A stretch of DNA of 64,000 nt, taken from positions 1 through 64,000 of the forward strand of contig NZ_RCNR01000012.1 in the NCBI RefSeq assembly GCF_009725985.1. The letters are read 5' to 3'. The translations under genes were made by a program, and so were the position numbers. Source of the DNA: Zobellia amurskyensis (GTDB lineage Bacteria; Bacteroidota; Bacteroidia; Flavobacteriales; Flavobacteriaceae). Below the pieces are notes generated by a model. That model made no database searches, had not been told where the DNA came from, and saw only the letters and a list, made by a program, of their open reading frames with translations. Positions 1 through 64,000 of the stretch are shown in pieces; the first letter of the stretch is position 1; every line of letters begins with the position of its first letter.

Positions 1-372
1 TTTTTTAAATCCGACTATACTTTTTTGCAAAGTAGCCTCTTCTTCCATTTTTGGATTAGAACCGTATTTATTTTCTCCTTCCTCACTGTCCGTACAAGCT
101 AAAATAAGGTTATAAATAGGCACAAGTAAGAACCATCCACTTTTGCCAACATCATGCATTCTTCGTACACCTACAGCAATACCCGGTATCAATACACCCA
201 ATGAGTATATTATGGATAAGAAAAGAAGCGCAGGGACTTCAACCACTATGGCTACAATTTGTAAACCATAAGAAATCAACATATTGAACAAGAAAAACAT
301 CCAATATTCTTTTCTTCTGGCACGACCTTCAAAGCCTGCATAGTTCTGTAAAACTTTTAAATACCAATTCAT
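1..372 (-). CDS. DUF805 family inner-membrane protein (3' end cut by window edge)
   Basis: The frame opens with ATG at 372 and is still open at base 1, so about 124 N-terminal residues are visible. The start MNWYLKVLQNYAGFEGRARR, then KEYWMFFLF, a run of hydrophobic helices and the pattern GIAVGVRRMHDVGKSGWFLL are typical of the DUF805 (YhaH-like) family, which are small membrane proteins of roughly 120-150 residues. No biochemical role is established for the family. It is preceded on its own strand by a 307-base spacer (373-679) that holds a decayed coding fragment and the terminator of the PPIase gene. Family assignment is fairly sure; the C-terminus lies outside the window. Confidence 0.8.
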   Translation of the reverse strand, partial: MNWYLKVLQNYAGFEGRARRKEYWMFFLFNMLISYGLQIVAIVVEVPALLFLSIIYSLGVLIPGIAVGVRRMHDVGKSGWFLLVPIYNLILACTDSEEGENKYGSNPKMEEEATLQKSIVGFKK

Positions 373-479
373 AGGTTTAAGATTTAGGGGTTATTACTAT
401 TTATGAATGGTACAAACGGACATCTTTGCTATGTATTATGAAATTTTAGATGAACTGCACGGAAAACAGAGAAATTAGA

Positions 480-635
480 TTATCTGCAGAACTTAATCAT
501 TAAAGTTTTAGGTTTTTCCTGAAGTACAACCCCAAGCCCAGCATCCCAAGAAATATAATAGCCTACCAAAAACTTCATCGTAGATTGAACGAAGCCATAT
601 CCACATCCTAGATACCAAGTAAAACTAATACGCAC
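480..635 (-). pseudogene. possible decayed gene fragment in the 373-679 spacer
   Basis: On the minus strand an uninterrupted 51-codon frame runs from 635 to a TAA at 480-482. It reads like the end of a larger protein (for example WYLGCGYGF and later GYYISWDAGLG). It has no convincing start codon or ribosome site and begins immediately after the poly-U of the neighbouring terminator, so it is more likely a remnant than a working gene. The Gly/Tyr/Trp-rich composition resembles a secreted or outer-membrane beta protein, but no family can be named. The rest of the 373-679 spacer shows no other gene. Confidence 0.3.
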
Positions 636-639
636 AAAA

Positions 640-660
640 AAACCCGCATAAAGCGGGTTT
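640..660 (-). terminator. Rho-independent terminator of the PPIase gene
   Basis: An 8-bp perfect stem (AAACCCGC at 640-647, GCGGGTTT at 653-660) encloses a 5-base loop. On the minus strand it is followed by a run of T. It lies just after the stop of the cyclophilin-FKBP gene, so it ends the nrnA-gldI-PPIase transcript. Confidence 0.85.
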
Positions 661-679
661 CAATGTATATAGGTGGTTC

Positions 680-1792
680 TTACTCTGCTACTCCTGTAAT
701 TTCAAGGTCAAATACTAAATCTGCACTTGGCGGTATTGGGCCTGTACCTTGAGGACCATATCCTAAATGCGATGGTATAAAAATCCGCACTTTATCCCCA
801 ATTTTCATATTCAAAAGACCTTCTTTAAAACCAGCTATTAAACTAGCGTCAGGACTATATTCCATTGGTATTGGCTCATACCCGCCACCTTGTTTTCTGC
901 GAACATCAAATTTATTATACTTTGTAGCAACATCTTCATAGTTACTATCAAACAACGTTCCATCTTCCAAGAATCCGGCATAATACACAAGAACTTGACT
1001 ACCAAGAGTAGGCTTCTCACCTTCTCCTTCTTTTAAAGTCAATATTTTAAGTCCACTAGGTAATTCCTTGGCTTCTCCTTTTTGACCTTCAAGTGTCGCA
1101 GTAAAGTCGCTTTTCATTTTTTCAAATGCAGCAATTTTAGCTTCTTCTTCGGCAAAATAATCGGTCATAATCTGAACGGCATCAAACTTCTTGGCCATTT
1201 TACCATTACGAACAATCTCTACGCTGTTCATAACCACATCTACTACCGGTTTGTCTTTTGACATAGGGTCTTGTGAAGTTTCCGTAGTCGCGATTGAATC
1301 AACCACATCTAAACCTTCCACAACATGTCCAAACACCGTATGTCTTCCATTTAAAAATGGAGTTTCCTTATGGGTTATAAAAAACTGGCTCCCGTTTGTA
1401 GTAGCTCCAGAATTGGCCATAGACAGGATTCCTTTTTTATCATGTACCAAAGAATCATTGAACTCATCTTTAAACTTGTATCCTGGATTACCACGACCCG
1501 TGCCTGTTGGATCACCACCTTGAATCATAAAATCCTTAATGACTCTATGAAAAATTAGGCCATCAAAATATTTTTTCCCTTTTAAGCTATCGGTAACAAA
1601 TGGGCTTTTCCCTTCCGCCAATGAAATAAAGTTAGCTACGGTAACCGGTGTTTTTTCATATTCCAACTTTATAATGATATCACCTTTACTAGTATGAATA
1701 TCGGCAAAAACGCCATCTCCTAATTCGGCATATTGACTTTTACAACTAGCTAGCAAAACTACTAGGGTTAACAAGTAATAGATTTTTTTCAT
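680..1792 (-). CDS. cyclophilin-FKBP fusion peptidyl-prolyl isomerase, lipoprotein
   Basis: This 370-residue protein catalyses cis-trans isomerisation of X-Pro bonds, probably at the periplasmic face of an envelope membrane. A signal peptide ends in the lipobox LLASC, giving a lipidated Cys17. Residues about 30-195 form a cyclophilin domain with FHRV at 81-84, then GSQFFIT and [12 protein letters not shown]. After a charged helical linker (about 195-240), residues about 245-370 are an FKBP domain ([33 protein letters not shown]). The two isomerase folds in one chain are a fusion. It lies 50 bases after gldI on the same strand and is followed by a terminator, so the three genes nrnA, gldI and this one look co-transcribed. 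A role in folding exported or gliding proteins is inferred from context. Confidence 0.93.
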
Positions 1793-1842
1793 GTTTTAAT
1801 CCTTTGTTTAAATTGTACTCTTTTTTAATTATTAGGTGCACT

Positions 1843-2388
1843 TTATTCTACTGAACCTTGCTCTTTTTCAATTTTAAAAATGGATAATGTAACCTTAAAC
1901 GGAACATTTATGCCAATCTTATCATTATCTCCATGATAACCGTATCCTAAGGAAGAAGGAAACAAAAAAGTACCTGTCTCACCCTCTTTTAACATCTTTA
2001 CGCTATTTCGCAATCCTGGAAACAAATCCTGTTTATCTACCTTATAAGTTAACGTACCAATATCGTCCATACTATAAATAGTATCGTTCTTTAGGCTGAT
2101 GACATTATAGGTCATTACCACCAAATCATCTGGTTGAGCAGTGTAATCCGCTGCCTCATTCTTAACATCATAATAAAACCAAGACCCACTTGCAGAGTGC
2201 GTGTACTCATGTACGGTATCCTTGGCCATCAAATCTTGCATTAACTTCTCTTCTTTGGCCAAAAGCTCTTTGCTGCGCTTAACCGACTGCTTAAAAAAAC
2301 TACCCGATTTAACTTCAACGGGTCTTCTTGCTTCGGGGCCACCACAACCTACCAGTGTAATTAAAAAAATAAGACTTAAGATTCTCAT
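1843..2388 (-). CDS. gldI: GldI-type FKBP-like lipoprotein isomerase
   Basis: This is a 181-residue FKBP-type peptidyl-prolyl isomerase with a lipoprotein signal (lipobox LVGC, Cys15) followed by GGPE. The FKBP core lies in about residues 75-175 and keeps LFPGLRNSVKMLKEGE and PSSLGYGYHGD. In Flavobacterium, GldI is required for gliding and is encoded beside a DHH phosphoesterase. The same neighbour is present here (nrnA, 4-base overlap at 2385-2388), which supports the name. It is probably an outer-membrane lipoprotein that helps fold the gliding/type IX secretion machinery; this follows from the family, not from the sequence alone. A generic FKBP lipoprotein is the alternative. Confidence 0.85.
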   Translation of the reverse strand: MRILSLIFLITLVGCGGPEARRPVEVKSGSFFKQSVKRSKELLAKEEKLMQDLMAKDTVHEYTHSASGSWFYYDVKNEAADYTAQPDDLVVMTYNVISLKNDTIYSMDDIGTLTYKVDKQDLFPGLRNSVKMLKEGETGTFLFPSSLGYGYHGDNDKIGINVPFKVTLSIFKIEKEQGSVE

Positions 2389-3401
2389 GCCTGTAATTGG
2401 TCTTGATAATTTTCTAAAAGTGATTCAAAATAAAGAGCGGTTTCTTTAAGCGACCTATCGCTTTTTCCTCCTGCAGCATTATCATGTCCGCCTCCCTCAA
2501 AATAGGCCCTTGCGAATTCGTTAACAGAAAATTCTCCAATAGACCTAAAGGAAATCTTTATAATTCCTTCTTCTTTATTCTCTATAAAAATAACAGCAAA
2601 TATAATACCTTCAAGCGTAAGTCCGTAATTAACAAAACCCTCCGTATCTCCTTTTTGGTATTCGTAGGTATCAAGTTCTTCTTGACTCAAAGTAATATAG
2701 GCAGTTCGGTATTTATCAATAATAACCATGTTTTTTAGCGCACAACCCAAAAGATGCAACCTACCTGGCGTATTAGTGTCATACACCCTGTGATGTATCT
2801 GTGTATTTTCAGCACCTTTATCAATTAAATCAGCAACAACACGATGTGTTCTACCGGTAGTAGACCTGAATTTAAATGAGCCGGTATCCGTCATGATACC
2901 TGTATAAAGGCAATCTGCCATTTCTGAGGTTATTTTATCCACATCACCCAAAAACTCAATGAAATTATAAACCATTTCACAAGTTGACGTCATAGAAACA
3001 TCCGAGTACATAATTTCGGCGTAATCAGACGGTGCTTGATGATGATCGATCATAACAAATGGCACCGTTAAATCTTCTAAAACGGATTGCATCTGCCCAA
3101 TTCTCCCCAAATGGTTAAAGTCTAAGGTAAAAACTACCGTAGCTTCGGCTATTTTTTCCTTGGCTTGGCTATTCTGTTTTTCAAAATTTAAAATGTTCTC
3201 GTTACCCGGCATCCATTTTAAAAACTTAGGATAATCATTAGGTGCTACAACAACAGCCTCCTGACCTCTATTTATAAGATAGTGGTACAATGCCAAAGTT
3301 GAACCAACAGCATCACCATCGGGATTTTTATGTGGTACGATTACGATTTTTTGCGGTTGGGAAAGTAGTTGCTGAACCGCTTTTATAGACTCCAAATTCA
3401 T
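2385..3401 (-). CDS. nrnA: DHH/DHHA1 phosphoesterase, oligoribonuclease/pAp phosphatase
   Basis: NrnA degrades short RNA oligonucleotides and converts 3'-phosphoadenosine 5'-phosphate to AMP. The 338-residue chain has the ordered DHH motifs: HKNPDGDAVGS near residue 24, TLDFNHLGRIG near 113, the DHH triad in IDHHQAP near 138 and YTGIMTDTGSF near 187. The C-terminal DHHA1 domain ends in the nucleic-acid-binding FEGGGHDNAAGG. Length is normal for the family. It starts the minus-strand nrnA-gldI-PPIase unit. A near-consensus box TATCTTCG lies about 10 bases before its ATG, divergent to the box serving the gene at 3480. Confidence 0.93.
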   Translation of the reverse strand: MNLESIKAVQQLLSQPQKIVIVPHKNPDGDAVGSTLALYHYLINRGQEAVVVAPNDYPKFLKWMPGNENILNFEKQNSQAKEKIAEATVVFTLDFNHLGRIGQMQSVLEDLTVPFVMIDHHQAPSDYAEIMYSDVSMTSTCEMVYNFIEFLGDVDKITSEMADCLYTGIMTDTGSFKFRSTTGRTHRVVADLIDKGAENTQIHHRVYDTNTPGRLHLLGCALKNMVIIDKYRTAYITLSQEELDTYEYQKGDTEGFVNYGLTLEGIIFAVIFIENKEEGIIKISFRSIGEFSVNEFARAYFEGGGHDNAAGGKSDRSLKETALYFESLLENYQDQLQA

Positions 3402-3448
3402 GCGTGCGAAGATACAATTTAATAACGTAGCCTTTTAAGGCAAAGTCT

Positions 3449-3456
3449 TATTTTTG
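3449..3456 (+). promoter_or_regulatory. Bacteroidota -7 box for the PhoD-like gene
   Basis: TATTTTTG fits the TAnnTTTG consensus and sits 23 bases before the ATG at 3480. No clear TTG -33 element was found at the expected distance. Confidence 0.5.
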
Positions 3457-3479
3457 CCGTAACATTTTAATGCCAATAT

Positions 3480-4529
3480 ATGCTGAATAAATCTATCCTC
3501 ATCTGTTTCATATGTCTTATTACTAATTGTAAGACGGTAAAACCAAGTGAACAGACTCCAAACAAAGAGATGACCATTGCCGCCTCCAAAGCAGATTTCA
3601 CTTTGGCATTTGGCTCTTGTAATAAACAAAACGAGACCAATTTACTTTGGGACGACATTCTTAAAACCCAACCTGATCTTTGGGTTTGGGGAGGTGATAA
3701 TATTTATGCGGACACAGACAACATGAAGCGACTACGCAGCATGTACACCCAACAAAATGCCGTGACAGGATACCAAAATCTAAAAAAAGAAGTACCTATA
3801 ATAGGAACATGGGACGACCATGACTATGGACTGAACGACGGTGGGGTTGAATTTGATAAAAAGGAAGAAAGTCAACAAGAGTTTTTAGATTTTATGGGAG
3901 TTGATCCAAATGACCCTAGAAGAACTCAGGAAGGTGTTTACAGCTCACATACCTACAACACACCAAATGGAAGTATTAAAGTAATTGTGCTGGACACTAG
4001 GTATTTTAGAACGGCCCTAACCCCGGATACAGCTACTAAAAAAAGAACAAAACCGAACACCTATGGTCAAGGCACTGTTTTAGGAGAAACCCAATGGTCT
4101 TGGCTTGCCAAAGAACTTAACAACTCCGAAGCCGATTTTAACCTTTTGGTAAGCAGTATTCAAATACTATCCAACGAACATGGGTTTGAAACTTGGGGAA
4201 ATTTCCCCCACGAAGTGGATAAACTTGAGAAAACGATAGTTGATTCTAAGGCAAAAGGCGTCATGATACTCTCTGGCGACCGCCACATCTCCGAATTTTC
4301 AAAAACAGAAATACCGGGCTTACAGTATCCTCTTGTTGATTTTACCAGCAGCGGACTTACACACTCATATACAGCTTATAAGGGCGAAACCAATCCGTTT
4401 AGGGTGGGTGACGTTGTTTCTATAAAAAGTTTCGGACTAATTAAATTTAATTTTAAAACTAAAGAAGCGTGGATGCAAATGCTCGGTGATGACCTAAAAC
4501 TCTTAGGCGAACTACATCAAACCTATTAA
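3480..4529 (+). CDS. PhoD-like metallophosphatase, lipoprotein
   Basis: This is a 349-residue exported phosphatase of the alkaline phosphatase D / PhoD-like metallophosphatase family. Signal residues 1-16 are followed by a lipobox-like LITNC with Cys17. Metal-binding signatures occur in order: FGSCNKQ, WGGDNIYAD, GTWDDHDYGLND, then LSGDRHISE near residue 265. Family members hydrolyse phosphomonoesters or diesters using Ca/Fe. Being a lipoprotein, it likely works at the cell surface or in the periplasm. It is a single gene with its own -7 box, divergent from nrnA. A second, more distant PhoD-like gene is at 38777. The actual substrate cannot be read from the sequence. Confidence 0.88.
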   Translation: MLNKSILICFICLITNCKTVKPSEQTPNKEMTIAASKADFTLAFGSCNKQNETNLLWDDILKTQPDLWVWGGDNIYADTDNMKRLRSMYTQQNAVTGYQNLKKEVPIIGTWDDHDYGLNDGGVEFDKKEESQQEFLDFMGVDPNDPRRTQEGVYSSHTYNTPNGSIKVIVLDTRYFRTALTPDTATKKRTKPNTYGQGTVLGETQWSWLAKELNNSEADFNLLVSSIQILSNEHGFETWGNFPHEVDKLEKTIVDSKAKGVMILSGDRHISEFSKTEIPGLQYPLVDFTSSGLTHSYTAYKGETNPFRVGDVVSIKSFGLIKFNFKTKEAWMQMLGDDLKLLGELHQTY

Positions 4530-4532
4530 AAG

Positions 4533-4562
4533 TTGCCGATTATTGAATAAAGCGTATTTTTG
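4533..4562 (+). promoter_or_regulatory. promoter of ndk
   Basis: TTG at 4533-4535 and TATTTTTG at 4555-4562 are separated by 19 bases, a near-ideal flavobacterial promoter. It overlaps an upstream in-frame TTG at 4560, which therefore should not be taken as the ndk start; the ATG at 4578 gives a short leader of about 11 bases. Confidence 0.7.
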
Positions 4563-4577
4563 CAAAAAATTTTTACA

Positions 4578-4997
4578 ATGACAACGAACAGAACATTTAC
4601 GATGATCAAACCCGATGCGGTTGAAAACGGACACATTGGTGGCATTCTGGAAAAAATAACTTCCGCTGGCTTCAAGATCGTCGCCATGAAATATACACAA
4701 CTTAGCACAAGAGATGCACAAGAGTTCTATGCCGTTCACAGCGAGCGTCCTTTTTACGGGGAATTAGTAGAATTTATGAGCCGTGGGCCTATTGTTGCCG
4801 CTATCTTGGAAAAAGACAATGCTGTTGAAGATTTTCGTGCATTGATCGGTGCAACAAATCCTGCTGAAGCAGCTGAAGGTACTATTAGAAAATTATTTGC
4901 TTCAAATATTGCTGAAAATGCGGTACATGGATCAGATAGCGATGAGAATGCAGCTATTGAAGGTGCTTTCCATTTTTCTGGAAGAGAGATTTTCTAA
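4578..4997 (+). CDS. ndk: nucleoside diphosphate kinase
   Basis: Ndk transfers the gamma-phosphate from ATP to nucleoside diphosphates through a phosphohistidine. The protein from ATG 4578 is 139 residues, the usual length. It starts [20 protein letters not shown] and contains the active-site region [12 protein letters not shown] with the catalytic His, plus RGPIVAAIL and the [11 protein letters not shown] loop. It is monocistronic, with its own promoter at 4533-4562 and a bidirectional terminator just downstream. Confidence 0.97.
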
Positions 4998-5014
4998 GAC
5001 ATTATACTTTTACT

Positions 5015-5056
5015 AAAAACCTGTAAGCTTCAAGAAATTGATGCTCACAGGTTTTT
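5015..5056. terminator. bidirectional terminator between ndk and the DUF721 gene
   Basis: AAAAACCTGT (5015-5024) pairs with ACAGGTTTTT (5047-5056), with an extra AGC/GCT step inside. U tracts arise on both strands, fitting the convergent genes on either side. The right arm overlaps the stop codon of the DUF721 gene. Confidence 0.85.
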
Positions 5057-5351
5057 ATCTTAGTACCAGTTTCTGCACCAAATCCTTACCCAAATCTTCA
5101 TTGAGCATTTTTACTATTTTGGACTTGCCCAAACTCAATTCCTCCCTAAGTACGGATGATGATAACGCTACAAAAAGTGTATCTCCCTTAAGTTCAATAT
5201 CCGTAGTGTAATTATTTACGCCATTTCCCATAAGGTTTCGCCATGCTTCGCGAGCGTCTACTTTATCCATACCTTTCTGAAGCCGATTCTCCTTTATGAA
5301 TTCGTTCAAGGCCTGGCTCATATTCAGGTTTTCATTTCGTCTCTTTGCCAT
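5055..5351 (-). CDS. DUF721 (DciA-like) domain protein
   Basis: This small basic protein of 98 residues runs from the ATG at 5351 and starts MAKRRNENLNMSQALNEFI. It has the DUF721 pattern of an N-terminal helix, WRNLMG, then LKGDTLFVALSSSVLREEL and a C-terminal helix. DUF721 includes DciA, the ancestral loader/operator of the replicative helicase DnaB. The partner here is unproven, but the location next to recF fits a replication or repair role. A longer frame to 5375 overlaps the upstream stop and is rejected. It starts one base after the lipocalin gene's stop, so the two are co-transcribed. Confidence 0.82.
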   Translation of the reverse strand: MAKRRNENLNMSQALNEFIKENRLQKGMDKVDAREAWRNLMGNGVNNYTTDIELKGDTLFVALSSSVLREELSLGKSKIVKMLNEDLGKDLVQKLVLR

Positions 5352-5352
5352 T

Positions 5353-5769
5353 CTATTGGATTGAAATAGGTTCAAATCGTTTATAATCGTACCGAATTCC
5401 TTCTTCGTTCACTACCGAAAAAGTAGTGTCATCTAATTCCACTAACTTTTCGGACCACTCACTTAATTCGGTCTTATAATCAATTGAAAAATTATTCTCG
5501 TTTTTGCTGATAACAAAAGCTTCGGCATCATCTGAAGTTGCGTAGGTACCATCCAATCTTGGTTGCATTTTTTTACGGTAACCTTCTTCTCCGTTTATAG
5601 AAATGTAGTCAATACTGGTATTTACCTTGTATTCTTTAGTTTTACCATCGGGCAGGGTTACCTGCGTAATTTCCCAATACCCATCAAGCTTACTCAAATC
5701 TTCTTTAGAAATGCTAGAGGAACACCCTAAAAACAAACCTATAAATCCTATTAAAAATATCTTCTTCAT
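5353..5769 (-). CDS. lipocalin-like small lipoprotein
   Basis: A 138-residue lipoprotein: signal peptide MKKIFLIGFIGLFLGC with lipidated Cys16, then KLDGYWEITQVTLPDGK, the start of a lipocalin-like beta-barrel common in Bacteroidota. The remaining alternating beta pattern (AFVISKNENNFSIDY, DTTFSVVNEEG) fits one compact barrel. The ligand and role are unknown. It lies between recF and the DUF721 gene on the same strand with gaps of 18 and 1 bases, so it is probably read through from recF. Confidence 0.75.
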   Translation of the reverse strand: MKKIFLIGFIGLFLGCSSSISKEDLSKLDGYWEITQVTLPDGKTKEYKVNTSIDYISINGEEGYRKKMQPRLDGTYATSDDAEAFVISKNENNFSIDYKTELSEWSEKLVELDDTTFSVVNEEGIRYDYKRFEPISIQ

Positions 5770-5787
5770 CTTTTAAAAGTCTACTCC

Positions 5788-6867
5788 TTATAATCTAAAT
5801 AATTTATACGTCTGGTGTATTTGTTTTACAACCGCTTCGGTACGCTCGGCATGTGTATCACTTATAAAAATTTGACCAAAATTTTCATTGTTCACCAAAG
5901 CTACGATATGTGACACCCGATGCTCGTCTAATTTATCAAAAATATCATCCAGCAATAAAATAGGCGTTGTTTTAGATCGTGCTTTTATAAACTGAAACTG
6001 AGCGAATTTTAAAGCAATTAGAAATGATTTTTGCTGCCCCTGACTACCAAATTTTTTAATGGGATGACCAGAAATTTCAAATCCCAAATCGTCTTTGTGC
6101 ACCCCTACCGAAGTATACTGCAAAGCCTTATCTTTCTCTACGGACTTTTCCAAAAGGGATAACAAATTATCATTAAGCAATTTACTATCATAACTTAATG
6201 ATACATCTTCTTTACCTCCTGATATGGCTATGTATTGCTCTTTAAAAATAGGAATAAAAGCTTCTAAAAAAGCTACACGTTTATCAAAAATTTTTGTTCC
6301 ATAATCGTGTAGTTGCTCATTATAGACCGCAAGTGTATCCTTATTAAATGTATGATTTGCCGCAAAATATTTTAAAAGTGAATTACGTTGCGCCAAAACC
6401 TTGTTGTATTTTATAAGGTCTTGCAGATAGCTTTTATCGGATTGAGAAATAACCCCGTCAATAAATTTCCGCCTTGTATCACTGCCTTCTATTATCAAAT
6501 CGCGATCCGCAGGCGAAATAATCACCAAAGGTAAAAGGCCTATATGGTCAGATAGGCGATCATACGCCTTTCCATTCCGCTTAATAATTTTTTTAGCCCC
6601 ACGTTTTAAACTACAGACTACTTTTTCTTCGCGTTCATCTTTTTGAAATTCGCCTTCTATAACAAAAAAATCTTCGTCGTGTTTTATGTTCTGTGTAGAA
6701 ACCGGATTAAAGTAGCTTTTGCCAAAGGAAAGATGGTACACCGCATCTAATACATTGGTTTTCCCCACACCGTTAGGCCCCACCATACAGTTAATCTTCT
6801 TGTCTAAATCTAGATCTTTTGAATCAAAATTTTTGTAGTTAATGAGGGATAATTTCTTTAAAAACAT
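5788..6867 (-). CDS. recF: DNA replication/repair protein RecF
   Basis: RecF is an SMC-like ATPase that helps load RecA at single-strand gaps with RecO and RecR. The 359-residue protein has Walker [14 protein letters not shown] near residue 29, the SFGKSYF segment, [11 protein letters not shown], the ABC signature region [14 protein letters not shown] near 270 and Walker [17 protein letters not shown] near 300. Length and motif order are normal. A TATTTTTG box on the minus strand (6916-6909), about 42 bases before the ATG, may be its promoter, divergent from that of the TPR gene. Confidence 0.96.
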
Positions 6868-6952
6868 GCGCTATAATTCCAATTTTAATGGTGCCGAATT
6901 CGAAAACTCAAAAATAACGAATAAATACCCTTTCGGTTTTGGATAAAACCTT

Positions 6953-6960
6953 TATTTTTG
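6953..6960 (+). promoter_or_regulatory. -7 box for the TPR-ribH unit
   Basis: TATTTTTG, a match to TAnnTTTG, is 21 bases before the ATG at 6982. No TTG was found at the ideal distance. Confidence 0.5.
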
Positions 6961-6981
6961 CGCCACCAATAAAATTAGAAA

Positions 6982-7749
6982 ATGGCAACATATAAGAAGC
7001 GGGGTTTTAAACCGAAAGATAAAGCAGAGGAGCAAGAACTTACAGAACAGGAAAGCGCAACTGCAGAAGTCTTTAGCACACTAGACGAAAGTGCCTCTAA
7101 AACCGAAGCTTGGGTAGCCAGTAATCAGAATTATATTTTAGGTATTATTGGCGTTATTGCTGTGGGAGTTTTAGGATATTTGGCCTATGCTCAATTTGTA
7201 GAAAAGCCTAAAGAGGCAAATGCTGCAAATGAAATGTATTATCCACAACAATATTTTGACCAAGCACTTAACAGCCCAACTGCTAAAGATTCTTTATACA
7301 ATCTTGCCTTGAACGGTGCGGAAGGAAAATATGGTTTTCTAGATATAATTGATGAATACAGTGGCACAAAAGCAGCTAATCTAGCTAATTACTCAGCTGG
7401 TATGGCGTATTTGAACATGCAAAAATACCAAGAAGCTATTTCGCATCTTGAAGATTTTAATTCGGAAGACGATATTCTTGGCGCTTTGGCCAAAGGTGGT
7501 CTAGGCGATGCTTTTATGCAATTAGGTCAGCCAGAAGATGCTTTAGGGTATTACGATAAGGCTATTGCCCACAGCGCTAATAATTACACGGCTCCTAAGT
7601 TTTTATACAAAGCCGGTGTTACAGCTTTAGAATTAAATCAAAATGATAAAGCCTTAAAATACTTTCAGAAAATTAAAGATGAGTATTCATCTTCCGATGA
7701 AGCACGTACTGTTGATGCTTTTATAGGCATGGCTAAAATTAGCAATTAA
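6982..7749 (+). CDS. membrane-anchored TPR protein (YfgM-like)
   Basis: A 255-residue protein. The acidic, Glu-rich N-terminus (about 1-45) is followed by one transmembrane segment (YILGIIGVIAVGVLGYLAYA, about 52-72) and a periplasmic C-terminal domain of TPR-like repeats (AGMAYLNMQKYQEAISHLE, ALAKGGLGDAFMQLGQPEDA). This layout resembles YfgM, which links the Sec translocon to periplasmic chaperones, but the similarity is architectural only. It overlaps the next gene, ribH, by one base (TAATG), so translation is coupled. Confidence 0.8.
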   Translation: MATYKKRGFKPKDKAEEQELTEQESATAEVFSTLDESASKTEAWVASNQNYILGIIGVIAVGVLGYLAYAQFVEKPKEANAANEMYYPQQYFDQALNSPTAKDSLYNLALNGAEGKYGFLDIIDEYSGTKAANLANYSAGMAYLNMQKYQEAISHLEDFNSEDDILGALAKGGLGDAFMQLGQPEDALGYYDKAIAHSANNYTAPKFLYKAGVTALELNQNDKALKYFQKIKDEYSSSDEARTVDAFIGMAKISN

Positions 7750-8231
7750 TGGCTACAGCAAACAAAAACTTATCGGTCTACGATAAAAACAAAATCCCAA
7801 ACGCGATGAATCTTCGGTTTGGGATTGTTGTTTCAGAATGGAATACAGAAATCACTGAAGGCCTATATTCAGGAGCTATTGAAGCACTTTTGGATTGCGG
7901 GGCTATTGAAGCCAACATACTACGCTGGGATGTACCTGGGAGTTTTGAACTGACTTTTGGATGCAAAAAAATGGCAACTACCAAAGATGTTGATGCTGTT
8001 ATTGCCATTGGAAGTGTAATTCAAGGGGAAACCAAACATTTTGATTTTGTCTGCAGTGCTACCGCACAAGGTATTAAAGACCTGAACGTACAATTAGATA
8101 CCCCAGTAATTTTTTGTGTATTGACGGACAACAATATCCAGCAATCACGAGAACGCAGTGGAGGCAAACACGGCAACAAAGGTACTGAGGCCGCAATTGC
8201 TGCTATACAAATGGCTAGTTTAGGTAAATAA
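7749..8231 (+). CDS. ribH: 6,7-dimethyl-8-ribityllumazine synthase
   Basis: RibH condenses 5-amino-6-ribitylaminouracil with 3,4-dihydroxy-2-butanone 4-phosphate in riboflavin synthesis. The 160-residue chain has FGIVVSEWN (substrate loop), WDVPGSFELTF, AIGSVIQGETKHFDFVC with the catalytic His and VIFCVLTDNNIQQS. The C-terminal GGKHGNKGTEAA segment is typical. It is translationally coupled to the TPR gene upstream. A 206-base spacer follows, and no other rib gene is in the window. Confidence 0.97.
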   Translation: MATANKNLSVYDKNKIPNAMNLRFGIVVSEWNTEITEGLYSGAIEALLDCGAIEANILRWDVPGSFELTFGCKKMATTKDVDAVIAIGSVIQGETKHFDFVCSATAQGIKDLNVQLDTPVIFCVLTDNNIQQSRERSGGKHGNKGTEAAIAAIQMASLGK

Positions 8232-8423
8232 TTACCAAAAATCACATATACTACTTTAAAAATCCTGCTTTTTAGCTAAGGACTGTTCAATACTGAACGG
8301 ACAAGTTGCTTGCATACCCCCTGCCAAACTGAAAAAAGGGTTGTTTTATTCCTACAAATTTTCTTCTTAGGTTCTGTTAACAAATTTTGGCAGCAGGAAC
8401 ACGGCATATTTTTTGATTTTAAG

Positions 8424-8431
8424 TAACTTTG
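8424..8431 (+). promoter_or_regulatory. -7 box close to the ATG of the small membrane protein
   Basis: TAACTTTG ends only 6 bases before the ATG at 8438. If it is used, the transcript would be leaderless or almost so. No clear -33 element accompanies it; the rest of 8232-8437 holds no recognisable gene. Confidence 0.35.
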
Positions 8432-8437
8432 AAGATC

Positions 8438-8737
8438 ATGGGAATGCTAAGTAAATTCACGCGCTTAAAGCGAAGTAAGAAGTTTGAATACACCCCTCGT
8501 TATTATGACGATAAGGGAAAAGGCAATCCGTTTAAAATTGAACCAAAATTCGATCAATACAGGAGTACCCTTAATCCGGCAAGAGGCCTAAAAGGCAAGT
8601 TTGGTAGTGCCATGTCAGATGTAAAACGTAAAGGTGATACCAACTTAAAAATACGAATGGCCGTTATTTTAGCCATTTTAGTATTGATTGTACTTTTCAT
8701 TATCGATTTTGACATCTCTATATTCTTTCCAAACTAA
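8438..8737 (+). CDS. small tail-anchored membrane protein (often mislabelled riboflavin synthase beta subunit)
   Basis: The protein is 99 residues: a strongly basic N-terminal part (KFTRLKRSKKFEYTPRYYDD) and one C-terminal transmembrane helix of about 20 residues ending FDISIFFPN. Flavobacterial homologues sit between ribH and mutL and are commonly labelled riboflavin synthase subunit beta, but nothing in the sequence looks like an enzyme; the label seems to come from proximity to ribH. The ATG at 8438 is preferred over an upstream TTG that lies inside a promoter-like box. It overlaps mutL by one base, so the two are coupled. Confidence 0.75.
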   Translation: MGMLSKFTRLKRSKKFEYTPRYYDDKGKGNPFKIEPKFDQYRSTLNPARGLKGKFGSAMSDVKRKGDTNLKIRMAVILAILVLIVLFIIDFDISIFFPN

Positions 8738-10587
8738 TGGCAGATATCATAAAACTTTTACCGGACCACGTTGCTAATCAGATTGCAGCGGGTGAAGTGG
8801 TTCAACGCCCTGCCTCAGTTGTAAAGGAATTGCTTGAAAATGCAATTGATGCAGGTGCCTGCACAATAAAACTGATTATTAAGGATGGTGGAAAAATTCT
8901 TATTCAGGTCGTTGATGACGGTATGGGTATGAGCGCCACAGATGCACGATTAAGCTTTGAACGGCATGCCACTTCAAAAATACAGAAGGCGGAAGACCTG
9001 TTTAATTTAAACACCAAGGGTTTTAGAGGTGAGGCTTTAGCATCTATTGCTGCTATTGCCCATGTAGAAATGCAAACCAAGCCTGAAAGTGAAGAACTGG
9101 GCACTCATCTTAAAATTGAAGGCAGCAAAATTATATTTCAAGAGGCGAGCGTTACACCAAAAGGCACATCAATGGCCGTGAAAAATCTATTTTTCAACAT
9201 TCCGGCACGACGTAATTTCCTAAAAAGCAATCAAGTAGAGCTCAGACATATTACAGATGAATTTCATCGTGTTGCCTTAGCCCACCCTACAATCGCTTTT
9301 CACTTTTATAATAACGGTAGCGAGCTTTTCAATCTTCCATCAGACAATTATCGCAAGCGAATTGTGAATATTTTCGGTTCGCGAACCAACCAGAAATTGG
9401 TTCCTGTAGAGGAAGAGACTCCCATTGTAGTTATAAAAGGTTTTATTACAAAACCTGAATTTGCAAAAAAGAGTCGCGGTGAACAGTTTTTCTTTATCAA
9501 TAACCGATTTATAAAAAGTCCGTATTTGCACCATGCAGTAGTAGCTGCATTTGAAGGCCTTATAAAATCCGATAGCTACCCCGGTTATTTCCTTTACTTG
9601 GAAGTTGACCCGGCATCAATTGATATTAATATACACCCTACCAAAACGGAGATAAAGTTTGATGACGAACACAGTCTGTATGCTATTTTAAGGTCTACCG
9701 TAAAACATAGTTTGGGTCAATTTAACGTTGCCCCTGCACTAGATTTTGAACACGACCCCAATCTACAGACACCTTACGATTTTAAAAACAAGTCCGTCAT
9801 TCAACCAAAAGTAACTGTAAATTCAGGGTTCAACCCCTTTCAAGAAGTAAAAAACACAACTTCCGCTCCACGTAACTACCAAAAACCGAATACCCAAAGC
9901 TGGGAAAGCCTGTATGTTGGTTTAGAATCAAAAATGGGCTCCAATGAGGATTCAGGTAGTATCAGTTTTGAATCGGATACCATTACAGGCTCTATTTTTG
10001 AAGGTGAAAAAGAAACGACCGAAGCCGTTACAACTACTTTTCAAATTAGAAGAAAGTATATTGTTACAACCATAAAGTCGGGTATGGTGGTTATAGACCA
10101 GAGCCGAGCGCACCAAAGAGTACTTTACGAGAAATTCCTAAAGAACAGCACGGTAAAACAAGCCGTAAGTCAACAATTATTGTTCCCATTAAACCTCTCT
10201 TTTTCAAAGTCAGAGATTAGTGCTCTTCAAGAAATAGAAGATATTTTAATTTCAATAGGATTTATCTTCGAAAAAATAGAAGGCGAATCAATTACTGTTA
10301 CGGGCGTTCCTCTTTTGGTGGCGGAAAGTGAAGTTGGCATGATATTGGACCAATTGATATCTGACTACCAGCAAGAGGTTACAGAGGAAAGTTTTTCACA
10401 TACAGACATACTTTCTAAAACTTTAGCTAAGACTTTGGCAGTCAAAACAGGAGAAACACTGGACAACGCTTCTCAAATTGCCCTTGTAAACGACTTGTTC
10501 GCTTGTAAGGAAGCTATGGTAAGTCCGTTTAATAAACCGGTATACATTACAATTACCGAAAATGACATTGATAAAAAATTTATATAG
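8737..10587 (+). CDS. mutL: DNA mismatch repair protein MutL
   Basis: MutL couples mismatch recognition by MutS to strand removal. The 616-residue protein has the GHKL ATPase motifs IAAGEVVQRPASVVKELLEN, DDGMGM and GFRGEALASI, then the transducer domain up to about residue 330. A variable linker and a C-terminal dimerisation domain (about 430-616) follow. The endonuclease motif expected in organisms lacking MutH (DQHA-x2-E-x4-E) reads DQSRAHQRVLYE at 454-465, so the His and first Glu are replaced. Whether it still nicks DNA is uncertain. The gene is coupled by one-base overlap to the small membrane protein and abuts the rhomboid genes. Confidence 0.96.
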   Translation: MADIIKLLPDHVANQIAAGEVVQRPASVVKELLENAIDAGACTIKLIIKDGGKILIQVVDDGMGMSATDARLSFERHATSKIQKAEDLFNLNTKGFRGEALASIAAIAHVEMQTKPESEELGTHLKIEGSKIIFQEASVTPKGTSMAVKNLFFNIPARRNFLKSNQVELRHITDEFHRVALAHPTIAFHFYNNGSELFNLPSDNYRKRIVNIFGSRTNQKLVPVEEETPIVVIKGFITKPEFAKKSRGEQFFFINNRFIKSPYLHHAVVAAFEGLIKSDSYPGYFLYLEVDPASIDINIHPTKTEIKFDDEHSLYAILRSTVKHSLGQFNVAPALDFEHDPNLQTPYDFKNKSVIQPKVTVNSGFNPFQEVKNTTSAPRNYQKPNTQSWESLYVGLESKMGSNEDSGSISFESDTITGSIFEGEKETTEAVTTTFQIRRKYIVTTIKSGMVVIDQSRAHQRVLYEKFLKNSTVKQAVSQQLLFPLNLSFSKSEISALQEIEDILISIGFIFEKIEGESITVTGVPLLVAESEVGMILDQLISDYQQEVTEESFSHTDILSKTLAKTLAVKTGETLDNASQIALVNDLFACKEAMVSPFNKPVYITITENDIDKKFI

Positions 10588-11331
10588 ATGGGAAGACTGA
10601 CAGAAGCCATAAAACACTTGCTCATAATTAACATTCTGTTTTTTGTGGCGACATCCATGTATGGTGAACAGATGTACCAATGGTTTTCTTTGTGGTTTCC
10701 TAAAAACGAAAATTTCGCTTTTTATCAGGTCATAACCCATATGTTCATGCATGGTGGCTTCATGCACATAGCCTTTAACATGTATGCTTTATGGGCATTT
10801 GGGACGCCACTTGAGCAAATGTGGGGACGCAATAAATTTTTATTCTTTTATTTTTCAGCAGGCCTAGGCTCCGCATTAATCCATACTGGTGTTAACTATT
10901 ACTATTTTAATGAGGGTATGCAAACATTGGTGAATAGCGGCATGACCGAAAGTAACATAATGGATATCATATCATCTGGTCAATACAGCCCGGATTGGTA
11001 TAATATTGCTTCAAAAAGCACTATAGATAATTTTCTATCTGCTTATAACACACCCGCAGTGGGGGCTTCAGGAGCAATTTACGGTATTTTAGTGGCATTT
11101 GGAATGATGTTCCCTAATAGTGAGCTTTTCCTAATGTTCATTCCTGTACCTGTTAAAGCCAAATACTTTATACCCGTTTTAATAGGATTGGATTTATTTT
11201 CAGGAGTAACGGGATACAGTCTTTTTGGTCAAGGAATTGCGCATTTTGCCCATATTGGTGGTGCCTTGTTCGGCTTTCTAATGATGTGGTATTGGAAAAA
11301 AAATCAGTTTAACAATAACCGCTGGAACTAA
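10588..11331 (+). CDS. rhomboid-family intramembrane serine protease
   Basis: This 247-residue polytopic membrane protein cleaves substrates within the bilayer. Rhomboid signatures are complete: THMFMHGGFMHIAFNMYALW (His/Asn motif of helix 2), GASGAIYG with the catalytic Ser near residue 165 and AHFAHIGGALFG with the catalytic His near 221. About six transmembrane helices are predicted, with a polar insertion (about 105-150) between helices. It begins directly after the mutL stop and is followed one base later by a second rhomboid, making a tandem pair. Substrates are unknown. Confidence 0.93.
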   Translation: MGRLTEAIKHLLIINILFFVATSMYGEQMYQWFSLWFPKNENFAFYQVITHMFMHGGFMHIAFNMYALWAFGTPLEQMWGRNKFLFFYFSAGLGSALIHTGVNYYYFNEGMQTLVNSGMTESNIMDIISSGQYSPDWYNIASKSTIDNFLSAYNTPAVGASGAIYGILVAFGMMFPNSELFLMFIPVPVKAKYFIPVLIGLDLFSGVTGYSLFGQGIAHFAHIGGALFGFLMMWYWKKNQFNNNRWN

Positions 11332-11332
11332 G

Positions 11333-12199
11333 ATGACAAACGGAAACTTAAGATACCAATATGCAAGACTGAGCGTTTCTGAAAAGCTCATTGCCATCAA
11401 CGTTATAGTTTTTATCGTTATGGGATTAATCACATCCCTGATAAGCCCGAGCGTTGAAAACTGGTTCGCTCTACCTAAGGATTTTTTCGACTTCCTAATG
11501 CAACCATGGTCCTTGATCACCTATTCATTTTTACACGGAGGTATTTTTCATATACTATGGAACATGTACATGCTATACGTAGCTGGCCGCATCTTGCTCA
11601 ACCTCTTTGATGGCAGACGTTTTTTAAACATCTACTTTCTAGGAGTTATATTAGGAGGACTCCTGTTTCTCCTAAGCTATAACATATTCCCTACTTTAAT
11701 AGGCGTTAACGCTTCCCTTATTGGAGCTTCTGCCGGGGTTATGGCCGTGCTTATATTTGTGTGTACCTATATACCCAACCAAGAGGTTCGTCTTATTTTC
11801 TTCAACGTAAAACTTTGGCAAATTGGTTTGTTCGTTGTTTTAATGGACTTGGTTCAAATTCCATTAGGCGGTAATGTAGGAGGGCGAATAGCACATTTAG
11901 GAGGTGCACTTTTAGGCTATATGTATGCTAGACAATTGTATAATGGCAGAGATATAGGCGAAGGGTTTTCTAGCTTAATTGACGGTATAGCCAACCTTTT
12001 CACAAAGAGCGAAAAGAAAGCTCCCATGAAAACCGTTTACAAAAACAAACGAACAACAGCCACCAAACAGGCCACTCATGACAAACAAACCCACCAGAAA
12101 AAGATAGATGCCATTCTAGATAAAATAAGTAAATCTGGGTATGAGAGTCTTTCTAAAGCGGAAAAAGACTTTTTATTCAAGGCAGGTAAGGAAGACTAG
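11333..12199 (+). CDS. second rhomboid-family intramembrane protease with cytoplasmic tail
   Basis: A 288-residue paralogue of the preceding gene. It has YSFLHGGIFHILWNMYMLY, the catalytic Ser in IGASAGVMAV near residue 135, and AHLGGALLGYMYAR with the His near 189. After the last helix it carries a basic tail of about 80 residues (from about 205) rich in Lys/Thr/Gln, ending in a helical segment (IDAILDKISKSGYESLSKAE). That tail is absent from the first copy and could serve regulation or docking. It starts one base after the first rhomboid. Confidence 0.93.
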   Translation: MTNGNLRYQYARLSVSEKLIAINVIVFIVMGLITSLISPSVENWFALPKDFFDFLMQPWSLITYSFLHGGIFHILWNMYMLYVAGRILLNLFDGRRFLNIYFLGVILGGLLFLLSYNIFPTLIGVNASLIGASAGVMAVLIFVCTYIPNQEVRLIFFNVKLWQIGLFVVLMDLVQIPLGGNVGGRIAHLGGALLGYMYARQLYNGRDIGEGFSSLIDGIANLFTKSEKKAPMKTVYKNKRTTATKQATHDKQTHQKKIDAILDKISKSGYESLSKAEKDFLFKAGKED

Positions 12200-12202
12200 C
12201 GT

Positions 12203-13225
12203 ATGAGAGGACTTTCATTCTTTAATAAAATCGTTTTCTTTTTTAATATCATATTTGCCTTTATTCTATTATTGGCGTGTGCCGTACCTTATCTATCGCT
12301 AGAACTTTTTCCCTTTTTATCCATTTTAAGTTTAGGAGTTCCCGTTTTAGTTCTTGTCAATACCCTATTTTTCCTATACTGGTTATTAGGTCTGAAAAAA
12401 CAGGCTTTCACTTCACTATTTGTTCTTGTCTTTGGCTACTTGGTTTTAGGCACCTTTATAAAACTCACTCCAAAATCCACTGACTTCAAAAAAGACGAAT
12501 TAAAGTTGTTAACGTATAACGTTCGTAATTTCAACAGGAACAAAAATTTACTAAGTGATAGTATACCTCAAGAAATAGAGAATTTAATCCGTAAAGAAGA
12601 TCCAGATATTCTATGCTTTCAGGAGGTAGGTTATAATATGCAGAAAGATTATTTAGACTTCCCTTATCACTTTTTAAAGAAAATAACAGCAGGTCACAAA
12701 ATCCACATGGGCATCTTCTCCAAATACCCCATAATCAATGCAGAAATCATAGATTTCCCCAACAGCATCAACAATGGGTCGTACGCCGATATTCTATATA
12801 AAGGCGATACCCTGCGGCTTTACAACTTACATATGCAATCCCTTGGAATAACTCCAGGCACAGGAGTTCTACGCTCGCAATCCTCTGAAAGGCTTTATAG
12901 GCGAGTTACCAATGCTTTCAAAAGACAACAACAACAAGCTCAGATTATAGCCGAACATAAAGCGAAGAGTCCATACAAAACCTTAGTATGCGGTGACTTT
13001 AACAATACTCAATTTTCATCGGTCTACCATACCATAAAGGGCGATATGCAAGATACTTTTATTGAGAAAGGTTCTGGCTATGGGCGTTCTTATAATTTTT
13101 TAAAGATTCCCATTCGCATAGATTTCATCATGGCAGATGCTAATTTTGAGGTGATGACGCATAAGAATTATGATGAAAAATATTCCGACCACTTCCCGGT
13201 TATGGCCTCATTTAGATTGAAATAG
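12203..13225 (+). CDS. endonuclease/exonuclease/phosphatase (EEP) family protein, membrane-anchored
   Basis: A 340-residue protein. Three hydrophobic helices (about 8-100) precede an EEP domain with LLTYNVRNFNR, DILCFQEVG, LYNLHMQS, VCGDFNNTQFSSVY and SDHFPVMASF, covering the metal, catalytic Asp/Asn and His positions. The fold hydrolyses phosphodiester bonds in nucleic acids, lipids or phosphoesters; the substrate here is unknown. The catalytic part probably faces the periplasm. It ends the ribH-mutL-rhomboid run. Its last 18 bases overlap the 3' end of the convergent DUF6122 gene. Confidence 0.9.
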   Translation: MRGLSFFNKIVFFFNIIFAFILLLACAVPYLSLELFPFLSILSLGVPVLVLVNTLFFLYWLLGLKKQAFTSLFVLVFGYLVLGTFIKLTPKSTDFKKDELKLLTYNVRNFNRNKNLLSDSIPQEIENLIRKEDPDILCFQEVGYNMQKDYLDFPYHFLKKITAGHKIHMGIFSKYPIINAEIIDFPNSINNGSYADILYKGDTLRLYNLHMQSLGITPGTGVLRSQSSERLYRRVTNAFKRQQQQAQIIAEHKAKSPYKTLVCGDFNNTQFSSVYHTIKGDMQDTFIEKGSGYGRSYNFLKIPIRIDFIMADANFEVMTHKNYDEKYSDHFPVMASFRLK

Positions 13226-13528
13226 GAAGAAGCAATCCGTAGCATCAGCTACAATATGAATCAGCAGTGCCAACCCAAAAATTCGTGTTTTTTTAAAGTA
13301 AAATAAGACACAATAAGCTGCAATAGCCCAATAGCTATGCAAAGGATGAAAACCTATGCTACATCTATCTGGGGAAAAAATAGGAGTTGCCAGCAAATGA
13401 TCTACATCTATTATAATACCGGCCAGCAGTATAAGAACAGCCTTTAAACGATACTCTTTATAGAAGTACCAACCAACCAAGATGGGCACTACAAAATGAA
13501 TACCATAATGCATTATAAACCTAAGCAT
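13208..13528 (-). CDS. DUF6122 family membrane protein
   Basis: This 106-residue membrane protein has three to four helices and conserved polar spots: HYGIHFVVP at the start, IIIDVDHLLATPIF, GFHPLHSYW and a final LLIHIVADATDCFF. The repeated His/Asp residues near the membrane resemble metal-binding YdjM/DUF457-type hydrolase-like membrane proteins, but no activity is known. It overlaps the WbqC gene by 8 bases upstream and the EEP gene 3' end by 18 bases (convergent). Confidence 0.75.
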   Translation of the reverse strand: MLRFIMHYGIHFVVPILVGWYFYKEYRLKAVLILLAGIIIDVDHLLATPIFSPDRCSIGFHPLHSYWAIAAYCVLFYFKKTRIFGLALLIHIVADATDCFFLFQSK

Positions 13529-14150
13529 TCAAAAAAGTTAGTTTCTGGTTCTTTAAATAACTTAACGCATTAGTTCCTTCGTTAAAAAGCAAATCCAATA
13601 TACTGGTGTTAGGCGAAAATTTATTTCTATCGGAAAAAACTTGATTATATTCTTCCTGATCAAAATTCAACTTACCCTTTGGGTTTACAAGAAATCTACC
13701 ATCAAAGACATCTACAGGATTCGCCTCAAACACAGTGTTCTTTTCTGCAGGCATATCCATCTGGAGACAATCACAAATCGTCTCAATTGTCAAAAGGTTA
13801 TAATCTAATAAATAGTCGTATTGTTTCTCATAAAGCGGTGCTATCTCATCTTCATAAAATTCAAAAAAAGGAGAAGTCCTGTATGCCGTTATTAGCGTCC
13901 GCCAATGTTGGCGTTGCCACTCATACGTATTATCCAACTTTACATCTTTATTTAACCTGCCCTGCTTATTACCCACATGCTGGACAGGTATGCTAAGCAT
14001 ATGTCTACCGCGATCATTACAAACATAAGCTCTGTTACGGTAGGTTTGCTTCTGAAAGTTGTCCTGTACCTCCCAGCAAACCTCATGTTGAGCTATTGCA
14101 GAAAAAGTTGCTATATCCGGAATATAGGCCGGGTTTAAAAGAATTTTCAA
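13521..14150 (-). CDS. WbqC family protein
   Basis: A 209-residue soluble protein of the WbqC family, which occurs in O-antigen and polysaccharide loci and whose reaction is not settled. Visible hallmarks are the N-terminal LLNPAYIPDIATFSAIAQHE, the ENFQKQTYRNR-like segment (here DNFQKQTYRNRAYVC), LSIPVQH, and WQRQHWRTLITAYRTSPFFE. It lies in a minus-strand string downstream of the molybdenum-cofactor genes and overlaps the DUF6122 gene by 8 bases; a functional tie to either is not evident. Confidence 0.85.
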   Translation of the reverse strand: MKILLNPAYIPDIATFSAIAQHEVCWEVQDNFQKQTYRNRAYVCNDRGRHMLSIPVQHVGNKQGRLNKDVKLDNTYEWQRQHWRTLITAYRTSPFFEFYEDEIAPLYEKQYDYLLDYNLLTIETICDCLQMDMPAEKNTVFEANPVDVFDGRFLVNPKGKLNFDQEEYNQVFSDRNKFSPNTSILDLLFNEGTNALSYLKNQKLTFLNA

Positions 14151-14176
14151 TATGAATAATTTTTAAAACTGTTTGT

Positions 14177-14953
14177 TTAAAATACCTGTGGAATATATTT
14201 AAGCAAAATACGAACCCCTACTACAAAAACCAATAAGGCCGTTACCCTTTTAATGCCTTTGGGCGTAAATCTCTTTAAACTGATGCGGATTCCCAACTGT
14301 CCCCCAATCAATACAGATACCACAAGTGCTAAGGTCTCCTTCCAAGGAAGCTCCAACATTCCTCCTTGAACGAGACCTGCTAATCCCGAAATAGAGTTTA
14401 CCAATATAAAAAAACTGGCCAAAGCCGCTATTTTAATCGATTTGTCCCACTTAAGATGATTTAGTATTGGTGCCAAAAAAATTCCTCCACCTATACCCAC
14501 TAACCCAGATAAGAGTCCAATACCTCCTCCTAATATGTACGTCAAAAACTTAGGATAGTTCGCTACTTTTTCCGAAACATCTCTTTTTGAAAAGGTTTGT
14601 GATGCCAAAAAAATGGAAGAAGTTACCAATGAAAACCCTAATAAAAGAAAGAAAATATGTTCTTCCAACCGAAAAGAAGCTCCAAGAAATGCCAATGGTA
14701 TACTAGCTAAAACAAAGGGCAAAAAATCCTTCAACTTGGCATGACCATTTTTGAAGTATAGATAAGTACTACCGGAAACTACTACTAAATTACATATCAA
14801 TGCAATGGAACGTATAGCGAAAAAACCTCCTAAAAATAACGTCAATAATGCCAAATAACTAGACCCACCACCAAAACCTACTGAAGAATACAAAGTGGCT
14901 ACAATAAAGAAACCCAGACACAATAGCACAAGATTCTCAATACTTAAGAGCAT
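14177..14953 (-). CDS. TauE/SafE family anion exporter
   Basis: A 258-residue integral membrane protein with about eight helices in two halves, each opening with a Gly-rich turn: YSSVGFGGGSSYLALLTLF near 22 and LSGLVGIGGGIFLAPIL near 148. This is the TauE/SafE (DUF81) family, associated with export of sulfite, sulfoacetate and similar anions. It overlaps the moeB-like gene by 17 bases, so it is translated from the Moco transcript. A role in handling sulfur species for cofactor or oxidoreductase function is inferred from this position only. Confidence 0.88.
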   Translation of the reverse strand: MLLSIENLVLLCLGFFIVATLYSSVGFGGGSSYLALLTLFLGGFFAIRSIALICNLVVVSGSTYLYFKNGHAKLKDFLPFVLASIPLAFLGASFRLEEHIFFLLLGFSLVTSSIFLASQTFSKRDVSEKVANYPKFLTYILGGGIGLLSGLVGIGGGIFLAPILNHLKWDKSIKIAALASFFILVNSISGLAGLVQGGMLELPWKETLALVVSVLIGGQLGIRISLKRFTPKGIKRVTALLVFVVGVRILLKYIPQVF

Positions 14954-16010
14954 GCTTTGAAATTTGGTTCATCCCTCCTTCTACATTGATCAAATTGGCA
15001 TTAGCATGAAGACCTTTCAATTTTTCCACTGCCTTTCTACTGCGCACTCCAGACTGGCAGACCACATAAACATGGGTGTCGTATGAAATTTCAGTATGTC
15101 GCTCATCTAATTCGGAGAGTGGAATATTTTTAGCAAACGATAAATGATTCCTGCTAAATTCCTTTGGTGTACGGACATCTATAAGTTGTACTTCACCTTC
15201 TTCTATAACTTGTTGAAAAACATCAGAAGTTATGGAGGTCACCGCTACCCCACAGTCAAAATCATAATGCTCTTGTAGTGCATTTATCTTTAGGTTTTCG
15301 GGGTTTGCCGCAAAACGGATTTTCTGGAACGTACTGGATAATCCATCAAAAAGCAACAATTTTCCCGAAAGGGTCTCTCCTATTCCCGTAATAATTTTCA
15401 CAGTTTCTAAGGCTTGAAAATTACCGATAATTCCCGGTACGATACCTAAAACCCCATTTTCATTACAATTGGGCACCTCATCAGACTTTGGCATTTCAGG
15501 AAAGAGACAACGATATGTTGGTCCTCCCTTAAAATTAAATACACTAACCTGGCCTTCAAAACTGTGCAACGCCCCGTATACAAAGGGTTTGTTCAGAATT
15601 ACACAAGCATCGTTTACCAAATAACGAGTAGGAAAATTATCCGAAGCATCAACTACCACATCATAACCCGCTATAATTTCAAGCGCATTTTCACACGTCA
15701 GAAACATTTCAAAAGAAATGATATTGGTCTCAGAGTTTTGCTCTTTCAATTTTTGAACGGCAACTGCAACCTTAGATTTGTTTACATCACTTTCAGAATA
15801 GAGTACCTGTCTGTGCAAATTTGAGAGGGAAACTATGTCGTTATCCACAATCCCCAAAGTTCCCACGCCCATAGCATTAAGATAGGTCAATACCGGAACT
15901 CCTAATCCGCCTGCTCCTATTACCAGTACCTTGGCCGACTGTAATTTTAGTTGAGCCTCCATACCAAACTCTTTCAGAATCGTTTGCCTGTCGTAGCGTT
16001 CCGTGTTCAT
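14937..16010 (-). CDS. moeB: MoeB/ThiF-type adenylyltransferase with C-terminal rhodanese domain
   Basis: This 357-residue enzyme adenylates the C-terminal Gly of a ubiquitin-like sulfur carrier such as MoaD and can thiolate it. Residues 1-240 are the E1-like domain: IGAGGLGVPVLTYLNAMG (nucleotide binding), NLHRQVLY, DASDNFPTRYLVND and TYRCLFPEMP. Residues about 258-357 form a rhodanese domain with active-site Cys in VVCQSGVRSR, able to supply sulfur as persulfide. The fusion is known in MoeB/MOCS3-like proteins. It overlaps mobA by 4 bases (16007-16010). Its position in the moa operon favours MoaD as partner over ThiS. Confidence 0.9.
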   Translation of the reverse strand: MNTERYDRQTILKEFGMEAQLKLQSAKVLVIGAGGLGVPVLTYLNAMGVGTLGIVDNDIVSLSNLHRQVLYSESDVNKSKVAVAVQKLKEQNSETNIISFEMFLTCENALEIIAGYDVVVDASDNFPTRYLVNDACVILNKPFVYGALHSFEGQVSVFNFKGGPTYRCLFPEMPKSDEVPNCNENGVLGIVPGIIGNFQALETVKIITGIGETLSGKLLLFDGLSSTFQKIRFAANPENLKINALQEHYDFDCGVAVTSITSDVFQQVIEEGEVQLIDVRTPKEFSRNHLSFAKNIPLSELDERHTEISYDTHVYVVCQSGVRSRKAVEKLKGLHANANLINVEGGMNQISKHALKY

Positions 16011-16603
16011 TCCACTGCCAATTTCACGATGGCTTCCTTGTATTCTTCCTCAGAATTGGCATTCAAAAGCACATTTGGGTTAGAAGGAAAAACCAATTTC
16101 ACATCACTATTAATTAGATATTTTCTAGGACAAGTTCCGTTACCACTTTCCAAATAGGTTAGACTTTCCTGAAAAGCTGTTGGCTCCCAAATAGCACATA
16201 AGGGTTCCGGTAAAGGGTCTTCTTTTTGAGCAAATGAACTCGCTACCTTATTGGGGTCACGAGCTGCAATCAATTCCTGCAACGCCTGTAAATCTATTAA
16301 AGGAAGGTCACATGCCAGAACCAACCAAGCCACATCCGGATGCTGTAAATGAGCCGAAAGGAGTCCGTTATATGGTCCTTTGTACTTGTTCTCGTCTACA
16401 ATCACCTCAACATCATCGGCAATCTCATTTTGCTGTTCGGGCCGTATACTTAAAAAAGTCTTTTCGCAGACCCTTCCCAAAAGGTTGTAAAGGTAATCGC
16501 GCTGCGGCATGCCGTGATATGGAATCAATCCTTTATCTTTTCCCATTCGGGTGCTTTTTCCACCAGCAAGCACCAAACCGTATATTTTAGGACCTATAAT
16601 CAT
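16007..16603 (-). CDS. mobA: molybdenum cofactor guanylyltransferase
   Basis: MobA attaches GMP to molybdopterin to make the guanine dinucleotide form of Moco. The 198-residue protein has the nucleotidyltransferase signature GLVLAGGKSTRMGKDKGLI at residues 9-27, VDENKYKGPYNGLLSA and LVLACDLPLID with the metal-binding Asp. It overlaps moaC upstream by 17 bases and moeB downstream by 4 bases. Length matches the family. Confidence 0.92.
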   Translation of the reverse strand: MIIGPKIYGLVLAGGKSTRMGKDKGLIPYHGMPQRDYLYNLLGRVCEKTFLSIRPEQQNEIADDVEVIVDENKYKGPYNGLLSAHLQHPDVAWLVLACDLPLIDLQALQELIAARDPNKVASSFAQKEDPLPEPLCAIWEPTAFQESLTYLESGNGTCPRKYLINSDVKLVFPSNPNVLLNANSEEEYKEAIVKLAVE

Positions 16604-17060
16604 TTTTTCCTCCTGTTTTTTCTTTCAATTGAATAGCGCTGATCTGTATGTCATGAGAAAGCGCCTTGCACATATCATAAATGGTTAGTGCACTTACCGA
16701 AACTCCGGTTAATGCCTCCATTTCAACCCCTGTTTTTTCGGTACATTTTACGGTGCACGTAATTTCTAAGGCTTGATTTTTGGGCAAGATATCTATCTGT
16801 ACTTTTGAAAGGTTAATTTGATGGCAAAGTGGAATTAGTTCCGATGTTTTCTTCACCGCCTGAATGCCCGCAATAACCGCTGTTTGGATTATACTTCCCT
16901 TTTTACCGAGAAAATCTTGTCCTGCCAAGGTTTCAAAAACCTCTTTTGGAAATTCAACGCGCCCGGAAGCAACTGCTGTGCGTGCCGTTACTTTTTTTTC
17001 GGATACATCTACCATGGCCGCGTTACCCGAAGCATCTATATGTGAGAGTTTTTTTTCCAT
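16587..17060 (-). CDS. moaC: cyclic pyranopterin monophosphate synthase MoaC
   Basis: MoaC converts the product of MoaA into cyclic pyranopterin monophosphate. The 157-residue sequence is diagnostic: MVDVSEKKVTARTAVASG, ELIPLCHQINLSKVQID and TGVEMEALTGVSVSALTIYD, with the conserved Lys and Asp near the C-terminal half. It is a stand-alone MoaC. It starts 4 bases after moaA and overlaps mobA. Confidence 0.96.
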   Translation of the reverse strand: MEKKLSHIDASGNAAMVDVSEKKVTARTAVASGRVEFPKEVFETLAGQDFLGKKGSIIQTAVIAGIQAVKKTSELIPLCHQINLSKVQIDILPKNQALEITCTVKCTEKTGVEMEALTGVSVSALTIYDMCKALSHDIQISAIQLKEKTGGKNDYRS

Positions 17061-17064
17061 GAAA

Positions 17065-18048
17065 CTATCCCCCTATCGAGGTCATTGAATTTGAGAATAC
17101 ACCTTTGTATTTCTGTTGTGCCTCAAAGCCCGTTTTTGAGCGGCTCCCAATGGCTTTTAGAATACTTTCCTTAATTTTTTCTTCTGAATCTTCTCCCCTT
17201 AAAATATCACGTATATTCATACTAGGTTGTGCATAAAGGCACGTAATTACATCTCCCGTAGCGGAAATTCGCAAACGATTACATGTACCACAAAACGTTC
17301 TGCTAAAGGATGGAATTACTCCAAAAGTGCCTTTAAACCCCGGTATTTTATAGTTAATAGAGGTTGATGTCTTGGGAGAGGGAAGTTCATAATAATCCGG
17401 GTGCTCCTCTTTTATGTAGGATAAAATACGTTTATAATCCCAAGCGATACTTTCAAAGGTCTTGCTTCCTCCGTTAAACGGCATCTCTTCAAGATAACGC
17501 ACCGAAACATCATAGTGTTTCGTAAGCTCTAGCATTGGCAAAATATCTTCTGTATTCTGGCCTTCCAACGCAATAAAGTTGATGCGAACGTTAAACCCCT
17601 CGGTAATTAATCTAATGATATTATTATGTACCGTGTCATACTGATTACGACGCGTAATTTTCTCAAACGTCTCCCGGTTGATGGCATCCATACTAACATT
17701 GATGTTTTTGATACCCAATTCCTTAAGCTCATCAATATAAGGACCGATTAAGGTGGCATTTGTGGTAATAGAAATATCGTTTAGCCCATCTAATTGGGCC
17801 ATATGGCGCATAAGCACCATCAAATCTTTACGCACAAAGGGCTCTCCCCCTGTAATCCGTATTTTATCCACGCCCAGAGAAACTAAAATCTCACTTAATC
17901 GTGAAAGCTCATCAATTGTAAAAAGCTTATCACTTTTAGCAAAATCAATCCCTTCCGCAGGCATGCAATAATTACAACGTAAATTACAGCGATCGGTTAC
18001 CGCTAAGCGGACATAGTTTATAGTTCTCTTATGATTGTCTATCAGCAT
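17065..18048 (-). CDS. moaA: GTP 3',8-cyclase MoaA
   Basis: MoaA is a radical-SAM enzyme that starts Moco synthesis by rearranging GTP. The 327-residue chain has the N-terminal cluster motif in DRCNLRCNYCMPAEG (Cys near 21, 25 and 28), the SAM-binding ITGGEPFVRKDL and the C-terminal second 4Fe-4S motif in FCGTCNRLRISATGD followed by the third Cys in ITCLYAQPS. It ends in the family's Gly-Gly tail (SIGG) needed for activity. A 75-base gap separates it from moaE. Confidence 0.97.
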   Translation of the reverse strand: MLIDNHKRTINYVRLAVTDRCNLRCNYCMPAEGIDFAKSDKLFTIDELSRLSEILVSLGVDKIRITGGEPFVRKDLMVLMRHMAQLDGLNDISITTNATLIGPYIDELKELGIKNINVSMDAINRETFEKITRRNQYDTVHNNIIRLITEGFNVRINFIALEGQNTEDILPMLELTKHYDVSVRYLEEMPFNGGSKTFESIAWDYKRILSYIKEEHPDYYELPSPKTSTSINYKIPGFKGTFGVIPSFSRTFCGTCNRLRISATGDVITCLYAQPSMNIRDILRGEDSEEKIKESILKAIGSRSKTGFEAQQKYKGVFSNSMTSIGG

Positions 18049-18123
18049 ACATATATCATTCTCTATATAAGCGAAAAAATAAGGACTATCCCCAAGGTTT
18101 TCGTATTCGTTGAAGCAAGATTC

Positions 18124-18534
18124 TTAAGGATGAGCCGAAATCCAAACGGTCTTGTTCTTAAAAATTTCTTTTTTCCAAATTGGCACTCGTTCTTTTAGGG
18201 TGTCAATTAAATAACGGCAGGCTTCAAAACAAGCGTCGCGGTGCGCAGATGATGCCCCTACCACCACAACAGGCTCCTCAACTGCTTTTTTTCCTACTGC
18301 ATGGCGAATAACCTCTTTATTCAGCTTCCATTTTTCGGTTGCTTCAGCTGCTATTTTCTCCATTTCTTTAAGTGCCATGGTTTTGTAGGTCTCAAATTCC
18401 AGCGCCGTAACTTCCTCATTATTGGTAAACTCTCTTACTGCGCCTACAAAGACACAACTACCACCGCTATTAGGGTGTGAAAGTTCAGTATATACTTGCC
18501 CAGGATCAATTACATCTACAATCTCTACAATCAT
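18124..18534 (-). CDS. moaE: molybdopterin synthase catalytic subunit MoaE
   Basis: MoaE, with thiocarboxylated MoaD, inserts the dithiolene sulfurs into cyclic pyranopterin. The 136-residue chain shows SCVFVGAVREFTNNEEV near the start, LEFETYKTMA, and the active-site stretch HRDACFEACRYLIDTLKERV with PIWKKEIF carrying the catalytic Lys. It follows moaD by 9 bases. Confidence 0.95.
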   Translation of the reverse strand: MIVEIVDVIDPGQVYTELSHPNSGGSCVFVGAVREFTNNEEVTALEFETYKTMALKEMEKIAAEATEKWKLNKEVIRHAVGKKAVEEPVVVVGASSAHRDACFEACRYLIDTLKERVPIWKKEIFKNKTVWISAHP

Positions 18535-18543
18535 ATTTTCAAA

Positions 18544-18792
18544 TCATCCGCCGCTTACGGGTGGAATTATAGCAATTTCATCGCCTTGACTCAAACCCTT
18601 TTCATCATTCGCATACTCACTGTTTACAGCTACCGCCAATGAAGAAAGCTTGCCTAAATCAGGAAAGGTATTCTTTAATTTCTGCTTCAATTCAGAAACG
18701 GATTTGGGCACCACATCACCTTCATCAAAACGAAACGATGATTCTCCTACAATATCCTTGGCAATACCGAATAACAACACCTCCATATCCAA
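18544..18792 (-). CDS. moaD: molybdopterin synthase sulfur-carrier subunit MoaD
   Basis: This 82-residue ubiquitin-fold sulfur carrier ends in PPVSGG; the terminal Gly is adenylated by MoeB and converted to a thiocarboxylate. Other signs are LLFGIAKDIVGESSF at the N-terminus, AVNSEYANDE and GDEIAIIPPVSGG. It is first of the moa genes in reading order, 42 bases after the DUF6503 lipoprotein. TATCTTTA within that gap is a one-mismatch -7 box, so the operon may have its own start. Confidence 0.93.
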   Translation of the reverse strand: MDMEVLLFGIAKDIVGESSFRFDEGDVVPKSVSELKQKLKNTFPDLGKLSSLAVAVNSEYANDEKGLSQGDEIAIIPPVSGG

Positions 18793-18834
18793 ATAAAATT
18801 TAAAGATACAATGTACTTAAAAAAATAAGAAATA

Positions 18835-19629
18835 TTAGGGCATTAAGATGACTTTGGCATTTTCAGGCATTACATAAAACGTATCGGGTTTTGAGGTCTC
18901 GTCCAACGTAATACTCTCAAAAAGAGCGGTTTTTCTAATCCCTTGAATTGTTTTTCCCTCATTTACATGCCAGGTGATAGATTTAGGTAATTTAACTCCA
19001 TTGATATTTGCCCAATCATTATACCGAATAAAGCTCAATTTATCGGATTTCTCTTCTTTACCGAACGTAAAAGTGTATCCTAACCAAGCCATTTCATAGG
19101 TTTCTGGGTCATAGTGCAGAAAATAATCATCTTTTGAAGAAGCTCCTACCCCATCATCAAAGCTTATTTGAATACCAGGATAGCTTTTACCTTCAAAAAC
19201 TAAATCTTCTGTCTCACTATAATTAATTCCCGAATCGGCAAGAACGAAAGGCATTGCATAGAAATAAAACATAAGATTATGGTATAGTGCCGCATTGCCC
19301 CTATACGCCATTTGTTCATTCTGCAACCAAACATTACTACCATCAAAACCTAGTGATATTGGTGGAATTTCTACTTTATCTTGTCTAGAGTATAAGTCTA
19401 TGGTATGCTTTTCATTACCATCTGGCTTAACCAGTTCAAAATTTAAGGTTCGTTTGCTTTTCCATTTATTCAAACCTCCATGAGCATCAAAAACCTTATT
19501 CAATGCTTTAGGGTACGCATTGCTCACCTCTTCTGTTACTGTCTCCTTTTCAACTGGTTTAGTCTGCTTAGTAGCTTCTTTACAGTTCGTTAGGCCTAAA
19601 ACCAATAAAATGGTAAAAATTTGTTTCAT
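18835..19629 (-). CDS. DUF6503-like lipoprotein
   Basis: A 264-residue exported protein: signal peptide ending LGLTNC with lipidated Cys17, a short Thr/Glu-rich linker, then KVFDAHGGLNKWKSKRTLNFEL, which matches a widespread Bacteroidota family (DUF6503) resembling LolA/LppX-like outer-membrane lipoprotein sorting folds. Further segments (DLYSRQDKVEIPPISLGFDG, DYFLHYDPETYEMAWLGY) are beta-rich. Function unknown. It precedes moaD on the same strand, but no biochemical link to Moco is apparent. Confidence 0.72.
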   Translation of the reverse strand: MKQIFTILLVLGLTNCKEATKQTKPVEKETVTEEVSNAYPKALNKVFDAHGGLNKWKSKRTLNFELVKPDGNEKHTIDLYSRQDKVEIPPISLGFDGSNVWLQNEQMAYRGNAALYHNLMFYFYAMPFVLADSGINYSETEDLVFEGKSYPGIQISFDDGVGASSKDDYFLHYDPETYEMAWLGYTFTFGKEEKSDKLSFIRYNDWANINGVKLPKSITWHVNEGKTIQGIRKTALFESITLDETSKPDTFYVMPENAKVILMP

Positions 19630-19679
19630 GTGTTTGTTTTTAGTGTTAGGTCTATGGGTCGCACAATTACACTTTTATT

Positions 19680-19687
19680 TACATTTG
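19680..19687 (+). promoter_or_regulatory. -7 box just before the SpoU methyltransferase gene
   Basis: TACATTTG fits TAnnTTTG and ends 4 bases before the only usable ATG (19692). Use of this box would give a leaderless mRNA. Confidence 0.45.
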
Positions 19688-19691
19688 CGGT

Positions 19692-20504
19692 ATGCACAAA
19701 ACTAAGCAAATCTCTAGCGTTCAAAATACGCTAGTAAAGAAAATACTGCTTTTAAAAGAGAAATCTAGAGAACGAAAGAAATCCGGACTTTTCATCATAG
19801 AAGGCCTCCGAGAAATTCAATTGGCTCTAAAAGGTGGTTATGAAATTGAAACTGTGCTTTTTCAAAAAGATGTAATTGATGAGAACGAAACCTTTTCGCT
19901 TTTTGAGAACACTCAATTTACACCTGATTATATTGAAATCACAAAAGACGTCTACCAAAAATTAGCGTATAGACAGACTACGGAAGGAGTTCTGGCCATT
20001 GCCAAAGGTAAACCAACGTTACTGAACGATTTAAAATTACCCAACAAGAATCCGCTTATACTTGTGGCCGAAGCTCCTGAAAAACCGGGAAATATTGGGG
20101 CGCTATTACGTACTGCAGATGCTGCAAATCTTGATGCGGTTATTATTGCCAACCCAAGAACTGACCTCTATAACCCTAATATTATTCGCTCTAGTGTAGG
20201 CTGCGTTTTCACCAACAAAATAGCCATGGGCAGTACTTCTGAGGTGATTGATTTTCTAAAAGCTCAAAATATCAACATTTATTGCGCTGCGCTATCAGCT
20301 TCTGAAAATTATATTAAAACCGACTTTAATCCCGGTTCCGCCATTGTAGTAGGAACAGAAGCGGACGGACTGTCACAAGAATGGCTCAATAGTTCAAAAC
20401 AGAACATTATTATCCCCATGCAGGGAGAGATAGATTCCATGAACGTATCGGTCTCGGCAGCTATTCTTATCTTTGAAGCAAAAAGACAGCGGAATTTTGA
20501 GTAA
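19692..20504 (+). CDS. TrmH/SpoU-family RNA 2'-O-methyltransferase
   Basis: A 270-residue SPOUT methyltransferase using SAM to methylate rRNA or tRNA ribose. An N-terminal SpoU substrate-binding domain (KKSGLFIIEGLREIQLAL, about 30-100) precedes the knotted catalytic domain with the three motifs NIGALLRTADAANLDAVII, GTEADGLSQEW and IPMQGEIDSMNVSVSAAIL. The target nucleotide cannot be deduced. It is divergent from the DUF6503 gene. Confidence 0.92.
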   Translation: MHKTKQISSVQNTLVKKILLLKEKSRERKKSGLFIIEGLREIQLALKGGYEIETVLFQKDVIDENETFSLFENTQFTPDYIEITKDVYQKLAYRQTTEGVLAIAKGKPTLLNDLKLPNKNPLILVAEAPEKPGNIGALLRTADAANLDAVIIANPRTDLYNPNIIRSSVGCVFTNKIAMGSTSEVIDFLKAQNINIYCAALSASENYIKTDFNPGSAIVVGTEADGLSQEWLNSSKQNIIIPMQGEIDSMNVSVSAAILIFEAKRQRNFE

Positions 20505-20558
20505 ACACCGTTGTATTTTTTACCGGACCAACTCCATTTTACCAAAAATCTATATCGA

Positions 20559-21785
20559 ATGAGCATTCTGTTTTATACTATTATTGCCATTCTCGTGTTA
20601 CAATTTATCCTCGAGACCGTTCTTGATTACCTAAATGCCAAACGTTACAATGACCCGGTTCCAGAAGAACTCAATGACGTTTTTGACGAAACCGAGTACA
20701 AGAAATCTCAGGCCTATAAAAAAACTAATTATCGTTTTGGACTGTTGACCTCTAGCTTTTCATTTCTCTTAACGTTAAGTTTTTTGATTTTTGGAGGATT
20801 TGAATGGATAGATCAAATAGTTCGCACTGTTACTAACGAGCCTATACCCATGGCGCTTATGTTTTTTGGGATTATTATGATAGGTAGTGATATGGTAACC
20901 CTTCCCCTGTCTTACTATTCAACTTTTGTAATAGAAGAAAAATTCGGATTCAACAAAACCACCAAGGGCACTTTCTTTCTGGATAAAATAAAGGGATGGT
21001 TGATGATGGCTATTGTTGGGGGCGTCATATTATCATTGATTATTTGGTTCTTTCAATTGGCCGGTTCTTATTTTTGGGTATATGCATGGGCACTTGTAGC
21101 TGTTTTCACCGTGTTTATGAACTTGTTCTACAGTAAACTTATTGTACCCTTGTTCAACAAACAGACCCCTCTAGAAAACGGAAGCCTAAAAACTAAAATA
21201 GAGGCCTTTGCCCAAAACGTAGGTTTTGAGCTTAACAACATCTTTGTCATAGACGGTTCAAAACGATCCACAAAAGCCAATGCTTATTTCTCCGGCTTCG
21301 GTAAAGAAAAACGAGTTACGTTATATGACACTTTAATCAATGATCTGGACGAAGAAGAAATTGTCGCCGTTCTGGCCCATGAGGTAGGTCATTATAAGAA
21401 AAAACACATCATTTTTAACCTTATAGCTTCTTTGTTACTTACAGGCGTCACCTTGTTTGTATTATCATTGTTCATCAATAATCCTGCGGTATCCATAGCT
21501 ATTGGAGTATCACAACCAAGCTTTCATGCAGCCATGATCGGTTTTGCTATTCTGTATAGTCCAATTTCAGAAATTACAGGTTTGATTATGAACCATTTTT
21601 CAAGAAAATTTGAATATCAGGCAGACGATTATGCCAAAGACACTTATGCGGCATTGCCACTTATTACTTCATTAAAAAAGTTGTCAAAAAATAGCTTAAG
21701 CAATCTTACGCCTCACCCTGCTTTTGTTTTTATGCACTATTCACACCCAACACTTCTTGACCGGATTCAGAATTTAAAACGGTAA
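20559..21785 (+). CDS. M48 family (Ste24-type) zinc metallopeptidase
   Basis: A 408-residue membrane protease from ATG 20559 (MSILFYTIIAILVLQFILE). It has the CAAX-protease-1 (Ste24) N-terminal membrane domain with FEWIDQI and YYSTFVIEEKFGFNKTT, the zinc motif HEVGHYKKKH near residue 275, and the downstream third ligand region FEYQADDYAKD. Bacterial members remove damaged or misfolded membrane proteins. An upstream in-frame extension lacks a good start. It is 54 bases after the SpoU gene. Confidence 0.93.
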   Translation: MSILFYTIIAILVLQFILETVLDYLNAKRYNDPVPEELNDVFDETEYKKSQAYKKTNYRFGLLTSSFSFLLTLSFLIFGGFEWIDQIVRTVTNEPIPMALMFFGIIMIGSDMVTLPLSYYSTFVIEEKFGFNKTTKGTFFLDKIKGWLMMAIVGGVILSLIIWFFQLAGSYFWVYAWALVAVFTVFMNLFYSKLIVPLFNKQTPLENGSLKTKIEAFAQNVGFELNNIFVIDGSKRSTKANAYFSGFGKEKRVTLYDTLINDLDEEEIVAVLAHEVGHYKKKHIIFNLIASLLLTGVTLFVLSLFINNPAVSIAIGVSQPSFHAAMIGFAILYSPISEITGLIMNHFSRKFEYQADDYAKDTYAALPLITSLKKLSKNSLSNLTPHPAFVFMHYSHPTLLDRIQNLKR

Positions 21786-21850
21786 TCCAAACATCCGTAT
21801 TCAAAATTAAAGACACTTTACCCATAGCCTAAAAAGAGGAATAATTTTTG

Positions 21851-21881
21851 TTGTACGGCTGCCAAGATTGTTCTATTTTTA
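21851..21881 (+). promoter_or_regulatory. possible promoter of the Rel/SpoT gene
   Basis: TTG at 21851-21853 and TATTTTTA at 21874-21881 are 20 bases apart; the last base of the -7 box departs from TAnnTTTG. The ATG follows 7 bases later. Confidence 0.35.
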
Positions 21882-21888
21882 TTTGAAT

Positions 21889-24093
21889 ATGACGCAGGAA
21901 GCTATAGAAAAGGAAAACAAAGAGATTGCCAAGCAATACAAAGAATTGCTACGCATAAGCTATCAACATCTATCCGATGAGGATAAAACGCTTATACGCT
22001 CTGCATTTGAAATTGCGGTAGACGCTCATAAAAACCAACGTAGAAAATCAGGAGAGGCTTATATTTTCCACCCCATAGCGGTAGCGAAAATTGTTGCTTC
22101 GGAGATTGGTCTTGACGCCACATCCATAGCTTCGGCCCTGCTCCATGATGTTGTTGAGGATACGGAATACACCTTAGATGACATTGAACGTATGTTTGGC
22201 GAAACGGTAGCACGTATCGTTGATGGACTTACAAAAATAGCCCATCTTAAAAAAGATATGAGTACCTCGCAGCAAGCCGAGAATTTTCGGAAGATGTTGC
22301 TTACCCTTCATGATGATGTTAGGGTTATCATTATTAAAATTGCGGACCGTTATCACAATATGCTTACTATGGATGCCATGCCTGAGCACAAACAAGTGCA
22401 AATGGCATCCGAAACTTTGTATATCTATGCTCCGTTAGCACACCGCATAGGGCTTTACAACATTAAAACGGAACTAGAAGACCTTAGTCTGAAGTACACG
22501 GAACCACATGTATACAATGGCATTAAAGGTAAAATTGAAGAATCAAAAGAAGAGCAACAGGCTTATATTGATGCTTTTTCAGGGGTAATCGATAAGTCAT
22601 TAAAAGAAGAGAATCTCAATTATTATATCAAAGGTCGGATGAAATCCATTTTTTCAATCCGAAGAAAAATGAAAGCCCAAAATGTGGCTTTTGATGAGAT
22701 TTATGACAAGTTTGCTATTCGTATTATCTATAAATCAGACCGGCAGAACGAGAAGTTTCTGGCTTGGAAAATCTACTCCATTGTAACGGATCACTTTACG
22801 CCTAACCCCGTTAGGTTAAGAGATTGGATTTCATCTCCAAAATCTACTGGATATGAAGCGTTACATATTACGGTTATGGGCCCTAAAGGAAGGTGGGTAG
22901 AAGTCCAAATCCGTAGTGAGCGTATGCATGAAATTGCCGAAAAAGGGTATGCAGCCCATTTTAAATACAAACACGGAGACCAAAAAGAACAGGGTATTGA
23001 AGTATGGCTCAACCGTCTGCAAGAAGCGCTTGAAAATGCCAACACCAATGCGGTAGATTTTGTTGAAGAGTTTAAACTGAACCTGTACGCCAAAGAAATT
23101 TTTGTTTTTACTCCAAAAGGGGAGCTCAAATCCTTACCTAAAGGCGCTACACCTTTAGACTTTGCCTTTAATATACATACGGAAGTGGGTATGCGTACCC
23201 GAGGTTCAAAAGTGAACGGAAAACTGGTTCCATTAAACACAACACTACACAGTGGTGACCAAGTAGAGATCATAACTTCGGTTCAGGCAAAACCAAATCA
23301 GAACTGGTTGGATTACGCCACAACCGCCAGAGCTAGGGCAAAAATAAAATCTTCTTTAAGGGAAGAGAAAAAATCGGTTGCAGAAGATGGCAAAGAAATT
23401 CTGCGAAGAAAATTAAAATCTCAAAAAGTAACCCTTAATGAGGACTCCATTAACAAAATGGTAACCTTCTTTAAACTAAAGACTAGTCTTGACCTCTTTT
23501 ACAGAGTAGGAATTGGAGCCATAGACAACCAGATGCTTAAAGACTTTTCTTCGTCTTACTCCAACGCATTCATAAGTTTCTTCAAAAATAAAATGCGAAG
23601 AAACCCTAATCCAATGGAGGTCAACAAGGATGAGATTACTACCAAGTATGATGTTCTAGTCTTTGGCAAGGAAGAGGAAAAGTTAGAGTATAAGCTTTCT
23701 CAGTGCTGCAACCCCATTCCCGGGGACGAGGTGTTTGGGTTTGTTAGTGTAAACGAGGGCATTAAAGTTCATAAGAAAAATTGCCCAAATGCCATACAAC
23801 TACAATCCAACTATGCCTACCGTATTATTAGTGCCAAATGGATAGATTCTAGCCAAGAAGAATTCCTCTCTGAAATACGATTAACGGGAATAGACAACCT
23901 TGGTCTTGTAAGTGAGATTACCGAAATTATATCCGATGATATGCACGTAAACATTCGGAATCTTAATTTTAGTACGGATGGCGGAACGTTTAAAGGCACC
24001 ATTACAGTGGTGGTAAAAAATAATAGTATTCTAAAAAAATTGATGGCAAATCTGAAGAAAATAAATGGAATAGATAAAGTCACAAGAATTTAG
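21889..24093 (+). CDS. bifunctional (p)ppGpp synthetase/hydrolase (Rel/SpoT)
   Basis: This enzyme makes and degrades the alarmone (p)ppGpp in the stringent response. From ATG 21889 the protein is 734 residues. The N-terminal HD hydrolase keeps HPIAVAKIVA and LLHDVVEDTEY; the synthetase domain has RIIYKSDRQNEKFLAWKIY, SPKSTGYEALHITVMGP and VEVQIRSERMHEIAEKG. A TGS domain (FVFTPKGELKSLPKGATPLD) follows, then a Cys-containing zinc-finger-like segment (LSQCCNPIPGDEVFGF) and a C-terminal ACT domain. Both catalytic domains look intact. An in-frame upstream start at 21868 lies in the promoter-like region and is rejected. Confidence 0.95.
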   Translation: MTQEAIEKENKEIAKQYKELLRISYQHLSDEDKTLIRSAFEIAVDAHKNQRRKSGEAYIFHPIAVAKIVASEIGLDATSIASALLHDVVEDTEYTLDDIERMFGETVARIVDGLTKIAHLKKDMSTSQQAENFRKMLLTLHDDVRVIIIKIADRYHNMLTMDAMPEHKQVQMASETLYIYAPLAHRIGLYNIKTELEDLSLKYTEPHVYNGIKGKIEESKEEQQAYIDAFSGVIDKSLKEENLNYYIKGRMKSIFSIRRKMKAQNVAFDEIYDKFAIRIIYKSDRQNEKFLAWKIYSIVTDHFTPNPVRLRDWISSPKSTGYEALHITVMGPKGRWVEVQIRSERMHEIAEKGYAAHFKYKHGDQKEQGIEVWLNRLQEALENANTNAVDFVEEFKLNLYAKEIFVFTPKGELKSLPKGATPLDFAFNIHTEVGMRTRGSKVNGKLVPLNTTLHSGDQVEIITSVQAKPNQNWLDYATTARARAKIKSSLREEKKSVAEDGKEILRRKLKSQKVTLNEDSINKMVTFFKLKTSLDLFYRVGIGAIDNQMLKDFSSSYSNAFISFFKNKMRRNPNPMEVNKDEITTKYDVLVFGKEEEKLEYKLSQCCNPIPGDEVFGFVSVNEGIKVHKKNCPNAIQLQSNYAYRIISAKWIDSSQEEFLSEIRLTGIDNLGLVSEITEIISDDMHVNIRNLNFSTDGGTFKGTITVVVKNNSILKKLMANLKKINGIDKVTRI

Positions 24094-24115
24094 AATCGTA
24101 ATTAAAATATAACCG

Positions 24116-24123
24116 TACCTTTG
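24116..24123 (+). promoter_or_regulatory. -7 box for the Fur-family gene
   Basis: TACCTTTG matches TAnnTTTG and lies 25 bases before the ATG at 24149, just after the Rel/SpoT stop. Confidence 0.55.
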
Positions 24124-24148
24124 CGGATTGACGAATATAACCCTAGTT

Positions 24149-24604
24149 ATGGCAGCCAACAAAAATCAAGAAATCGTAAAAAACGTTTTCACCACTTTTT
24201 TAGAAGATAACGGGCATAGAAAAACTCCCGAACGCTATGCTATACTTCAGGAAATTTATGACAGTGAAGAACATTTCGATATCGAATCGCTGTACATAAA
24301 CATGAAGAACAAAAACTACAGGGTAAGTCGCGCTACACTCTACAACACTATTGAACTTTTATTAGAGTGTAAACTGGTTAGAAAGCATCAATTTGGCAAA
24401 AACCAGGCACAATACGAGAAATCATATTTTGATCGTCAGCATGACCACGTAATCTTGACCGATACCGGTGAAGTTATGGAGTTTTGCGACCCTCGTATTC
24501 AATCTATAAAGAAAACCATTGAGGAAGTTTTTGATATCAAAATCAATACACATTCCCTCTATTTTTATGGTACTCGAAATAAAAAAGAAAACACGAACAG
24601 CTAA
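24149..24604 (+). CDS. Fur-family transcriptional regulator
   Basis: A 151-residue metal- or peroxide-responsive repressor of the Fur superfamily. The N-terminal winged helix includes [37 protein letters not shown] and [19 protein letters not shown]. The C-terminal part carries the metal site [17 protein letters not shown]. The CxxC pairs that hold structural zinc in classical Fur are not seen. The ATG at 24149 is chosen because the longer frame begins within the promoter region. It stands just upstream of purA (12-base gap), so the two may be co-transcribed. Confidence 0.9.
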
Positions 24605-24616
24605 CCAAAATTTTAA

Positions 24617-25888
24617 ATGGCAGTAGATTTATTGTTAGGATTACAGTGGGGAGACGAAGGAAAAGGAAAAATTGTTGATGTACTTACAACAGATTACGAT
24701 ATCATCGCTAGATTTCAGGGAGGTCCAAATGCAGGGCACACGTTGGAGTTTGATGGTATTAAACACGTATTGCACACCATACCTTCGGGAATTTTTCACA
24801 AAAATGCCTTAAACATTGTTGGTAACGGGGTAGTTATAGACCCGGTAATCTTCAAAAAAGAACTAGACGCATTAAAAAAGTTCAATTTAGACATTAAGTC
24901 AAAATTGTTCATCTCAAGAAAAGCACACCTTATTTTGCCAACGCACCGCTTATTAGATGCAGCTTCGGAAGCATCCAAAGGGAAGGCTAAAATTGGCTCT
25001 ACCCTTAAGGGAATTGGCCCAACATATATGGACAAAACAGGTCGTAACGGTATGCGTATCGGCGATCTTGAAATGTCTGATTGGAAAGAAAAATATCGCA
25101 ATCTGGCCAACAAGCATGAAGCCATGATCGCTTATTATAATGTTGATATTCAGTATGATTTGGCAGAATTGGAAAAAGACTTCTTTGAGTCTATTGCCGA
25201 ATTGAAACAACTTAGCTTTATTGACAGTGAAGAATATCTTTACCAAGCTCAAAAAAGTGGAAAGAAAATATTGGCCGAAGGTGCACAAGGTTCATTACTA
25301 GATATTGATTTTGGAACATATCCATTTGTAACTTCTAGTAACACTACTGCTGCAGGTGCCTGTACCGGTCTTGGGGTTGCTCCAAACCAAATAGGTGACG
25401 TAAAAGGTATTTTTAAAGCATACACCACAAGAGTAGGTAGCGGACCTTTTCCAACCGAACTTTTTGATGAGGATGGGGAAACTATGGCACGTGTAGGCAA
25501 CGAATTCGGTGCTACTACCGGCCGTCCTAGAAGATGTGGTTGGCTAGACCTTGTTGCTCTAAAATATGCAGTGATCATTAACGGTGTTACCGAATTAATG
25601 ATGATGAAAGCCGATGTTTTAAGTGGGTTTGATACTTTAAAAATCTGTACCGCTTACAACTATAAAGGTGAAAAAATAGAGCACCTTCCATTTAACATAG
25701 AAGCTGAAAACGTAACGCCTGTTTATTCAGAAATGAAAGGTTGGAAAGAAGACCTTACCAAAATGAGCAGTGCCGATCAATTGCCGGCATCGTTACAAGA
25801 TTATATAGACTTCTTGGAAAAAGAACTTGAAGTGCCTATTAAAATAGTTTCCGTAGGGCCTGACCGTACGCAGACTATACACAGATAA
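24617..25888 (+). CDS. purA: adenylosuccinate synthase
   Basis: PurA joins IMP and aspartate with GTP in AMP synthesis. The 423-residue protein has the N-terminal GLQWGDEGKGKIVDVL with the catalytic Asp and Lys, FQGGPNAGHTL with the catalytic His, KLFISRKAHLILPTH, GSTLKGIGPTYMDKTGR, FVTSSNTTAAGACTGLG, and near the end TGRPRRCGWLD. Length is typical. Two hairpins follow in the spacer to the OstA-like gene. Confidence 0.97.
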   Translation: MAVDLLLGLQWGDEGKGKIVDVLTTDYDIIARFQGGPNAGHTLEFDGIKHVLHTIPSGIFHKNALNIVGNGVVIDPVIFKKELDALKKFNLDIKSKLFISRKAHLILPTHRLLDAASEASKGKAKIGSTLKGIGPTYMDKTGRNGMRIGDLEMSDWKEKYRNLANKHEAMIAYYNVDIQYDLAELEKDFFESIAELKQLSFIDSEEYLYQAQKSGKKILAEGAQGSLLDIDFGTYPFVTSSNTTAAGACTGLGVAPNQIGDVKGIFKAYTTRVGSGPFPTELFDEDGETMARVGNEFGATTGRPRRCGWLDLVALKYAVIINGVTELMMMKADVLSGFDTLKICTAYNYKGEKIEHLPFNIEAENVTPVYSEMKGWKEDLTKMSSADQLPASLQDYIDFLEKELEVPIKIVSVGPDRTQTIHR

Positions 25889-25908
25889 CCAAAGGTTACA
25901 GAAGAACT

Positions 25909-26001
25909 TCGAAATGTATATTTCGATATGTAGTTTAGGATAGTGTGGATACTTACAGATTTCAGTGCGTTCTGTAATCCTCCTAAATCTATCCTAAACT
26001 A
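25909..26001 (+). repeat. tandem and nested hairpins between purA and the OstA-like gene
   Basis: A 7-bp stem (TCGAAAT 25909-25915 with ATTTCGA 25920-25926) is followed by a 13-bp perfect inverted repeat (TAGTTTAGGATAG 25931-25943 with CTATCCTAAACTA 25989-26001). Inside it is a further 7-bp stem, TTACAGA 25953-25959 with TCTGTAA 25971-25977. It could terminate purA or control the downstream gene; there is no strong U tract directly after it. Confidence 0.7.
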
Positions 26002-26003
26002 TA

Positions 26004-26032
26004 TTGCTTCTTTTAAAAAAAACCTACTTTTG
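26004..26032 (+). promoter_or_regulatory. promoter of the OstA-like gene
   Basis: TTG at 26004-26006 and TACTTTTG at 26025-26032 are 18 bases apart, a good flavobacterial promoter immediately after the nested hairpin. It places the start of translation downstream, at the TTG at 26051. Confidence 0.65.
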
Positions 26033-26050
26033 GGCAAAATTCAGATAGCA

Positions 26051-27793
26051 TTGAATCTACTCCGCATTTTTTTGTTTTTCCTTGGCTCATCTATTATTGG
26101 CCATGCACAAGAGGAAAAGACTTCCTCTAAAGACACCACACAAAGCAAACAGATCAATATTGTTTATGGTGCCAACTTTACTAAAAACGAAGCTCAATTT
26201 CCGGGAGCCTCAATTTTCAGCAAGGACGATAAACAGGTGCAATTTGAACATCAAGGAGCCGATCTCTGGTGCGACATCGCCATATATTATCAAAAAGAAA
26301 ACCGTTTACGTGCTTTGGGCAACGTTCGCCTACAGCAGGGCGATTCCATTAAAATGACCAGTGGAAAAATCAATTACGATGGCGAAACTAAACTTGCCAA
26401 AGCTTTTGAATCCGTGCTTCTGGAAACCGATCAGCAAAGTGGAAAAATGACGCTTAAAACAGATACGCTCTATTTTGATCGCGAAAAACAGGAGTCGTAT
26501 TACAACAGTTCAGGTACCATTATAGATTCTACAAATACATTGACCAGTGAAATAGGCCGCTATTTTATGGAACTGGACAAGTATCAATTTAGAGATAGTG
26601 TTCATATAGACAATCCTCAATATATACTTGATTCCGAACAACTAGACTATTACACCACTTCCAAGAATGCATATATGTACGGTCCTTCTACCATTACTGG
26701 CGAAACCTATAAAATATATTGTGAACGTGGTTTTTACGATACTAAAATAGAAAGTGGTTACGGAATTAAGAATACCCGTATAGATTACAACAACCGTATT
26801 ATTCAAGGTGATAGTGTTTATTTTGACAAAGCTTCCGAATTTGCCTCGGCCACCAATAACATTACGGTAACAGATACGGTAAACAACGGAATCATCCGTG
26901 CTCATTATGCGGAGGTCTTTAAAGCAAAGGATTCTGTTTTTGCAACAAAACGAGCGGTTTCCGTAAGCCTAGTAGAACAAGATTCCCTATACATGCACGG
27001 CGATACCTTAATGATTACCGGAAAACCCGAAAACAGGGTGCTACGCGCCTTTAGGAATGCAAAATTCTACAAAACCGATTTAAGTGGAAAATGTGATTCC
27101 ATTCATTCTTCCGAAAAAACAGGCATCACCCAATTAATCCGTAAACCTGTAATTTGGAACGGTGACAACCAAATGACAGGCGATAGCATTCACCTGATAT
27201 CCAACTTGGAAACGGAAAAACTAGATTCTCTTAAAGTACTGGACAACGCTTTTATTATTTCTTTGGATAGTATTAGTATGACCGGTTACAACCAAGCCAA
27301 AGGCAAGGATCTTTTTGGAAAATTTGTTGAAAATGAACTGAAATACATAGACTTGGTCAAGAATACCGAGGTTATTTATTACATGTACAATGATGATGAA
27401 GAGCTTATTGGTATAGACAAAACCATTTGTAGTAAAATCAACATTGTAATGGCCAATAACGATGTAGAAGATCTTTCTTTTTATATTGAACCTGACGGCG
27501 ATATTTTCCCCGAAACAGAGCTTCCCGTTGAAAGTCGAAAATTAAAAGGATTTATCTGGCGTGGTGATGAACGAATAGTGACCAAAGACGATATATTTGA
27601 TGAAGACGATAATAATATAGTACTTCCCGTTATTAGAGGTATAGAAAATCCTATTGATATTGATGCCGAAGAAGCGGAACGTTCCGGAAACTCTAATGAC
27701 CCGGTAAACAATATTCCGATCACCAATGATAATACTCCAGCACCTATCCTAAGACCCAAGGTCAAAAAAGTGACTTCAAGTCCCGTGCAATGA
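26051..27793 (+). CDS. OstA-like LPS-transport (LptA/LptD-N type) protein
   Basis: A large OstA-like protein of Bacteroidota, probably part of the periplasmic bridge that carries lipopolysaccharide to the outer membrane. No ATG lies near the front. Starting at TTG 26051 gives 580 residues and a clean signal peptide (NLLRIFLFFLGSSIIGHAQ). The longer GTG frame from 25943 starts inside a hairpin and upstream of the promoter, so it is rejected. The body is beta-jellyroll repeats (IYYQKENRLRALGNVRLQQG, KMTSGKINYDGETKLAKAF, TGETYKIYCERGFYD), followed by a Pro/Asn-rich tail. It overlaps the aminotransferase by 4 bases (ATGA). Family fairly sure; start uncertain. Confidence 0.82.
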   Translation: MNLLRIFLFFLGSSIIGHAQEEKTSSKDTTQSKQINIVYGANFTKNEAQFPGASIFSKDDKQVQFEHQGADLWCDIAIYYQKENRLRALGNVRLQQGDSIKMTSGKINYDGETKLAKAFESVLLETDQQSGKMTLKTDTLYFDREKQESYYNSSGTIIDSTNTLTSEIGRYFMELDKYQFRDSVHIDNPQYILDSEQLDYYTTSKNAYMYGPSTITGETYKIYCERGFYDTKIESGYGIKNTRIDYNNRIIQGDSVYFDKASEFASATNNITVTDTVNNGIIRAHYAEVFKAKDSVFATKRAVSVSLVEQDSLYMHGDTLMITGKPENRVLRAFRNAKFYKTDLSGKCDSIHSSEKTGITQLIRKPVIWNGDNQMTGDSIHLISNLETEKLDSLKVLDNAFIISLDSISMTGYNQAKGKDLFGKFVENELKYIDLVKNTEVIYYMYNDDEELIGIDKTICSKINIVMANNDVEDLSFYIEPDGDIFPETELPVESRKLKGFIWRGDERIVTKDDIFDEDDNNIVLPVIRGIENPIDIDAEEAERSGNSNDPVNNIPITNDNTPAPILRPKVKKVTSSPVQ

Positions 27794-28971
27794 AACAAGA
27801 TTTTTTAAAATATCAAGCGCAAACCTCACCACATCCGCTAGCATTAGAGGTATCGCATGCCAAGGGCAGCTATATTTATGACACCAATGGCAATGCACAT
27901 TTAGATTTTGTTGCAGGTGTTTCGGCATGTAGCCTTGGTCATTGCCACCCCAAAGTTGTTGCAGCAGTTCAAAAACAAACGGAAACCTATATGCACGTAA
28001 TGGTGTATGGAGAGTACGTGCAAGAACCGGCTGTTGCCTACACCAAACTCCTGGCCTCGCTTCTCCCCTCTTCTTTAGAAACCACTTATATGGTTAATAG
28101 CGGTACCGAAGCAGTTGAAGGCGCCATGAAATTGGCACGAAGAGCTACAGGAAGAAGTCAATTGTTTGCTGCTCGCAATGCCTACCATGGCAACACCATG
28201 GGGAGCTTAAGCCTAATGGGGTATGAAGAACGAAAGAGTGTTTTTAGGCCGCTGCTTCCAGATGTAGGTTTCATTGAATTTAATAATGATCGCGATCTAG
28301 AAAAAATAACCAAAAAAACTGCAGGGGTCATTTTAGAGACCATACAAGGCGGAGCCGGCTTTATAGAACCTAGAAATGAATATTTAAAAAAAGTACGTCA
28401 GCGTTGTAATGAAACGGGTACTTTGTTGATATTAGATGAAATTCAACCTGGTTTTGGTCGTACCGGTAAACTTTTCGCTTTTGAACATTATGACTGTGTT
28501 CCGGACATTCTAGTTACCGGAAAAGGCATGGCTTCCGGACTTCCTGTTGGAGCATTCACCGCTTCTACCCAACTCATGGCCACATTGCAGGACAGTCCCA
28601 AATTAGGACATATTACTACATTTGGGGGAAACCCCGTTATTGCTGCTGCCTGTTTGGCCACCTTAAAAGAAATTACGGAAACTCAACTTATTTCTGACAC
28701 CCTTATAAAAGAAGCTCTTGTTAGAAAACTGCTTCAACACCGACTAATCAAAGAAATAAGGGGAAAAGGGCTCATGTTGGCTTTGATCTTGGAAAATCCA
28801 GAAATAGCCAATCATTTAGTACTAACCTGTGCCAAGAAAGGTTTAATACTTTTTTGGTTGCTTTTTGAACCCACTGCGGTACGAATTTCTCCGCCATTAA
28901 CCATTTCAACAGATGAAATTGAAAGCGGTTGTGGCATAATACTTGAAGTTTTAGAAGGTTACAAGCAATAA
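27790..28971 (+). CDS. class-III PLP-dependent aminotransferase
   Basis: A 393-residue fold-type I aminotransferase of the acetylornithine/ornithine/4-aminobutyrate group. Features are LDFVAGVSACSLGHCHPKVV, MVNSGTEAVEGAMKLARRATGR, AYHGNTMGSLSLMG, the PLP-phosphate Asp region LLILDEIQPGFGRTGKLFAF and the Schiff-base Lys in LVTGKGMASGLPVGAF. The amino donor cannot be set from sequence; no arginine-synthesis genes are nearby. It is translationally coupled to the OstA-like gene through a 4-base overlap. Confidence 0.92.
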   Translation: MKQDFLKYQAQTSPHPLALEVSHAKGSYIYDTNGNAHLDFVAGVSACSLGHCHPKVVAAVQKQTETYMHVMVYGEYVQEPAVAYTKLLASLLPSSLETTYMVNSGTEAVEGAMKLARRATGRSQLFAARNAYHGNTMGSLSLMGYEERKSVFRPLLPDVGFIEFNNDRDLEKITKKTAGVILETIQGGAGFIEPRNEYLKKVRQRCNETGTLLILDEIQPGFGRTGKLFAFEHYDCVPDILVTGKGMASGLPVGAFTASTQLMATLQDSPKLGHITTFGGNPVIAAACLATLKEITETQLISDTLIKEALVRKLLQHRLIKEIRGKGLMLALILENPEIANHLVLTCAKKGLILFWLLFEPTAVRISPPLTISTDEIESGCGIILEVLEGYKQ

Positions 28972-29068
28972 CCTGTTAACTAATTTGTTAATAATATAGG
29001 TGTAATCACGTTCAAAAGAGCACTTCAAAAGGCTACTTTTAATAACATAGTTTAACCAAAACGTTCCT

Positions 29069-30469
29069 ATGGCGTTAGAATCCAACGAAAGGCCTAATAA
29101 GCCAATTGCCAAGTTTGAATCGATGCTTAAAACCGACGACATCTATTTCTTTGATGCCGAAGATTTTGAGGATATCATACATCATTATTTAAACAATGGT
29201 AAAATAGCGCTAGCGAAGAAAGCAATTAAAATTGGTCTGCAACAACACCCAGATTCTATTGAACTGAAGTTGTTGAATATTGAAGTATTGGTTTTTGAAA
29301 ACCAACTAGATATTGCCGAGCAGTATCTAGATGAACTTCAGATATTGGACGGTACCAATGAAGAAATCTTTATTCAGCGGGCTAACATATATTCAAAAAA
29401 AGACAATCACGAAGCGGCCGTAGCCCTTTTGAACAAGGCGCTTAATTTAACGGATAATAGCTTTGATATTCATTCCCTATTAGGAATGGAGTACCTCTTT
29501 ATGGATGATTTTAAGCTCGCCAAAGAGAGCTTTATGCGCTGCGTTACTTTTGATGAACAAGACTACTCATCCTTATACAATGTCATTTATTGTTTTGAAT
29601 TCTTAGAAGACCATGACGGTGCCATCGTGTACTTAAATGATTATCTGGAACGAAATCCATATTGCGAAGTGGCATGGCATCAGCTTGGTAAGCAATATAT
29701 GTTCAAAAAAATGTATTCCGAGGCGCTTGCTGCATATGATTTTGCCATTATCTCTGACGATACGTTTATTGGTGCCTATTTCGAGAAAGGCAAAGTGCTC
29801 GAGAAAATGGGCAAATACAATGAGGCGATAGAAAATTACGAGGCAACCATTAAAATGGAAGACCCAACATCGCACGCGTATCTGCGCATAGGAAAATGTC
29901 ACGAGAAGCTTCAAAATGATGATATGGCCAAGTATTATTACTACCATACCGTTCACGAAGACCCTTTATTGGACAAAGGATGGTTAGCCATAACCGACTT
30001 TTATTTCCGAAGAAAAAACTATGACAAGGCCCTTCATTATGTAAACAAAGCCTTGAACATAGATGGTGAAAACCCTTTATACTGGAAAAAGTGTGCTTAT
30101 ATAAATGCGGCACTTAAAAAATACGATCAAGCAGATTTTGCTTTTAAACAGGCCGTAGATCTTGGTAATTACGAATTAAAAACTTGGCTTAATTGGGCAG
30201 ATGTAGTTCTGAACAATGAAGATGCTACGAGTGCCTTACAAATTCTAGTTCAAGGTCAGCAATTCTATCCTGAAAGCGCAGAACTTAAATATAAGGAAGC
30301 AGGTTTTCATTTAGCCAATAATGATATGATCAATGGGCGCATAAGCTTAATGGATGCCCTAAAACTTGATATTCAAAAATTACCGCTATTCTTTAATGAA
30401 TTCCCTCAATACACAAAATCTGACTGGGTATTGAAAGCTATAGAAAAAGCAGAAAAATCTTCAAAATAA
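29069..30469 (+). CDS. tetratricopeptide repeat protein
   Basis: A 466-residue soluble protein made almost wholly of about ten TPR units. Repeated helices are clear, for example EAVALLNKALNLTDNSFDIH, LLGMEYLFMDDFKLAKESFM, GAYFEKGKVLEKMGKYNEAI and AYLRIGKCHEKLQNDDMAKY. There is no signal peptide or membrane segment, so it is likely a cytoplasmic protein-binding scaffold. The partner is unknown. A 97-base spacer precedes it and a strong terminator follows. Confidence 0.88.
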   Translation: MALESNERPNKPIAKFESMLKTDDIYFFDAEDFEDIIHHYLNNGKIALAKKAIKIGLQQHPDSIELKLLNIEVLVFENQLDIAEQYLDELQILDGTNEEIFIQRANIYSKKDNHEAAVALLNKALNLTDNSFDIHSLLGMEYLFMDDFKLAKESFMRCVTFDEQDYSSLYNVIYCFEFLEDHDGAIVYLNDYLERNPYCEVAWHQLGKQYMFKKMYSEALAAYDFAIISDDTFIGAYFEKGKVLEKMGKYNEAIENYEATIKMEDPTSHAYLRIGKCHEKLQNDDMAKYYYYHTVHEDPLLDKGWLAITDFYFRRKNYDKALHYVNKALNIDGENPLYWKKCAYINAALKKYDQADFAFKQAVDLGNYELKTWLNWADVVLNNEDATSALQILVQGQQFYPESAELKYKEAGFHLANNDMINGRISLMDALKLDIQKLPLFFNEFPQYTKSDWVLKAIEKAEKSSK

Positions 30470-30481
30470 ACACCTAATTCC

Positions 30482-30523
30482 CAAGCCCTTATATTTTTAG
30501 ACCATAAAAAATATAAGGGCTTG
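30482..30523 (+). terminator. Rho-independent terminator after the TPR gene
   Basis: A 17-bp perfect stem, CAAGCCCTTATATTTTT (30482-30498) with its complement at 30507-30523 and an 8-base loop, begins 13 bases after the TPR stop and is followed by a T-rich stretch. Confidence 0.88.
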
Positions 30524-30556
30524 TTCCATTTTTTCCTACGTTCAAATTTTAAAAGC

Positions 30557-30564
30557 TATTTTTG
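30557..30564 (+). promoter_or_regulatory. -7 box for the DUF368 pair
   Basis: TATTTTTG matches TAnnTTTG, sits after the terminator and 20 bases before the ATG at 30585. Confidence 0.55.
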
Positions 30565-30584
30565 TTTTTCAACGAAGAAATTTC

Positions 30585-31499
30585 ATGGAAAAAAGAAACT
30601 TTTTAGACTATACTTTCATCACTTTAAAAGGTATGGCCATGGGCGCCGCAGATGTTGTACCAGGAGTCTCCGGGGGTACTATCGCTTTTATATCGGGTAT
30701 TTACGAAGAGCTTATAACCTCTATCAACAACGTAGACCTTTCCCTATTTAAGGAGCTTAAAGAAAACGGACTAAAAGCCGCTTGGACCAAACTGAACGGT
30801 AATTTTCTTTTGGCATTATTTGCCGGTATCGCCATAAGCGTCCTGTCCTTGGCAAAATTGGTTAGCTGGTTATTGGAAAACAAACCCATTCTTATTTGGT
30901 CTTTCTTTTTTGGACTTGTAATCGCCAGTATTTTACTAGTAGGTAAAGAAGTTCAAAAATGGGACGCTAAAACTATAATCGCATTAGTACTGGGTGCCGC
31001 CGTTGCTTATTATATTACGACTTTACCCCCATCTGAAAGCGCGGAAAGTCTTCCCTTTTTATTTTTATCGGGTGCGTTGGCTATTTGTGCTATGATTCTG
31101 CCTGGTATTTCGGGCGCTTTTATATTGGTTCTCTTAGGATCCTACAAGACCATTATTGATGCCGTACACAATCTAGACTTCAAAATTATTGGCGTTGTAG
31201 GGATTGGGGCAATTTTTGGCCTATTGAGTTTTGCCAAATTATTAAAGTGGATGTTCAACAACCAAAAAAACCTTACGCTAGCATTACTTACCGGTTTTAT
31301 TGTTGGTTCATTGAACAAAATATGGCCTTGGAAAAGAATACTTGACACCAAAACTATTGGAGAAAAAATCATTATTATAGACGAAAATGTGAGTCCGTTT
31401 AATTTTGAGGGAGACAATCAGTTAATGATTGCTATAATTGCAGCTTTGGTTGGCTTTTTGGTTATTTTCGTTCTTGAAAGAACAGCAGCAAAAAAATAA
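30585..31499 (+). CDS. DUF368 (PopT-type) polyprenyl-phosphate transporter
   Basis: A 304-residue membrane protein of the DUF368 family. Members of this family were recently shown to flip undecaprenyl phosphate back across the inner membrane for reuse in wall and surface-polymer synthesis. The signature GMAMGAADVVPGVSGGTIAF lies at residues about 12-31, and the mirrored second copy AICAMILPGISGAFILVLLG lies near 165-185. About eight to ten helices are visible. A paralogue follows 12 bases later, so they form a tandem pair. Confidence 0.9.
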   Translation: MEKRNFLDYTFITLKGMAMGAADVVPGVSGGTIAFISGIYEELITSINNVDLSLFKELKENGLKAAWTKLNGNFLLALFAGIAISVLSLAKLVSWLLENKPILIWSFFFGLVIASILLVGKEVQKWDAKTIIALVLGAAVAYYITTLPPSESAESLPFLFLSGALAICAMILPGISGAFILVLLGSYKTIIDAVHNLDFKIIGVVGIGAIFGLLSFAKLLKWMFNNQKNLTLALLTGFIVGSLNKIWPWKRILDTKTIGEKIIIIDENVSPFNFEGDNQLMIAIIAALVGFLVIFVLERTAAKK

Positions 31500-31511
31500 G
31501 TCCCCCGTTTC

Positions 31512-32540
31512 ATGTACAACACCAGAACATTTACTGACAAATTCTTTTTGGTCATAAAAGGTCTGTGCATGGGTGCCGCTAACAAAGTACCTGGCGTATC
31601 CGGAGGCATAGTTGCCTTCGTTGCCGGCTTCTATGAAGAATTCATCTATTCGCTCCAAAAGGTTAATGGAAAGGCTTTTAAACTTCTATTAAACGGAAGG
31701 TTCAAGAGTTTCTTTAGGTACATAAACGGCACTTTTCTCTCGTTACTTATTTTTGGAATGTTGGTCAGCTACTTTAGTGTATCTAAACTGTTGGACTATT
31801 TTTTAGCACAGAAAGAACTCTTTGTTTGGGCCGCTTTCTTTGGTATGATACTAGGGTCTATCTATTATATTTCAAAGGACTTTGAACACTGGAACCGAAA
31901 AACCATAATTGCGGGTTTAATCGGGCTCATTGTTGGAATATCCATAAGTTTTCTTAATCCTGCCAAAGAGAACGACAACCTCTTTTTCATTTTCGTTTGC
32001 GGGATGATCAGTGTTTCGGGTATGACCTTACCAGGCCTTTCTGGTTCTTTTATCCTAATACTTCTGGGCAATTATGTACTGTTGTTGGTAGACTCTGTGA
32101 ACTCATTATATGACACATTTGCAGAAATACTTCGGGGCGATTTCAGCTTTACCAGCAATAGTGAACGCCTTCACACCTTAACTATTTTAGCCGTATTTAC
32201 AGCCGGTTCGGCAACAGGTTTGGTTAGCCTTTCGCATTTACTGACCTATGTACTCAAACACTTTAAACATATCACCACAGCCGTAATCATTGGTTTTATA
32301 ACCGGTTCGTTGGGCGTGGTTTGGCCTTGGAAACGTACCATTTTCAAAACGGATGTTTCCGGTGAATTGATTCTTGACAGCAACGGAAAAGAAATCATCA
32401 GTAACTATGAGCGGTTTTTTCCTGATTTAGGAAGTATGGAAACTTGGTGGGCCATATTTTTTATAGCCTTCGGAGTTGCTATTTTGTTATTGCTTGATTG
32501 GTACGGAAAAAACCGAAAAGAAGCAGAACTTACAATGTAA
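31512..32540 (+). CDS. second DUF368 (PopT-type) transporter
   Basis: A 342-residue paralogue of the preceding protein with GLCMGAANKVPGVSGGIVAF near residue 17 and ISVSGMTLPGLSGSFILILL near 173. It is 38 residues longer, with a longer extramembrane loop near the C-terminal third (about 255-300, VSGELILDSNGKEIISNY). Having two divergent copies suggests distinct lipid carriers, a homo/heteromer or different conditions of use; the sequence does not say which. It precedes aroE by 30 bases. Confidence 0.9.
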   Translation: MYNTRTFTDKFFLVIKGLCMGAANKVPGVSGGIVAFVAGFYEEFIYSLQKVNGKAFKLLLNGRFKSFFRYINGTFLSLLIFGMLVSYFSVSKLLDYFLAQKELFVWAAFFGMILGSIYYISKDFEHWNRKTIIAGLIGLIVGISISFLNPAKENDNLFFIFVCGMISVSGMTLPGLSGSFILILLGNYVLLLVDSVNSLYDTFAEILRGDFSFTSNSERLHTLTILAVFTAGSATGLVSLSHLLTYVLKHFKHITTAVIIGFITGSLGVVWPWKRTIFKTDVSGELILDSNGKEIISNYERFFPDLGSMETWWAIFFIAFGVAILLLLDWYGKNRKEAELTM

Positions 32541-32570
32541 ACGATTTCTCGTTTATCAAAAAAAATAAAC

Positions 32571-33311
32571 ATGAAAAGAACAAGGTTCGGATTAGTAGGA
32601 AAAGATATTTCATATTCATTTTCGCGAGGGTATTTTACCAAAAAATTCTCGGATTTAGGTTTGGATGACCATTCGTATGAAAACTTCGATTTTCAGGCTA
32701 TTGATGAAATTACCGATGTTCTAAAGAACAACACAAATATTAAGGGTATGAACGTTACCATTCCCTACAAACAAGAAGTTATGCCTTTTCTAACGGAACT
32801 GGACGAAGAGGCCGAAAAGATTGGTGCCGTCAACACCATTCAATTCACCAAAAACGGATTAAAAGGATTCAATACAGATGCCTATGGCTTTAAGAATGCC
32901 ATGGCTCCTTTTTTAAAACCACACCATAAAAAAGCACTTATTTTAGGTACCGGTGGTGCTTCAAAAGCGGTAGCTTATGTTTTGGGCGAACTGGGCATTT
33001 CGTATATTTTCGTTTCAAGAAGCGCAGGAGATAATAAAATAGGTTATGACCAGGTTACGGAAGATGTATTAAAAGAGCACACCATATTGATCAATTGCAC
33101 GCCATTGGGCACACACCCTAATATTGAGGAGCGCCCTACCCTGCCCTACGAGTTTCTTAGTGAGAAGCATTTTCTTTTCGACTTGATATACAACCCAGAG
33201 AAATCGGCGTTTTTGACTGCTGGAGAGGCTAAAGGAGCCCAAATTTCTAATGGTCTCCGCATGTTGGAGCTTCAAGCAGACCGTTCATGGGAGATTTGGC
33301 AAGAAAGCTAG
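32571..33311 (+). CDS. aroE: shikimate dehydrogenase
   Basis: AroE reduces 3-dehydroshikimate to shikimate with NADPH in aromatic synthesis. The 246-residue protein has GLVGKDISYSFSRGYF, the substrate-binding NVTIPYKQEVMPFL with its catalytic Lys, GAVNTIQF, GFNTDAYGF with the catalytic Asp, and the Rossmann motif LGTGGASKAVAYVL. Then come INCTPLGTHP and a C-terminal GLRMLELQADRSWEIW. It is a little short for the family, as usual in Bacteroidota. It lies at the end of the DUF368 run. Confidence 0.94.
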   Translation: MKRTRFGLVGKDISYSFSRGYFTKKFSDLGLDDHSYENFDFQAIDEITDVLKNNTNIKGMNVTIPYKQEVMPFLTELDEEAEKIGAVNTIQFTKNGLKGFNTDAYGFKNAMAPFLKPHHKKALILGTGGASKAVAYVLGELGISYIFVSRSAGDNKIGYDQVTEDVLKEHTILINCTPLGTHPNIEERPTLPYEFLSEKHFLFDLIYNPEKSAFLTAGEAKGAQISNGLRMLELQADRSWEIWQES

Positions 33312-33498
33312 TCTACCTCTCATTTCTGTTTTCACCAGTAACTACCTAAACCTTAGCATCTTTCGTTATTCTTCGTATTTACAGGCCTTTAGGCTGTATT
33401 CCCTTTTTGGTTAAAAGCTAAAATACGGGCATACCTTTTGTCATTAGAGCGGTTGTTAGTATCTTACCCTAGCAATCTGCATAATATATATCTTATAA

Positions 33499-35649
33499 AT
33501 GATGGAAGATAAGGAACGGGAACTACAGCATAACGTAGGGGGAGAAAACATAGAAGAAACCACTGAAAACACCGAGGCGACTACGAGTACCGATGCTCCG
33601 GAGGCAGTGGAAATCTCTAAAAAAGAACCATCCGGAACACCAGAGGAAGACAGCACTCCAAATGAGGCCGAAGTAACAGAAGCTACGGAAACTGAAATAA
33701 CAGTGGGGTCAGAAGAAAATACGCCTTCAGAATCAACGGAAGAGGAAGAATCAGCCCCTGCCGATGCAAAAAAAGAAGATACCCCAACCAATGAAGAAGA
33801 TGCCGTTCTTGACGAAATAGATGAGAGCAACGCAGAGGATGCAGAAGATAGTGACAACCACGCAAGACATAGCATTCCCCATTTAGACTACCACTCCATG
33901 TCTATGGAGAATTTGGTAGGCGAGCTACAGAAATTGGTTCGTAACGAAAAAGTCCAGGCCATTAAAAAGCATGTGGATGACATAAAATCTGAATTTGACC
34001 TGAAATTTCAAGAGTTTATAGAAGGGAAAAAAGAAGACTTTATTAACGGTGGTGGTAACGAAATTGACTTCAGATATAATTCGGTAACCAAAAGACAGTT
34101 CAACGAGGTTTATGGCGATTATCGTGAAAAGCGTAACCTTTACTACAAATCGCTTGAGAAAAACCTAAAGGAAAATCTAAACAGGCGCCTAGAAATTATT
34201 GAAGAGCTGAAAAGCTTGGTGAATGTTGATGAAGATATGAACACCACATATAAGGCGTTCAAAGACCTTCAGGAAAACTGGCGTAATGCAGGTCCCATAC
34301 CTAGAACCGAGTACAATAATGTCTGGCGTACCTACCAACATCACATTGAAATTTTCTATGATTTTCTACATCTAAACCGTGAGTTGCGCGATTTGGATTT
34401 TAAGCACAACTTAGAAGAAAAAGAGAAACTGGTAATACAGGCCGAAACCTTAGCCAAAGAACCAGACCTTACCATAGCGTTCAGGGATTTACAGACGCTG
34501 CATAAAATATGGAAAGAAGATATTGGTCCTGTAGGTCAAGAACACCGTGAGGAAATATGGGAACGTTTTAGCAACGCTACAAAGGTTTTACACCAAAGAA
34601 GACAAGATCATTACAAAGAGCTAGATGCCGAGTATGAGAAGAACCTTGTTGTAAAAAATGACATTATAGCCGCTATCCAAGCCATGTCCGGAAATGTTGC
34701 TACAGGCCATAAGGCGCTGCAGCAACAAATTAAAAAGCTGGAAGAACTTAGAAGTGCCTTTTTTGCCGCAGGTAAAGTGCCCAGAAATCAGAATGAAAAA
34801 ACCTGGGATGCCTTTAAAACAGCGGTGCGTAATTTTAATAAGAGCAAAAACGCCTATTATAAGAACCTTAAAAAAGAGCAACAGGACAACCTTGATAAAA
34901 AACGGACTTTACTAGAGCGTGCCGTTGCATTAAAAGATAGCGAAGAATGGGACAGTGCCACTCCTGAAATGAAACGCATCCAAAATGAATGGAAGCAAAT
35001 TGGCCATGTACCTAGAAAATATTCGGACAAAATCTGGAAAGAGTTCAAAACTGCCTGTAACCATTATTTTGACCGACTACACGCCTTAAAGAATGAAGGC
35101 CTAAAAGAGGAACAAGAAAATTATGAAAAGAAAAGTGCCCGTTTAGAAAAAATATCGGCATTTGAACTTTCGGGTAAAAGAGAAGACGACCTTAAATCCA
35201 TAAAGGAATTTATAGCGGAATGGAAGTCGTACGGTAGGGTTCCGTTTAAGAAAAAGAACATAGATCAAAAGTTCAATAAGATTTTAGACGGTATTTTCAA
35301 GAAACTGGATATTGACCGCCAAGAATCCGAACTACTGAAATACGGTAATAAAATTCAACAATTGGCAGATGCCGATAACGAGCGCGCCATACAAAATGAG
35401 CGTAGTTTTATCCGTAAAAAAATAGAGGAAAGCAAAGGTGAAATTCGTCAATTGGAAACCAACCTTCAGTTTTTCTCGAATGCTTCCGAGGATAATCCGT
35501 TAGTGCGCGATGTTATCAAAAGAGTAGAGAGCCACAAAGAAACCCTCGAAACTTGGAAAGCCAAGTTAAAGAAGCTCAATATCATGAAAAATGATTTGAA
35601 CAGAGCTAGTGAGGAAGAAGACGAAGAAGCTGCCGGTGAAGAAGAATAA
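33499..35649 (+). CDS. DUF349 repeat protein with acidic N-terminus
   Basis: A 716-residue cytoplasmic protein. The first 125 residues are a disordered, Glu/Thr/Ser-rich acidic tail. Residues about 235-620 contain five DUF349 helical repeats, each with a W...G.VPR...W..F pattern (ENWRNAGPIPRTEYNNVW, HKIWKEDIGPVGQEHREEIW, FFAAGKVPRNQNEKTWDAF, NEWKQIGHVPRKYSDKIW, AEWKSYGRVPFKKKNID). A coiled coil follows and the end is again acidic. The family is widespread in Bacteroidota with no established function; it looks like a helical scaffold. It may start at 33499 or at the adjacent ATG 33502. Confidence 0.88.
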   Translation: MMEDKERELQHNVGGENIEETTENTEATTSTDAPEAVEISKKEPSGTPEEDSTPNEAEVTEATETEITVGSEENTPSESTEEEESAPADAKKEDTPTNEEDAVLDEIDESNAEDAEDSDNHARHSIPHLDYHSMSMENLVGELQKLVRNEKVQAIKKHVDDIKSEFDLKFQEFIEGKKEDFINGGGNEIDFRYNSVTKRQFNEVYGDYREKRNLYYKSLEKNLKENLNRRLEIIEELKSLVNVDEDMNTTYKAFKDLQENWRNAGPIPRTEYNNVWRTYQHHIEIFYDFLHLNRELRDLDFKHNLEEKEKLVIQAETLAKEPDLTIAFRDLQTLHKIWKEDIGPVGQEHREEIWERFSNATKVLHQRRQDHYKELDAEYEKNLVVKNDIIAAIQAMSGNVATGHKALQQQIKKLEELRSAFFAAGKVPRNQNEKTWDAFKTAVRNFNKSKNAYYKNLKKEQQDNLDKKRTLLERAVALKDSEEWDSATPEMKRIQNEWKQIGHVPRKYSDKIWKEFKTACNHYFDRLHALKNEGLKEEQENYEKKSARLEKISAFELSGKREDDLKSIKEFIAEWKSYGRVPFKKKNIDQKFNKILDGIFKKLDIDRQESELLKYGNKIQQLADADNERAIQNERSFIRKKIEESKGEIRQLETNLQFFSNASEDNPLVRDVIKRVESHKETLETWKAKLKKLNIMKNDLNRASEEEDEEAAGEEE

Positions 35650-35678
35650 ACAAAATAGCTAGTTTAATAAAAAAGTAA

Positions 35679-35751
35679 CCCTGACAAAGGCCGTACCCCA
35701 AAGCGTTAAGCAATTTCACTTTGGGATGTATCTACGGTACGGAAATCAGGG
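35679..35751 (+). repeat. three-step nested inverted repeat
   Basis: CCCTGA (35679-35684) pairs with TCAGGG (35746-35751), CCGTAC (35691-35696) with GTACGG (35737-35742) and CCCAAAG (35697-35703) with CTTTGGG (35719-35725), in nested order. It lies between the DUF349 gene and the promoter of the next gene and lacks a U tract, so it is an unusual terminator, a processing site or a small repeat element. Confidence 0.65.
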
Positions 35752-35767
35752 CTATTGCATTTAGGAA

Positions 35768-35800
35768 TTGAATACGGCATCAACTTATTTGATATATTTG
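35768..35800 (+). promoter_or_regulatory. promoter of the DUF1593 gene
   Basis: TTG at 35768-35770 and TATATTTG at 35793-35800 are 22 bases apart; the ATG follows 26 bases later at 35827. Confidence 0.55.
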
Positions 35801-35826
35801 TGTGTAACCGTCCAACTCCTATCCTT

Positions 35827-37254
35827 ATGAAACGCATTATCCTTTCCCTACTTTTTTTGCTGACTCTCAGTTCTATTTTTGCACAGAGCGAACAAAAAAA
35901 CAGAGTTATTATATTAACGGATATTGAGGCCGATCCAGACGACACCCAATCCTTGGTTCGCTTGTTTTTGTATGCCAACCAGATAGATATAAAAGGAATT
36001 GTTGCCACTACTTCCTGTTGGCTTACCTCCAGCATACATCCGGAATCTATTCAGCGAGTAATTACAGCCTATGGCCAAGTACAACCTAATCTTTTAAAAC
36101 ACGAAGCTGGTTTTCCAGAAGCCAAAACACTCTCCGCTTTGGTTAAAAACGGCCTGCCCAAATATGGTATGAAAGGTGTTGGAGAGGGAATGGATTCTGA
36201 AGGCTCCGAATGGATCATAAAAGAATTGGAGAAGGATGATGACCGACCGTTATGGATTTCTACATGGGGCGGTGTCAATACCCTTGCACAGGCTCTTTTT
36301 AAAATTAAGAATACCAAAAAGGAAAAAGAAGCCAAGAAATTAATTTCAAAAATTAGGGTTTATACCATATCCGATCAAGATGATAGCGGCATTTGGATCA
36401 GGAATAATTTTCCTGATTTGTTTTACATCGTTAGTCCGGGCGATTATTATGAACACGCTACTTGGACAGGAGTTAACAGCTTTGTAAAGGGCATTGACAA
36501 CACAAATATCAGCAACAAGTGGATAGCACAGCACATTCAGCAGGATCACGGCCCTTTGGGTGCGCAATATCCTGATGTAGCTTGGGGCGTAGAAGGAGAT
36601 ACACCTGCCTTCTTATCGCTAATCCCTAACGGAATAAATAATGCCGAACATCCGGAATGGGGTGGCTGGGGCGGACGTTACGAATTGTACAAACCCGATT
36701 TCTCAAAGGCAAAAGAAGGAGGTTCCATAGTGGAAATTGCTCCTGAAACTAGGGCTATATGGACCAATGCCATTGACAATTACACACCCTACATTCCTAA
36801 AGAATACGGCCGCTCCGTAAAACAAGATTCGGTTTCATTTAAAAATGATAAAGTTACGTTATGGCGCTGGCGAGATGATTTTCAAAATGATTTTGCCGCT
36901 CGTATGGATTGGTGTTTTATGCCTTTTGAAGAAGCTAACCACCCTCCTGTTCCCGCATTGACCCATCCAGAACACATTACGGTGAAATCCGGCGAAGGTT
37001 TTACTTTGGATGCTTTTGATACAATAGACCCGGACGGTGATAATTTTAGTTTCCTCTGGTTTAACTATCCCGAAGCCGGCACCTACAAAGAACTAATAAA
37101 AGTTAATGGTACCGAAAATGCGCATCTTGCATCTTTTACCGCTCCAAAAGTAACCAAAAAGGAAACGGCTCATTTTATCGTAAAAGTTACGGATAAGGGA
37201 AAGCACCCATTATCTAGATACAAGAGGGTTATAGTAACCATAAATCCCAAATAG
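35827..37254 (+). CDS. secreted nucleoside-hydrolase-like DUF1593 protein
   Basis: A 475-residue exported protein from ATG 35827, with signal peptide MKRIILSLLFLLTLSSIFAQ. Residues about 30-300 form a nucleoside-hydrolase-like domain (DUF1593): IILTDIEADPDDTQSLVRLF carries the Asp cluster that binds Ca in inosine-uridine hydrolases, followed by WISTWGGVNTLAQAL and WGVEGDTPAFL. A C-terminal Ig/cadherin-like beta domain (about 375-475, DAFDTIDPDGDNFSFLWF) probably serves sugar binding or stability. Homologues occur with polysaccharide-degradation genes; the substrate here is not known. Confidence 0.85.
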   Translation: MKRIILSLLFLLTLSSIFAQSEQKNRVIILTDIEADPDDTQSLVRLFLYANQIDIKGIVATTSCWLTSSIHPESIQRVITAYGQVQPNLLKHEAGFPEAKTLSALVKNGLPKYGMKGVGEGMDSEGSEWIIKELEKDDDRPLWISTWGGVNTLAQALFKIKNTKKEKEAKKLISKIRVYTISDQDDSGIWIRNNFPDLFYIVSPGDYYEHATWTGVNSFVKGIDNTNISNKWIAQHIQQDHGPLGAQYPDVAWGVEGDTPAFLSLIPNGINNAEHPEWGGWGGRYELYKPDFSKAKEGGSIVEIAPETRAIWTNAIDNYTPYIPKEYGRSVKQDSVSFKNDKVTLWRWRDDFQNDFAARMDWCFMPFEEANHPPVPALTHPEHITVKSGEGFTLDAFDTIDPDGDNFSFLWFNYPEAGTYKELIKVNGTENAHLASFTAPKVTKKETAHFIVKVTDKGKHPLSRYKRVIVTINPK

Positions 37255-37283
37255 CCAATCCCCATTAAATTATAAAGTAAAAA

Positions 37284-37865
37284 GTGACTTCTAAAAACAC
37301 AGAAACCTTCTGCCCTGCAAGCGTTAAGGAATGGAGAAGTTGGTTATCTCAAAATCATATTTCCAAGTCTTCTATTTGGGTTGTTTTCTATAAAAAGAAT
37401 TCAAAGAAACCTTACATTTCATGGAGCGAAGCTGTAGATGAAGCACTGTGTTTTGGTTTGATCGATAGCACCAAAAAACGCATTGACGACGAAAAGTATA
37501 TGCAGTTTTACAGTCAGCGGAAACCGACGAGTACCTGGTCCAAAATCAATAAGGACAAAGTAAAGTTACTAATGGAAAAAGGACTCATGGCACAGGCGGG
37601 TATGGACAAGGTTGAAACCGCAAAACAAAACGGTTCTTGGTCTATTCTGGATGCCGCTGAAAACCTCACTATTCCAAAAGATTTGGAGACGGAATTTCAA
37701 ACTAAACCTACTGCAAAAGATTTTTTCTTGAGCTTAAGCAGGTCTAACCGAAAATCTATTCTGCAATGGATTGCCATGGCCAAACGCCCTGAAACAAGAC
37801 AAAAGCGCATACAGGAAACTGTGGACCTTGCCAGCAACAAACTAAAACCAAAACAGTTTAGGTAA
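37284..37865 (+). CDS. YdeI/OmpD-associated family protein
   Basis: A 193-residue cytoplasmic protein starting at GTG 37284. It has the YdeI/OmpD-associated signature VKEWRSWLSQNHISKSSIWV, VFYKKNSKKPYISWSEAVDEA, LCFGLIDSTKKRID and QFYSQRKPTSTWSKINKDKV. The C-terminal half includes a DUF1905-like helical bundle (FFLSLSRSNRKSILQWIA). Function unproven; some relatives are described as bacteriocin-protection proteins. It follows the DUF1593 gene by 29 bases. Confidence 0.85.
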   Translation: MTSKNTETFCPASVKEWRSWLSQNHISKSSIWVVFYKKNSKKPYISWSEAVDEALCFGLIDSTKKRIDDEKYMQFYSQRKPTSTWSKINKDKVKLLMEKGLMAQAGMDKVETAKQNGSWSILDAAENLTIPKDLETEFQTKPTAKDFFLSLSRSNRKSILQWIAMAKRPETRQKRIQETVDLASNKLKPKQFR

Positions 37866-38013
37866 AGCTATCGTCAACAATTATTGTTTATCCCACTTCA
37901 GAAATACTAAAGGCCAACACAGACACCGAAATCTCAAAACCTATAGCATTGTAGCAAGTGAAATTTAACCTCTCTTAATTTTAAGGAATAAGAATTATGT
38001 AGACTAACCGTAA

Positions 38014-38682
38014 ATGGAAACAGAAAAAGTCGACATAAAAAATATTGCACGGGATGCATTAACCAACGTATTTAGAACGGACACGGATCAATCAGGTTTT
38101 ATTCATATTGATTTTGGCCAGGACATCAGTTCTACTGAATTTAGAACCTTAATGATTCAATTAAAGACCGAGTTATCTGTCTTAGTAGCCAACAAATTCC
38201 ACAAAAAATTAACCTACCAATGGCTTGGACGATTTGACCAGCAATTGACCACACCGCACCATCTAGACAACGCTGCAGACCAATCCTTTTTGATGTTAGG
38301 ATACGAACCTAGCGATATAGAAAGTGAATTATACTTGGCGGACTATCACAAATTTTCAAAGGAAAATAAGAAGGCCGTTAACAATAATTTTGATGAGAGC
38401 AACCCTATTTATTTAGGCGATGAAAAATTACTTGAACCCTACATCACTAAAGTACAGCCGTTTCCAAAAGACACCTATAAAATTGTCTTGATTAACAACA
38501 GCAACTCCAAAGCAGAAAACCTGACACTTGGTGTGTTTCATAAAGCAACAATCATAAACCAAGATTTAAGTAAAAAAAGGGTTGTTAATTCCATGATGTT
38601 GAACATGGTTCCTATGAACCTGAGGGATGAAAAGAAAATTGATGAAGCCGATTTTAAAATCACCGAACACGTAAGTACATAG
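38014..38682 (+). CDS. hypothetical protein, possible double-stranded-beta-helix fold
   Basis: Not recognised with confidence. The 222-residue protein has no signal or membrane segment. It opens VDIKNIARDALTNVFRTD and has a beta-rich centre. The segment QLTTPHHLDNAADQSFLMLG contains HxD (His-Leu-Asp), reminiscent of the iron ligands of 2-oxoglutarate oxygenases, and a later GVFHKATII supplies another His; this resemblance is weak. It is flanked by YdeI-like and PhoD-like genes on the same strand and separated from them by 148 and 94 bases, so it may stand alone. Confidence 0.6.
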   Translation: METEKVDIKNIARDALTNVFRTDTDQSGFIHIDFGQDISSTEFRTLMIQLKTELSVLVANKFHKKLTYQWLGRFDQQLTTPHHLDNAADQSFLMLGYEPSDIESELYLADYHKFSKENKKAVNNNFDESNPIYLGDEKLLEPYITKVQPFPKDTYKIVLINNSNSKAENLTLGVFHKATIINQDLSKKRVVNSMMLNMVPMNLRDEKKIDEADFKITEHVST

Positions 38683-38776
38683 CCGGAAAAACATCCAAAT
38701 TGGTATATTTACAATTCGGGTTGTTTGCTTATGCAAAGTGAACAACCGGAGACCAGAACCTATACCAACACCAAAG

Positions 38777-40189
38777 ATGAGACTACTTATTACCCTAGCG
38801 CTATGTGCATTCGCCCTTTTTCCTAGCATTGCCCAAAGTGAAACAAACGTTTATTTTACCACCGGATTCAAAATTGGGGAAGTAACGGATTCCTCCGCCA
38901 TTATTCTCACCAGACTTTGCAAGTCGCCGCAACCTGTGGCAGTGTACCACAAACAAGAAGATAAAGTATTTAGGCCTCCAATCGATTTTGACAATAACAT
39001 GCCTATTTCTGAAATGGAAGGTGCGGTTGGCGGTGCTGCAGGGCAAGTGAAAATCAACTTAAAATCAAAAGATACGGTCATTAGCACAGCATGGGAATAT
39101 GTTTCCGGATACCGAGATTTTACACTGAAACGGAAGTTTACAAGCTTACGGCCCAACACCCATTATGACATACAGATTCAAGGTAGAAAAAGTGAAGGTG
39201 CCCCTGTAACGGAGATTAAAGGTGCATTTTCCACTGCTCCAGCGGCAGATCAGGCGGTACCGGTATTGTTCACCTCGTCTACTTGTCAGTTCTATTGGTC
39301 GCATGATGATGCTGATCGTGGCTTTAAAATTTACGACAGCATGCTAAAGCTCAATCCCCTATTTCATTGCCAAACGGGAGATTACGTGTATTATGACAAA
39401 CCCGGACCTATGGCTTACACGGTTGAGCTGGCAAGACACAAGTGGCACGCTATGAATTCTTGGCCCGCTTTGTTCGACTTTTACAAGCGCACACCGGCCT
39501 ATTTACAAAAGGATGACCATGATTTATTAAAAGACGATGCCACCTCCTATTCTTCGCCTTTTGGAGAATTAAGCTATGAAGACGGTCTTGATATTTGGCG
39601 TGAACAAGTTCCTATAATAGATAAACCCTACCGAACGTTTAGATGGGGCAAGGATTTACAAATTTGGAACGTAGAGGTACGGGAATTCCGAAGTGACAAC
39701 AAAGCACCGGACGGAAAGGAAAAAACCATCTGGGGGAAAGAACAGATTGCTTGGTTTAAAGAAACCGTAGCAGCATCGGACGCTACTTTTAAGATTCTGG
39801 TTTCGCCCACGCCCGTAGTAGGTCCCGACCGCTCCAAAGGTAAATATGATAACCACTCCAACACCTCGTTTGAAACGGAGGGCAAATGGTTGCGCCAATA
39901 TCTGGCGGACCAGAACGTGTTGGTCATTAACGGAGATAGACATTGGCAATACGTTTCCGTAGACCCCGTAACGGGACTACGCGAATTCAGTCAAGGGCCG
40001 GTGAGCGATTTTCATGCCCAAGGTTGGAACCAAGAAGATGTACGCCCCGAACATAAGTTCTTACGCGTAAAAGGAGGTTTTTTGGCCGTAAAGGTATATC
40101 GTGAGAAAAAAGAAGCGGTCATTGAATTTATCCATTATGATGTAGATGGAAACGAAGTAAACAAAGAGGTTATAAAAGTGACCGTATAA
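38777..40189 (+). CDS. secreted PhoD-like alkaline phosphatase
   Basis: A 470-residue exported metallophosphatase from ATG 38777 with signal peptide MRLLITLALCAFALFPSIAQ. An N-terminal fibronectin-like beta domain (about 20-150, ITEIKGAFSTAP region) leads into the PhoD catalytic domain: LFTSSTCQFYWSH, HCQTGDYVYY, LQKDDHDLLKDDATSY and LVINGDRHWQYVS. It is longer than the enzyme at 3480 and lacks its lipobox. The leader contains a hairpin (GGTTGTT 38719-38725 with AACAACC 38741-38747) and a near -7 box TATATTTA at 38704-38711. Substrate undefined. Confidence 0.87.
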   Translation: MRLLITLALCAFALFPSIAQSETNVYFTTGFKIGEVTDSSAIILTRLCKSPQPVAVYHKQEDKVFRPPIDFDNNMPISEMEGAVGGAAGQVKINLKSKDTVISTAWEYVSGYRDFTLKRKFTSLRPNTHYDIQIQGRKSEGAPVTEIKGAFSTAPAADQAVPVLFTSSTCQFYWSHDDADRGFKIYDSMLKLNPLFHCQTGDYVYYDKPGPMAYTVELARHKWHAMNSWPALFDFYKRTPAYLQKDDHDLLKDDATSYSSPFGELSYEDGLDIWREQVPIIDKPYRTFRWGKDLQIWNVEVREFRSDNKAPDGKEKTIWGKEQIAWFKETVAASDATFKILVSPTPVVGPDRSKGKYDNHSNTSFETEGKWLRQYLADQNVLVINGDRHWQYVSVDPVTGLREFSQGPVSDFHAQGWNQEDVRPEHKFLRVKGGFLAVKVYREKKEAVIEFIHYDVDGNEVNKEVIKVTV

Positions 40190-40266
40190 CCTCCTAATCG
40201 CATGGAATATTTAAACAACCCCAATCTAAAAAACAAAAGCAAAGAACTGCTGCTACGGTTGTAGTG

Positions 40267-41673
40267 CTACAAATTCTTAGGATTCACCCCAATGGAATTG
40301 AACAATTTGGCTTTCGCCGAAAAAAACTTGTTCTGTACGGCATTCCTTTTCAGCTCGGCATCTATGAGTTTGCTTTCCCTGGAGTTGACCAAAAATAGGG
40401 AGCTCTCCCCAAAACCGAACTTTCGCTCTTCGGCGGCTACTAGGGTGTTGTAGTTGAATACCACATCATCTATCAATACATTTTGTTTCTCAAAGGATTC
40501 TAGTTCGCGGTACAGGCCTACTATTTTGTTCTTGATGCGTATTTCCGCATCATCCAATTCAAACTCGGCATTCTGCAACTTCATTTTGGCCAGTTTCAAA
40601 TCGCCTCGTTCTTTTCTTAGAAAAAGAGGTACGCTAAATGCCACACCGCCTTTATAGGCTTCGGTCGTAAAACTGGAAATATACTCGGGTTTCTCCGTCA
40701 AGAAATTATATTGCAACTCAATTTTAGGCAATAGTTTATTGGCTTTCAATCGCTTTTCAACGGTGAGTCCATCAATCTTATAACCTAACGATTTGAGCTT
40801 CGGGTGGTTCGCTATGGAAAAACTGTCCAACGGCATCCCCATAATTTCTAATGTCGTATCGATAGCGCCCGCCAGATTGGTTTCGGGAATTACGTTGGGC
40901 TGTAGCTCCACCGGCATATTATCGCCCATCCACAGAAAATTGGAAAGTTCCAAGGCACTTTTCATAAAGCGGACTTTTGCCTGCTCCAAATTCAGCTCAC
41001 GGTCTTGCATGGCTATTTTAGCTTCCACGGTATCGATTGCGGCAACTTCCCCAACTTGGGCACTCTTCTTTACCCCTTCAAAACGCATTTCGGCATTCGC
41101 CAAAAAATCAGTGTACACTTGCGTGTCTTGGTAGGCATGCAACCAGTTAAAATAGGCCAAAGAAGCTTCAAAAAGCACCTCGTTCACCTGTAAATCGCGC
41201 TCCACCAAGGAACGCTCCTTAAAAATCTTGGCTTGCTTTAATGTGGTCATACGCTCATTTATCCAAAGCCCCTGCCCTACGGACATGGAAACTCCGGCAC
41301 TGTACAGCCCGTCATCGGGAACGTTTTGAGAAGGGTTTAAATACACCCCTTCATTCTGTTCAAAATTTCCCTTTAGTTCCACCCCGTACCACGTTGGTAT
41401 TTTAAAAGTGGTGTTCAGGCGGTCATAATATTCCGTGCCCTTAAATTCCTTTCGGTCATAATCCACCTCAATTTTAGGGTCAAATCCACCGCGGGAACGC
41501 ATTAGCTCAGCCTGCCCCATACCAATGTTCAGTTGGGCCTGTTTGGCTATAGGGTGATATTTTTTTACATACCCCAGATATTCGTTAAAACCTAATACCA
41601 CCTCTCCGGGCTGTTGGGCCTGCGCAACCAAAAAACAAACCACAAAGAGATAAAACAGTATGTTCTTCATCAT
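40267..41673 (-). CDS. TolC-family outer-membrane efflux protein
   Basis: A 468-residue outer-membrane channel of the TolC type. A signal peptide (MMKNILFYLFVVCFLVAQAQ) is followed by two long coiled-coil repeats (for example KQAQLNIGMGQAELMRSRGG and LKLAKMKLQNAEFELDDAEI). It forms the exit duct for an ABC/HlyD exporter. It is the last gene of the TetR-ABC-HlyD-TolC operon and overlaps HlyD by 4 bases. The 77 bases to the convergent PhoD gene hold no clear terminator. Confidence 0.9.
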   Translation of the reverse strand: MMKNILFYLFVVCFLVAQAQQPGEVVLGFNEYLGYVKKYHPIAKQAQLNIGMGQAELMRSRGGFDPKIEVDYDRKEFKGTEYYDRLNTTFKIPTWYGVELKGNFEQNEGVYLNPSQNVPDDGLYSAGVSMSVGQGLWINERMTTLKQAKIFKERSLVERDLQVNEVLFEASLAYFNWLHAYQDTQVYTDFLANAEMRFEGVKKSAQVGEVAAIDTVEAKIAMQDRELNLEQAKVRFMKSALELSNFLWMGDNMPVELQPNVIPETNLAGAIDTTLEIMGMPLDSFSIANHPKLKSLGYKIDGLTVEKRLKANKLLPKIELQYNFLTEKPEYISSFTTEAYKGGVAFSVPLFLRKERGDLKLAKMKLQNAEFELDDAEIRIKNKIVGLYRELESFEKQNVLIDDVVFNYNTLVAAEERKFGFGESSLFLVNSRESKLIDAELKRNAVQNKFFSAKAKLFNSIGVNPKNL

Positions 41674-43019
41674 TTTTCCTTTTTAGCAGTCGTTTGTTTA
41701 GGCAAATAGTAGTTAGGCGGGAATCCGTTTATCTGGCGCCATAGCTCGTACCAAATGGGCACATCTTCCAAAAGTGCAATGGTACTGGCTCCGGAACCTA
41801 CCCTGATTTCTTTGGGCCACTCCTGCTCTTCTGGATCCGGCGCTATCAAAACCCGATATTTTCCGCTAGGATCTATAAAGGTTTCCACGGCTACTATTTT
41901 TCCGCCAAAAGTTCCGTAGGAGGCATTGGGCCATCCGCTGAAAACAATGGCAGGCCAGCCATCAAACTGTATGCGGACTTTCTCGCCCACATGCACCAAG
42001 GGTAAATCCATAGGGGCTACAAAGGTCTCTACCGCCATATCAAAATCGGACGGCATGATTCCCACTAAGCGATCACCTTCTTTAAAGTTTTCACCTATTC
42101 CGCCTTGTATGGCCTTGTTAATATAACCGCTCTGGGGCGCTTTTATATAGTACATGCCCGTACGGATCTCATAATTGGCAAACTGGTTCTCTAGCTTGCT
42201 TACCTGGGCTTCGGAATCAAACTGATTGGATTGCGCGGTGTACATATCGCTCTGTGCTTTGGAAATTTTATCCGTGTATGCTACGCGTACCCGGTTAATT
42301 TCCATCTCGGCATTTAGGACCTCGTTTTTGGCCGCCAATAATTTGTTCTCTTGGGAAATAAGCTTCGCCTGTGTTTCTTGTAGCTTCAATCGTTTGGCCT
42401 CCACATCGGTCATGGCTTTTAGACCTTCTTGCTGCAATTGCTCAATACGGTTGTACTGCCGCTCCGCAATCTGCAAGTTGGTCTGTGCCGCTTCCAAATC
42501 AATACTATCGCTTTTTACCTTTAGTTTGGATTGCAATAGTTTGTTTTTCGCCTGCTCAAATTTCAGGTTGCTTTCATTGCCCAATGCCGAAATCTGATTG
42601 TTCAATGCGCCCACTTTACTTTGGTACGACTCTACGGACATATTCTTCGCCTTGATCTGCTGGCCGGTTCTTTCCATCAAACGTGGGTCAAAATACTCGT
42701 TCTTTACTTCGGAGATATGTAAAATGGTATCGCCTTTTTCCACATAATCACCTTCTTGCACGTACCATTTTTCAATACGTCCTGGAATGGGCGATTGTAT
42801 GCTCTGCGGCCTGTGCTGCGGACTCAGCGTCGTCAGGTTTCCCGTACCGCGTACACTCTGCGTCCACGGAATAAAGAGCAGGATAAAACCAAAAAGTGCG
42901 GAACCCAACAAAAACCGGTTCAGGTGCTTGTAGTGCCTTTGGTGAAACACCCGGTCCGTAGATTTAAACCCGGTTAGGTGTACCGTTTTATTTAGGGGAT
43001 TTTTAGAAATATTAAGCAT
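41670..43019 (-). CDS. HlyD-family periplasmic adaptor protein
   Basis: A 449-residue membrane-fusion protein. One N-terminal transmembrane helix (FLLGSALFGFILLFIPW, about 36-52) is followed by a biotinyl-lipoyl half (SIQSPIPGRIEKWYVQEGDY), a long alpha-hairpin of coiled coil (about 110-270, rich in Gln/Glu/Lys) and the second lipoyl half with YIKAPQSGYINKAI. C-terminal beta-barrel segments (VGEKVRIQFDGWPAIVFSGW) finish it. It bridges the inner-membrane ABC protein and TolC. It lies 6 bases after the ABC gene. Confidence 0.92.
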   Translation of the reverse strand: MLNISKNPLNKTVHLTGFKSTDRVFHQRHYKHLNRFLLGSALFGFILLFIPWTQSVRGTGNLTTLSPQHRPQSIQSPIPGRIEKWYVQEGDYVEKGDTILHISEVKNEYFDPRLMERTGQQIKAKNMSVESYQSKVGALNNQISALGNESNLKFEQAKNKLLQSKLKVKSDSIDLEAAQTNLQIAERQYNRIEQLQQEGLKAMTDVEAKRLKLQETQAKLISQENKLLAAKNEVLNAEMEINRVRVAYTDKISKAQSDMYTAQSNQFDSEAQVSKLENQFANYEIRTGMYYIKAPQSGYINKAIQGGIGENFKEGDRLVGIMPSDFDMAVETFVAPMDLPLVHVGEKVRIQFDGWPAIVFSGWPNASYGTFGGKIVAVETFIDPSGKYRVLIAPDPEEQEWPKEIRVGSGASTIALLEDVPIWYELWRQINGFPPNYYLPKQTTAKKEK

Positions 43020-43025
43020 AGTCTC

Positions 43026-44687
43026 TTATGTTATAGCAATAATTCGGCCTTGGTCCATCGTAATAATGCGCTTGCAGGTCTCCATCCATCGTAAGTCTTG
43101 GCTTACCACTACCAGTGCCCAAGGATTGGCGGGATCCCCCAAGAAATTCATTAGGCGCTCTGCCTCCACTTGGTCAAATTGATTTAACGGATCGTTCAAT
43201 ACAAGCAGCTTTGGTTTGCGCACCACACTACGCGCCAATACTATTTTTCGTGCCACGGTATAGGGTATCTGTTGTCCTTCTGGGTGGATTATAGTGCTAA
43301 GCCCCTCCGGTTGTTCTTTTACGAACTGTAACAGCCCCACACTTTCCATGGCCCAATGCAGGTCTTTGTGCGAAATGCTCGTATCCCCAAAAGTGATGTT
43401 CTCCAGAATAGTACCTTCAAACGGACTCTCCTCTGTCATAGACTGGCCCAAGAAAGACCGGTAATGATTGGGGTTGATGCCGCTCAACGAAAAATCGTTG
43501 GCATAGATATTACCCTCCGTAGGTTCTATGATACCTGCGATCAACCGTAGTAAAGTGGACTTACCGGAACCATTGGAACCAATGACCAAATACCTACTTC
43601 CAGGCTCTATTTTTAAGGAAATATCATGTAAGATCTGGTGCTCTTTGGTGCCAAAATAAACCTTGTCCAGTTCTACCGTTAGGGTACCTTCTTCGGTTAA
43701 AGGACGCTCGCCGTCTTGCTTCTCTAGATCACGGTCTACCACCTGCCCCATTTTTTCCAAAGAGGTCAACAGGTCATAAAAAGTTTCCAAACCACGGATC
43801 AGTTTTTCTACGGAAGTAATCACCAAAAGAATAATAATTTCCGCCGCCACAAACTGTCCAATGTTCATTTCTTGGTTCAAAACCAAAAGCCCACCGATTA
43901 CCAAAAGTCCCGCGGTAACCAATACTTTAAAACCGATCATCTGTATAAACTGTAGCACCAAAACCCTAAAATGGCTTTCTCGTGCTTGCAGGTAATCTGC
44001 CACCAACATATCGTTTTTATCTACGGCAAGGCTGGTTCTCCCAGAAAGTTTAAAACTCACCAAGGAACGCGCCACCTCTTGTATCCAATGCGCCACTTTG
44101 TATTTGCGTTTGGATTCGTCCAAACTGGTATCCATGCCCTTTGGCACCGTAAAGCGGAACACCACATAGATCAACAACAGCAAGAGCATGCCGTAGATGA
44201 TAAAAAACGGATGGTAAAAGGATAACAGCAACAGCCCGAAAACAATCTGCAACAAGGCCGCCGGAAAATCCAACAAGAGTTTGGAGAGTCCCTTTTGTAC
44301 ATTGAGCGTATCAAAAAAACGGTTCGCCAACTCGGGCGGATAATAATTGCGTAGTTCGCTCATCTTAATTTTTGGAAAACGATAGGTAAACTCAAAAGAG
44401 GCCCGCGTAAATATTTTCTGTTGCATATTCTCAATAATGCGTATCTGCATTAATTGCAACAGGCCGGCAAAGGCCACACCACCGGTAACCAAAATAACCA
44501 GAACGATCCATGACGTACTGATCTCCGCCCCCTGTATTAAGTTAATAATGGACTGTATGCCCAGCGGAAGCGAAAGGTTTACCAAACCGGCAAAAATGGC
44601 GTAATAAAAAATCTGAAGTACATCTCTTTTATCCAGTTTTAGCAAGCCCATAAGGCGTTGCCATGCCGTTAGTACGTTTTTAACCAT
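43026..44687 (-). CDS. ABC transporter (membrane plus ATPase) with degenerate ATPase motifs
   Basis: A 553-residue half-transporter: five to six membrane helices (about 20-300) and a nucleotide-binding domain (about 330-553). Walker A is intact (IGSNGSGKSTLLRL, near 370). The other motifs depart from consensus: the signature LSGGQ is replaced by PEGQQ before VARKIVLARS (near 472), Walker B reads LLVLNDP, with Asn for the Asp and Asp for the catalytic Glu (near 494), and the H-loop His is Gln in VVVSQDL (near 530). It likely exports a substrate through HlyD and TolC. Either turnover is slow, or it needs an unseen partner. It overlaps the TetR gene by 8 bases. Confidence 0.9.
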   Translation of the reverse strand: MVKNVLTAWQRLMGLLKLDKRDVLQIFYYAIFAGLVNLSLPLGIQSIINLIQGAEISTSWIVLVILVTGGVAFAGLLQLMQIRIIENMQQKIFTRASFEFTYRFPKIKMSELRNYYPPELANRFFDTLNVQKGLSKLLLDFPAALLQIVFGLLLLSFYHPFFIIYGMLLLLLIYVVFRFTVPKGMDTSLDESKRKYKVAHWIQEVARSLVSFKLSGRTSLAVDKNDMLVADYLQARESHFRVLVLQFIQMIGFKVLVTAGLLVIGGLLVLNQEMNIGQFVAAEIIILLVITSVEKLIRGLETFYDLLTSLEKMGQVVDRDLEKQDGERPLTEEGTLTVELDKVYFGTKEHQILHDISLKIEPGSRYLVIGSNGSGKSTLLRLIAGIIEPTEGNIYANDFSLSGINPNHYRSFLGQSMTEESPFEGTILENITFGDTSISHKDLHWAMESVGLLQFVKEQPEGLSTIIHPEGQQIPYTVARKIVLARSVVRKPKLLVLNDPLNQFDQVEAERLMNFLGDPANPWALVVVSQDLRWMETCKRIITMDQGRIIAIT

Positions 44688-45366
44688 TAAGTTTTTTATT
44701 TAAAGAATTAAATACCAGTTCTGTAAAGTAGTTGGTTGGGTCGCCTTTTTCGTGACAGTCCGTTAAGGAAGGAAAATGGTCTTTTAGAAAATATTGATGC
44801 AAAGAGCCTTCCAGTACCGTACTGGCCAAACTACTAGAATATGGGTACGAGGTATCTACCTCTTTGATCATGGTACTAAGGCGGTCTACCAACCTTTTAT
44901 AGATTACAAAATAACCCTCCTTATTATTGGTGTCCACTTCTTTGGTCAAATAAGATTTAGAATACTCGTTAATAACAATGTGGGTTAAAAACACCTCGTT
45001 AATGTGCGAGATATTGCTATCTACCTCCGTAGGTTGGGTAACGATGGCCAAGGCCGTTTTTAATTTCTCACTAGCATCTTTCATGCTATTGGTAGAGAAA
45101 ACCAATTTGTACTCCAACCAGCTCCAATACCATGAGGTAAGGTACAACAACATTTTGTGCTTGTTCTCAAAATAGCGGTAGATAGAACTTTCATTGCTTT
45201 TAATTTTAACGCCCAACTTTTTAAAGGTGAAGGCCTCAAAGCCTATTTCATGGATCAACAGAATACTTTCTTCCACAATGCGCTTGCCCAAGGTGGTAGA
45301 CTGCGGGTCTTTGATATATAGTTTATCGTTAACCCCTATTTGAATTGATTGTAAAAGACGCTCCAT
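44680..45366 (-). CDS. TetR/AcrR-family regulator of the export operon
   Basis: A 228-residue regulator. The DNA-binding region (about 30-75) reads GKRIVEESILLIHEIGFEAF followed by TFKKLGVKIKSNESSIYRYF, the TetR helix-turn-helix. The rest is an all-helical ligand/dimer domain. It is the first gene of the operon it heads, which argues for autoregulation. A perfect palindrome lies 34 bases upstream of its ATG (45400-45412). Confidence 0.9.
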   Translation of the reverse strand: MERLLQSIQIGVNDKLYIKDPQSTTLGKRIVEESILLIHEIGFEAFTFKKLGVKIKSNESSIYRYFENKHKMLLYLTSWYWSWLEYKLVFSTNSMKDASEKLKTALAIVTQPTEVDSNISHINEVFLTHIVINEYSKSYLTKEVDTNNKEGYFVIYKRLVDRLSTMIKEVDTSYPYSSSLASTVLEGSLHQYFLKDHFPSLTDCHEKGDPTNYFTELVFNSLNKKLNG

Positions 45367-45399
45367 AGCTCTGAAATAATAGTTACAGCGATAAATATA

Positions 45400-45412
45400 A
45401 TAGTATTACTAT
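45400..45412. promoter_or_regulatory. candidate TetR operator
   Basis: ATAGTA-T-TACTAT is a perfect inverted repeat 34 bases before the TetR ATG. Further ACTAT...ATAGT inverted copies occur just beyond (about 45443-45463). Spacing suits repression of the TetR-led operon; this is inference. Confidence 0.4.
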
Positions 45413-45908
45413 CATAACTTGAAAGTTTAACTTTTATTTTAGATACTATTACTATTATTTATAGTGACAGCCCTACTATTTTATGGGGATGATAAAAAAG
45501 AGATTATTTTTTTACGGATTCCCCAACTGTGTCCTACATCTATAAATTCTGACGTTTGGTCGAAAAACACTACAAAAAGTGCAATTGTAAAACGGACACT
45601 TGCTATATCTCAAGTTAATTAGTGATATTTAAAGTTCTGTAGGAAAGTGACGTTTGGGTTTGAGCGAAAATGATGCTATGGGTTGTCTCACAAGTTCTCT
45701 ATTAGCTTTTGACTATTTTTTTGTGATTACACTTTTCCGTAAGATTATAAGATACAAAACAGAGATATTTGTAGCATACTGTTTAACCAACCTTATGTTC
45801 ACAAAAACAGGAATGGGCATATAATGCCATAAAGACTAATGAACTTTATAAAAGTAAATTATTTAACCCTAAAAGGATGGGTATATGGAATTTGCCTTAT
45901 ATCCATTA

Positions 45909-45918
45909 GTTAGCAATA
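45909..45918 (+). repeat. left boundary repeat of the DUF6119-like gene
   Basis: GTTAGCAATA, 20 bases before the ATG at 45939. Its exact reverse complement occurs at 47713-47722, 1 base after that gene's stop codon. Confidence 0.75.
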
Positions 45919-45938
45919 ATTATGAAAACAAACCGTAG

Positions 45939-47711
45939 ATGACACAAAATCCTAGAATATATAGGATTGATAAATCACATAGACTTCTAAAAAAGTTGCT
46001 GACTTGTGAACTAATTATTGAAAAAATAATAAACACATCTTTTTCTAAATTAGGCATTAAAGGAACCTTCAATTCAGCTACTTTAAAGCGTATAAGCAAA
46101 GAAGAAATCACATACTTTCTTTATGTCTATGATTCGGATGAGACAGTTTCGGATTGGAAAGAATTTCTTCCACCAGAATTGACTAAAAATGAAGGCTTTT
46201 TACAGCAAAAATTATCTCTTGTTTTATTCGCAGAAACTGAATTTGATATATTTTGTATAATAGGTGGTAATGCATTTCAAATAATCCTTCCATTTATAGA
46301 TAAGTCGTTTGGTTTAAACACTTATTCTAGAATTATACAACCTGAATTCGATGAGATTGCTTCGATAAAATCAAGGGGAATAACTGGTTCTAGGGCTGGT
46401 TTAAGTGAGCAATTTAGAGATAATTATAAAATTATTGATTACATAAAGTTTGGGAAAGTAACTCAAGAAATACATTTAAAGTTAAGCCAAGAAACTAGTG
46501 ATTTACATTTTAGTTTTCTAAAAAGTAAAGACAATGACCGAATTCAAATTTATGTCAGTAAGGCTTTTAAGATTAAAAAAAATGTAGAGTTTAACGAATT
46601 ACATCAAGTAATAAAAGAACTAGTTATAATATCTGAACTTGCACCATCGGACTATTTAGATTCTTACAAAGAAATCACAGATAGAAATTTAACGGAGAAT
46701 ATTCTTCATCAAGAATTGATTACACATTTGTTTAATGACACAGAGAACCTAGGAAGAAGAATTTCAAATGCCCATAAATCATTTCAACACGATTTTTGTA
46801 ACCCAAATAACATTGAAAAATTTTATGAAGCCGACGAGTTCAGACTTAAAGAAAAAACGGAGAATAATGGTTACACAGTTTTCAAAACAGTCTATGACAG
46901 AAATGAAATTTATGATGCAGTTCTGACAAGAGCAGTTGAGCGTTTTGGAGTGAACGACCGTTTCAATTTTATGAATTTCGTTAGGAGTGTATATATAACT
47001 TGTTATCAAGACGGTAAGCATTCAATTGGTTCAGGATTCTTATTTCATATATCAACAGAATTTCCATATGACGGAAAACCAATTTTTTTAGTCGATACAA
47101 AATGGTATCGACTTCAAGATTCCTTCGTAGAAGATTTAAAAACAAATACAACTCACGTCTTAAAGACATATAAAGCTTCAAAAAATATATTATCTGAACC
47201 TTGGGATAAAAATTTAATACGCAGAGAAGGAGATTATAATTTATTATATGATTCCAAACCAAATTATATCGTCATTGATACCATAATTGCAGATGGACTT
47301 GAACTATGTGACATATTGTATTATGATAATAACAATATATATTTAATTCATGTAAAATATGGTTTTCAATCAAAAATTCGTGAATTAACAAATCAAATTA
47401 CAATTTCAGCAAGACGGTTGAGAGAAACTTTGGGAACAAAAAAGAAACCATTACTTGAAAAAATATACAATAGTTTGGTTGCGAAGAAACATAACATTGA
47501 CAACTTAACTTTGGATGAATTTAAGTCACTCTTTGAAAAGAGAATCACTTTTGTTTTAGCTTTCAGTTCTCATTTGACCTCTGACTTAATTGTTGAAAAC
47601 AACATCGAAAAATATACCTCTAACATTGCACGATATTCACTAATTCAATGTTCAAGTGAAATGAGAGCTTATTATTATGACTTACTGAATTATCAGATAC
47701 CGAGAAAATAA
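45939..47711 (+). CDS. DUF6119/TIGR04141-like protein, candidate defence nuclease
   Basis: A 590-residue soluble protein that resembles the sporadically distributed DUF6119 (TIGR04141) family. The N-terminal half holds IQPEFDEIASIKSRGITGSR and AGLSEQFRDNYKIID, a conserved-looking segment near residues 130-165. The C-terminal part has a PD-(D/E)XK-like pattern: Asp458 in LELCDILYYD and His471-x-Lys473 in YLIHVKYG, followed by the helix IRELTNQITISARRLRE. That points to a restriction-like nuclease fold. Family members have patchy distribution, as defence genes do; the antiviral role is inferred. The gene is AT-rich and flanked by a perfect 10-bp inverted repeat, unlike its neighbours. Confidence 0.72.
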   Translation: MTQNPRIYRIDKSHRLLKKLLTCELIIEKIINTSFSKLGIKGTFNSATLKRISKEEITYFLYVYDSDETVSDWKEFLPPELTKNEGFLQQKLSLVLFAETEFDIFCIIGGNAFQIILPFIDKSFGLNTYSRIIQPEFDEIASIKSRGITGSRAGLSEQFRDNYKIIDYIKFGKVTQEIHLKLSQETSDLHFSFLKSKDNDRIQIYVSKAFKIKKNVEFNELHQVIKELVIISELAPSDYLDSYKEITDRNLTENILHQELITHLFNDTENLGRRISNAHKSFQHDFCNPNNIEKFYEADEFRLKEKTENNGYTVFKTVYDRNEIYDAVLTRAVERFGVNDRFNFMNFVRSVYITCYQDGKHSIGSGFLFHISTEFPYDGKPIFLVDTKWYRLQDSFVEDLKTNTTHVLKTYKASKNILSEPWDKNLIRREGDYNLLYDSKPNYIVIDTIIADGLELCDILYYDNNNIYLIHVKYGFQSKIRELTNQITISARRLRETLGTKKKPLLEKIYNSLVAKKHNIDNLTLDEFKSLFEKRITFVLAFSSHLTSDLIVENNIEKYTSNIARYSLIQCSSEMRAYYYDLLNYQIPRK

Positions 47712-47712
47712 C

Positions 47713-47913
47713 TATTGCTAACAAAGTATAAAAATAGGGCAAAAAGTGCTTAATCGAAAGGTCTGTGTGTATTTGCAAAGTCGCCAAATTTTTAAATTTG
47801 GTATATTTAAAACAAAAAAAATAAATAACAAAATTTAAAAATTCGGCTATAGCTTAATCCGAAAAGTATCGCTAACAACCGCCCTACTTTTCTTATACTA
47901 GACCGTTGTAATA
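47713..47913 (+). repeat. structured attC-like intergenic element
   Basis: The element starts with TATTGCTAAC one base after the DUF6119-like stop and ends with CCGTTGTAATA 16 bases before the next gene. Its ends are imperfect inverted repeats: AGTATAA and TAGGGC (47725-47740) against GCCCTA and TTATACT (47881-47899). Inside are an 8-bp perfect hairpin (CCAAATTT 47784-47791 with AAATTTGG 47794-47801) and TTCGG/CCGAA (47842-47863). A second GCTAACAA lies at 47871-47878. Confidence 0.65.
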
Positions 47914-47929
47914 ATATCACCTATCTCAT

Positions 47930-48460
47930 ATGAAAAAAATTTATTACAGAGAAAATGAATCTGAATACAAAGAAGGGGTTTTTATTTCATTTTCTGAAAT
48001 CATAGGTATTCTTATACTATTCGGAATTTTGATGTATTATTATTTACACGCTGTTGAATTAGCTGACTGGACTAAAATCGTTTTAATTACAGTAGTAGGG
48101 TTTTCGCTGTTATATCTTTTTCAAATACAAGGAAAAAAGAAATTGAATCTTGACAAAAATGGCTATGGAGGAATTATGGCAGGAGAATATATCCATAATT
48201 TGATAAAGAAGAAAAAAGGAAAATCTATTAAAGGAAATGGAAACTGGGTTTCTACTGTTGGAGATTATGAATTTAATTCTTTAATTATTCGAAATAAAAG
48301 ACTTTTAGCTTTTTATGAGGACTGTTTAGAAGAACTCAAAGAGCTAACCAAAAACGGATATGAAGAAATTAATATAATGAAAGCTGATAATTTACATCGT
48401 GAACTGAATTTTAAAATTGATGTTCTGAAAAAAATTGCGGAATTAAAAATTGAAAGATAA
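47930..48460 (+). CDS. hypothetical two-helix membrane protein
   Basis: Not recognised. The 176-residue protein has a short charged N-terminus, two transmembrane helices (ISFSEIIGILILFGILMYYY about 20-39 and IVLITVVGFSLLYLFQIQ about 53-70) and a cytoplasmic, Lys-rich C-terminal domain (about 75-176) ending in a helix (LHRELNFKIDVLKKIAELKI). AT-rich like its neighbours. It is bounded upstream by the structured element and downstream by TATTGCCAAC 5 bases after its stop. A membrane effector or accessory protein in a defence or toxin setting is possible but unsupported. Confidence 0.62.
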   Translation: MKKIYYRENESEYKEGVFISFSEIIGILILFGILMYYYLHAVELADWTKIVLITVVGFSLLYLFQIQGKKKLNLDKNGYGGIMAGEYIHNLIKKKKGKSIKGNGNWVSTVGDYEFNSLIIRNKRLLAFYEDCLEELKELTKNGYEEINIMKADNLHRELNFKIDVLKKIAELKIER

Positions 48461-48465
48461 AATAC

Positions 48466-48475
48466 TATTGCCAAC
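48466..48475 (+). repeat. boundary repeat after the two-helix membrane gene
   Basis: TATTGCCAAC differs by one base from TATTGCTAAC at 47713 and again follows a stop codon directly. The remaining spacer to 48750 has small hairpins (TTGTGC/GCACAA, AAAGC/GCTTT) and no gene. Confidence 0.55.
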
Positions 48476-48750
48476 ACTGGTAACCGATGCAGAACTGTAT
48501 TTTACAATTGAACCCTATAATTTTCATCATCTTTTAGAAAAACCAACACTGTAAATCAGATAATTACAAATTTACGCAATGCTAAAAATGTATAGTTTGA
48601 TGAAATTACAGCTTGTGCCTTAAGCACAATGGGTATAAGTAATGCACAATTTGGGAAAATTCGAAAGTCCATACATTTAATCCGCTAAAGCTCCGCTTTG
48701 ACTTTTTACTTAAAACGAAATCATAACATATAAATAAAAGAACAGATTGA

Positions 48751-49650
48751 ATGGAACAAATTTTAGTTGAGTCTAGTAAAACATATAAACAAGGTTTTTT
48801 ATTAAAAGAGCAAGATATTAGGAGAATTATTAGTTTAAGTAAAGACCAATTTTCTAAAATTTCATCCGAAAAAGTTGAATATAAATTTACACTTCAATAT
48901 TTCAATGGAGCTGTTGCTAATACTGATAACATTGAATCAGTTTTAAAACAAGAAAATGAAGGTTCCTCTAGTATTGTAAGATTAGATATTCAAGCAAATC
49001 AGAAAACTGACGGAGAAGATGCTTTTATCGGGATTTATTTCAGAGACATCGAAAATGATGATGAATCTGGATTCAAACCTGTAAAGCATATAATCAAAGG
49101 ACAATCTCGTGATTGGGTATTCGTAACTAGTTCATTAATTGAAGAAAGGATTGTTAAGATTAAAAAAAGAGGCTTTAAATTTAGTTCAATATTTGGCAAA
49201 TTCTTCAGCCCCATTTTTATGTTAATATTTATGGGAGCATTGTTTTCTTCAACACCAAATGTCGCAGAGAATAGGACATCAAAACAGTTAGAGTTAATAA
49301 AAAATATTGAAAAAAAGTGGAAGGCTAACGAAATTACTGACCCTATAGAAGTTATAATTCAAATTGAGAAAAACAAAAATTCTGAAAGTGTTACTGTGAC
49401 AAATATTTTTAGTGAATTATTCCTAAGTAAAAATTTTCTACTAATTATTGGGATAACTATTTTGATAATATTTTTCTTGTATTTTTATACTAAATTCAGC
49501 CCACGATTCAATTTTTATTGGGGAGGTTACATTGAGAAGTACGATAAAAAAGAAAGTACTAGAAAATTGGTTCTCGGATTATTTTTTGGAACAATCATAT
49601 TAGGTGTAATCATAAACTTACTATCCAGTTTTATTTGGGAGAAAATATAA
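48751..49650 (+). CDS. hypothetical membrane protein with N-terminal soluble domain
   Basis: Not recognised. The 299-residue protein begins with a soluble alpha/beta domain of about 140 residues (LLKEQDIRRIISLSKDQFSK, IGIYFRDIENDDESGFKPV). Transmembrane helices follow near 150-168 (FFSPIFMLIFMGALFSS), 228-246 (FLLIIGITILIIFFLYFY) and 275-293 (LVLGLFFGTIILGVIINLL). The loop between the first two is charged. The layout resembles a sensor or effector domain tethered to the membrane, but no family can be named. It ends the gene series in the AT-rich island; TAACAAAG follows 10 bases after its stop. Confidence 0.6.
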   Translation: MEQILVESSKTYKQGFLLKEQDIRRIISLSKDQFSKISSEKVEYKFTLQYFNGAVANTDNIESVLKQENEGSSSIVRLDIQANQKTDGEDAFIGIYFRDIENDDESGFKPVKHIIKGQSRDWVFVTSSLIEERIVKIKKRGFKFSSIFGKFFSPIFMLIFMGALFSSTPNVAENRTSKQLELIKNIEKKWKANEITDPIEVIIQIEKNKNSESVTVTNIFSELFLSKNFLLIIGITILIIFFLYFYTKFSPRFNFYWGGYIEKYDKKESTRKLVLGLFFGTIILGVIINLLSSFIWEKI

Positions 49651-49855
49651 AAACTACAGTTAACAAAGAACTGAGGTAATAAACAAACAAATTCTTCCTT
49701 AATCTGAGACAATACTATTCTACAGCCATAGATTCTAAAATCAGTTTCTTTGAGAGTTTTTAATTCGATTCATCTTCTATTTATCTAGACAATACAGAAA
49801 CGTAGGTTTCTCTCGCTAACACAAGCGTCACGCTCGTGCCACCTTGCTTCACTAA

Positions 49856-50002
49856 AATAGTGTACCGCACGAAGTATTAGCTACATTTCATACCTTAGAC
49901 CTTCAACCACCCTACGTGCGCTTATTGGATTTACTTTTTGAAAAAAAAGTATTGACTGCATGGGGTATGATTAATGGTAAACAGATGAAAGACTATTATT
50001 AA
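49856..50002 (+). pseudogene. C-terminal fragment of an unknown protein
   Basis: A 48-codon open stretch ends in TAA at 50000-50002 and has protein-like composition (FHTLDLQPPYVRLLDLLFEK, then TAWGMINGKQMKDYY). It has no start codon or ribosome site and is preceded by an in-frame stop. It looks like the tail of a truncated gene. No family is recognised. Confidence 0.4.
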
Positions 50003-50103
50003 AAAGCGCTAAAATTGATTTTAGGGACGTAATAATGTGGGCAACTCAATCTAATTAATTACAGAATATTCAATTAACTTATTATCATTGGTTATCCCAA
50101 GAG

Positions 50104-50254
50104 ATGATAAAAGCCCTATTTCTTTCGTTTTTTTTTTGCTGGCCGGTTCGCCAATGCACAAGATGCTCCTATCTCAGAATTTGCTTTGTATGGTACTTGG
50201 GTTTTTGAATGGAATGACCGTAAAGACCCAGCGGAACACTTGTATTACGCCTAA
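50104..50254 (+). pseudogene. short exported protein gene broken in a poly-T run
   Basis: ATG at 50104 begins a signal-like MIKALFLSFFF. A run of ten T (50128-50137) then throws the frame off. With nine T it would continue AGRFANAQDAPISEFALYGT and end after DPAEHLYYA at TAA 50252-50254. The signal-peptide end (FANAQ) and following text are convincing, so this is a frameshifted and probably truncated gene, or one switched by slippage. Confidence 0.45.
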
Positions 50255-50305
50255 AAAATCTTAAACGCGCCACCTAAACGTAAAATAGCGGCATGAAAAT
50301 ATTGC

Positions 50306-50313
50306 TATATTTG
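50306..50313 (+). promoter_or_regulatory. -7 box for the amidohydrolase gene
   Basis: TATATTTG matches TAnnTTTG, 37 bases before the ATG at 50351. Confidence 0.5.
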
Positions 50314-50350
50314 GGTGTACACTCTAATCCATTTCCTTAGAACGTAGCCT

Positions 50351-52060
50351 ATGAAAAAAGATGCGCAGTTGTTATTCGGCTTAACCTCACAAAAACCAAT
50401 AATCCATATACCCCGCGTCTTTCTTGTGCTAAGTTTTCTCTTCTGCATTTCATGCCAAGAAAACAGTCCTAAAGCAGACTTAATTCTTAGCAATGCCACC
50501 ATTTGGACGGGTAACGAGGAACAGCCTACGGCACAGGCCATAGCCATATTGGCGGATACCATTTTGGCCATTGGCACCAATGGGGAATTAGAAAAATACA
50601 AAGGAAACACCACGGAACTTATAAATGCGGAAAACGGTTTTATTACCCCTGGTTTTATAGATGCCCATGTTCATTTGCTTATGGGCGGTAACAGCCTTTT
50701 AAATGTGGAGCTTCGCGATGCCAAAACCCCGGATGAGTTTACCCAGCGTATTTCGGATTTTGCCACTACCATAGATTCCGCAACTTGGATTATGGAAGGC
50801 AATTGGGACCACACCTTATGGGGAGGTGAATTGCCCAAAAAAGAATGGATAGATCCATATACAAAAGATAATCCCGTTGCGGTATACCGGTTAGACGGTC
50901 ATATGGTTTTTGCCAATTCTGCCGCTTTGGAGTTTGCAGGTATAGACAAGAACACGCCGGAAGTACCCAACGGTGAAATCCTAAGAGACGAAAATGGAGA
51001 ACCTACGGGAATTCTAAAGAGCAATGCCATGTACCTTTTACTGGACAAGATTCCGCCCCTGAGCAACCTACAGAAGAAAAAAGCCATTAAGGTGGCAACC
51101 GATTATTTTTTGGCCAACGGGGTTACTTCCGTTCATGATGTAGATAGTTTGGGCACTGCGGCGGTGGCACAGGAATTATTGGATGCCGGAGAATTGTCCC
51201 TTCGTATCTATTCCGCAAACCCATTGGGACGTTGGCAAGAAGCCCAGAAGAAAATTAGCTCTGATGAGAAGTGGTTAAAAACGGGCATCGTAAAAGGTTT
51301 TATGGATGGGTCTCTGGGTTCCCATACCGCTTCCTTTATAGCACCCTACACGGACAAGCCCACAGACAATGGTTTCCTAATAAACAGTGAAGAAAATCTA
51401 TACCAATGGATTTTGGCGGCAGACAAAGCAGACCTTCATATTCAGGTACATGCCATTGGTGATAATGCCATTCATACGCTACTTGAAATCTATGAACGCG
51501 TCATAAAAGAAAACGGAAAAAAAGACCGCAGGCTACGTATTGAACATGCACAACATATTGCCGAAAAAGACATAAATAGATTTTCCGAAATGAATATTAT
51601 TGCCAGTGTACAACCGTATCATGCTATTGATGATGGCCGCTGGGCGGAAGAACTGATTGGCCCTGAACGTATGAAGACTACTTACGCCTTTAAGTCTCTT
51701 TTAGATGCCCAGACCATTTTAGCCTTTGGTAGCGATTGGCCGGTTGCTCCAGGTTCCCCATTAGAGGGAATCTACGCAGCGGTAACCCGAAGCACTTTGG
51801 ACGGCAAAAACCCCAACGGATGGGTGCCGGAGCAAAAAATAAGCCCCGAAGAAGCCCTGAGAGCCTTTACCAAAAATGGAGCATACGCCTCTTTTGATGA
51901 TAAAATAAAAGGCACTTTAGAACCCGGGAAATTAGCGGATTTTGTTATCTTAAGTGAAGACATTAGAAAAGTAGTGCCCAGTGATATCAATAAAATAAAA
52001 GTTAAGGCCACTTATCTTGGGGGGAAACTGGTTTATGAGAACCCCGAACTGGATGAATAG
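50351..52060 (+). CDS. YtcJ-like amidohydrolase lipoprotein
   Basis: A 569-residue metal-dependent hydrolase of the amidohydrolase-3 (YtcJ-like) group. A signal sequence ends FCISC with the lipidated Cys at about 35. Metal and substrate motifs are GFIDAHVHLLMGGNS near 100, FMDGSLGSHTASF, IQVHAIGDNAIHTLL near 370, LRIEHAQHIAE and AFGSDWPVAPGSPLEGIYAA near 460. The final beta sandwich ends GKLADFVILSEDI. Substrates of such enzymes include amides and formamides, but cannot be assigned here. It lies 258 bases before the peptidase gene. Confidence 0.9.
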   Translation: MKKDAQLLFGLTSQKPIIHIPRVFLVLSFLFCISCQENSPKADLILSNATIWTGNEEQPTAQAIAILADTILAIGTNGELEKYKGNTTELINAENGFITPGFIDAHVHLLMGGNSLLNVELRDAKTPDEFTQRISDFATTIDSATWIMEGNWDHTLWGGELPKKEWIDPYTKDNPVAVYRLDGHMVFANSAALEFAGIDKNTPEVPNGEILRDENGEPTGILKSNAMYLLLDKIPPLSNLQKKKAIKVATDYFLANGVTSVHDVDSLGTAAVAQELLDAGELSLRIYSANPLGRWQEAQKKISSDEKWLKTGIVKGFMDGSLGSHTASFIAPYTDKPTDNGFLINSEENLYQWILAADKADLHIQVHAIGDNAIHTLLEIYERVIKENGKKDRRLRIEHAQHIAEKDINRFSEMNIIASVQPYHAIDDGRWAEELIGPERMKTTYAFKSLLDAQTILAFGSDWPVAPGSPLEGIYAAVTRSTLDGKNPNGWVPEQKISPEEALRAFTKNGAYASFDDKIKGTLEPGKLADFVILSEDIRKVVPSDINKIKVKATYLGGKLVYENPELDE

Positions 52061-52318
52061 AGAGCAATACAAGTGGAACGAAGTTGAAATTTAAAACCAA
52101 GGTCCGCCTTCAATTCAAAAAAATGTAGTACTTTTTTACCCGCTAAGGTCATACGTGAGACCTCTTCCCCAAAACATGTTCCCCTTTTTATGGTATAGGT
52201 GTAAAATTTGAGCTAAACTACTGCGCACAAGCGTATATCTTAGCTACAGGTGGTCCTACTCCCACGGGTTATGGCCCACCCCTAGAAGATATCCGGCAGT
52301 TAAACCAAAATATCAGTT

Positions 52319-53935
52319 ATGAAGAATTACTTAAAATTTTTAGCGGTACTCCTATTTGTAAGTTGCGGTAACGATAAAACGGTTGCCCCAAAAATGGCAG
52401 AAGTAGACCAAAGTACCCTTGCCAAACATATAGAACGCTTGGCCTCAGATGAGTTTCTGGGAAGAAAGCCCTTTACGGAAGGTGAGGTAAAAACGGTAAA
52501 CTATTTAAAGGACGAGTTTGAAAAGTTGGGCGTTTCTCCCGGAAACGGAGACAGCTATTTTCAAGAAGTGCCCATGGTAGAAATTACGGGTACGCCTTCT
52601 GAAAAGATGGTCATTTCCGGTAAAGAGGGCAGCTTTAACCTAGATGTTCTTAAAGATTTTGTGGCCACCACCAGTAAAATGACTACGGATGTAAGTCTGG
52701 ACAATTCCCAACTTGTTTTTGCCGGTTACGGTATTGTAGCACCGGAATACGACTGGAACGATTATGAGGGTATTGACTGGAAGGGCAAAACTGCCGTGGT
52801 CCTGATTAACGACCCTGGATTTCAGTCTGGGGATTCTACTTTGTTCAAAGGCAATGAAATGACCTATTACGGCCGTTGGACCTATAAATATGAAGAAGCG
52901 GCAAGACAAGGCGCCAAGGGCCTTATCATCATTCACGATACCGAGCCTGCTTCTTACGGTTGGAACGTTGTGGAGTCCGGTTGGAGCGGCTCTAAATTGA
53001 TTATAGAAAGTGACCAACCCCTGTTGGATGTAGAATCTTGGATCAGTGGACCTAGTGCCGAGCTGCTGTTCGATGCTTCGGTCATGAAGGGCGAAGACTA
53101 TAAAACGCTGGCCAGAAGTAAGGTCTTTAAACCTATTCCGCTAGATCTGGAAGTTTCCGTGGCCATTCAGAATAAAATAAAAAAGGACGTTTCTAAAAAT
53201 GTAATCGGCCTTATTCCCGGCACGGACCTAAAAGACGAAGTTATCATCTACTCCGCACATTGGGACCACTTTGGTGTGGGCAAAGCCATTGATGGCGACT
53301 CCATTTACAACGGTGCCGTAGACAACGCCTCAGGTACAGCGGGTCTTTTGGCCTTGGCCGAAGCGTTCAAAAAAACGGATACCACCAGACGTTCCATTGC
53401 CTTTATTGCCGTAACCGGAGAAGAGCAAGGCCTGCTGGGTTCTGCCTTTTATGCCGAAAATCCCATTTTTAATCCAAAGAAAACCGTGGCCAATATTAAT
53501 ATTGATGCGCTATCCAGCCCCGGAAAAATGAAAGACCTGACCATAACCGGTTTTGGACAGTCCGAAATGGATGAATATGCCGAAGCAGCCGCCCTAGAAC
53601 AGGAACGTTATATTATTCCAGACCCCGATGCCGAAAAAGGGTATTTCTTTAGATCCGACCATTTCAATTTTGCAAAAATTGGTATTCCGGCATTATACGC
53701 CAGCGGTTCCCATGAAGGTTTTGATATGAGTATTGAGGAGATAAAGAAAATGAAAGCGGACTATTTAACCCATATCTACCACCAACCCTCGGACGAGTAC
53801 AATCCCGAAACCACGGAACTGAGCGGCGTTCAATTTGATCTGCAGTTATTTTATAATGTAGGATTGCGATTGGCCAATGAAGATTATTTCCCCAAATGGT
53901 ACGGTGGAAGCGAATTTAAAGCGGCCCGTAAATAG
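52319..53935 (+). CDS. M28-family aminopeptidase lipoprotein with PA insert
   Basis: A 538-residue zinc peptidase. Signal MKNYLKFLAVLLFVSC gives lipidated Cys16. A PA-type lid domain occupies about 120-260 (YGIVAPEYDWNDYEGIDWKG). The M28 catalytic part has IYSAHWDHFGVG (zinc His and Asp), GAVDNASGTAGLLALAEAFK, VTGEEQGLLGSAFYAENP (catalytic and metal Glu), NINIDALSSPG and YHQPSDEYNPET (final His). It likely trims peptides in the periplasm or at the surface. A strong bidirectional terminator follows. Confidence 0.93.
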   Translation: MKNYLKFLAVLLFVSCGNDKTVAPKMAEVDQSTLAKHIERLASDEFLGRKPFTEGEVKTVNYLKDEFEKLGVSPGNGDSYFQEVPMVEITGTPSEKMVISGKEGSFNLDVLKDFVATTSKMTTDVSLDNSQLVFAGYGIVAPEYDWNDYEGIDWKGKTAVVLINDPGFQSGDSTLFKGNEMTYYGRWTYKYEEAARQGAKGLIIIHDTEPASYGWNVVESGWSGSKLIIESDQPLLDVESWISGPSAELLFDASVMKGEDYKTLARSKVFKPIPLDLEVSVAIQNKIKKDVSKNVIGLIPGTDLKDEVIIYSAHWDHFGVGKAIDGDSIYNGAVDNASGTAGLLALAEAFKKTDTTRRSIAFIAVTGEEQGLLGSAFYAENPIFNPKKTVANINIDALSSPGKMKDLTITGFGQSEMDEYAEAAALEQERYIIPDPDAEKGYFFRSDHFNFAKIGIPALYASGSHEGFDMSIEEIKKMKADYLTHIYHQPSDEYNPETTELSGVQFDLQLFYNVGLRLANEDYFPKWYGGSEFKAARK

Positions 53936-53961
53936 TATCAAAAAGAAGTCAACTAAAAATT

Positions 53962-54009
53962 AAAACACGGTTTAAGGTATACTTTCATATACATCTTAAA
54001 CCGTGTTTT
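53962..54009. terminator. bidirectional terminator
   Basis: A 15-bp stem joins AAAACACGGTTTAAG (53962-53976) and CTTAAACCGTGTTTT (53995-54009) with an 18-base loop and A/T runs on both sides. It separates the convergent M28 and lipocalin-like genes. Confidence 0.9.
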
Positions 54010-54021
54010 TTTAAATGAAAT

Positions 54022-55023
54022 TTATGATTTTACATACGTAAACTCAATTGTAGTTTCTTCATTATCCACATTCAAGTACGTATAAATAAGCGTAAGTGTA
54101 GTATCGTTTTCCAATACCAATTTAGCGCTTGTAGATTTTTTCAATTCAACTGTTTTCTCATCCGTTACCTCATATTCCACCAGACTCGTTTTTATAAAAC
54201 TACAATCGGCATTGGTATCAAAATCCACCGTTTCGTTTCCTTTAGTCACGCTAGCAGCAAATTCGGCCGGCATTGGGTAGCTCACCCCAATATTATACTT
54301 TAATAGATCGCTTCTTCCAAACGTAGTTTTGTGCTGTATAAATTCAAACACACTGTCTGACTGAAAGTCGATCGTGTTCTTCATTAAACAAGAATCGGTT
54401 GCTCCTGTCAATTCCCATTTTCCGAGCAATTTGGCAATCACAGCAGTTCCATCATAGGTGTTAGTATCGGCAGGAGTTTCCGTTTCTTCCTCTACTTCTA
54501 CCTCATCCGTATTGGACCCTTCCGGTTGATCCAAGGCTTCGTTATCACTTCGTACAAAAATATCTACCCTTGTCTGTTCCGCACCACTGGCATCAGTAAT
54601 TACTGAAGTTACCTTAAGCGTATCGTCTATAAGTTCAATTTCCGAAGAAGAATCAAAAAAAGTAACCTTGTTAAGTCCTTCTATCGTGTACGTTCCTTCC
54701 TGTGTGTTTGTAGAAATACTAGAACCCGCAGCGCTGTTAGTTCCTGTTTTGTATACCAGGCTATAGGTATCATCATCATTAAAATTGGCTCGGGAATCCT
54801 TTAAAACTTCAAATTCCGAACTGGCAATAATTTCATTGTTAATGCTACTGCTTATCAATACCCACTCCCCTAGTAAATTGGTCTTGGTTTCCGTAACATA
54901 CTCCGCAACCGCTTCTTTTTCAGTTTCGGTGCTAGAATCATCGTCACTACAATTGATCATCAGTAAGGAAAACATAACGACCGTAAGCATTGAAACTCCT
55001 AATCTAAGTTTTGAATTTTTCAT
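54022..55023 (-). CDS. lipoprotein with two lipocalin-like domains
   Basis: A 333-residue exported protein: signal peptide ending SLLMINC with lipidated Cys25, an acidic Ser/Asp/Thr spacer, then a first lipocalin-like domain (LLGEWVLISSSINNE, about 48-165). An Asp/Glu/Thr-rich linker (about 167-190) leads to a second copy (LLGKWELTGATDSCLMKNTI, about 198-333). Each starts with the G-W beta strand of such barrels. The second has Cys in DSCLMKN and DADCSFIKT-like NADCSFIKTS, which could form a disulfide. Function unknown. The 338 bases upstream hold no gene. Confidence 0.75.
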   Translation of the reverse strand: MKNSKLRLGVSMLTVVMFSLLMINCSDDDSSTETEKEAVAEYVTETKTNLLGEWVLISSSINNEIIASSEFEVLKDSRANFNDDDTYSLVYKTGTNSAAGSSISTNTQEGTYTIEGLNKVTFFDSSSEIELIDDTLKVTSVITDASGAEQTRVDIFVRSDNEALDQPEGSNTDEVEVEEETETPADTNTYDGTAVIAKLLGKWELTGATDSCLMKNTIDFQSDSVFEFIQHKTTFGRSDLLKYNIGVSYPMPAEFAASVTKGNETVDFDTNADCSFIKTSLVEYEVTDEKTVELKKSTSAKLVLENDTTLTLIYTYLNVDNEETTIEFTYVKS

Positions 55024-55361
55024 AAATTACTATAATTGAATTGTTTTGGTTTTACAGTTGCAAAAGTGGGTTCGCTCTTTGCCGCCATCCCCATTTTTAT
55101 CTATTTTTTGGATTGAAAGTGGTCAAAGTCTATACCAAAACTAGCCTATATGAACCGTTTTTTATTGAGCTACTTTTGATGTAAAATCATAAGAATCTAA
55201 AAATCAGCAAGAAGCCTATAGGAAATTAATAAAAACTTAACATAGTCTATTCTATGCTACTTTATTTTACAACATGAAATAGGTTTCGACACGCTTACTT
55301 GGAGAGAGGATAAACCAGAAAACTTATAGAACAAAACACGAAGCGGCTACCATACAATAGA
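55024..55361. other. 338-base spacer without genes
   Basis: No coding region is seen. It contains the promoter region of the lipocalin-like gene and, at 55282-55316, a GGTTTCGACACGC...GATAAACC segment whose ends pair (GGTTT/AAACC), like short dispersed repeats seen in related genomes. The rest is plain AT-rich sequence. Confidence 0.45.
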
Positions 55362-56099
55362 TTAAATGGTCTGGATACGCTTGAACAAGAATTCTTTGTG
55401 CGATTTACCCAATGGAATTACCTTTCTATTGATTTCCAAATGACCATCGGCAATGACATCCAATTTAGAAATATTAACTACATACGACCTATGCACGCGA
55501 ATAAAACTGGCATTGGGCAATCGCTCTAGCATGGTTTTTAGTGTACAGCTCAAGACCAGATTTCTATTTTTTGTTACCACGGTACAATAGTTTCGGTCTG
55601 CCTCAATATACAGGATATCCTCTAGCAGCAGCTTTTCCATTTTACCGTTATGCCGAATAAATACGCGATCTCCCAAAACTTCCATATCGGACAATTCCGT
55701 TTTCACGGCTTCTTCCTTCTCCACTAGTTGGTCCGCCACCAATTCTATGGTCCGTTGCAGATTTAGTTTATTAAAGGGTTTGGTGATAAAAGCTTTGGGC
55801 TTAGTTTCCTTGGCCGAAGCAAACGTAACTTCATCCGTATTGGCGGTAAGGTAGATTACAGGAATATCCTTAAACTGTTGGATGGCCTTTGCTGTCTGAA
55901 TTCCGTTTAAATTCCCTTTTAGATTGATGTCCAACAGCAAAATATCCGGTGCGTTCTCCTTCGTATGGGTTATGGCCTCTTCGCCGCGGGTAACGATACC
56001 TGTAACCTCGTACCCTAAATTGCCTAGTTGCAACGAGATGTTGGCAGCGATAATCATATCGTCCTCTACAATAAGTATACGGGCTCCTTTTTCCATCAT
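55362..56099 (-). CDS. LytTR-family response regulator
   Basis: A 245-residue two-component regulator from ATG 56099. The receiver domain (about 5-125) has ILIVEDDMIIAANISLQL, the phosphorylated Asp in ILLLDINLKGNLNG, VIYLTANTD and AFITKPFNK. The C-terminal LytTR DNA-binding domain (about 150-245) has DILYIEADRNYCTVVTKNRN, LPNASFIRVHRSYVVNISKL and INRKVIPLGKSHKEFL. Its ATG overlaps the kinase TGA (TGATG), so the two are co-translated and form a cognate pair. Targets are unknown. Confidence 0.95.
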   Translation of the reverse strand: MMEKGARILIVEDDMIIAANISLQLGNLGYEVTGIVTRGEEAITHTKENAPDILLLDINLKGNLNGIQTAKAIQQFKDIPVIYLTANTDEVTFASAKETKPKAFITKPFNKLNLQRTIELVADQLVEKEEAVKTELSDMEVLGDRVFIRHNGKMEKLLLEDILYIEADRNYCTVVTKNRNLVLSCTLKTMLERLPNASFIRVHRSYVVNISKLDVIADGHLEINRKVIPLGKSHKEFLFKRIQTI

Positions 56100-58060
56100 C
56101 AAGCGGCTTTATGAAGTTGAAATTGAATGGATACCGCAGTTCCTTGACTAACGTTGAGTACCATTTTACCATCTAATTGTTTTGTGAGCAATTCTACCAA
56201 CTGCGTGCCGAATCCGGTGCCATGAGCAACGTCATCTCCCCATTTTCCTATACCGTCATCCATAACATCTAACTGCAGTATTTGCTCTACTTCTTTAAGA
56301 CTTATTTTTATTTTTCCTTTCCGCCCATTAGGGAAAGCATATTTTAGAGAGTTCGTAAACAGTTCATTTACAATTAGCCCAATAGGAATAGCCATATCTA
56401 CATCTAGTTCCAGCGTTTCCATAGCCACCTCCAATTGAACCTTTTCGTTAGCGCCAAAGGCATCTACAACATATTCTCCCAGCTGCTCAAAATAGCCTTT
56501 CATTTCAACTGCCGCCAAGTTCTTACCGGTGTACAACTTCTGATGGATCATACCCATGCTCTGTACCCTATGTTGACTTTCGCGCATGGTCTTTAGCACA
56601 TCTTCATCATCTATACGTGCCGCCTGAAGGGACAATAGGCTAGAAACAATCTCTAGGTTATTCTTGACCCTATGGTGAATTTCCTTGAGTAAAAATTCCT
56701 TTTCCTCATTCTGCTTTTGCAATATTTTATTGACCTTGAATTTATTCTGAATGGCCTTATAGGACAACAATAAAAGGAGCAACAACAAAGCCAAGATAAC
56801 CACGGTCAACTTTTGTGTGGTCTGCTGTTTGTAAATGAGTTCTTCCTGAGACTGAATCCTATCTTCCTTACTGGCCACATCAAACTCCGTTCGTAATTGC
56901 GAGGTTCTTTTGTCCGCCTCCGCGGTAAACACATCGGCTTTGAACTTATCATACTGCGCAAAGGCCGCATAGGCTTCCTTATATTGGTGGTTTCCCGCAT
57001 GGGCCTTTCCCAACGCTTCATAGGCCTGACTCAGAAAAAATGCATCGCCAAAATCTTCCGTAGCAATAGTGATGGACTTTTCCAAGCACTCAACCGCTTT
57101 GGTATATTGGCCTTCCATATTTTTCAGTTTACCAATGGCCGACCAACTTCGCATCAGCAGAAAATTATTATCCAATAGCTCCGCATATTTTAGCGCATTG
57201 ACCCCGGCTTCATCTGCCTTTTCAAATTCATTTAGATACGCATAGGTGTCCACCAGTAAGATATACACATCGCTTAAATTATTGTAAAAACCGTACCGTT
57301 CCCCAATGGCAATGGCATGTTGAAAATAGTTTAACGCCTGCTCATACTCCGCCAGCGCCAAATAATTATTGGCTACCACAAAGAGCGTAAAATCGTAATC
57401 TAGGTCATTAATACCACGTTCTTCATAAAGTTCCAACGATTTAAGACCATACTCCAAGCCCGTTTTAAATTTGGACTGCTTCCAAAAAAGGTTGCTTAGG
57501 TCACTATACGCCATGGCCTTGGCCCTGTTGTCATTTAGTTTCTCACCCAAACGAAGGGACTCTAAAGCATAATCGGCCGCTTTGCCCAATTTCCCACGTC
57601 TTTCGTATACATACCCCAACTGCGTATTAAGGTGTGCCAAGTCCTTTTCTTCTACTTTGCACCGTGCACTTTCCAGTACTCTTTCGGCGGCATTCAGCTT
57701 TTCCATCCGTAATAAAATGGCAGCTTCCGTAATCTGAAAACGGCCCTCCCAGACACTATCCTTGCTAGCTTTGGTAAGGTGTAGCCCCTCTTTGGTAAAC
57801 TCCATGGCCTTGTTCAAATTCCGGCTATGCCAATAATAGGCAAGGTCATTAAGTATGGAAAATTTAAGGGTATCCGGTCGTGCGGCAGGGTAAGCTTTTT
57901 CTAGGGTATCTAGATATGAAGCGCCAAAATTATCTGTCTCTACAAATACTTTTTTGTAAGTAATATCGCCATCGGACTCTGTAATTTGGGCAAAAAGAAC
58001 ACTACAATTCAAAATAGAAAAGGCCCAGAACGTAATAGCTTTTGGTAAAATGGTTCTCAT
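56099..58060 (-). CDS. TPR sensor histidine kinase (HisKA_2 type)
   Basis: A 653-residue membrane sensor. Signal peptide (about 1-25, ending CSVLFAQ), then about eight TPR repeats in the periplasm (about 60-390; LGYVYERRGKLGKAADYALE, YEQALNYFQHAIAIGERYGF), one transmembrane helix (VVILALLLLLLLLSYKA) and a short coiled coil. The HisKA_2 box FLLKEIHHRVKNNLEIVSSL carries the phosphorylated His, and the HATPase has PIGLIVNELFTNSLKYAFPN, MDDGIGKW and GTGFGTQLVELLTKQL. This architecture with LytTR output is common in Bacteroidota. The signal sensed is unknown. Confidence 0.93.
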   Translation of the reverse strand: MRTILPKAITFWAFSILNCSVLFAQITESDGDITYKKVFVETDNFGASYLDTLEKAYPAARPDTLKFSILNDLAYYWHSRNLNKAMEFTKEGLHLTKASKDSVWEGRFQITEAAILLRMEKLNAAERVLESARCKVEEKDLAHLNTQLGYVYERRGKLGKAADYALESLRLGEKLNDNRAKAMAYSDLSNLFWKQSKFKTGLEYGLKSLELYEERGINDLDYDFTLFVVANNYLALAEYEQALNYFQHAIAIGERYGFYNNLSDVYILLVDTYAYLNEFEKADEAGVNALKYAELLDNNFLLMRSWSAIGKLKNMEGQYTKAVECLEKSITIATEDFGDAFFLSQAYEALGKAHAGNHQYKEAYAAFAQYDKFKADVFTAEADKRTSQLRTEFDVASKEDRIQSQEELIYKQQTTQKLTVVILALLLLLLLLSYKAIQNKFKVNKILQKQNEEKEFLLKEIHHRVKNNLEIVSSLLSLQAARIDDEDVLKTMRESQHRVQSMGMIHQKLYTGKNLAAVEMKGYFEQLGEYVVDAFGANEKVQLEVAMETLELDVDMAIPIGLIVNELFTNSLKYAFPNGRKGKIKISLKEVEQILQLDVMDDGIGKWGDDVAHGTGFGTQLVELLTKQLDGKMVLNVSQGTAVSIQFQLHKAA

Positions 58061-58277
58061 GGTTTGGTGTGCTACTCACCGAGGGAAATGAGGAAATTAA
58101 ATATACAACAAACTTGTTAGAATTCCTTCGGTAAAAAAAAATGAGTGTTCGGACAGTAATTTTAGGGTTTCGTCCGTATTGAATTCCGACCTATTATGAA
58201 ATTATATAGTTTCAACAAGAATTGAAGTGTTAAGTCCCCCCATGTTGAATTGATAACCTTTATTAAGATAGGTATGC

Positions 58278-58802
58278 ATGAAGCTCATTGGACTCTTACT
58301 AACACTCTTTACGATGGTAATGTTGTCCTGCAAAAACAATGACCAACTTCAAGCAGACGGGTATTCCGAACAGGAACGTCTTATAGTTACCAACTTCGGC
58401 AACTTCATAGAAGCATCATGGAACGAAAAAAATATGGACACCTTAAAATCGGTTTCTTCAGAAAATTACATCCGTAATCAAAACGGAATTCAGGTGGCAA
58501 GCAACCAAAGTGAAATGCAAGCCTTAATGAACGTTTATTTTATGGGTTTTCCCGATGCTAAAATGACCATTGATACCATTGTAGTCAAGGACCAACAACT
58601 TTTTACACGTTGGACCTTTAACGGCACCAACACCGGTGTATTTGGCGGAACGCCGGCTACGGGTAAAAAAATTAGTCTAAGCGGCTGTGCTACGACTACT
58701 TTTAATACGAAAGGCAAAATGACACAAGAGAATGTATACTACAACGAACTTGAATTGCTTCAGCAATTGGGCTACACTTTGGTGCCACCTGTTCTTGAAT
58801 AG
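58278..58802 (+). CDS. SnoaL-like/ester-cyclase-fold lipoprotein
   Basis: A 174-residue lipoprotein; signal peptide MKLIGLLLTLFTMVMLSC gives lipidated Cys18. The body matches the NTF2-like SnoaL fold: NFGNFIEASWNEKNMDTLKS, YFMGFPDAKMTIDTIVVKDQ, RWTFNGTNTGVFGGTPATGK and FNTKGKMTQENVYYNELELL. Homologues act as cyclases, isomerases or binding proteins; the active acid residues and substrate are unclear. It is first of three small exported proteins on the plus strand. An ATG 4 bases earlier is out of frame. Confidence 0.8.
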   Translation: MKLIGLLLTLFTMVMLSCKNNDQLQADGYSEQERLIVTNFGNFIEASWNEKNMDTLKSVSSENYIRNQNGIQVASNQSEMQALMNVYFMGFPDAKMTIDTIVVKDQQLFTRWTFNGTNTGVFGGTPATGKKISLSGCATTTFNTKGKMTQENVYYNELELLQQLGYTLVPPVLE

Positions 58803-58842
58803 ATAGCATTTACAAACCATAACCGTTAAAGACCTAGAACCA

Positions 58843-59364
58843 ATGAAAAAACTAAAAACCACCCTCCTCCTAGTAGCAACCACACTTGCCATTATCGTTA
58901 CAAACGCGCAAGAGACTACAGTAACCATAGAATTTGACAATGCGGAGACTGCTTTGGAAGTAGTAAAGAAATATGTAACGGCACTGCATGAAGGCGATGC
59001 TGACCGTATGAGCGCCCAACTAGCGGAAAAGGCAACGGTCTATGGTCTAAATGGAGGCCCGGATTCCCTAACGGTAACGGAACACACCAATTACTATACA
59101 CGTAGTGTAGCCACCTATGACCATACAATTACCAATGACCTTTACCTACCCGTAAAAGTTGAAAACAATTGGAATGAAGGAGAATGGATTCTAACATGGG
59201 GAACCAATACCATAACCCACAAAAAAACAGGTGCAAAAACCATAATCCCCTATCACACGGCAAACCTGGTACAAAACGGTAAGATCATCCTAATGCAAAA
59301 CTATTATGATTTGCTAAACGTCGTAAAAACACAAGGCTTGTCCGTAAACGGTCCCATTAAATAG
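58843..59364 (+). CDS. secreted NTF2-like protein
   Basis: A 173-residue exported protein with signal peptide MKKLKTTLLLVATTLAIIVTNAQ. The rest is an NTF2-like fold (NAETALEVVKKYVTALHEGD and ADRMSAQLAEKATVYGL, WNEGEWILTWGTNTITHKKT), in the same superfamily as the preceding gene but not closely alike. No catalytic residues can be assigned. It lies 40 bases downstream of the SnoaL gene and is likely co-transcribed. Confidence 0.78.
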   Translation: MKKLKTTLLLVATTLAIIVTNAQETTVTIEFDNAETALEVVKKYVTALHEGDADRMSAQLAEKATVYGLNGGPDSLTVTEHTNYYTRSVATYDHTITNDLYLPVKVENNWNEGEWILTWGTNTITHKKTGAKTIIPYHTANLVQNGKIILMQNYYDLLNVVKTQGLSVNGPIK

Positions 59365-59434
59365 CATACACCAAACTTTCATAAATATAAATACAACCAT
59401 TAAAATTAGTATGAACCAATAGAACACAAACCTT

Positions 59435-59869
59435 ATGAAAACCATTACATCTCTACTCAGCACCCTTCTTTTACTAGTCTTTATTATTCCAACTTCCGGT
59501 ACAGCCCAAGAAGGAAACTATTACATGGTAACAACCTGGAAATTACAAGTACCAGAAGACGGTAGTCGCGCCGAAATGATGGGGCTTTTAAAAGACTTTT
59601 CTGAAAAAATAGTCTTTAAAAACGACAAAATAATAAGTGAAAAAGTGATGCACCACGTTTCTGGGGCAGATATTAGAGATGTTGTCGTAACTACAGAATA
59701 TGCCAGCTGGAACGATATTGAAGCGGCCAATATCCGTCAGGAAGAACTTATGAAAGAAGGGTGGCCCAAAGAGGAAGAACGTGAGGCCTATTTTAAGTCC
59801 TTTAGTAAGTATGTCGTAACCCATTCCGATGAAATCTTTCAGGAAATACCGTCATTGACTAAAAAGTAA
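59435..59869 (+). CDS. small secreted protein, possible dimeric alpha/beta barrel
   Basis: A 144-residue exported protein with signal peptide MKTITSLLSTLLLLVFIIPTSGTAQ. The rest (YYMVTTWKLQVPEDGSRAEM, VVVTTEYASWNDIEAANIRQ) reads like a ferredoxin-like dimeric barrel (NIPSNAP/ABM-like) but no family is certain. It follows the NTF2-like gene by 70 bases and closes the exported trio. Function unknown. Confidence 0.65.
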   Translation: MKTITSLLSTLLLLVFIIPTSGTAQEGNYYMVTTWKLQVPEDGSRAEMMGLLKDFSEKIVFKNDKIISEKVMHHVSGADIRDVVVTTEYASWNDIEAANIRQEELMKEGWPKEEEREAYFKSFSKYVVTHSDEIFQEIPSLTKK

Positions 59870-59973
59870 ACGAGTATAAAAACAATACTAAACCAGGCAG
59901 GATAAACCATTGCAGAGTTTCGGGGGAAGCTAAAGTGGAATCCTGTCGGTTTATTTGATACTTAAAAATAAAC

Positions 59974-60082
59974 AAACAGATAGGTTATCTTATTCAAGGG
60001 AATTAAAAAGACAATGCTCTCAATGGTCTGTGGTAAACCTGAGAATTAGCTAAAATGTATTGTCCCGATAGCCTGTCTGTTT
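59974..60082. repeat. 16-bp inverted repeat with 77-base loop
   Basis: AAACAGATAGGTTATC (59974-59989) pairs with GATAGCCTGTCTGTTT (60067-60082); the only two differences are G-U compatible in RNA. It lies between convergent genes at 59435 and 60098. A smaller CAGGAT/ATCCTG pair lies just left of it. A terminator or structured RNA is possible. Confidence 0.6.
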
Positions 60083-60097
60083 AAATTGATTTTTCTT

Positions 60098-60505
60098 CTA
60101 CGATTTTGGGACTTTCAATAATGCCACGGTCCACACATAATCGCCATCATGGGTAATACTTATTGATAGATCTAGATGCTGTAAATGCGGATACAGTATC
60201 CTACAACTTGGTTTGCCCGCTGCCCTATCCCTTGTAATTTCTATTTTATTAAAAGCCAAAGTTTCAGTGGGATATACTTGCTTTACCGCCTTATAAATGG
60301 ATTCTTTTACAGAGAATGTTGAAGCAAACCGTAACGAAGGCGTTGTAAACTGATTGGCATATTCCTTTTCCACATCCGTATACACCCTATTGATAAAGGC
60401 CTCATTGAGCATGGTATTAAAATCGGGCAAAAACACCAGGTCGTTCCCAATCTTATAATCTGGGCTCTCCTCAAACATTTCCATTAATACTTTGGGCTTA
60501 TTCAT
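60098..60505 (-). CDS. 4'-phosphopantetheinyl transferase (AcpS-like)
   Basis: A 135-residue enzyme that attaches the CoA-derived phosphopantetheine arm to an acyl carrier protein. The AcpS motifs are IGNDLVFLPDF (the G-x-D metal site) and FSVKESIYKAV (equivalent to WxxKEA), then LDLSISITHDGDYVWTVALL. It overlaps the FabI-like gene by 8 bases and is the last gene of the lipid cluster, so its natural partner is probably the ACP encoded at 62690. Confidence 0.86.
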   Translation of the reverse strand: MNKPKVLMEMFEESPDYKIGNDLVFLPDFNTMLNEAFINRVYTDVEKEYANQFTTPSLRFASTFSVKESIYKAVKQVYPTETLAFNKIEITRDRAAGKPSCRILYPHLQHLDLSISITHDGDYVWTVALLKVPKS

Positions 60506-61304
60506 TCTGATCCGTAGCTACTGCCATTACGTTCAATCCACCATCTATATAATGCAGGTTTCCCGTGTTTCCTTTGGACAGATCTGAAAAATAATATAGT
60601 GCCCCGTTAGCCACATCTTCCTTTGATATATTACCTAAAGGAGCGGAGTTTTTAGTCATTTTCCGAAGTTTTCTTACCCCTTTTATACCTCCTGCCGAAG
60701 TAGTCATAACCAAGCCTGCGGAAAGGGCGTTCACCCGTATCCCCGACTTTCCAAAGTAATAAGCCAAATACTTTACCATGTTTTCCAAAGCTGCTTTGTT
60801 TATGGCCATACCTGCATACCCCGGAAATACTTTTTGACTCGCATGATACGTCAGCGTTAAAATGGAAGCCTGTTCCGCCAATAGTGACCGCCCCATTTTA
60901 CAGATTCTCATAAACGAAAATGCACTGATATCAAAAGAGTCCATAAAATCATCAAAAGGAATGTCTATAAAATCTGGCGCTTCTTCCTTTACTCCCGGTG
61001 GGGATGAACACATGACCTTATGATTACCGTAAGCCACACCATGTAGCATATAGTCTATTTGCTGCCATTTCTTACCAAGCACTGTGAATATGAGTTCTAG
61101 CTCATCATCTTTTCTGATGTCGCATGCAAATACTTCAATTGGCAAGTCTTTTACCAAGGTCTGTACCACACTTAGATTATCATGGTCTACGCTCAAAGCC
61201 ACGTTACACTTGCTCTCCACCAACTTTAGCGCAATGGCCCAAACGATACTACTGTCATTCCTGACCCCGAATAGTAAGGCATTTTTACCTGTATTATCAA
61301 TCAT
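60498..61304 (-). CDS. FabI-like enoyl-ACP reductase (SDR)
   Basis: A 268-residue short-chain dehydrogenase/reductase from ATG 61304. The FabI-type cofactor motif is NALLFGVRNDSSIVWAIALK; the catalytic pair fits FabI, with LTYHASQKVFPGYAGMAINK (Tyr and Lys spaced Y-x6-K), followed by RVNALSAGLVMTTSAGGI and the end HYIDGGLNVMAVA. It probably reduces enoyl-ACP intermediates of the cluster. The family's usual signatures are slightly altered, so a reductase for a special chain is likely. A 17-residue upstream extension overlaps the ketosynthase and is rejected. Confidence 0.85.
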   Translation of the reverse strand: MIDNTGKNALLFGVRNDSSIVWAIALKLVESKCNVALSVDHDNLSVVQTLVKDLPIEVFACDIRKDDELELIFTVLGKKWQQIDYMLHGVAYGNHKVMCSSPPGVKEEAPDFIDIPFDDFMDSFDISAFSFMRICKMGRSLLAEQASILTLTYHASQKVFPGYAGMAINKAALENMVKYLAYYFGKSGIRVNALSAGLVMTTSAGGIKGVRKLRKMTKNSAPLGNISKEDVANGALYYFSDLSKGNTGNLHYIDGGLNVMAVATDQNE

Positions 61305-61308
61305 TCTT

Positions 61309-62643
61309 TTAAGCTTTTGAAATGGCCATGGCGCTATTGGTGCCACCAAAACCATAATTTAAACATACTATTTGATCAATAGGTTTGGCCAGAGCCAATT
61401 GAGGAAGCAAATCACGATAAGCGGCTAACGGATCTTTAGGTCCCTGCCAATTGTCTTTGGTCTGAAAAAATTCCTGTTCCGACTTTAAAGTATCACTATT
61501 AAGACATGGGGAAACCATTTGTTTTTTCATCATTAATAATGAAACGATTACCTCTACCGCACCCACAGCCCCCAACATATGCCCAAATTGGGATTTTGGT
61601 GCACTAACGTGATAACCCTTATTGCCCAATTGCCCCACAATACTAAAAAGCTCTAAGGCATCTCCCGTTATGGTGGATGTTCCGTGCGCTTTTACCACAT
61701 CTGGATGAAGGTGTGTTTGGTTGCTCAGTCCTTTCCACAGTCTTTCCTGACCGTCATACGATGGCGCAAACATATTGCCATCACCATCCGAATTGTTAAA
61801 ATAGCCATCTATAACCCCCAGGATATTGGCTCCCCTTGCCTTTGCTTGATCATAGTTTTCCAAAGCCACAATACCGCAACCAAAAGAGCAAACAAAACCA
61901 TTACGGTTTACATCATAGGGCCTAGAACTTGTTTCAGGGCTAAACTTGGTACTCAATACCTGCATGGCATCAAAACCGATTAACGACTCTAGAGCCGTAC
62001 CTTCAGTGCCACCGGCAATCATCCTATCCTGAAGTCCAAAAGCGATCAAGCGGTACGCATAGCCAATACTGCCCAAACCTGTAGCACATGCCGAACCTAT
62101 AGCCTCACAAACCCCTTTGTTTTTAATCAGACAAGATACGTTGGCGGCATCTCTGTAGACCATAGATCTTGGCACATTACTGGAACCCAAGGCCCGTGTT
62201 TTCTTTTGGTGGTCAAAAAACAGGTTCCAGATTTTGCGGGTCACTTCCTGTCCGCCTGCACCGGTACCTATAACCACTCCCGTATGTTCGGACTCCACCT
62301 CGCTTTTAGTCCATCCGGCCTCTTTGATAGCCCCTAAACTAGCTTTCATGGCCCAAGCACTACCTAGGTCGCTCGTAGCCAAATTAGCATTTGGTATCAG
62401 TCCGTTCATATCTTCCAAATCCATGGGATATTCTTCGGGCAGACCGTTGGAGAATTTTCTAAATCCGGTTTCTTCCGGTGTGGCATAACCCGCCACTTTG
62501 GTCCGTATCTTTTTATCGTAAGAAGCTACTAAATCCCAGTTTCTTATAAGCGATCGATTGCTGAAAATTTTCTCTTCGAACTCCTGTATGTCCTTACAAT
62601 GTGGGAACACACCGTCCATGCCTACAATAGCTACTTTATTCAT
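61309..62643 (-). CDS. beta-ketoacyl-ACP synthase (FabF/KAS II-like)
   Basis: A 444-residue condensing enzyme. The Cys-His-His triad is complete: GSACATGLGSIGYA with the nucleophile Cys (near 188), VKAHGTSTITGD with the first His (near 325) and KSQFGHMLGAVGAVE with the second His (near 360). The end LNYGFGGTNSAMAIS is also typical. It extends acyl chains on the neighbouring ACP. Slight departures (VVIGTGAGGQEV, NGFVCSFGCGIV) suggest a secondary-lipid rather than primary FabF role. It starts 46 bases after the ACP. Confidence 0.92.
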   Translation of the reverse strand: MNKVAIVGMDGVFPHCKDIQEFEEKIFSNRSLIRNWDLVASYDKKIRTKVAGYATPEETGFRKFSNGLPEEYPMDLEDMNGLIPNANLATSDLGSAWAMKASLGAIKEAGWTKSEVESEHTGVVIGTGAGGQEVTRKIWNLFFDHQKKTRALGSSNVPRSMVYRDAANVSCLIKNKGVCEAIGSACATGLGSIGYAYRLIAFGLQDRMIAGGTEGTALESLIGFDAMQVLSTKFSPETSSRPYDVNRNGFVCSFGCGIVALENYDQAKARGANILGVIDGYFNNSDGDGNMFAPSYDGQERLWKGLSNQTHLHPDVVKAHGTSTITGDALELFSIVGQLGNKGYHVSAPKSQFGHMLGAVGAVEVIVSLLMMKKQMVSPCLNSDTLKSEQEFFQTKDNWQGPKDPLAAYRDLLPQLALAKPIDQIVCLNYGFGGTNSAMAISKA

Positions 62644-62689
62644 ACTCTATATGGGATTTATTTTATTAGCGAACCTATGTGATAAAAGT

Positions 62690-62950
62690 CTACTGATTGT
62701 TCAAAGCAGCCTCGATCAAGTCTATCGTACCAGAAACCGATGAGCCTAAATCATCTATATCATCATCATCAAACTCTACATCAAATTTATTTTCTGCTTT
62801 GGCGATAACGTTTATCAACTCGGTTGAAGGCACTTCCAAGTCGGTAAGAAAATCCGTTTTTTCGGTTACGTTCTTTAATTTTTTTGAATCTACTTGCGGT
62901 GTGTTCTCTAAAATTTCAATTAGTCCTTTAAGTATTTCTTCTCTGGTCAT
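62690..62950 (-). CDS. acyl carrier protein with atypical attachment motif
   Basis: An 86-residue acidic helical carrier. The prosthetic-group Ser sits in LTDLEVPSTELINVIAKAEN, where the usual DSL triad reads PST, so the Ser is kept but its neighbours differ. The tail DDDDIDDLGSSVSGTIDLIE fits ACP helices III-IV. Together with a dedicated transferase and ketosynthase this indicates a specialised carrier, not the housekeeping ACP. It lies 12 bases after the second dehydratase. Confidence 0.85.
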   Translation of the reverse strand: MTREEILKGLIEILENTPQVDSKKLKNVTEKTDFLTDLEVPSTELINVIAKAENKFDVEFDDDDIDDLGSSVSGTIDLIEAALNNQ

Positions 62951-62962
62951 TCTATTATATAT

Positions 62963-63538
62963 TTAAATTAAACTGTTCTTTATTCCTCTGCCCTTCAAAT
63001 CTTTAAATTCCGAAACCTCAATATAACTCGTTGGAACTTCCTCCTTCTTAAATTTCGCTGCCGAGTATGTTTTGTAATACGTCTCTAAATCAAACTCTTT
63101 GGGCGCTTTGTATATCTTGCCACTTGAAGTCATTTGCCGAAACTTATAATCATCAAAATGAGCATGCATAATGGCCGTATCCCCAAGTTTTATAAACGAT
63201 TTGCAGATGGCCTGCCCCATGGACATAAAAACAAAATTGTACTTCTCATAGAGTTCGGAAAAGCCTATTTCCTTTTTTACGCATGAAATGAAAGCATTGC
63301 CTGCCACAACACTGGCTTGCCCAAAAGCTTCAATTTGGTCCGCTCCCCTAAAAACTCCAAAATGATCTAGGGTGTCTTTCTCACGCGCCGTATAAATAGC
63401 AACCACTCCTACTTTAGGATCGTGCCATAAAAAGGCATCTAAATAGACCTTAGACGGCCCATGTGGCAACACCGCATTGGGCGATAGCCCTACCAAACTG
63501 GTTAGGTTATTTGTTTTCATCATAGAATTTTTTGGCAT
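62963..63538 (-). CDS. hotdog-fold dehydratase-like protein
   Basis: A 191-residue protein with a FabZ/FabA-like hotdog segment: DTLDHFGVFRGADQIEAFGQ retains the catalytic His and Glu of the HF...EA pattern, with a spacing a few residues shorter than in FabZ. The front (LSPNAVLPHGPSKVYLDAF) and the Lys-rich C-terminus are less typical. It probably dehydrates hydroxyacyl-ACP or assists the FabA-like partner, whose gene it overlaps by 32 bases. The start may be an internal ATG at about 63523-63520. Confidence 0.75.
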   Translation of the reverse strand: MPKNSMMKTNNLTSLVGLSPNAVLPHGPSKVYLDAFLWHDPKVGVVAIYTAREKDTLDHFGVFRGADQIEAFGQASVVAGNAFISCVKKEIGFSELYEKYNFVFMSMGQAICKSFIKLGDTAIMHAHFDDYKFRQMTSSGKIYKAPKEFDLETYYKTYSAAKFKKEEVPTSYIEVSEFKDLKGRGIKNSLI

Positions 63539-64000
63539 CTTCTATCCATGATTCCGCATTAGATTTTACTTTATCCCATTCAGGGTTGTAGTATGCAGAT
63601 GTTGTTCCGTTGGGTATGCCCAATTCTTCTCTCGTGAAAAATCCCACCTTATGTTCACCGAACTCATAGACTCTATTTTCTTGGGTATCTACGGACATAT
63701 AACCATCAAAGAAAACTACTTTTTTCTTTTTCAGAAATCGTTTGACATCCAAATGGAAGATTATTTTTTTAGCCGTTGGAAGCACCTGTCCGTAATATTC
63801 AAACGCACCGCTTAATGCTCTTCCGCGACCTGTAACTTGGCACGAACCTGCTGCCCACATACCGCCCAGCTGTGCAAAACCATCTTGGCCCTGCGATCCT
63901 GGCATAACCGGATCACCCAAAAAATGACACCAAAACCACGGGTCGTTTTCAGAAATGGTGTAACTGGCCTTGGCGTAGCCTTTTCCGTATTTACCTCCCC
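63507..64000 (-). CDS. FabA-like 3-hydroxyacyl-ACP dehydratase (5' end beyond window)
   Basis: The frame is open to the right edge, so the N-terminus lies outside. The visible 164 residues include ISENDPWFWCHFLGDPVMPG with the catalytic His and then SQGQDGFAQLGGMWAAG with the catalytic Asp, matching FabA. An internal start within the GDP motif is rejected because it would remove the catalytic His. It is the upstream-most visible gene of the lipid cluster. The C-terminal region (YNPEWDKVKSNAESWIEDAK) extends past the core fold. FabA-like domains with this motif also occur in polyunsaturated-lipid synthases. Confidence 0.85.
   Translation of the reverse strand, partial: GGKYGKGYAKASYTISENDPWFWCHFLGDPVMPGSQGQDGFAQLGGMWAAGSCQVTGRGRALSGAFEYYGQVLPTAKKIIFHLDVKRFLKKKKVVFFDGYMSVDTQENRVYEFGEHKVGFFTREELGIPNGTTSAYYNPEWDKVKSNAESWIEDAKKFYDENK

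Follow-up and report, generated by a model that had tools for sequence, protein, structure and literature searches.

A probable integron-type cassette array lacking a recombinase of its own in Zobellia amurskyensis and its relation to recombinase-headed arrays in Bacteroidota

Known integrons and the cassette arrays described here

Integrons are catalogued by IntI and attC models, and the canonical R' core has the consensus GTTRRRY. In the portion of the IntegronFinder 2.0 paper available to us, a cluster of attC sites lacking an integrase is termed a CALIN, and only integrase-only elements are given as known earlier from Bacteroidetes, to which one complete integron (Salinibacter ruber) was added (PMC9024848). 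Bacteroidota is named among the integron-bearing phyla, with no detail in the accessible text, in two other papers (PMC8618304 and PMC9668308). A subgroup of simple tyrosine recombinases has been called "integron-like"; conservation of the insert is incomplete in this subgroup, and the insert-less enzymes are not tied to cassette arrays in the part of the paper at hand (PMC8138268). Another study, as far as its available text goes, took only integrases with the additional domain (PMC2426708), and recombinases of the kind described below would therefore have been left out. The titles and abstract starts of the open full-text literature (most subscription papers and every preprint lay outside its reach) yielded no such cassette arrays from Flavobacteria or Bacteroidota.

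We analyzed a stretch of 64,000 nucleotides from Zobellia amurskyensis (contig NZ_RCNR01000012.1, positions 1 to 64,000, forward strand), which is referred to here as the window. It contains a locus that very probably represents a cassette array of the integron type with no recombinase of its own; the hairpin of a cassette circle would be inserted at GTT by a recombinase of the type found beside arrays in related genomes. The arrays resemble integrons in that one-gene cassettes stand in tandem in the same direction, in that the sites have the order R''-L''-L'-R' with a paired L stem and fold better on the bottom strand (here predicted), and in that the array start adjoins a tyrosine recombinase. 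They differ in that this recombinase lacks the IntI-specific insert, scores below the IntI cutoff, carries an extra N-terminal domain, and is mostly encoded in the same direction as the array. The tag is approximately 14 bp long and cassette specific, and the R' box fits GTTRRRY in 6 of 136 cases (approximately 8.5 expected by chance), only GTT being fixed. The window locus is similar to a CALIN because its cassette sites lie in a genome without an array recombinase, whereas that term rests on canonical attC models and the present sites were found by half-site models. The model NF040815 (XerA; "site-specific tyrosine recombinase/integron integrase") was the top NCBIfam model for five of six array recombinases, but its cutoff was passed by only one of the six. 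Judging from sequence, the system appears to work like an integron and yet to fail two canonical tests, namely, the IntI-specific domain and the GTTRRRY consensus.

The probable DUF6119 cassette and the limits of the mobile unit

A first-pass annotation of the window had described a perfect 10-bp inverted repeat tightly bracketing a DUF6119-like gene, and both the repeat and the assignment were confirmed. The sequences GTTAGCAATA (45909-45918) and TATTGCTAAC (47713-47722) are exact reverse complements around the cassette 1 gene (45939-47711, plus strand), which encodes 590 aa matching PF19614 (E = 5.3e-24) and TIGR04141 (E = 1e-16). The pairing extends to 15 positions with a single mismatch at position 11 (45909-45923 versus 47708-47722), and the second arm overlaps the stop codon. 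The bare repeat is only mildly unusual: repeats of at least 10 bp occurred in 10 of 3,000 dinucleotide-preserving shuffles of both 60-nt flanks, and among the 51 ORFs in the window that reach 150 aa, 2 have longer exact repeats in their flanks. The ORFs found in the window at 2385 and 14937 (minus strand) are flanked, within 60 nt, by inverted repeats that are likewise exact and measure 13 and 11 bp. The repeat became convincing only once it was compared with other loci.

No match to the cassette 1 protein was obtained in a PADLOC search or in plasmid records, and its modest structure model (pLDDT, 73.5) had no PDB match at an E value of ≤0.001. Its invariant E..D...H.K residues may point to a PD-(D/E)XK nuclease. 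DUF6119 genes were present in 5 of 100 genomes of the window's family. Among these five, the tag pair is perfect in the window copy and near-perfect in that of L217, and the L214 copy has a cassette site at its 3' end, while neither a tag pair nor a 3' cassette site was seen at the other two (L215 and L218).

The limits of the unit were assessed by comparison with a Dokdonia MAG (L151), which encodes a copy with 95% protein identity over 590 aa. DNA likeness (86%) between the two is confined to 45909-47724, plus a short spacer-like stretch of 110 columns. Identity is 27% over the 60 nt preceding 45909 and 98% over the first 60 nt of the unit, so that the left junction, which the first-pass annotation had proposed to look for within the 10 bases, coincides exactly with base 1 of GTTAGCAATA. 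A spacer of the kind described below precedes the Dokdonia copy, whereas none precedes the window copy. On the right, the Dokdonia sequence diverges just past R'', within 3 nt of the second repeat, and has no spacer; the right edge is therefore not directly visible for the DUF6119 cassette. The array recombinase profile, in its catalytic part, matches a 255-aa ORF (215 bits) that lies near the Dokdonia cassette on the opposite strand (L151:3969-4733, minus). In an Aestuariibaculum relative, likeness is limited to about the first 169 residues (81% at the DNA level), and the start tag is altered. Dokdonia and Aestuariibaculum provide the only named records in which a relative of the gene was found, and they make Flavobacteriaceae the most likely identity of the window's family.

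Right edges were observed in other cassettes. In the genome G014, 7 of 11 pairs of duplicated cassettes end 2 to 3 nt into the next GTT, and the other 4 run further (7 of 79 cassettes, being without flanks, were left out of this test). Among cross-genome homologous stretches, for which the two boxes of L151 were added by hand, 22 of 48 end 2 to 4 nt into the next GTT and the other 26 do not; all 22 represent one 3' module at nine loci. This module, which extends over approximately 335 nt up to the next GTT and combines some 150 nt ahead of R'' with a long spacer, occurs in L073, L076, L091, L103, L106, L110, L113, L114, and L115. The suggestion that the inverted repeat delimits a unit of insertion is therefore supported in part: it holds for the left edge, because the junction lies exactly at 45909, but the unit does not extend from repeat to repeat, since duplicated cassettes elsewhere include the following spacer up to the next GTT. 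A unit consisting of a gene and its own site, bounded at GTT, was found on the left for the DUF6119 cassette itself and on the right for other cassettes only. We predict, with the right end taken from these other cassettes, that the cassette 1 unit runs from the GTT at 45909 to the GTT at 47905.

No empty site was found in the window's genus. The downstream amidohydrolase gene was present in seven of nine genus genomes searched (own genome included). In L101 and L102, only this gene and its neighbor align, in a different order; these genomes give no empty site because the neighboring genes are arranged differently.

Gene-spanning tags and predicted folding of the sites

To compare cassette ends, we applied half-site models for left ends (..AAC) and right ends (GTT..) to 57 loci. 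Of 261 left and 207 right half-sites, 4 and 3, respectively, lay off AAC or GTT and were dropped, and the window's own four boxes were supplied manually wherever a model had missed one. Tags were scored as identical when the six variable bases after GTT equaled the reverse complement of those before AAC. Start and end tags were identical across the same gene in 136 of 161 cassettes, as opposed to 6 of 181 comparisons between the two ends of one spacer and 4 of 119 between a cassette and its neighbor; at most 12 of 161 were identical in 5,000 shuffles. A first, smaller set had given 92 of 102 versus 3 of 127. Position 11 was mismatched in 135 of the 136 perfect pairs, with A in R' opposite C in 124. 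Given that tags are equal across the gene and rarely across the spacer, the matching ends bracket the gene and not the spacer. For an integron cassette, tags that bracket the gene are predicted, since only in the circular form is the site closed. The two 10-mers are best read as belonging to R' and R'', two boxes of a single recombination site that is split between the cassette ends, and not as transposon ends.

In cassette 1 (all features on the plus strand), the R' box, or start tag, corresponds to 45909-45923, as indicated by the homology edge with L151 and the tag rule, and the R'' box, or end tag, corresponds to 47708-47722. Directly 3' of the second 10-mer lies a conserved noncoding element of approximately 180 nt, which ends at the GTT at 47905. 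This spacer (47723-47904) belongs to the longer of two length classes (118 to 123 and 176 to 188 nt), an assignment that draws on its recurrence in family genomes and on the predicted fold of the closed site. Putative L'' and L' arms were placed at 47726-47740 and 47881-47898 by their match to the L-stem columns of the covariation alignment described below. The right half-site model places the R' box of cassette 2 at 47905-47917, and the cassette 1 unit is predicted to end at the GTT of this box.

The spacer element was detected by blastn in 67 of 100 genomes of the window's family at an E value of ≤0.001 and in 46 at ≤1e-8, and additional, weaker copies occur on contig 8 of the window's own genome. 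Phage records contained no match to the spacer, plasmids contained one partial match (38% of the query, Flammeovirga plasmid), and an Rfam scan of the window gave no match. RNAalifold analysis of the top strand of 69 short-class sites (4 near-duplicates among 73 were excluded) recovered nine L-stem pairs, seven of which show pair-keeping changes on both sides. Complementary R''/R' and L''/L' boxes are accordingly present in the cassette sites, as seen in the tags, the L-stem covariation, and the folds.

We then closed the sites in silico, joining R'', the spacer, and the cassette's own R'. The bottom strand was predicted to be the more stable in 115 of 119 sites (mean, -29.6 kcal/mol, versus -25.1 kcal/mol for the top strand). 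When the R' of the next cassette was substituted, the predicted bottom-strand mean was -23.2 kcal/mol, the own tag being better in 109 of 119. Stem mismatches on the top strand comprised 483 A.C, which correspond to G.T on the bottom strand, and 60 G.T (ratio, 8.05); the ratio expected from base composition was 2.0, and shuffled arms had a mean of 3.2 and a maximum of 4.0. Predicted folding thus favors the bottom strand as the recombining strand.

Other explanations of the repeats would have to accommodate these patterns. In a transposon-like unit, the two 10-mers would be terminal inverted repeats, the element would move as exactly 45909-47722, and the spacer would be host DNA. The left edge at 45909 agrees with this, as does the end of the Dokdonia homology within 3 nt of the second repeat, but the following spacer travels with duplicated cassettes (7 of 11 pairs; 22 of 48 stretches), and no transposase gene lies inside 45909-47722, where the only sense-strand ORF of at least 80 aa is that of DUF6119; we therefore consider such a unit improbable. 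It is likewise unlikely that genes were shuffled by homologous recombination between conserved spacers rather than by a site-specific process. The spacers are indeed long, alike, and repeated, yet the window copy has an exact left edge though no spacer precedes it, the tags are specific to the gene and not to the spacer, and the arrays begin beside a recombinase.

We give very little credence to the view that the elements are terminators or REP/MITE-like intergenic repeats with no role in gene movement, which would suit foldable intergenic repeats downstream of genes but leaves both the tag identity across the gene and the left edge unexplained. Finally, the inverted repeat is almost certainly not a chance match. 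The shuffling result (10 bp reached in 10 of 3,000) and the longer repeats at other window ORFs are compatible with chance, but the tag rule is obeyed at the expected places, including the mismatch at position 11, and the homology edge falls on the repeat.

The array recombinase, its distribution, and the probable stranded array in the window

A tyrosine recombinase of one profile was located beside an array in 18 fetched loci. Its length is 355 to 409 aa in 17 of these (the L073 ORF is 265 aa as called). The first start tag, which shares at least 9 of 10 bases with the first end tag, lies 37 to 155 nt from the recombinase gene in 17 of 18 arrays and approximately 3.6 kb away in L081. The gene is codirectional with the array (tag behind the gene) in 15 of 17 arrays and divergent in 2. 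In many arrays, the first start tag comes after TATATAAC(A/G)A or TATATAAACAA. All six array recombinases scanned contain Phage_int_SAM_4 and Phage_integrase domains. The IntI model TIGR02249 aligns to array recombinases in two stretches, skipping approximately positions 180 to 239 (the IntI-specific region), and none of the 100 genomes of the window's family exceeded its cutoff. Among proteins of solved structure, archaeal XerA-type proteins and IntI4 come closest, in sequence as well as in fold. In a tree with 27 array recombinases picked from those listed, these enzymes and canonical IntI were split from nine Xer proteins with a support of 100/100, at a point where, as the program warns, long branches meet; monophyly of the array recombinases with respect to IntI had a support of 42/76.

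Residues 1 to approximately 80 of the array recombinase form a conserved N-terminal domain (predicted beta-beta-alpha-beta-beta-alpha), which is carried by L075, L078, L079, L081 to L085, L087 to L091, and others. Ten fragments of this domain had no Pfam match over the cutoff. A resemblance to the HARP domain was considered and dropped, there being no such Pfam match in the 10 fragments. The domain might read the folded site.

The recombinase was present at an E value of ≤1e-70 in 72 of 100 genomes of the window's family. It was found in 42 of the 46 genomes with the repeat at ≤1e-8 (Fisher P, ~1e-4), and 30 of the 100 genomes had the recombinase without a repeat match at that threshold; one of them, G032, nevertheless carries a chain of four cassettes. 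In a phylum sample of 296 genomes, the recombinase was detected at ≤1e-75 in 91 genomes, 51 of which belong to other classes, while canonical IntI exceeded its cutoff in 84, none in the window's family. At 20 further recombinase loci, a paired start tag was located 33 to 130 nt behind the gene in 13 (7 of them outside the window's family) and at 368 nt in 1, compared with 46 of 3,000 random windows on the other strand. Of the six loci without a paired start tag, three are on contigs that end within 240 nt. The contigs of L184, L187, and L202 stop 104 to 235 nt past the recombinase gene, as though arrays break draft assemblies.

A model-free chain test linked up to 18 cassettes in 20 kb (L075). 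It yielded chains of three to seven cassettes in 8 of the 20 newly fetched loci and of two or fewer in 12; chains of two to three are no evidence because the reversed-sequence control reached three. Cassette ORFs follow the array direction in 118 of 122 cases. The cargo, assessed with Pfam and PADLOC for 116 of 118 cassette proteins, is diverse: no Pfam family had more than three members among the 25 of 90 families listed, which include Eco57I-type restriction methylases, reverse transcriptases, short-chain dehydrogenases, and TPR proteins.

In the window itself, the cassettes yield no chain in this test. The gene of cassette 2 (47930-48460, plus strand) encodes 176 aa of no known family, with nothing in Pfam, NCBIfam, or PADLOC at the limits used. 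Its R'' box (48461-48475) is imperfect relative to its own R', the tags GTTGTAATAATATC and GTTGGCAATAGTAT failing the identity test, and no recognizable spacer follows. By eye only, a 299-aa ORF (48751-49650, plus strand) may be a relic third cassette: a degraded site-like stretch precedes it and an R''-like box (49651-49664) follows, for which no matching R' box was seen. Variant left ends in the window's genus have the R'' box inside a mini-hairpin (GTGC...GCAC), as at L072:7327-7463, L072:14299-14436, and near positions 114 and 2934 of L059; a degraded one is apparently present ahead of the 48751 ORF, at approximately 48620-48660 of the window. The junction upstream of the first cassette (45875-45908, plus strand), which has no homology to the sequence preceding the Dokdonia copy, might be an attI relic. 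Apart from the R' box itself, it shows no match to the right half-site model, and by an 11-base attI matrix built from 16 of 18 sites it scored no better than 9% of upstream 11-mers, which is not significant.

The array recombinase is missing from the window's genome (120 contigs, rated 99.96% complete), where the best match is a 301-aa Xer-type protein (E = 3.4e-54), and no recombinase relic was found in the window or in L072. This genome is one of 4 among the 100 family genomes that have the repeat without the enzyme. Since the enzyme is absent, we regard the window locus as a small stranded array with one clean cassette, one cassette with an imperfect start tag, and perhaps a relic. It would have arrived by cassette insertion or inside a larger array, and would since have lost the enzyme and partly decayed.

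In the integron-type mechanism that we prefer, a cassette would be excised as a circle, so that R'' and its own R' would then flank the spacer. R'', spacer, and R' would together form a single long hairpin, for which the bottom strand is best suited, and this presumably single-stranded substrate would be recognized by an active tyrosine recombinase of the kind heading arrays in relatives. The circle would be inserted at an attI-like site beside the recombinase gene, with the cut probably falling exactly at GTT and the strands exchanged there, and each insertion would push the next cassette onward.

More tentatively, and with a likelihood that we place a little short of even, the arrays may constitute a second integron lineage across Bacteroidota, whose recombinase is without the IntI-specific domain and carries an N-terminal domain of its own, and which uses a self-pairing barcode of approximately 14 bp, an insertion ratchet, and strand choice via mismatches. 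If this is true, a free circle would offer a far better site than does that cassette within an array (predicted means, -29.6 versus -23.2 kcal/mol), and insertion would therefore be favored over excision, a ratchet building long arrays. Strand choice would be encoded in mismatches of a one-sided kind: the top strand would have A.C where the bottom strand has a G.T wobble. If the system is active, a large route by which Bacteroidota capture genes has been overlooked, and the need for the IntI-specific domain in recombining folded sites would become testable.
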